The notes under the pieces were generated by a model that did no database searches, was not told the DNA's origin, and saw nothing but the letters and a program-made list of their open reading frames with translations. 7,718 nt of DNA from Acidobacteriaceae bacterium (GTDB taxonomy: Bacteria; Acidobacteriota; Terriglobia; Terriglobales; Acidobacteriaceae), in the NCBI GenBank assembly GCA_009781125.1, contig WQYS01000103.1, forward strand, positions 1 through 7,718, written 5' to 3'. Positions 1 to 7,718 of the stretch are shown here, in pieces. A program made the translations under genes and the position numbers. The stretch's first letter is position 1; each line of letters opens with the position of its first letter.

Positions 1-1
1 C

Positions 2-79
2 GAGGCTTGCGAGTGCAAGTGCGACGAGCCAGCGGCAGAGGAGCCAGCGGCCGAGGCAGAGGCGCCGGCGGAAGAGTGA
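2..79 (+). CDS. C-terminal end of a protein with an acidic Ala/Glu/Pro tail (partial, 5' end outside window)
   Basis: An open frame enters from the left edge and stops at TGA 77-79. The 25 visible residues start with a small cysteine cluster (C-E-C-K-C, residues 3-7 of the visible part) followed by a low-complexity tail made almost only of Ala, Glu and Pro. Acidic Ala/Glu tails of this kind are typical disordered ends. The three closely spaced cysteines could be part of a metal site, but the domain lies outside the window, so I cannot name the protein. A hairpin follows 70 nt downstream and would suit transcription termination of this gene. The very GC-rich composition differs from the AT-richer cassette promoter region further right. 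Confidence 0.5.
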   Translation, partial: EACECKCDEPAAEEPAAEAEAPAEE

Positions 80-148
80 GATCGGCGGTCGCGGGGGCGG
101 GCGGTCCCTGTGAGTCGTCGGTATTGTTCTGAGGCTGTTGTCTTATGA

Positions 149-186
149 ATTGCGGGTCACGCACAACAAGGTGCGTGGCCCGTAAT
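149..186. terminator. Hairpin between two convergent genes, possible bidirectional terminator
   Basis: Arms 149-164 and 171-186 pair along 16 positions around the 6-nt loop AACAAG. All pairs are Watson-Crick except two G-T wobbles (152/183 and 157/182 side of the stem). The hairpin sits between the stop of the + strand gene (79) and the stop of the - strand gene (189), the classic place for a shared terminator. A short T-run (188-190) follows on the + strand, and TTCAT-like sequence lies on the other side, so the U-tract is weak in both directions. Confidence 0.6.
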
Positions 187-188
187 GT

Positions 189-776
189 TTAAGCGGTCGG
201 TTTTGGTGAGTGTGTGCGTCCGGCGAATAAAATGGCGTAGGCCATGGCGGCGATACCGATGAGGTTGACGACGTCCATCCAAATGCTAATGGGGGACGCG
301 CCAAACGGCGCAAAGGACGAGCAACCGTAATAGTGAATTAAACCGATGGCATATGGGATGACCATTAGTGTGTGAAACCGTTGCCAGGTTTTACGTTGCA
401 TTTTGTTGCCAAGCAGGGCAAGGGGGATTAGGACGACAAGAATCATGACGGCACCGGCGCCGATATGCGACAAAGGTGATTTGGACGGATTGGCGCGGCT
501 CCAGGCGTCCAATAGGAAAATGGCGACGTGAATCAAGACGAGGCAAAATGCGGTGATGCCGAGCCATTTGTGGGTGGCGTAGGAGGGGATAAGACGCGTG
601 ACGGTGGGCAGCCGGGTGGAGATAATAGCGCCGCAGGCCAGAGCGGTCAACGCTAGTGTGCCGAATAGTTGGGCGAGCCCAAAGCCGAATGAAATGGTGG
701 TGGCGGGGTGTGAAAGGGCCCAGGTGAGCACGGTAACAGCGGCGGTGGCGATTAATGCAATGTGTCCCAGTTTCAT
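189..776 (-). CDS. Ferric-reductase-like / MsrQ-like haem membrane protein
   Basis: A 195-aa integral membrane protein with about six hydrophobic helices (residues roughly 4-20, 36-55, 73-91, 107-123, 133-150, 170-186). Four histidines sit in or at helices in the pattern expected for b-type haem ligation: H69 (HKWLG), H83 (LIH), H135 (RFH) and H148 (LIHYY). This matches the ferric reductase-like transmembrane domain family (FRD, which includes MsrQ/YedZ), whose members pass electrons through the inner membrane. No FAD/NAD-binding part is present, so it would need a redox partner, and none is visible in the window. The start chosen is ATG 776-774. An upstream in-frame start (to 932) would add 52 residues rich in Pro, Cys and Arg without hydrophobic character, which looks non-coding. 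A GAGAGG stretch upstream is a weak ribosome site. It is convergent with the gene at the left edge and divergent from the cassette, so it is probably chromosomal flank. The exact subfamily is uncertain. Confidence 0.75.
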   Translation of the reverse strand: MKLGHIALIATAAVTVLTWALSHPATTISFGFGLAQLFGTLALTALACGAIISTRLPTVTRLIPSYATHKWLGITAFCLVLIHVAIFLLDAWSRANPSKSPLSHIGAGAVMILVVLIPLALLGNKMQRKTWQRFHTLMVIPYAIGLIHYYGCSSFAPFGASPISIWMDVVNLIGIAAMAYAILFAGRTHSPKPTA

Positions 777-940
777 GGCGGTGACCCTCTCGTCCGACAA
801 GCAACGTTGCCGAGCAAGTCTAGCTGGTAAGGCCGGGTGCGGTGGGCCAATTCTGAGCATGGTAGGCGTGGTGAAAGGGTGGCATACGCTAACGGCGTAG
901 AAGCAGGCACTGGGGTGCACTCCGTCTGCCACATATGGAT

Positions 941-973
941 GGTGCTGCTTTCCGTGCTTTGTAGGACAGCACC
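941..973. repeat. Inverted repeat with 7-bp perfect arms
   Basis: GGTGCTG (941-947) is matched by its reverse complement CAGCACC (967-973). Allowing a 3-nt bulge (948-950), the stem extends by TCC 951-953 with GGA 964-966, giving ten pairs around the loop 954-963. It lies about 170 nt upstream of the - strand haem gene and about 230 nt upstream of the cassette promoter. It could be a hairpin in the leader of the - strand gene or a remnant of an older terminator. No U-tract follows it. Confidence 0.4.
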
Positions 974-1021
974 CCTCATGCTGCGAAAGAAATCACCCGT
1001 CATCGTGCGTGGAGTGGCAGG

Positions 1022-1038
1022 GTCACGGCACCGGTGAC
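1022..1038. repeat. Short imperfect palindrome (GTCAC ... GTGAC)
   Basis: GTCAC at 1022-1026 is mirrored by GTGAC at 1034-1038 around a 7-nt centre, a spacing of about 1.2 helical turns between half-site centres. Such a dyad could be an operator for a dimeric regulator, but it lies about 170 nt upstream of the predicted promoter and a 5-bp arm is easily found by chance. Confidence 0.2.
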
Positions 1039-1204
1039 GGAGTTGTCGATTTGGCATTCGAGCTTGGGTCGCAGTTGGGTCATATTGTTTAATACAGATT
1101 GTCTTTTGTCCGCACCCCCGTTTGAGTGCCAGGGCCCTCGCGAGTTATCAAATAGGCGGAATTCCTACTAAATATGTTATGTGGGTGACCTTTTCCGAAA
1201 TAAT

Positions 1205-1233
1205 TTGTCGTCTAGTCGCCAATTATGTAGAAT
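1205..1233 (+). promoter_or_regulatory. Sigma70-like promoter for the cassette
   Basis: TTGTCG (1205-1210, four of six matches to TTGACA) and TAGAAT (1228-1233, five of six matches to TATAAT) are separated by exactly 17 bp, in a locally AT-rich stretch on the same strand as the six-gene cassette. Transcription would begin near 1240, giving a leader of about 200 nt before the preferred ATG at 1441. No other pair of this quality was seen between 1040 and 1440. Confidence 0.55.
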
Positions 1234-1426
1234 AGACTTGCTTCGAAACCCGCTTTCGGCGGACTTTTGAACAGATTTTCCGTCAGGCGCAGAGGTGCGT
1301 GTGTCGTATGTTCGCAAGAATATCTGCAGGCGCCGCTGACGAAGTATGGCGAAGAAATCCGTGAAAATATCTCGAAATGGGGTTTCAGGACAGACCCAGC
1401 ATTCTTAATTAATCTAGTCTGCTTTG

Positions 1427-1434
1427 AAGGTGAG
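1427..1434 (+). promoter_or_regulatory. Ribosome binding site that decides the start of the first cassette gene
   Basis: AAGGTGAG ends 6 nt before ATG 1441-1443, a close match to AAGGAG with good spacing. The longest in-frame start, TTG at 1267, has only a weak GGCGGA directly in front of it, so ATG 1441 is preferred. Confidence 0.65.
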
Positions 1435-1440
1435 CAACAT

Positions 1441-2778
1441 ATGGCCGATCCACCGATCCCAGGAGGCGGCTCAATAGCCTCTTTGGCCTATTTTGCTAAT
1501 GCCCTCGTCAGCGCCTACAACGGATACGCGCAAAGAAAACTGCAGCGGGAAGAGGGAGCGGAAAACCGACAACTCACCCGCCAGTTGGAGACAGACAGAC
1601 AGAATTTTCAAATTGATCTGTTTTACAAGAACGCCCAACTGCAGCAGCGTCTTGTTGACCGCCACCATGAGCTGGCTTTGCTGGAGATTCAGGAAAACTT
1701 TGACAACACCTGCAAGACAATCGAGTGGCAGCTTTTTCTGCAGAAATGGCCTCTGTTGGTACTGCCCAGCGTGCTGCGGAGCAAGCAGATTCTTCCTGAC
1801 CACACGACCTGCCTACGGGTTCTGTTTCTTCACAGCAACGATATGACGTCCGGTACCAACATCTATCCGCGCGTAGAGCAAGGATTGAAAGAGTTTGTGG
1901 ATGACTATGCCAACGAGTTCAGTTCGAAACATATCCTTTTTGAGCACAATGCCTTCACTAGCCCAGTGTATGGTGGCGCTTTGGAGACCAACATTTATCA
2001 CGCACTGAAAGATCTGCCCGTTGTCATTATTAGCGCGAACGTGGTGGACGACGAAATCAATCTGTCCCTGAAAATGTGGGGACTCGGTGATAATCAGCCA
2101 AAACAAGCCACCGTATTCAAAATGCCCTATGAGCGGAAAACGGTGAACGGCAAGCCCGATATGGAATACTGCCGGGCGATTGCCGACCAGATGCTCTCAT
2201 ATCTAAAGTTCATCCTGGGCTATGTTTATGATGCCTATAATCTGATCCAGTACGACCAGGGGCCTCTGTTGCCCTCCGTTGCCCGATTTGAGCTGGCGCA
2301 GGGGCGCAAAGGTTGCGTGCTGCAGATGCCCAATATCGACGAGGAGATCCGCGCTAAGTATACGGAGATGTTTTCTTTGCTGAGCGTTTTGTCCAGTGTG
2401 AACGAGAATAAGCGGATCGTGCAGCCTTACACACAGCTCCGATTTGCCGTCGCCATGAAGGAACAGATTCTGACCGGAAGCTACTTTTCCATGTTGCACG
2501 AGTCCTTGCGGGCGTGGACAGCCCTCAGGTCGGATCAGGATGCTCTACCGTTCTTGACGTTGTTGGCCAATGATCCGAATCTGGTGCCTCGCTACTGTTC
2601 TACGGCCGACGAGCAATATCTTCAAGAGTTGTCTTTTGAGATGGGGACGTGCGAGGTTGAGTCAGCGCTTACCTATGTCGACAGCATAGGGAAAATATTG
2701 CACCATTTCAAAGAACTGACCGCGGTCAGCGTATCCAGCCAGCCTGAGATATCGGGTCCAACCGTTTTTGATCTATAG
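1441..2778 (+). CDS. Unknown 445-aa protein: N-terminal coiled coil, central alpha/beta domain, C-terminal VFDL tail
   Basis: I do not recognise a named family. Residues 11-30 form a mildly hydrophobic helix. Residues 30-90 are rich in Gln, Glu, Leu and Arg and look like a long coiled coil, suited to oligomerisation. Residues 124-230 have the rhythm of an alternating alpha/beta fold: strand LRVLFLH (125-131), an amphipathic helix (144-160), strand HILFEH (164-169), a conserved-looking GGALETNI helix (178-185), strand PVVIISA (193-199) and strand ATVF (223-226). A SEFIR/TIR-like or other Rossmann-type fold is possible, but I see no decisive catalytic residue. Residues 250-425 look mainly helical. 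The last 20 residues are Ser/Pro rich and end in TVFDL, almost the same ending as the next gene. The TTG at 1267 would add 58 residues but has a poor ribosome site. The stop lies 23 nt before the GTPase ATG, so co-transcription is likely. A sensor, adaptor or effector of the neighbouring GTPases is plausible (inference). Confidence 0.8.
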   Translation: MADPPIPGGGSIASLAYFANALVSAYNGYAQRKLQREEGAENRQLTRQLETDRQNFQIDLFYKNAQLQQRLVDRHHELALLEIQENFDNTCKTIEWQLFLQKWPLLVLPSVLRSKQILPDHTTCLRVLFLHSNDMTSGTNIYPRVEQGLKEFVDDYANEFSSKHILFEHNAFTSPVYGGALETNIYHALKDLPVVIISANVVDDEINLSLKMWGLGDNQPKQATVFKMPYERKTVNGKPDMEYCRAIADQMLSYLKFILGYVYDAYNLIQYDQGPLLPSVARFELAQGRKGCVLQMPNIDEEIRAKYTEMFSLLSVLSSVNENKRIVQPYTQLRFAVAMKEQILTGSYFSMLHESLRAWTALRSDQDALPFLTLLANDPNLVPRYCSTADEQYLQELSFEMGTCEVESALTYVDSIGKILHHFKELTAVSVSSQPEISGPTVFDL

Positions 2779-2801
2779 GATCAGGATGGGTGTTGGGCAC
2801 C

Positions 2802-3740
2802 ATGAAGATACTCATGTTGGGCTATAGAGACGCCGGTAAGACGACCTATATGGCTAGCGCCTATGGAATGTTGAAGCGCGGCGTTAAAGGCTTCTATGTG
2901 AAGGGAAGCGACGACGACGACAGTTGGCTATCGGGTCTGTATCAATCCATCTGCCAGGGTCGCTATCCTCTCCTCACGGACAAGCGTGGCACCTTCAAAA
3001 TGGATCTGTATTATTATGCCAAGCTGGTTCTTCCATTTGAGTGGGTGGATTATTACGGAGGCGTTATCACCGAAGAAAAATCCGCTCAACTGCTTACGGA
3101 TATGGATGAATCGGACGGCCTAATGATGTTCTTTGAGGCACCTGCGCTGGTGAATGGCAACGAAAATGTCACTCAACTACGGCGTATGCTATATCTGGTT
3201 GCCAAGAAGCTTATTACCCTTCAGGATTATTTCACCGTCATTGTTGTACTCACGAAATGCGATCTGTTGAGTCCAGGCATCTCTGTTGACGAAGCAAGCG
3301 CGGCTCTGTCCAAGTTTGTCTCCAGCGCGGACGGCAACGAGAAAATATATCTGCGCGTGGTGCCCGTTTCTTGTACGGCTCGCGGCTTTGCCAATGTGGA
3401 TCTGCCGCTGCTGGATATCTTGGACAGCGGGTTGCAGATCAGTTGCTTGCAGATTGCGCAGAAAGTCCAACAAGCTGCGGTGGAAGCCGTTGAGCGCGCA
3501 AGTAACATAGGTTTCTTTGACTGGGCCTTCAGCCGTATCGCCGGCGTTGAAACCAACGGAGAAATAGCGACAAGGCGGGCAAAAGAAGCCAATGAACAGT
3601 TGGATCTGTTCCAATCACTGAAGACGCCCATGGAGGAGCTCTCGGAATATGTCTCTTCGTATCAGGTGCAACTGCCGGAATCGATGGCGCCACCCAATGA
3701 TAAGCAGCATGTCCATGCCAGCTCTGTCTTTGATATATGA
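2802..3740 (+). CDS. P-loop GTPase of the TRAFAC / double-GTPase (DO-GTPase) type, first of the pair
   Basis: A 312-aa protein with all GTPase landmarks. The P-loop GYRDAGKT is at residues 7-14 right at the N-terminus. Switch II/Walker B is W-V-D-Y-Y-G-G (D83, G86). TKCD (151-154) stands for the guanine-specifying NKxD motif. VPVSCTA (188-193) resembles the G5 loop. The combination of an N-terminal GKTTYM P-loop and a DYxGG switch resembles the DO-GTPase proteins that bioinformatic work by the Aravind group placed in predicted NTP-dependent conflict systems, where two such GTPases are encoded side by side (from memory, not searched). Residues 214-285 are helical. The C-terminus is a flexible stretch ending in SSVFDI, like the preceding protein. 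The start is ambiguous: ATG 2802 places the P-loop strand at the N-terminus as usual, while GTG 2790 would add four residues and lies 3 nt from an AGGA. The paralogue downstream supports a GTPase heterodimer. GTP binding is secure; the biological role is inferred. Confidence 0.85.
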   Translation: MKILMLGYRDAGKTTYMASAYGMLKRGVKGFYVKGSDDDDSWLSGLYQSICQGRYPLLTDKRGTFKMDLYYYAKLVLPFEWVDYYGGVITEEKSAQLLTDMDESDGLMMFFEAPALVNGNENVTQLRRMLYLVAKKLITLQDYFTVIVVLTKCDLLSPGISVDEASAALSKFVSSADGNEKIYLRVVPVSCTARGFANVDLPLLDILDSGLQISCLQIAQKVQQAAVEAVERASNIGFFDWAFSRIAGVETNGEIATRRAKEANEQLDLFQSLKTPMEELSEYVSSYQVQLPESMAPPNDKQHVHASSVFDI

Positions 3741-3827
3741 AAAGTCGCCCCTGCGAGGCTATATCTGCAGTTATGGCGAGCATATGTCAAGAAGCATATA
3801 AACCTAGTTACATAGAAAGGCAAAAGA
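3741..3827 (+). promoter_or_regulatory. Intergenic gap with a weak internal promoter candidate
   Basis: This 87-nt gap is the largest inside the cassette. TATAAA (3797-3802) is a fair -10 element. The -35 position 17 bp upstream (TGGCGA, 3774-3779) matches only three of six bases. The hexamer GCATAT occurs twice, 14 nt apart, around it. An internal promoter for the second GTPase and downstream genes is possible but weakly supported. AGAAAGG (3814-3820), 7 nt before ATG 3828, is the ribosome site of the next gene. Confidence 0.25.
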
Positions 3828-4853
3828 ATGGCGAACAAGAAGGTCACCGTTATCGGGTCTACGGGTTCCGGGAAAACCTGTTACCTGGCTGGGATGTACT
3901 CCTTGATGAGTGTAGGCGTCAAGAACTTCAATGTGGTGGCTGTGGACGATTCCCAAAATTTCAACCTGATCCGTCTGTGGTCTGGCATGGATAAGGGTAG
4001 CAATAGAACGATGCCCGCACCTAGTGATCAGAAAGATCCGTATACTTTCAACCTGAGCCACTGCTTTATTCCCATTTGCGATTTCGATTGGCTGGACTAT
4101 GCGGGCGCCGCTCTGCTGGATCCCTCGATGGGTTTGATTGACGAGATCAATGAGAGTATCCACTCTTCCAGTTGTCTGCTCGTTCTGGTGGACGGAACCT
4201 TTTTCAACGTAAATACGACGACACCGGAGGAATACCGCAGCGCTGTGCTCAGAAATCTTAAAAACCCAGGCTTGAGCGCGGAGATTTCACGTCTGAGCAG
4301 TCTTGCGTCCAAGGGGATCCATTTGCCGCCCATCATCATCGTGATCACCAAGAGCGACTTGATACCCCAAGAGAGGGCGTCTCAGCTGGAAGATATCTTG
4401 TTTGAGGCGTTCGGCAGCATTTTCGGAAAGGACAGCAACGCAGGTAAAGGTAGCAATCCCGACCGAGTGGTCATGATCGTCGCTGTCAGTCTAGGTGTTG
4501 GTTTTGCCGACGGCAGCGATATGGATCCGAGAAATTTTGAGCAACCCATCGGCTACGCGGTGCTGGCGATCCTTTGCAATCACATCGCTCCCTTGTACAT
4601 CCGAGCCATTCATGAGAATCAAGGTGAGATCAAGAAACACACGAATCTCTTGACAAAATGGTGGTACAGCGGAGAGATCGCCGCTGCCAATCAGAATCTG
4701 GCGGAGCTGAAAGAGCTGGCCGACAAGATTTCCCATGATGTGTTCAGGCTGTTGGATCTATTCCCGGAAAAGAAGAATGTATATGTCAATGGCAATCGCA
4801 AAGACATCCACGGCTATTTCCGGGACGTGCTGAGAAGTCTGTTTTCGGTTTGA
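3828..4853 (+). CDS. P-loop GTPase of the TRAFAC / double-GTPase (DO-GTPase) type, second of the pair
   Basis: A 341-aa paralogue of the upstream GTPase. The P-loop GSTGSGKT is at residues 10-17, followed by CYLAGMY. Switch II is W-L-D-Y-A-G-A (D90, G93), the G4 motif is TKSD (174-177) after a hydrophobic strand IIIVI, and the G5-like loop is VAVSLG (218-223). The stretches after the P-loop align between the two proteins (both have G-V-K-x-F about 14 residues on), so they share a fold and origin. This copy has a longer loop between P-loop and switch II and a longer insert before G4. The last 90 residues are helical, with a Lys/Glu-rich segment (265-305). It does not carry the VFD[I/L] tail of the other GTPase and ends in SLFSV. 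The start is well fixed by AGAAAGG 7 nt upstream. Adjacency suggests that the two form a heteromeric switch, as proposed for DO-GTPase pairs (family knowledge plus inference). Confidence 0.85.
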   Translation: MANKKVTVIGSTGSGKTCYLAGMYSLMSVGVKNFNVVAVDDSQNFNLIRLWSGMDKGSNRTMPAPSDQKDPYTFNLSHCFIPICDFDWLDYAGAALLDPSMGLIDEINESIHSSSCLLVLVDGTFFNVNTTTPEEYRSAVLRNLKNPGLSAEISRLSSLASKGIHLPPIIIVITKSDLIPQERASQLEDILFEAFGSIFGKDSNAGKGSNPDRVVMIVAVSLGVGFADGSDMDPRNFEQPIGYAVLAILCNHIAPLYIRAIHENQGEIKKHTNLLTKWWYSGEIAAANQNLAELKELADKISHDVFRLLDLFPEKKNVYVNGNRKDIHGYFRDVLRSLFSV

Positions 4854-4866
4854 AAGGCGATTTTTG

Positions 4867-5859
4867 ATGTTAGTGAGCCCTGTGATTCATTGCAGAACAT
4901 ATCAGATCGATTTCCGCAGTGTCCCGCTGTTCTTGCCTGGCGATATAGACGCCGCGTTTTTGATGCGCAATTGCCATGCCAGCACCTGGCAGATGATGGA
5001 CCGGCAAATCCGGCATGTCGTATTTGCCGCGCCCGACCATATTGTTCTAGGTATCGTCACAACTATAGAGCAACTGTTCCAAATCTGCGGCAGGACACCG
5101 ATCCCGGAATACTGCCATGTGGACAAGCCGGACGGGAGATACGCGTGTGGGTTTATCGGCGCTTCCATCCTAACGAGTTCCATACAAGCGGACCAGATCA
5201 CTATCCCATCGCCCGCGGACTTTTTGGATATTTACCTGAAATATATCCCCAGTCGCTGGAATGAGCAGTATTCCGATGGTGAAAAGGTCTGGAGTTCGAT
5301 GTTGGTTGAGTATGCTGAAACCGTGTTCTCAACCAGGTTTTCGGAAGAAAACCTGTTGAATCTGCCGGTGGATGGTAAGGGCTTCTATCATAAGAGCACA
5401 CCGGAGTTTGATTGGCTAGCGTTTCAATCTGCGGCCTATCTATCCATCAAAGAAGGGATGCAGGTTTCGCTGTGTACCGACGCCACATTCTCGGGCATAC
5501 AGCAGGGTAGCTTTTTGCTTTATACGCTTGCGGACGCCCCCGATAACGGCTGGATCTCCTACGAAAAGCGTATGCCGGAAATCCGTAAAGAACCCGTCGC
5601 GCAGAAGCCTCACAAAAGTGCAGCCGATCGATCCTTTCAAGACGCGGATCATGGTCCGTCAACGTACGAGGAGCGAATTGCCGCGCTGGCACCGTCAAAC
5701 AGTCGAAAAACAAGGTTGCTGTCCAGGCTAAAGAGGCGGGATCTGGATGTACGGACCTTTGAGAGTGCACAGGAACAAGTGGACGATCACGCGGAAGGCC
5801 GTCACCTGAAGAAGTGTAAAAAACGGTTGCCATTACAAATCAATCGAAAAGGAGATTGA
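4867..5859 (+). CDS. Unknown 330-aa protein, paralogue of the next gene, with basic C-terminal tail
   Basis: I do not recognise a family, but this protein and the next are homologous along most of their length. Shared blocks are VIHxRT...DFR (residues 6-17 here), a VxG...L...CG.xP strand-helix block (about 60-80), VD...GR.A..FIG (85-98), a LDIYxKY...RW.E block (120-133), a segment around A-Y-L...V-S-L-C-T-D (190-205) and TYEERIxxLxP (267-276). The invariant DFR, GRxAxxFIG and RW.E residues suggest a conserved domain of about 150 residues followed by a second alpha/beta unit. After TYEERI it diverges into a Lys/Arg-rich tail (278-330) without membrane segments, which may bind acidic partners or nucleic acid. 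No catalytic motif was seen. ATG 4867 is preferred over TTG 4864; AAAGG at 4853-4857 sits 9 nt upstream. The gap to the GTPase stop is only 13 nt, so it is operonic. Confidence 0.8.
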   Translation: MLVSPVIHCRTYQIDFRSVPLFLPGDIDAAFLMRNCHASTWQMMDRQIRHVVFAAPDHIVLGIVTTIEQLFQICGRTPIPEYCHVDKPDGRYACGFIGASILTSSIQADQITIPSPADFLDIYLKYIPSRWNEQYSDGEKVWSSMLVEYAETVFSTRFSEENLLNLPVDGKGFYHKSTPEFDWLAFQSAAYLSIKEGMQVSLCTDATFSGIQQGSFLLYTLADAPDNGWISYEKRMPEIRKEPVAQKPHKSAADRSFQDADHGPSTYEERIAALAPSNSRKTRLLSRLKRRDLDVRTFESAQEQVDDHAEGRHLKKCKKRLPLQINRKGD

Positions 5860-5863
5860 CCGT

Positions 5864-6907
5864 ATGATAGTTTCCTATGCGCCGGTAATTCATGCGAGAA
5901 CGCAATACGTCGATTTTCGCTACGACCTGGTGGCGGCACCGGAGGGCTTCACACCGGAGGACACCAACTGGGCCAGGACACTCATTCTGAACAGCACCCG
6001 GTTTATGGATCAATGTGATTCGTCCGGGCGCCGGGTGGTTTTCGGCAACGGCTCCGTCTGTGTCACTGGCCTCACCATCCGAGTAAAAGATCTGTACCTG
6101 CGGTGCGGAATCGAGCCCAGGTACTACAAGGTGGACGAAAATGAAGGCCGGGAAGCGTATGTTTTTATTGGAATGGCCGTTCGGGTTGACCCGTCAGCGC
6201 AGGCCTTTGACGTTCCTGAGCGCACATTATTGGATGTCTATGAAAAGTATGTTGTTCCACGCTGGCACGAGACAATAGGGGATGAGCACTGTTTTCGTCA
6301 GACGAGCGTACCCTATGCGCAGATTGACGTACCGGCCGCGGGAACGCCGCTTTCCCTCGACACTTATACGCCGGCGCGCGGTGGCAAGGTGGTCTTGAGC
6401 ACAGCCGACAATGAGCGTGATCAAGTGGCTGCTGGCGTTCTGGCTAGCGCACTTCAAGGCCAAAAGATCGCCTTTTGTTCTGATATGCCTAACGCAACCA
6501 GTGTTTTGGAAAGCCAGTTCGACTTGGTCACAACCCCCAACGCCGAGAGCATCCTGAGGGAAATAGCACGCAGAACAGGCGATGCGCAAGACGGCGGTTC
6601 GGAGGGATCGGGCAAGACAACGCCAGGCGTCAACCCGCGTGCGCAGACTTATGAAGAGCGTATTAGACGGCTGTCCCCACCCGGCGACCGTACAGGCCAC
6701 GGTGCGAGCGGTGTTAATGAGCCCCATGGGCTCACTGCCGGAGATATTGGCCTCGGGGTTGCCGGTATCGCGGGCGTGGCATTTACAGTAATCGGGCTGG
6801 TTAGCTCTGCCAATCCGATTCTGCTTGCGACAGTCGGCGCTCTTACGGTGGTCTTCGTCGGGGTGGAAGCCAAAAGAATACTGGATCAAATAAATGAAAC
6901 GAGGTAA
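5864..6907 (+). CDS. Unknown 347-aa protein, paralogue of the previous gene, with C-terminal transmembrane hairpin
   Basis: It shares the architecture of its upstream neighbour: VIHARTxxxDFR (residues 8-19), VTGL...L..CGIEP (67-84), VDENEGREAYVFIG (90-103), LLDVYEKYVVPRWHE (122-136), a second unit (about 175-235) with K-I-A-F-C-S-D, and TYEERIRRLSP (262-272). A Gly/Ser/Thr-rich disordered linker lies at 240-262. Unlike the paralogue it ends in two hydrophobic helices (about 296-314 and 318-335) separated by the short turn SSANP, then a charged end. This is a hairpin anchor or a possible membrane-perturbing module. With no signal peptide, the N-terminal domains are expected in the cytoplasm. 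AAGGAG (5849-5854), 9 nt before the ATG and inside the end of the previous gene, is the best ribosome site of the cassette, and the gap is only 4 nt. The pair may form a heteromer that tethers the system to the membrane (inference). No known family is assigned. Confidence 0.82.
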   Translation: MIVSYAPVIHARTQYVDFRYDLVAAPEGFTPEDTNWARTLILNSTRFMDQCDSSGRRVVFGNGSVCVTGLTIRVKDLYLRCGIEPRYYKVDENEGREAYVFIGMAVRVDPSAQAFDVPERTLLDVYEKYVVPRWHETIGDEHCFRQTSVPYAQIDVPAAGTPLSLDTYTPARGGKVVLSTADNERDQVAAGVLASALQGQKIAFCSDMPNATSVLESQFDLVTTPNAESILREIARRTGDAQDGGSEGSGKTTPGVNPRAQTYEERIRRLSPPGDRTGHGASGVNEPHGLTAGDIGLGVAGIAGVAFTVIGLVSSANPILLATVGALTVVFVGVEAKRILDQINETR

Positions 6908-6912
6908 TTCCA

Positions 6913-7662
6913 ATGCATGATCCGACATTTTTTGCACAAGACGACGCGTCTTTCTCGCATAACGCGTCCTTTTCATACGACGCGCCTCTCGTCGGTGGAT
7001 TAGTCGGCAGTGACGTTTTCCATTCGCCGGAATATCTGGCCCTTCAAGACGGGGTCGCATTAAAAGAGATCACGCCTCATCTGATCGACAGCTTGGCAGA
7101 AACGATGATGGGGGCTTTCGGGATGCATGGCGTCGAAGTGATCCAGGACTATGGCGAATTCAACGCGGGCATGCAACCGGGCAGCGATGCTGTGCTTAGT
7201 TATGATCCGAATTTTCTCTGGTCCATGGGGCAGCAATTCGGCCCGGACGCCATTGTAGGCATAGTCGCCCACGAAGTGGGGCACCATATAGCCGACAACT
7301 ATTTGAGTGCCGACGCCACATCCTTAGATCGCGAACAGTGCGCCGATTGCATATCTGGAGTTCTAACAAGGATGTATGGCCTGTCTCCTGACGCCATGGA
7401 CGGATTCTATGCCAACATGATTGTTGCCGTGGGCGGAGATGATCACCCATTGGGCGGTATCCGGTCTGACGCCTTCCATCAGGGGTATGACTGGGCGTCT
7501 GACGAGCGGAATCAGGTCTTTTCCCACTTCTTGCTTCAGGACCCTCAGAATCTTGCCCAGATGCTGGCAGAAAACTTGCACATGTCTGACCAGGCTGTTC
7601 TATCCACGCTTCCCGACGGGAGCACGGTCGGCGAACATAGTCCCGTTCTTGGAGTGGGGTGA
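6913..7662 (+). CDS. Cytoplasmic zinc metallopeptidase (HExxH), YpfJ-like neutral zinc peptidase type
   Basis: A 249-aa protein with the zinc motif HEVGHH at residues 120-125 (ligands H120 and H124, catalytic E121). It is followed by E-Q-C-A-D-C (141-146), where E141 and D145 fit the ExxxD third-ligand arrangement of gluzincins. The pattern HExGHH ... ExxADCxxGV, followed by GDDHPxGxxR and AFxxGY (175-192), resembles the neutral zinc metallopeptidases related to YpfJ and more distantly M48-type enzymes. Unlike the membrane-anchored YpfJ, no signal peptide or membrane helix is present, so it should act in the cytoplasm. The N-terminus is unusual: a short imperfect repeat D-A-S-F-S-H-N / A-S-F-S-Y-D (residues 11-23), possibly a prodomain-like or docking segment. 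GAGG at 6901-6904, overlapping the previous stop region, is the ribosome site, with 8 nt to ATG 6913. In context it is the likeliest effector or maturation protease of the GTPase module (inference). The catalytic assignment is firm; the substrate is unknown. Confidence 0.85.
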   Translation: MHDPTFFAQDDASFSHNASFSYDAPLVGGLVGSDVFHSPEYLALQDGVALKEITPHLIDSLAETMMGAFGMHGVEVIQDYGEFNAGMQPGSDAVLSYDPNFLWSMGQQFGPDAIVGIVAHEVGHHIADNYLSADATSLDREQCADCISGVLTRMYGLSPDAMDGFYANMIVAVGGDDHPLGGIRSDAFHQGYDWASDERNQVFSHFLLQDPQNLAQMLAENLHMSDQAVLSTLPDGSTVGEHSPVLGVG

Positions 7663-7672
7663 CGATAAGGCG

Positions 7673-7718
7673 ATGCGACATGCCAAGGCGGGACAAACTC
7701 AAGCCGCCATCGGTTTGA
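7673..7718 (+). CDS. Possible start of a further gene (partial, 3' end outside window)
   Basis: ATG 7673 opens a frame that is still open at the window end (15 complete codons, MRHAKAGQTQ and on). AAGG (7667-7670) is only 2 nt from the ATG, too close for a good ribosome site. The same bases also hold inverted segments (CGATG 7671-7675 with CATCG 7708-7712, and GCGG 7688-7691 with CCGC 7704-7707), so the stretch could instead be a structured 3' end of the operon. No U-tract is visible before the window closes. Confidence 0.2.
   Translation, partial: MRHAKAGQTQAAIGL

Follow-up and report, generated by a model that had tools for sequence, protein, structure and literature searches.

The described systems closest to the cassette reported here are the DO-GTPase/GAP1 systems (Kaur et al. 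2020, PMC7159879). They resemble the cassette in several respects: their GTPases come in pairs from a single Pfam family, their neighbourhoods are mobile, they have links to the membrane, their effector genes vary, and some include an Hsp70 ATPase domain. The words longin, roadblock, TagF, C39, EF-hand and dynamin do not occur in the main text of PMC7159879. The cassette, which was analysed in a window of 7,718 nt (the whole stretch of DNA), differs from these systems in that it has no match to GAP1, GASH or FNIII and carries a family predicted to be longin-like in their place. In addition, its GTPases lack a glutamate after the DxxG motif, and parts of the cassette share C-terminal tails.

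GTPase-binding platforms of eukaryotes and Asgard archaea have the longin fold, and discussion of longin or roadblock proteins steering paired GTPases usually concerns these organisms; Rag comprises two paralogous GTPases. The Rag/Gtr heterodimers with the longin/roadblock proteins of Ragulator and GATOR, as well as the Asgard GTPase–longin proteins, resemble the cassette in combining paralogous GTPases with longin/roadblock platform proteins, which in the cassette are predicted. The cassette differs in that its GTPases are DO-GTPase-like, a relation to Rag not being implied, in that its predicted longin-like protein g5 has no sequence similarity to solved longins, and in that it is encoded by an operon with bacterial effectors. 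The bacterial dynamins LeoA/LeoBC, whose system is named Eleos, have counterparts in the dynamin pairs of two related loci; dynamins are, however, an accessory of some loci, and the window contains none up to its end. MglA/MglB of Myxococcus likewise consists of a bacterial GTPase and a roadblock-fold GEF/GAP partner (accessible part of PMC10933270), but there is one GTPase instead of two, the partner is a roadblock and not a longin-like protein, and the system serves polarity and has no effector cassette.

The sequence-only reading had proposed six co-directional genes, almost all of them tightly spaced, and this bacterial operon was confirmed. Six ORFs (g1 to g6), the same as read before, all lie on the + strand, contain no internal stops and are separated by gaps of 11, 87, 10, 4 and 5 nt, respectively; 56 bases are left between the end of g6 and the end of the window. 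Homologues of g1, g2, g3 and the g4/g5 family are found in the same gene order in other genomes, so that the tightly packed operon exceeds chance. The GC content is 0.52 in the cassette compared with 0.58 in the flank (positions 1-1000). For g2, the GTG at 2790 is unlikely to be the start codon and ATG 2802 is probably the true start, because the homologues begin at this later ATG. A database copy of g1 comprises 503 aa, consistent with a start at TTG 1267; ATG 1441 has a stronger ribosome site and agrees with the homologues.

Genes g2 (2790-3740, + strand, 316 aa; GTPase A) and g3 (3828-4853, + strand, 341 aa; GTPase B) encode two paralogous P-loop GTPases, as had been read from the sequence. 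Both contain G1, G3 and G4 motifs (GYRDAGKT, WVDYYGGV and TKCD in g2; GSTGSGKT, WLDYAGAA and TKSD in g3). Their DO-GTPase-like character was upheld by the Pfam profile DO-GTPase2 (PF19993), which they pass marginally with 29.3 and 28.8 bits, respectively, against a cut-off of 27. When 26 sequences were placed in a tree, the A and B types were split on one branch with a support of 100/100, g2 falling on the A side and g3 on the B side, and the same three phyla were found on each side. The constant pairing and the apparently old duplication suggest that GTPases A and B are likely to form a heterodimer. All six proteins were compared up to E 1 with the known anti-phage systems of PADLOC-DB 2.0.0, and none could be assigned to one: g3 alone matched, namely four models with E values of 0.03 or worse, through the P-loop region at its N-terminus.

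For the DO-GTPase family a conserved glutamate in the Walker B region is described (Kaur et al. 2020, accessible part of PMC7159879), which by our own reading would be the glutamate following DxxG. This residue is present in none of 25 GTPases of the loci studied here (24 matched by script with W-x-D-Y-x-G, or W-x-D-H-x-G for GTPase A of L005, plus GTPase A of L003 with WLDYYGGV), whereas 3 of the 4 other DO-GTPase2 matches read in genomes G002 and G005 contain it (DLSGE twice and DLPGE, on G002 contig 26 and G005 contig 36). The exception is L010 of G005 with DYAGD. GTPase B of L036-L038 has the sequence VDFRGG.

The proteins encoded by g4 (4864-5859, + strand, 331 aa) and g5 (5864-6907, + strand, 347 aa) are paralogues, and a two-helix hydrophobic hairpin (residues 295-336, with helices 295-313 and 318-336) is present in g5 only, in agreement with the two paralogous proteins, one with a membrane hairpin, noted previously. 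The same holds for all loci with two longin-like genes: exactly one hairpin-bearing copy per locus was found (5/5 loci). The N-terminal domain of g5 (about residues 1-244) is predicted to be longin-like. Its predicted structure gave fold matches to longin/roadblock platform proteins, the best Foldseek match being TagF of type VI secretion systems (9t0n, E 4.3e-5, prob 1.00); the lack of other folds in the VIA lists is uninformative. The likeness to TagF is one of fold, but no type VI gene was recognised in the window, and by sequence g5 had no similarity to TagF chains or solved longins, the search returning only two perforin entries (E 0.55 and 0.65). The longin-family profiles of three phyla match each other (hhalign P 1.2e-30, 1e-21 and 2.2e-6).

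The part that recurs in other genomes is a core made up of the two GTPases, A and B, and the g4/g5 family; 14 loci of Bacillota, Actinomycetota and Cyanobacteriota were compared. These loci had been fetched by the g3 or longin profiles, so that the remaining two genes are the test. All three genes occur together in 13 of the 14 loci; GTPase A is degenerate in L039 and not clear in L040. The proposal that the six genes are a conserved unit did not stand up to this neighbourhood survey, since g6 was not found in the other loci searched and g1 is replaced by an Hsp70 ATPase domain in four loci. That the g4/g5 pair belongs to the conserved core goes beyond the sequence-only reading.

The distribution is scattered: of 397 genomes belonging to the same family as G001 (Bacillota), 1 has g1, and of 200 in the family of G005, G005 counted, 6 have the longin family. 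The core is carried on plasmids, including cyanobacterial ones, where GTPase-centric systems are nearly absent according to PMC7159879. Defence genes adjoin several loci: L002 lies near matches to MkoB and MkoA, L001 lies near Cas6, and L018 and L036 contain dynamin pairs matching LeoA and LeoBC (PADLOC). Owing to the scattered presence, the plasmid carriage and these neighbours the core looks like an accessory conflict module, and because defence genes adjoin several loci its role is probably directed against invaders. A phage origin was considered and rejected, no relative being found in viral contigs (three profiles, pattern-based scans). Phage records queried with g2 and a longin domain gave no relative either, and PHROGs gave matches at E 0.02 or worse only. 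We did not find the gene set described in the open-access literature searched, most subscription journals being outside its reach.

The first position of the cassette, slot 1, is occupied by g1 (1441-2778, + strand, 445 aa), for which a long coiled coil (helix 12-102), an alpha/beta middle domain and a helical C-terminus are predicted. The AF2 model of moderate confidence (pLDDT 75.8) agrees with the coiled-coil alpha/beta protein proposed earlier; no Pfam family matched g1 above the cut-off. Homologues are present in L001, L002 and L004 and also as P0015-P0018, and slot 1 contains an Hsp70 ATPase domain instead of g1 in L018, L036, L037 and L038. In L005 (Actinoplanes) the gene at 8608-9981 is like g1 in place, size and layout, but the comparison with g1 gave no more than hhalign P 0.18 and hmmsearch E 0.12. 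A further match of g1, in G383 (E 4.5e-4), was set aside because the GTPase B profile A1 matched nothing in that genome.

The last gene, g6 (6913-7662, + strand, 249 aa), encodes a putative HExxH zinc peptidase. HEVGHH at residue 120, EQCADC at 141 (21 residues on) and the lack of a hydrophobic segment are consistent with the cytoplasmic peptidase read from the sequence, but zinc-peptidase models stayed below their cut-offs (PF04228, E 0.026, 14.4 bits, cut-off 23.2; YpfJ-family NF050010, 16.3 bits, cut-off 250). No relative was found in L001-L020 or L036-L040, and among the loci searched g6 is known from the window alone. Its place is a variable effector position, which in other loci is taken by a C39 peptidase, EF-hand and radical SAM proteins, Hsp70 or dynamin pairs; the sequence of L004 stops soon after the core. 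That proteases and membrane anchoring go with the module was borne out. Control of proteolysis by a GTP switch would apply at most to the window, to the two loci with C39 peptidases and perhaps to L036, because g6 was not found in the other loci searched, other partners substitute for it and g1 is replaced in four loci.

We propose that the cassette represents a modular, membrane-anchored GTP-switch complex, of which other versions exist, with exchangeable effectors, a proposal that could equally turn out right or wrong. GTPases A and B would be partners, seated on the longin-like platform with g4 soluble and g5 held at the membrane via its hairpin. This platform would set or read the nucleotide state of the GTPases, as do roadblock/longin dimers, which act as platforms for small GTPases (accessible part of PMC10933270); we infer the role of g4/g5 from the predicted fold and the synteny. 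The slot 1 protein could be a sensor or assembly subunit. Once triggered, perhaps by an attacking phage or a damaged membrane, the switch would free the co-encoded effector, which would be the g6 peptidase in the window and a C39 peptidase or a pair of dynamins in other loci. As a GAP1-less variant of the DO-GTPase systems the module looks like an undescribed relative of bacterial conflict systems, and the overall interpretation of the sequence-only reading was partly supported. More tentatively, and more probably wrong than right, the module may be a bacterial counterpart of Rag–Ragulator, either originating in Bacillota, Actinomycetota and Cyanobacteriota or having spread between them. In this reading two longin proteins would form a membrane-anchored heterodimer that carries the heterodimer of GTPases, a C-terminal peptide code specific to each locus would hold the complex together, and immune effectors would be exchangeable. 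With a bacterial operon in which two partner GTPases are coupled to longin-like proteins, a small test system would be available for longin-steered GTPase switches with swappable protease, chaperone and dynamin parts, a GAP1-less branch would be added to the GTPase-centred conflict systems, cyanobacterial plasmids included, and the protein families of g1 and g4/g5 would be assigned a role.

Alternatively, the cassette could be an ordinary DO-GTPase/GAP1 system in which GAP1 has diverged past recognition, with g4/g5 or g1 as its pieces, or lies beyond the window end. Both GTPases are above the DO-GTPase2 cut-off, GAP1-N2 systems likewise include Hsp70 among their partners (PMC7159879), and the window stops shortly past g6. 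However, no Pfam match to GAP1 families up to E 1 was obtained for the six proteins of the window or for ten from related loci, and none to GASH or FNIII for those of the window, in accordance with the earlier claim that the cassette has no GAP1. Homology of g5 to GAP1 was rejected for lack of a signal: the longin profile and a GAP1-N2 profile of five sequences (L035 dropped, having no clear domain start) gave P 0.3, or 0.099 with the roles swapped, whereas the longin profiles of different phyla match at 1e-30 to 1e-6. Earlier comparisons with one GAP1 sequence had given P 0.62 to 0.98, and with an untrimmed alignment P 0.34. GAP1-N2 occurs in 3 of 10 host genomes (G005, G886, G959) and GAP1-N1 in 1 of 8 (G002), but always at a large distance, either on a different contig or separated by 3 Mb, and never at the core locus. 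The missing glutamate likewise argues against an ordinary DO-GTPase/GAP1 system, which we consider quite improbable.

The module could also be a membrane-stress or trafficking regulator (polarity, envelope or thylakoid upkeep) instead of a defence system, the GTPases and the longin platform sending dynamins, chaperones and proteases to damaged membrane. The dynamin pairs, the membrane hairpin and Hsp70 are in line with this, as is a DO-GTPase family protein whose gene shares operons with those of NtrC-like regulators and PspF, and which was termed membrane-stress related (PMC11237479). The patchy presence, the plasmid carriage and the defence neighbours speak against such a regulator, and we regard it as rather unlikely. 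Finally, in line with the sequence-only reading, proteolysis could be the main output of the GTP switch; the tails would then be peptidase substrates or targeting signals. Besides the HExxH peptidase of the window, a C39-like peptidase adjoins the core both in L002 and in Anabaena, which belong to different phyla; Anabaena has a CHAT-domain gene upstream, and in L036 a secreted subtilase is situated behind the dynamins. Nevertheless, g6 was found once, the peptidases come from unrelated families, and none was recognised adjoining the core in L001, L003 and Calothrix (neighbours scanned in part), although L001 and Calothrix have tails. We consider a protease-centred system quite improbable.

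The short C-terminal tails common to the parts of one locus are new beyond the sequence-only reading. A matching tail, specific to the locus, ends g1, GTPase A, a longin protein or Hsp70 in several of the loci; in the window g1 ends in VFDL and g2 in VFDI, and the end of g3, LFSV, resembles these weakly. The true pairing of g1 and GTPase A was the best of 24 permutations over four loci, with L005 (ends LDDD in g1 and IEIF in GTPase A) and L036-L040 left out. The tails look as if they served docking on one hub. In the modular GTP-switch complex proposed above, the tails of g1 and GTPase A, and elsewhere those of longin proteins, Hsp70 and a zinc-ribbon protein, would dock these parts on a common hub, for which GTPase B is a candidate because it has no clear tail of its own in the loci read. 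One docking partner per locus would then be expected, and tails should be interchangeable between parts but not between loci. On the plasmid pANA01 WF ends were found in 4 of 89 genes, all within a run of five genes that comprises the core and Hsp70, and on pCAL6303.02 W-x-[LIF] ends were found in 3 of 48 genes, two of them in the core and the third adjacent to it.

The six-gene cassette proposed in the sequence-only reading was found as described, with all genes running in one direction and no ORF interrupted; the intergenic gaps from g1 to g6 are 11, 87, 10, 4, and 5 nt. The claimed pair of DO-GTPase-like proteins was also recovered, g2 (GTPase A) and g3 (GTPase B) both exceeding the DO-GTPase2 cut-off of Pfam by only about 2 bits. 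Both retain the G1, G3, and G4 motifs, the G3 motif being WVDYYGG in g2 and WLDYAGA in g3. No Pfam family scores above cut-off for g4 and g5, which are paralogues, or for the coiled-coil protein g1. The putative peptidase g6 carries an HExxH motif and scores under the cut-off of every zinc-peptidase model matched.

The GC content of the window falls from 0.58 at positions 1–1000 to 0.52 in the cassette. A short way upstream of the cassette, in DNA with the higher GC content, lies a gene on the minus strand (189–773) for a transmembrane protein resembling ferric reductases (Pfam Ferric_reduct, with a weak match to MsrQ), which as far as seen has no link to the cassette. A possible further ORF on the plus strand starts with the ATG at 7673 and runs off the window end (7673–7718). 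Since the longest contig on the database record of g5 has 12757 bases, further genes may follow g6.

Fourteen loci were compared: the window, L001–L005 and the plasmids L018–L020 (found via g3), and L036–L040 (found via the longin profile). Since each locus was retrieved through a single core gene, the informative part is whether the remaining core genes are there as well. In 13 of the 14 loci GTPase A, GTPase B, and a longin gene occur together; GTPase A is degenerate in L039, and L040 has no clear GTPase A. Homologues of g1 are present in the window, L001, L002, and L004, and L005 (Actinoplanes) has, at the position of g1, a protein of the same size and layout whose similarity to g1 is not significant. 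The idea of six genes forming a co-occurring set had to be given up, because g6 was not found in L001–L020 or L036–L040, being seen in the window only, and g1 is missing from L003. The module is real and conserved, and apparently without earlier description. Its mechanism is what we infer, and its novelty would be greater if the longin platform and the tail code were proved.

The module is rarely encountered. A search of 5.8 billion proteins with g3 gave 13 matches including g3 itself. For g1 and g5, scored on the 7996 candidates with most words in common, at least 5 and at least 4 matches were obtained, respectively; these are lower bounds, because the L001, L002, and L003 proteins of the query alignments were not returned. 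In the family of the Anaeromicropila host, which we take to be Lachnospiraceae, g1 was detected in 2 of 397 genomes, namely this host and one weak match that was set aside. The longin profile matched one of 396 genomes in the phylum of the Actinoplanes host (the host itself) and, that host included, 6 of 200 in its family, presumably Micromonosporaceae.

In an unrooted tree of 26 GTPase sequences (L039 and L040 left out), GTPase A is separated from GTPase B with a support of 100/100, and each side includes Bacillota, Actinomycetota, and Cyanobacteriota. Adding three other DO-GTPases, all on long branches, blurred the tree (A needs two changes, B one), and therefore no attachment point is claimed for them. 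The longin family profiles of these three phyla match each other (P 1.2e-30, 1e-21, and 2.2e-6); against GAP1-N2 they give no match (P 0.3 and 0.099). Hairpins were called by a simple hydropathy scan. As had been claimed for g4 and g5, exactly one copy has a C-terminal two-helix hairpin, and this holds for all five two-longin loci (window, L003, Anabaena, Calothrix, and Geminocystis). Among loci in which one copy was seen, the hairpin is present in L001 and absent from L002, L004 (where the sequence stops soon after the longin copy), L005, L036, L037, L039, and L040; L038, which was cut short, is not counted. One hairpin per pair fits one anchored and one soluble platform half.

Kaur et al. 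(2020; PMC7159879) define the known systems by DO-GTPase and GAP1, with GASH or FNIII partners, and describe them as almost missing from cyanobacteria. The GTPase family and the logic are common to these systems and the module, whereas GAP1 is theirs. In agreement with the sequence-only reading, no GAP1 was found in the window, which ends 56 bases after g6. Those host genomes that possess it (GAP1-N2 was sought in all 10, GAP1-N1 in 8) have it away from the core: on contig 36 of G005 (Actinoplanes), contig 26 of G002, and contig 2 of G959, and about 3 Mb from the core in G886. Because GAP1 is missing here and lies elsewhere in hosts that have it, the module is not a GAP1 system. The module's GTPases also differ in lacking the glutamate after DxxG (0 of 25). 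Of four further DO-GTPase2 matches that were read, from G002 and G005, three do carry it (DLSGE twice, DLPGE). The exception, an Actinoplanes membrane-fused GTPase (L010:58–2655), has DYAGD instead of DxxGE and may connect the two types of GTPase.

The C-termini of g1 and GTPase A are alike within a locus and unlike between loci: VFDL/VFDI in the window, YIEL/LIEL in L001, FIDL/FIDL in L002, and VFSI/IFAL in L004, where the longin gene ends in IFSI. With L005 left out, these four loci allow 24 permutations, of which the true pairing scored highest. The pairs score 12 to 20, compared with a maximum of 10 for 300 pairs of neighbour C-termini, and p against random tetrapeptides is 1.5e-5 to 0.0018. 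On the Anabaena plasmid WF ends the Hsp70 protein, both longin proteins, and GTPase A and no other of 89 genes, all four lying inside a five-gene run (chance 2e-6). On the Calothrix plasmid W-x-[LIF] ends 3 of 48 genes, which encode the second GTPase A copy, a longin protein, and an adjacent opposite-strand zinc-ribbon coiled-coil protein. The tails are read here as docking signals; they may instead have another role, such as protease targeting. Against docking signals stand Geminocystis, where no pair passes p 0.02, and the lack of a clear tail on g4 and g5 of the window and on proteins of L005 and L036–L040; GTPase B likewise has none, apart from LFSV in the window, which resembles a tail only weakly.

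Effector-like neighbours, sought in part of the genes around the loci, differ from locus to locus. A C39-like peptidase adjoins the core in L002 (6697–7536) and L018 (10570–11391). By eye, these proteins from two phyla have DxDxDG-type repeats; Pfam EF-hand scores under cut-off in L002 and has no match in L018. Directly after the L001 core (12221–14100) come genes for an EF-hand protein and then a radical SAM protein, which together are like a peptide-modifying pair. Dynamin pairs are found in L018, L036, L037, and L038, all eight genes matching Dynamin_N; directly behind the L036 pair a secreted-looking subtilase with a P-domain (12328–14559) may or may not belong to the module.

Of ten hand-picked neighbours, eight hit a PADLOC model with an E-value no higher than 1e-5. 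The genes ahead of L002 match MkoB (E 1.1e-78) and MkoA (9.1e-14), presumably of Mokosh, and the L018 and L036 dynamins hit the models of LeoA and LeoBC, which we take to be Eleos, with E from 2.1e-26 to 8.7e-8. The L020 AAA gene matches PDC-M37B and DolB, and L001 adjoins a Cas6 gene and a recombinase. PADLOC matches are absent for the L018 Hsp70 and the L040 dynamin-like protein; among the window proteins, searched to E 1, g3 alone matches, by its P-loop region (E 0.03 or worse).

The L018 run is headed by an Hsp70 ATPase domain without substrate domain, separated from GTPase A by a longin gene; in L036, L037, and L038 a gene of this kind immediately precedes GTPase A. Upstream of the core, two genomes of the Actinoplanes family encode N-terminally similar proteins on the minus strand (L036:2612–3682 and L038:1840–2766) with no Pfam match to E 0.001. 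Outside the core run, the Calothrix plasmid also encodes a dynamin and a member of the Hsp70 family. Its minus-strand set (L019:5809–10678) encodes the tailed zinc-ribbon coiled coil, a double CbbX-like AAA protein (by eye), and a coiled-coil protein, and is followed by Hsp70 family and TPR genes. A large TPR protein on the minus strand upstream of the L037 Hsp70 gene (11588–14944) recalls the TPR gene beside the Calothrix Hsp70.
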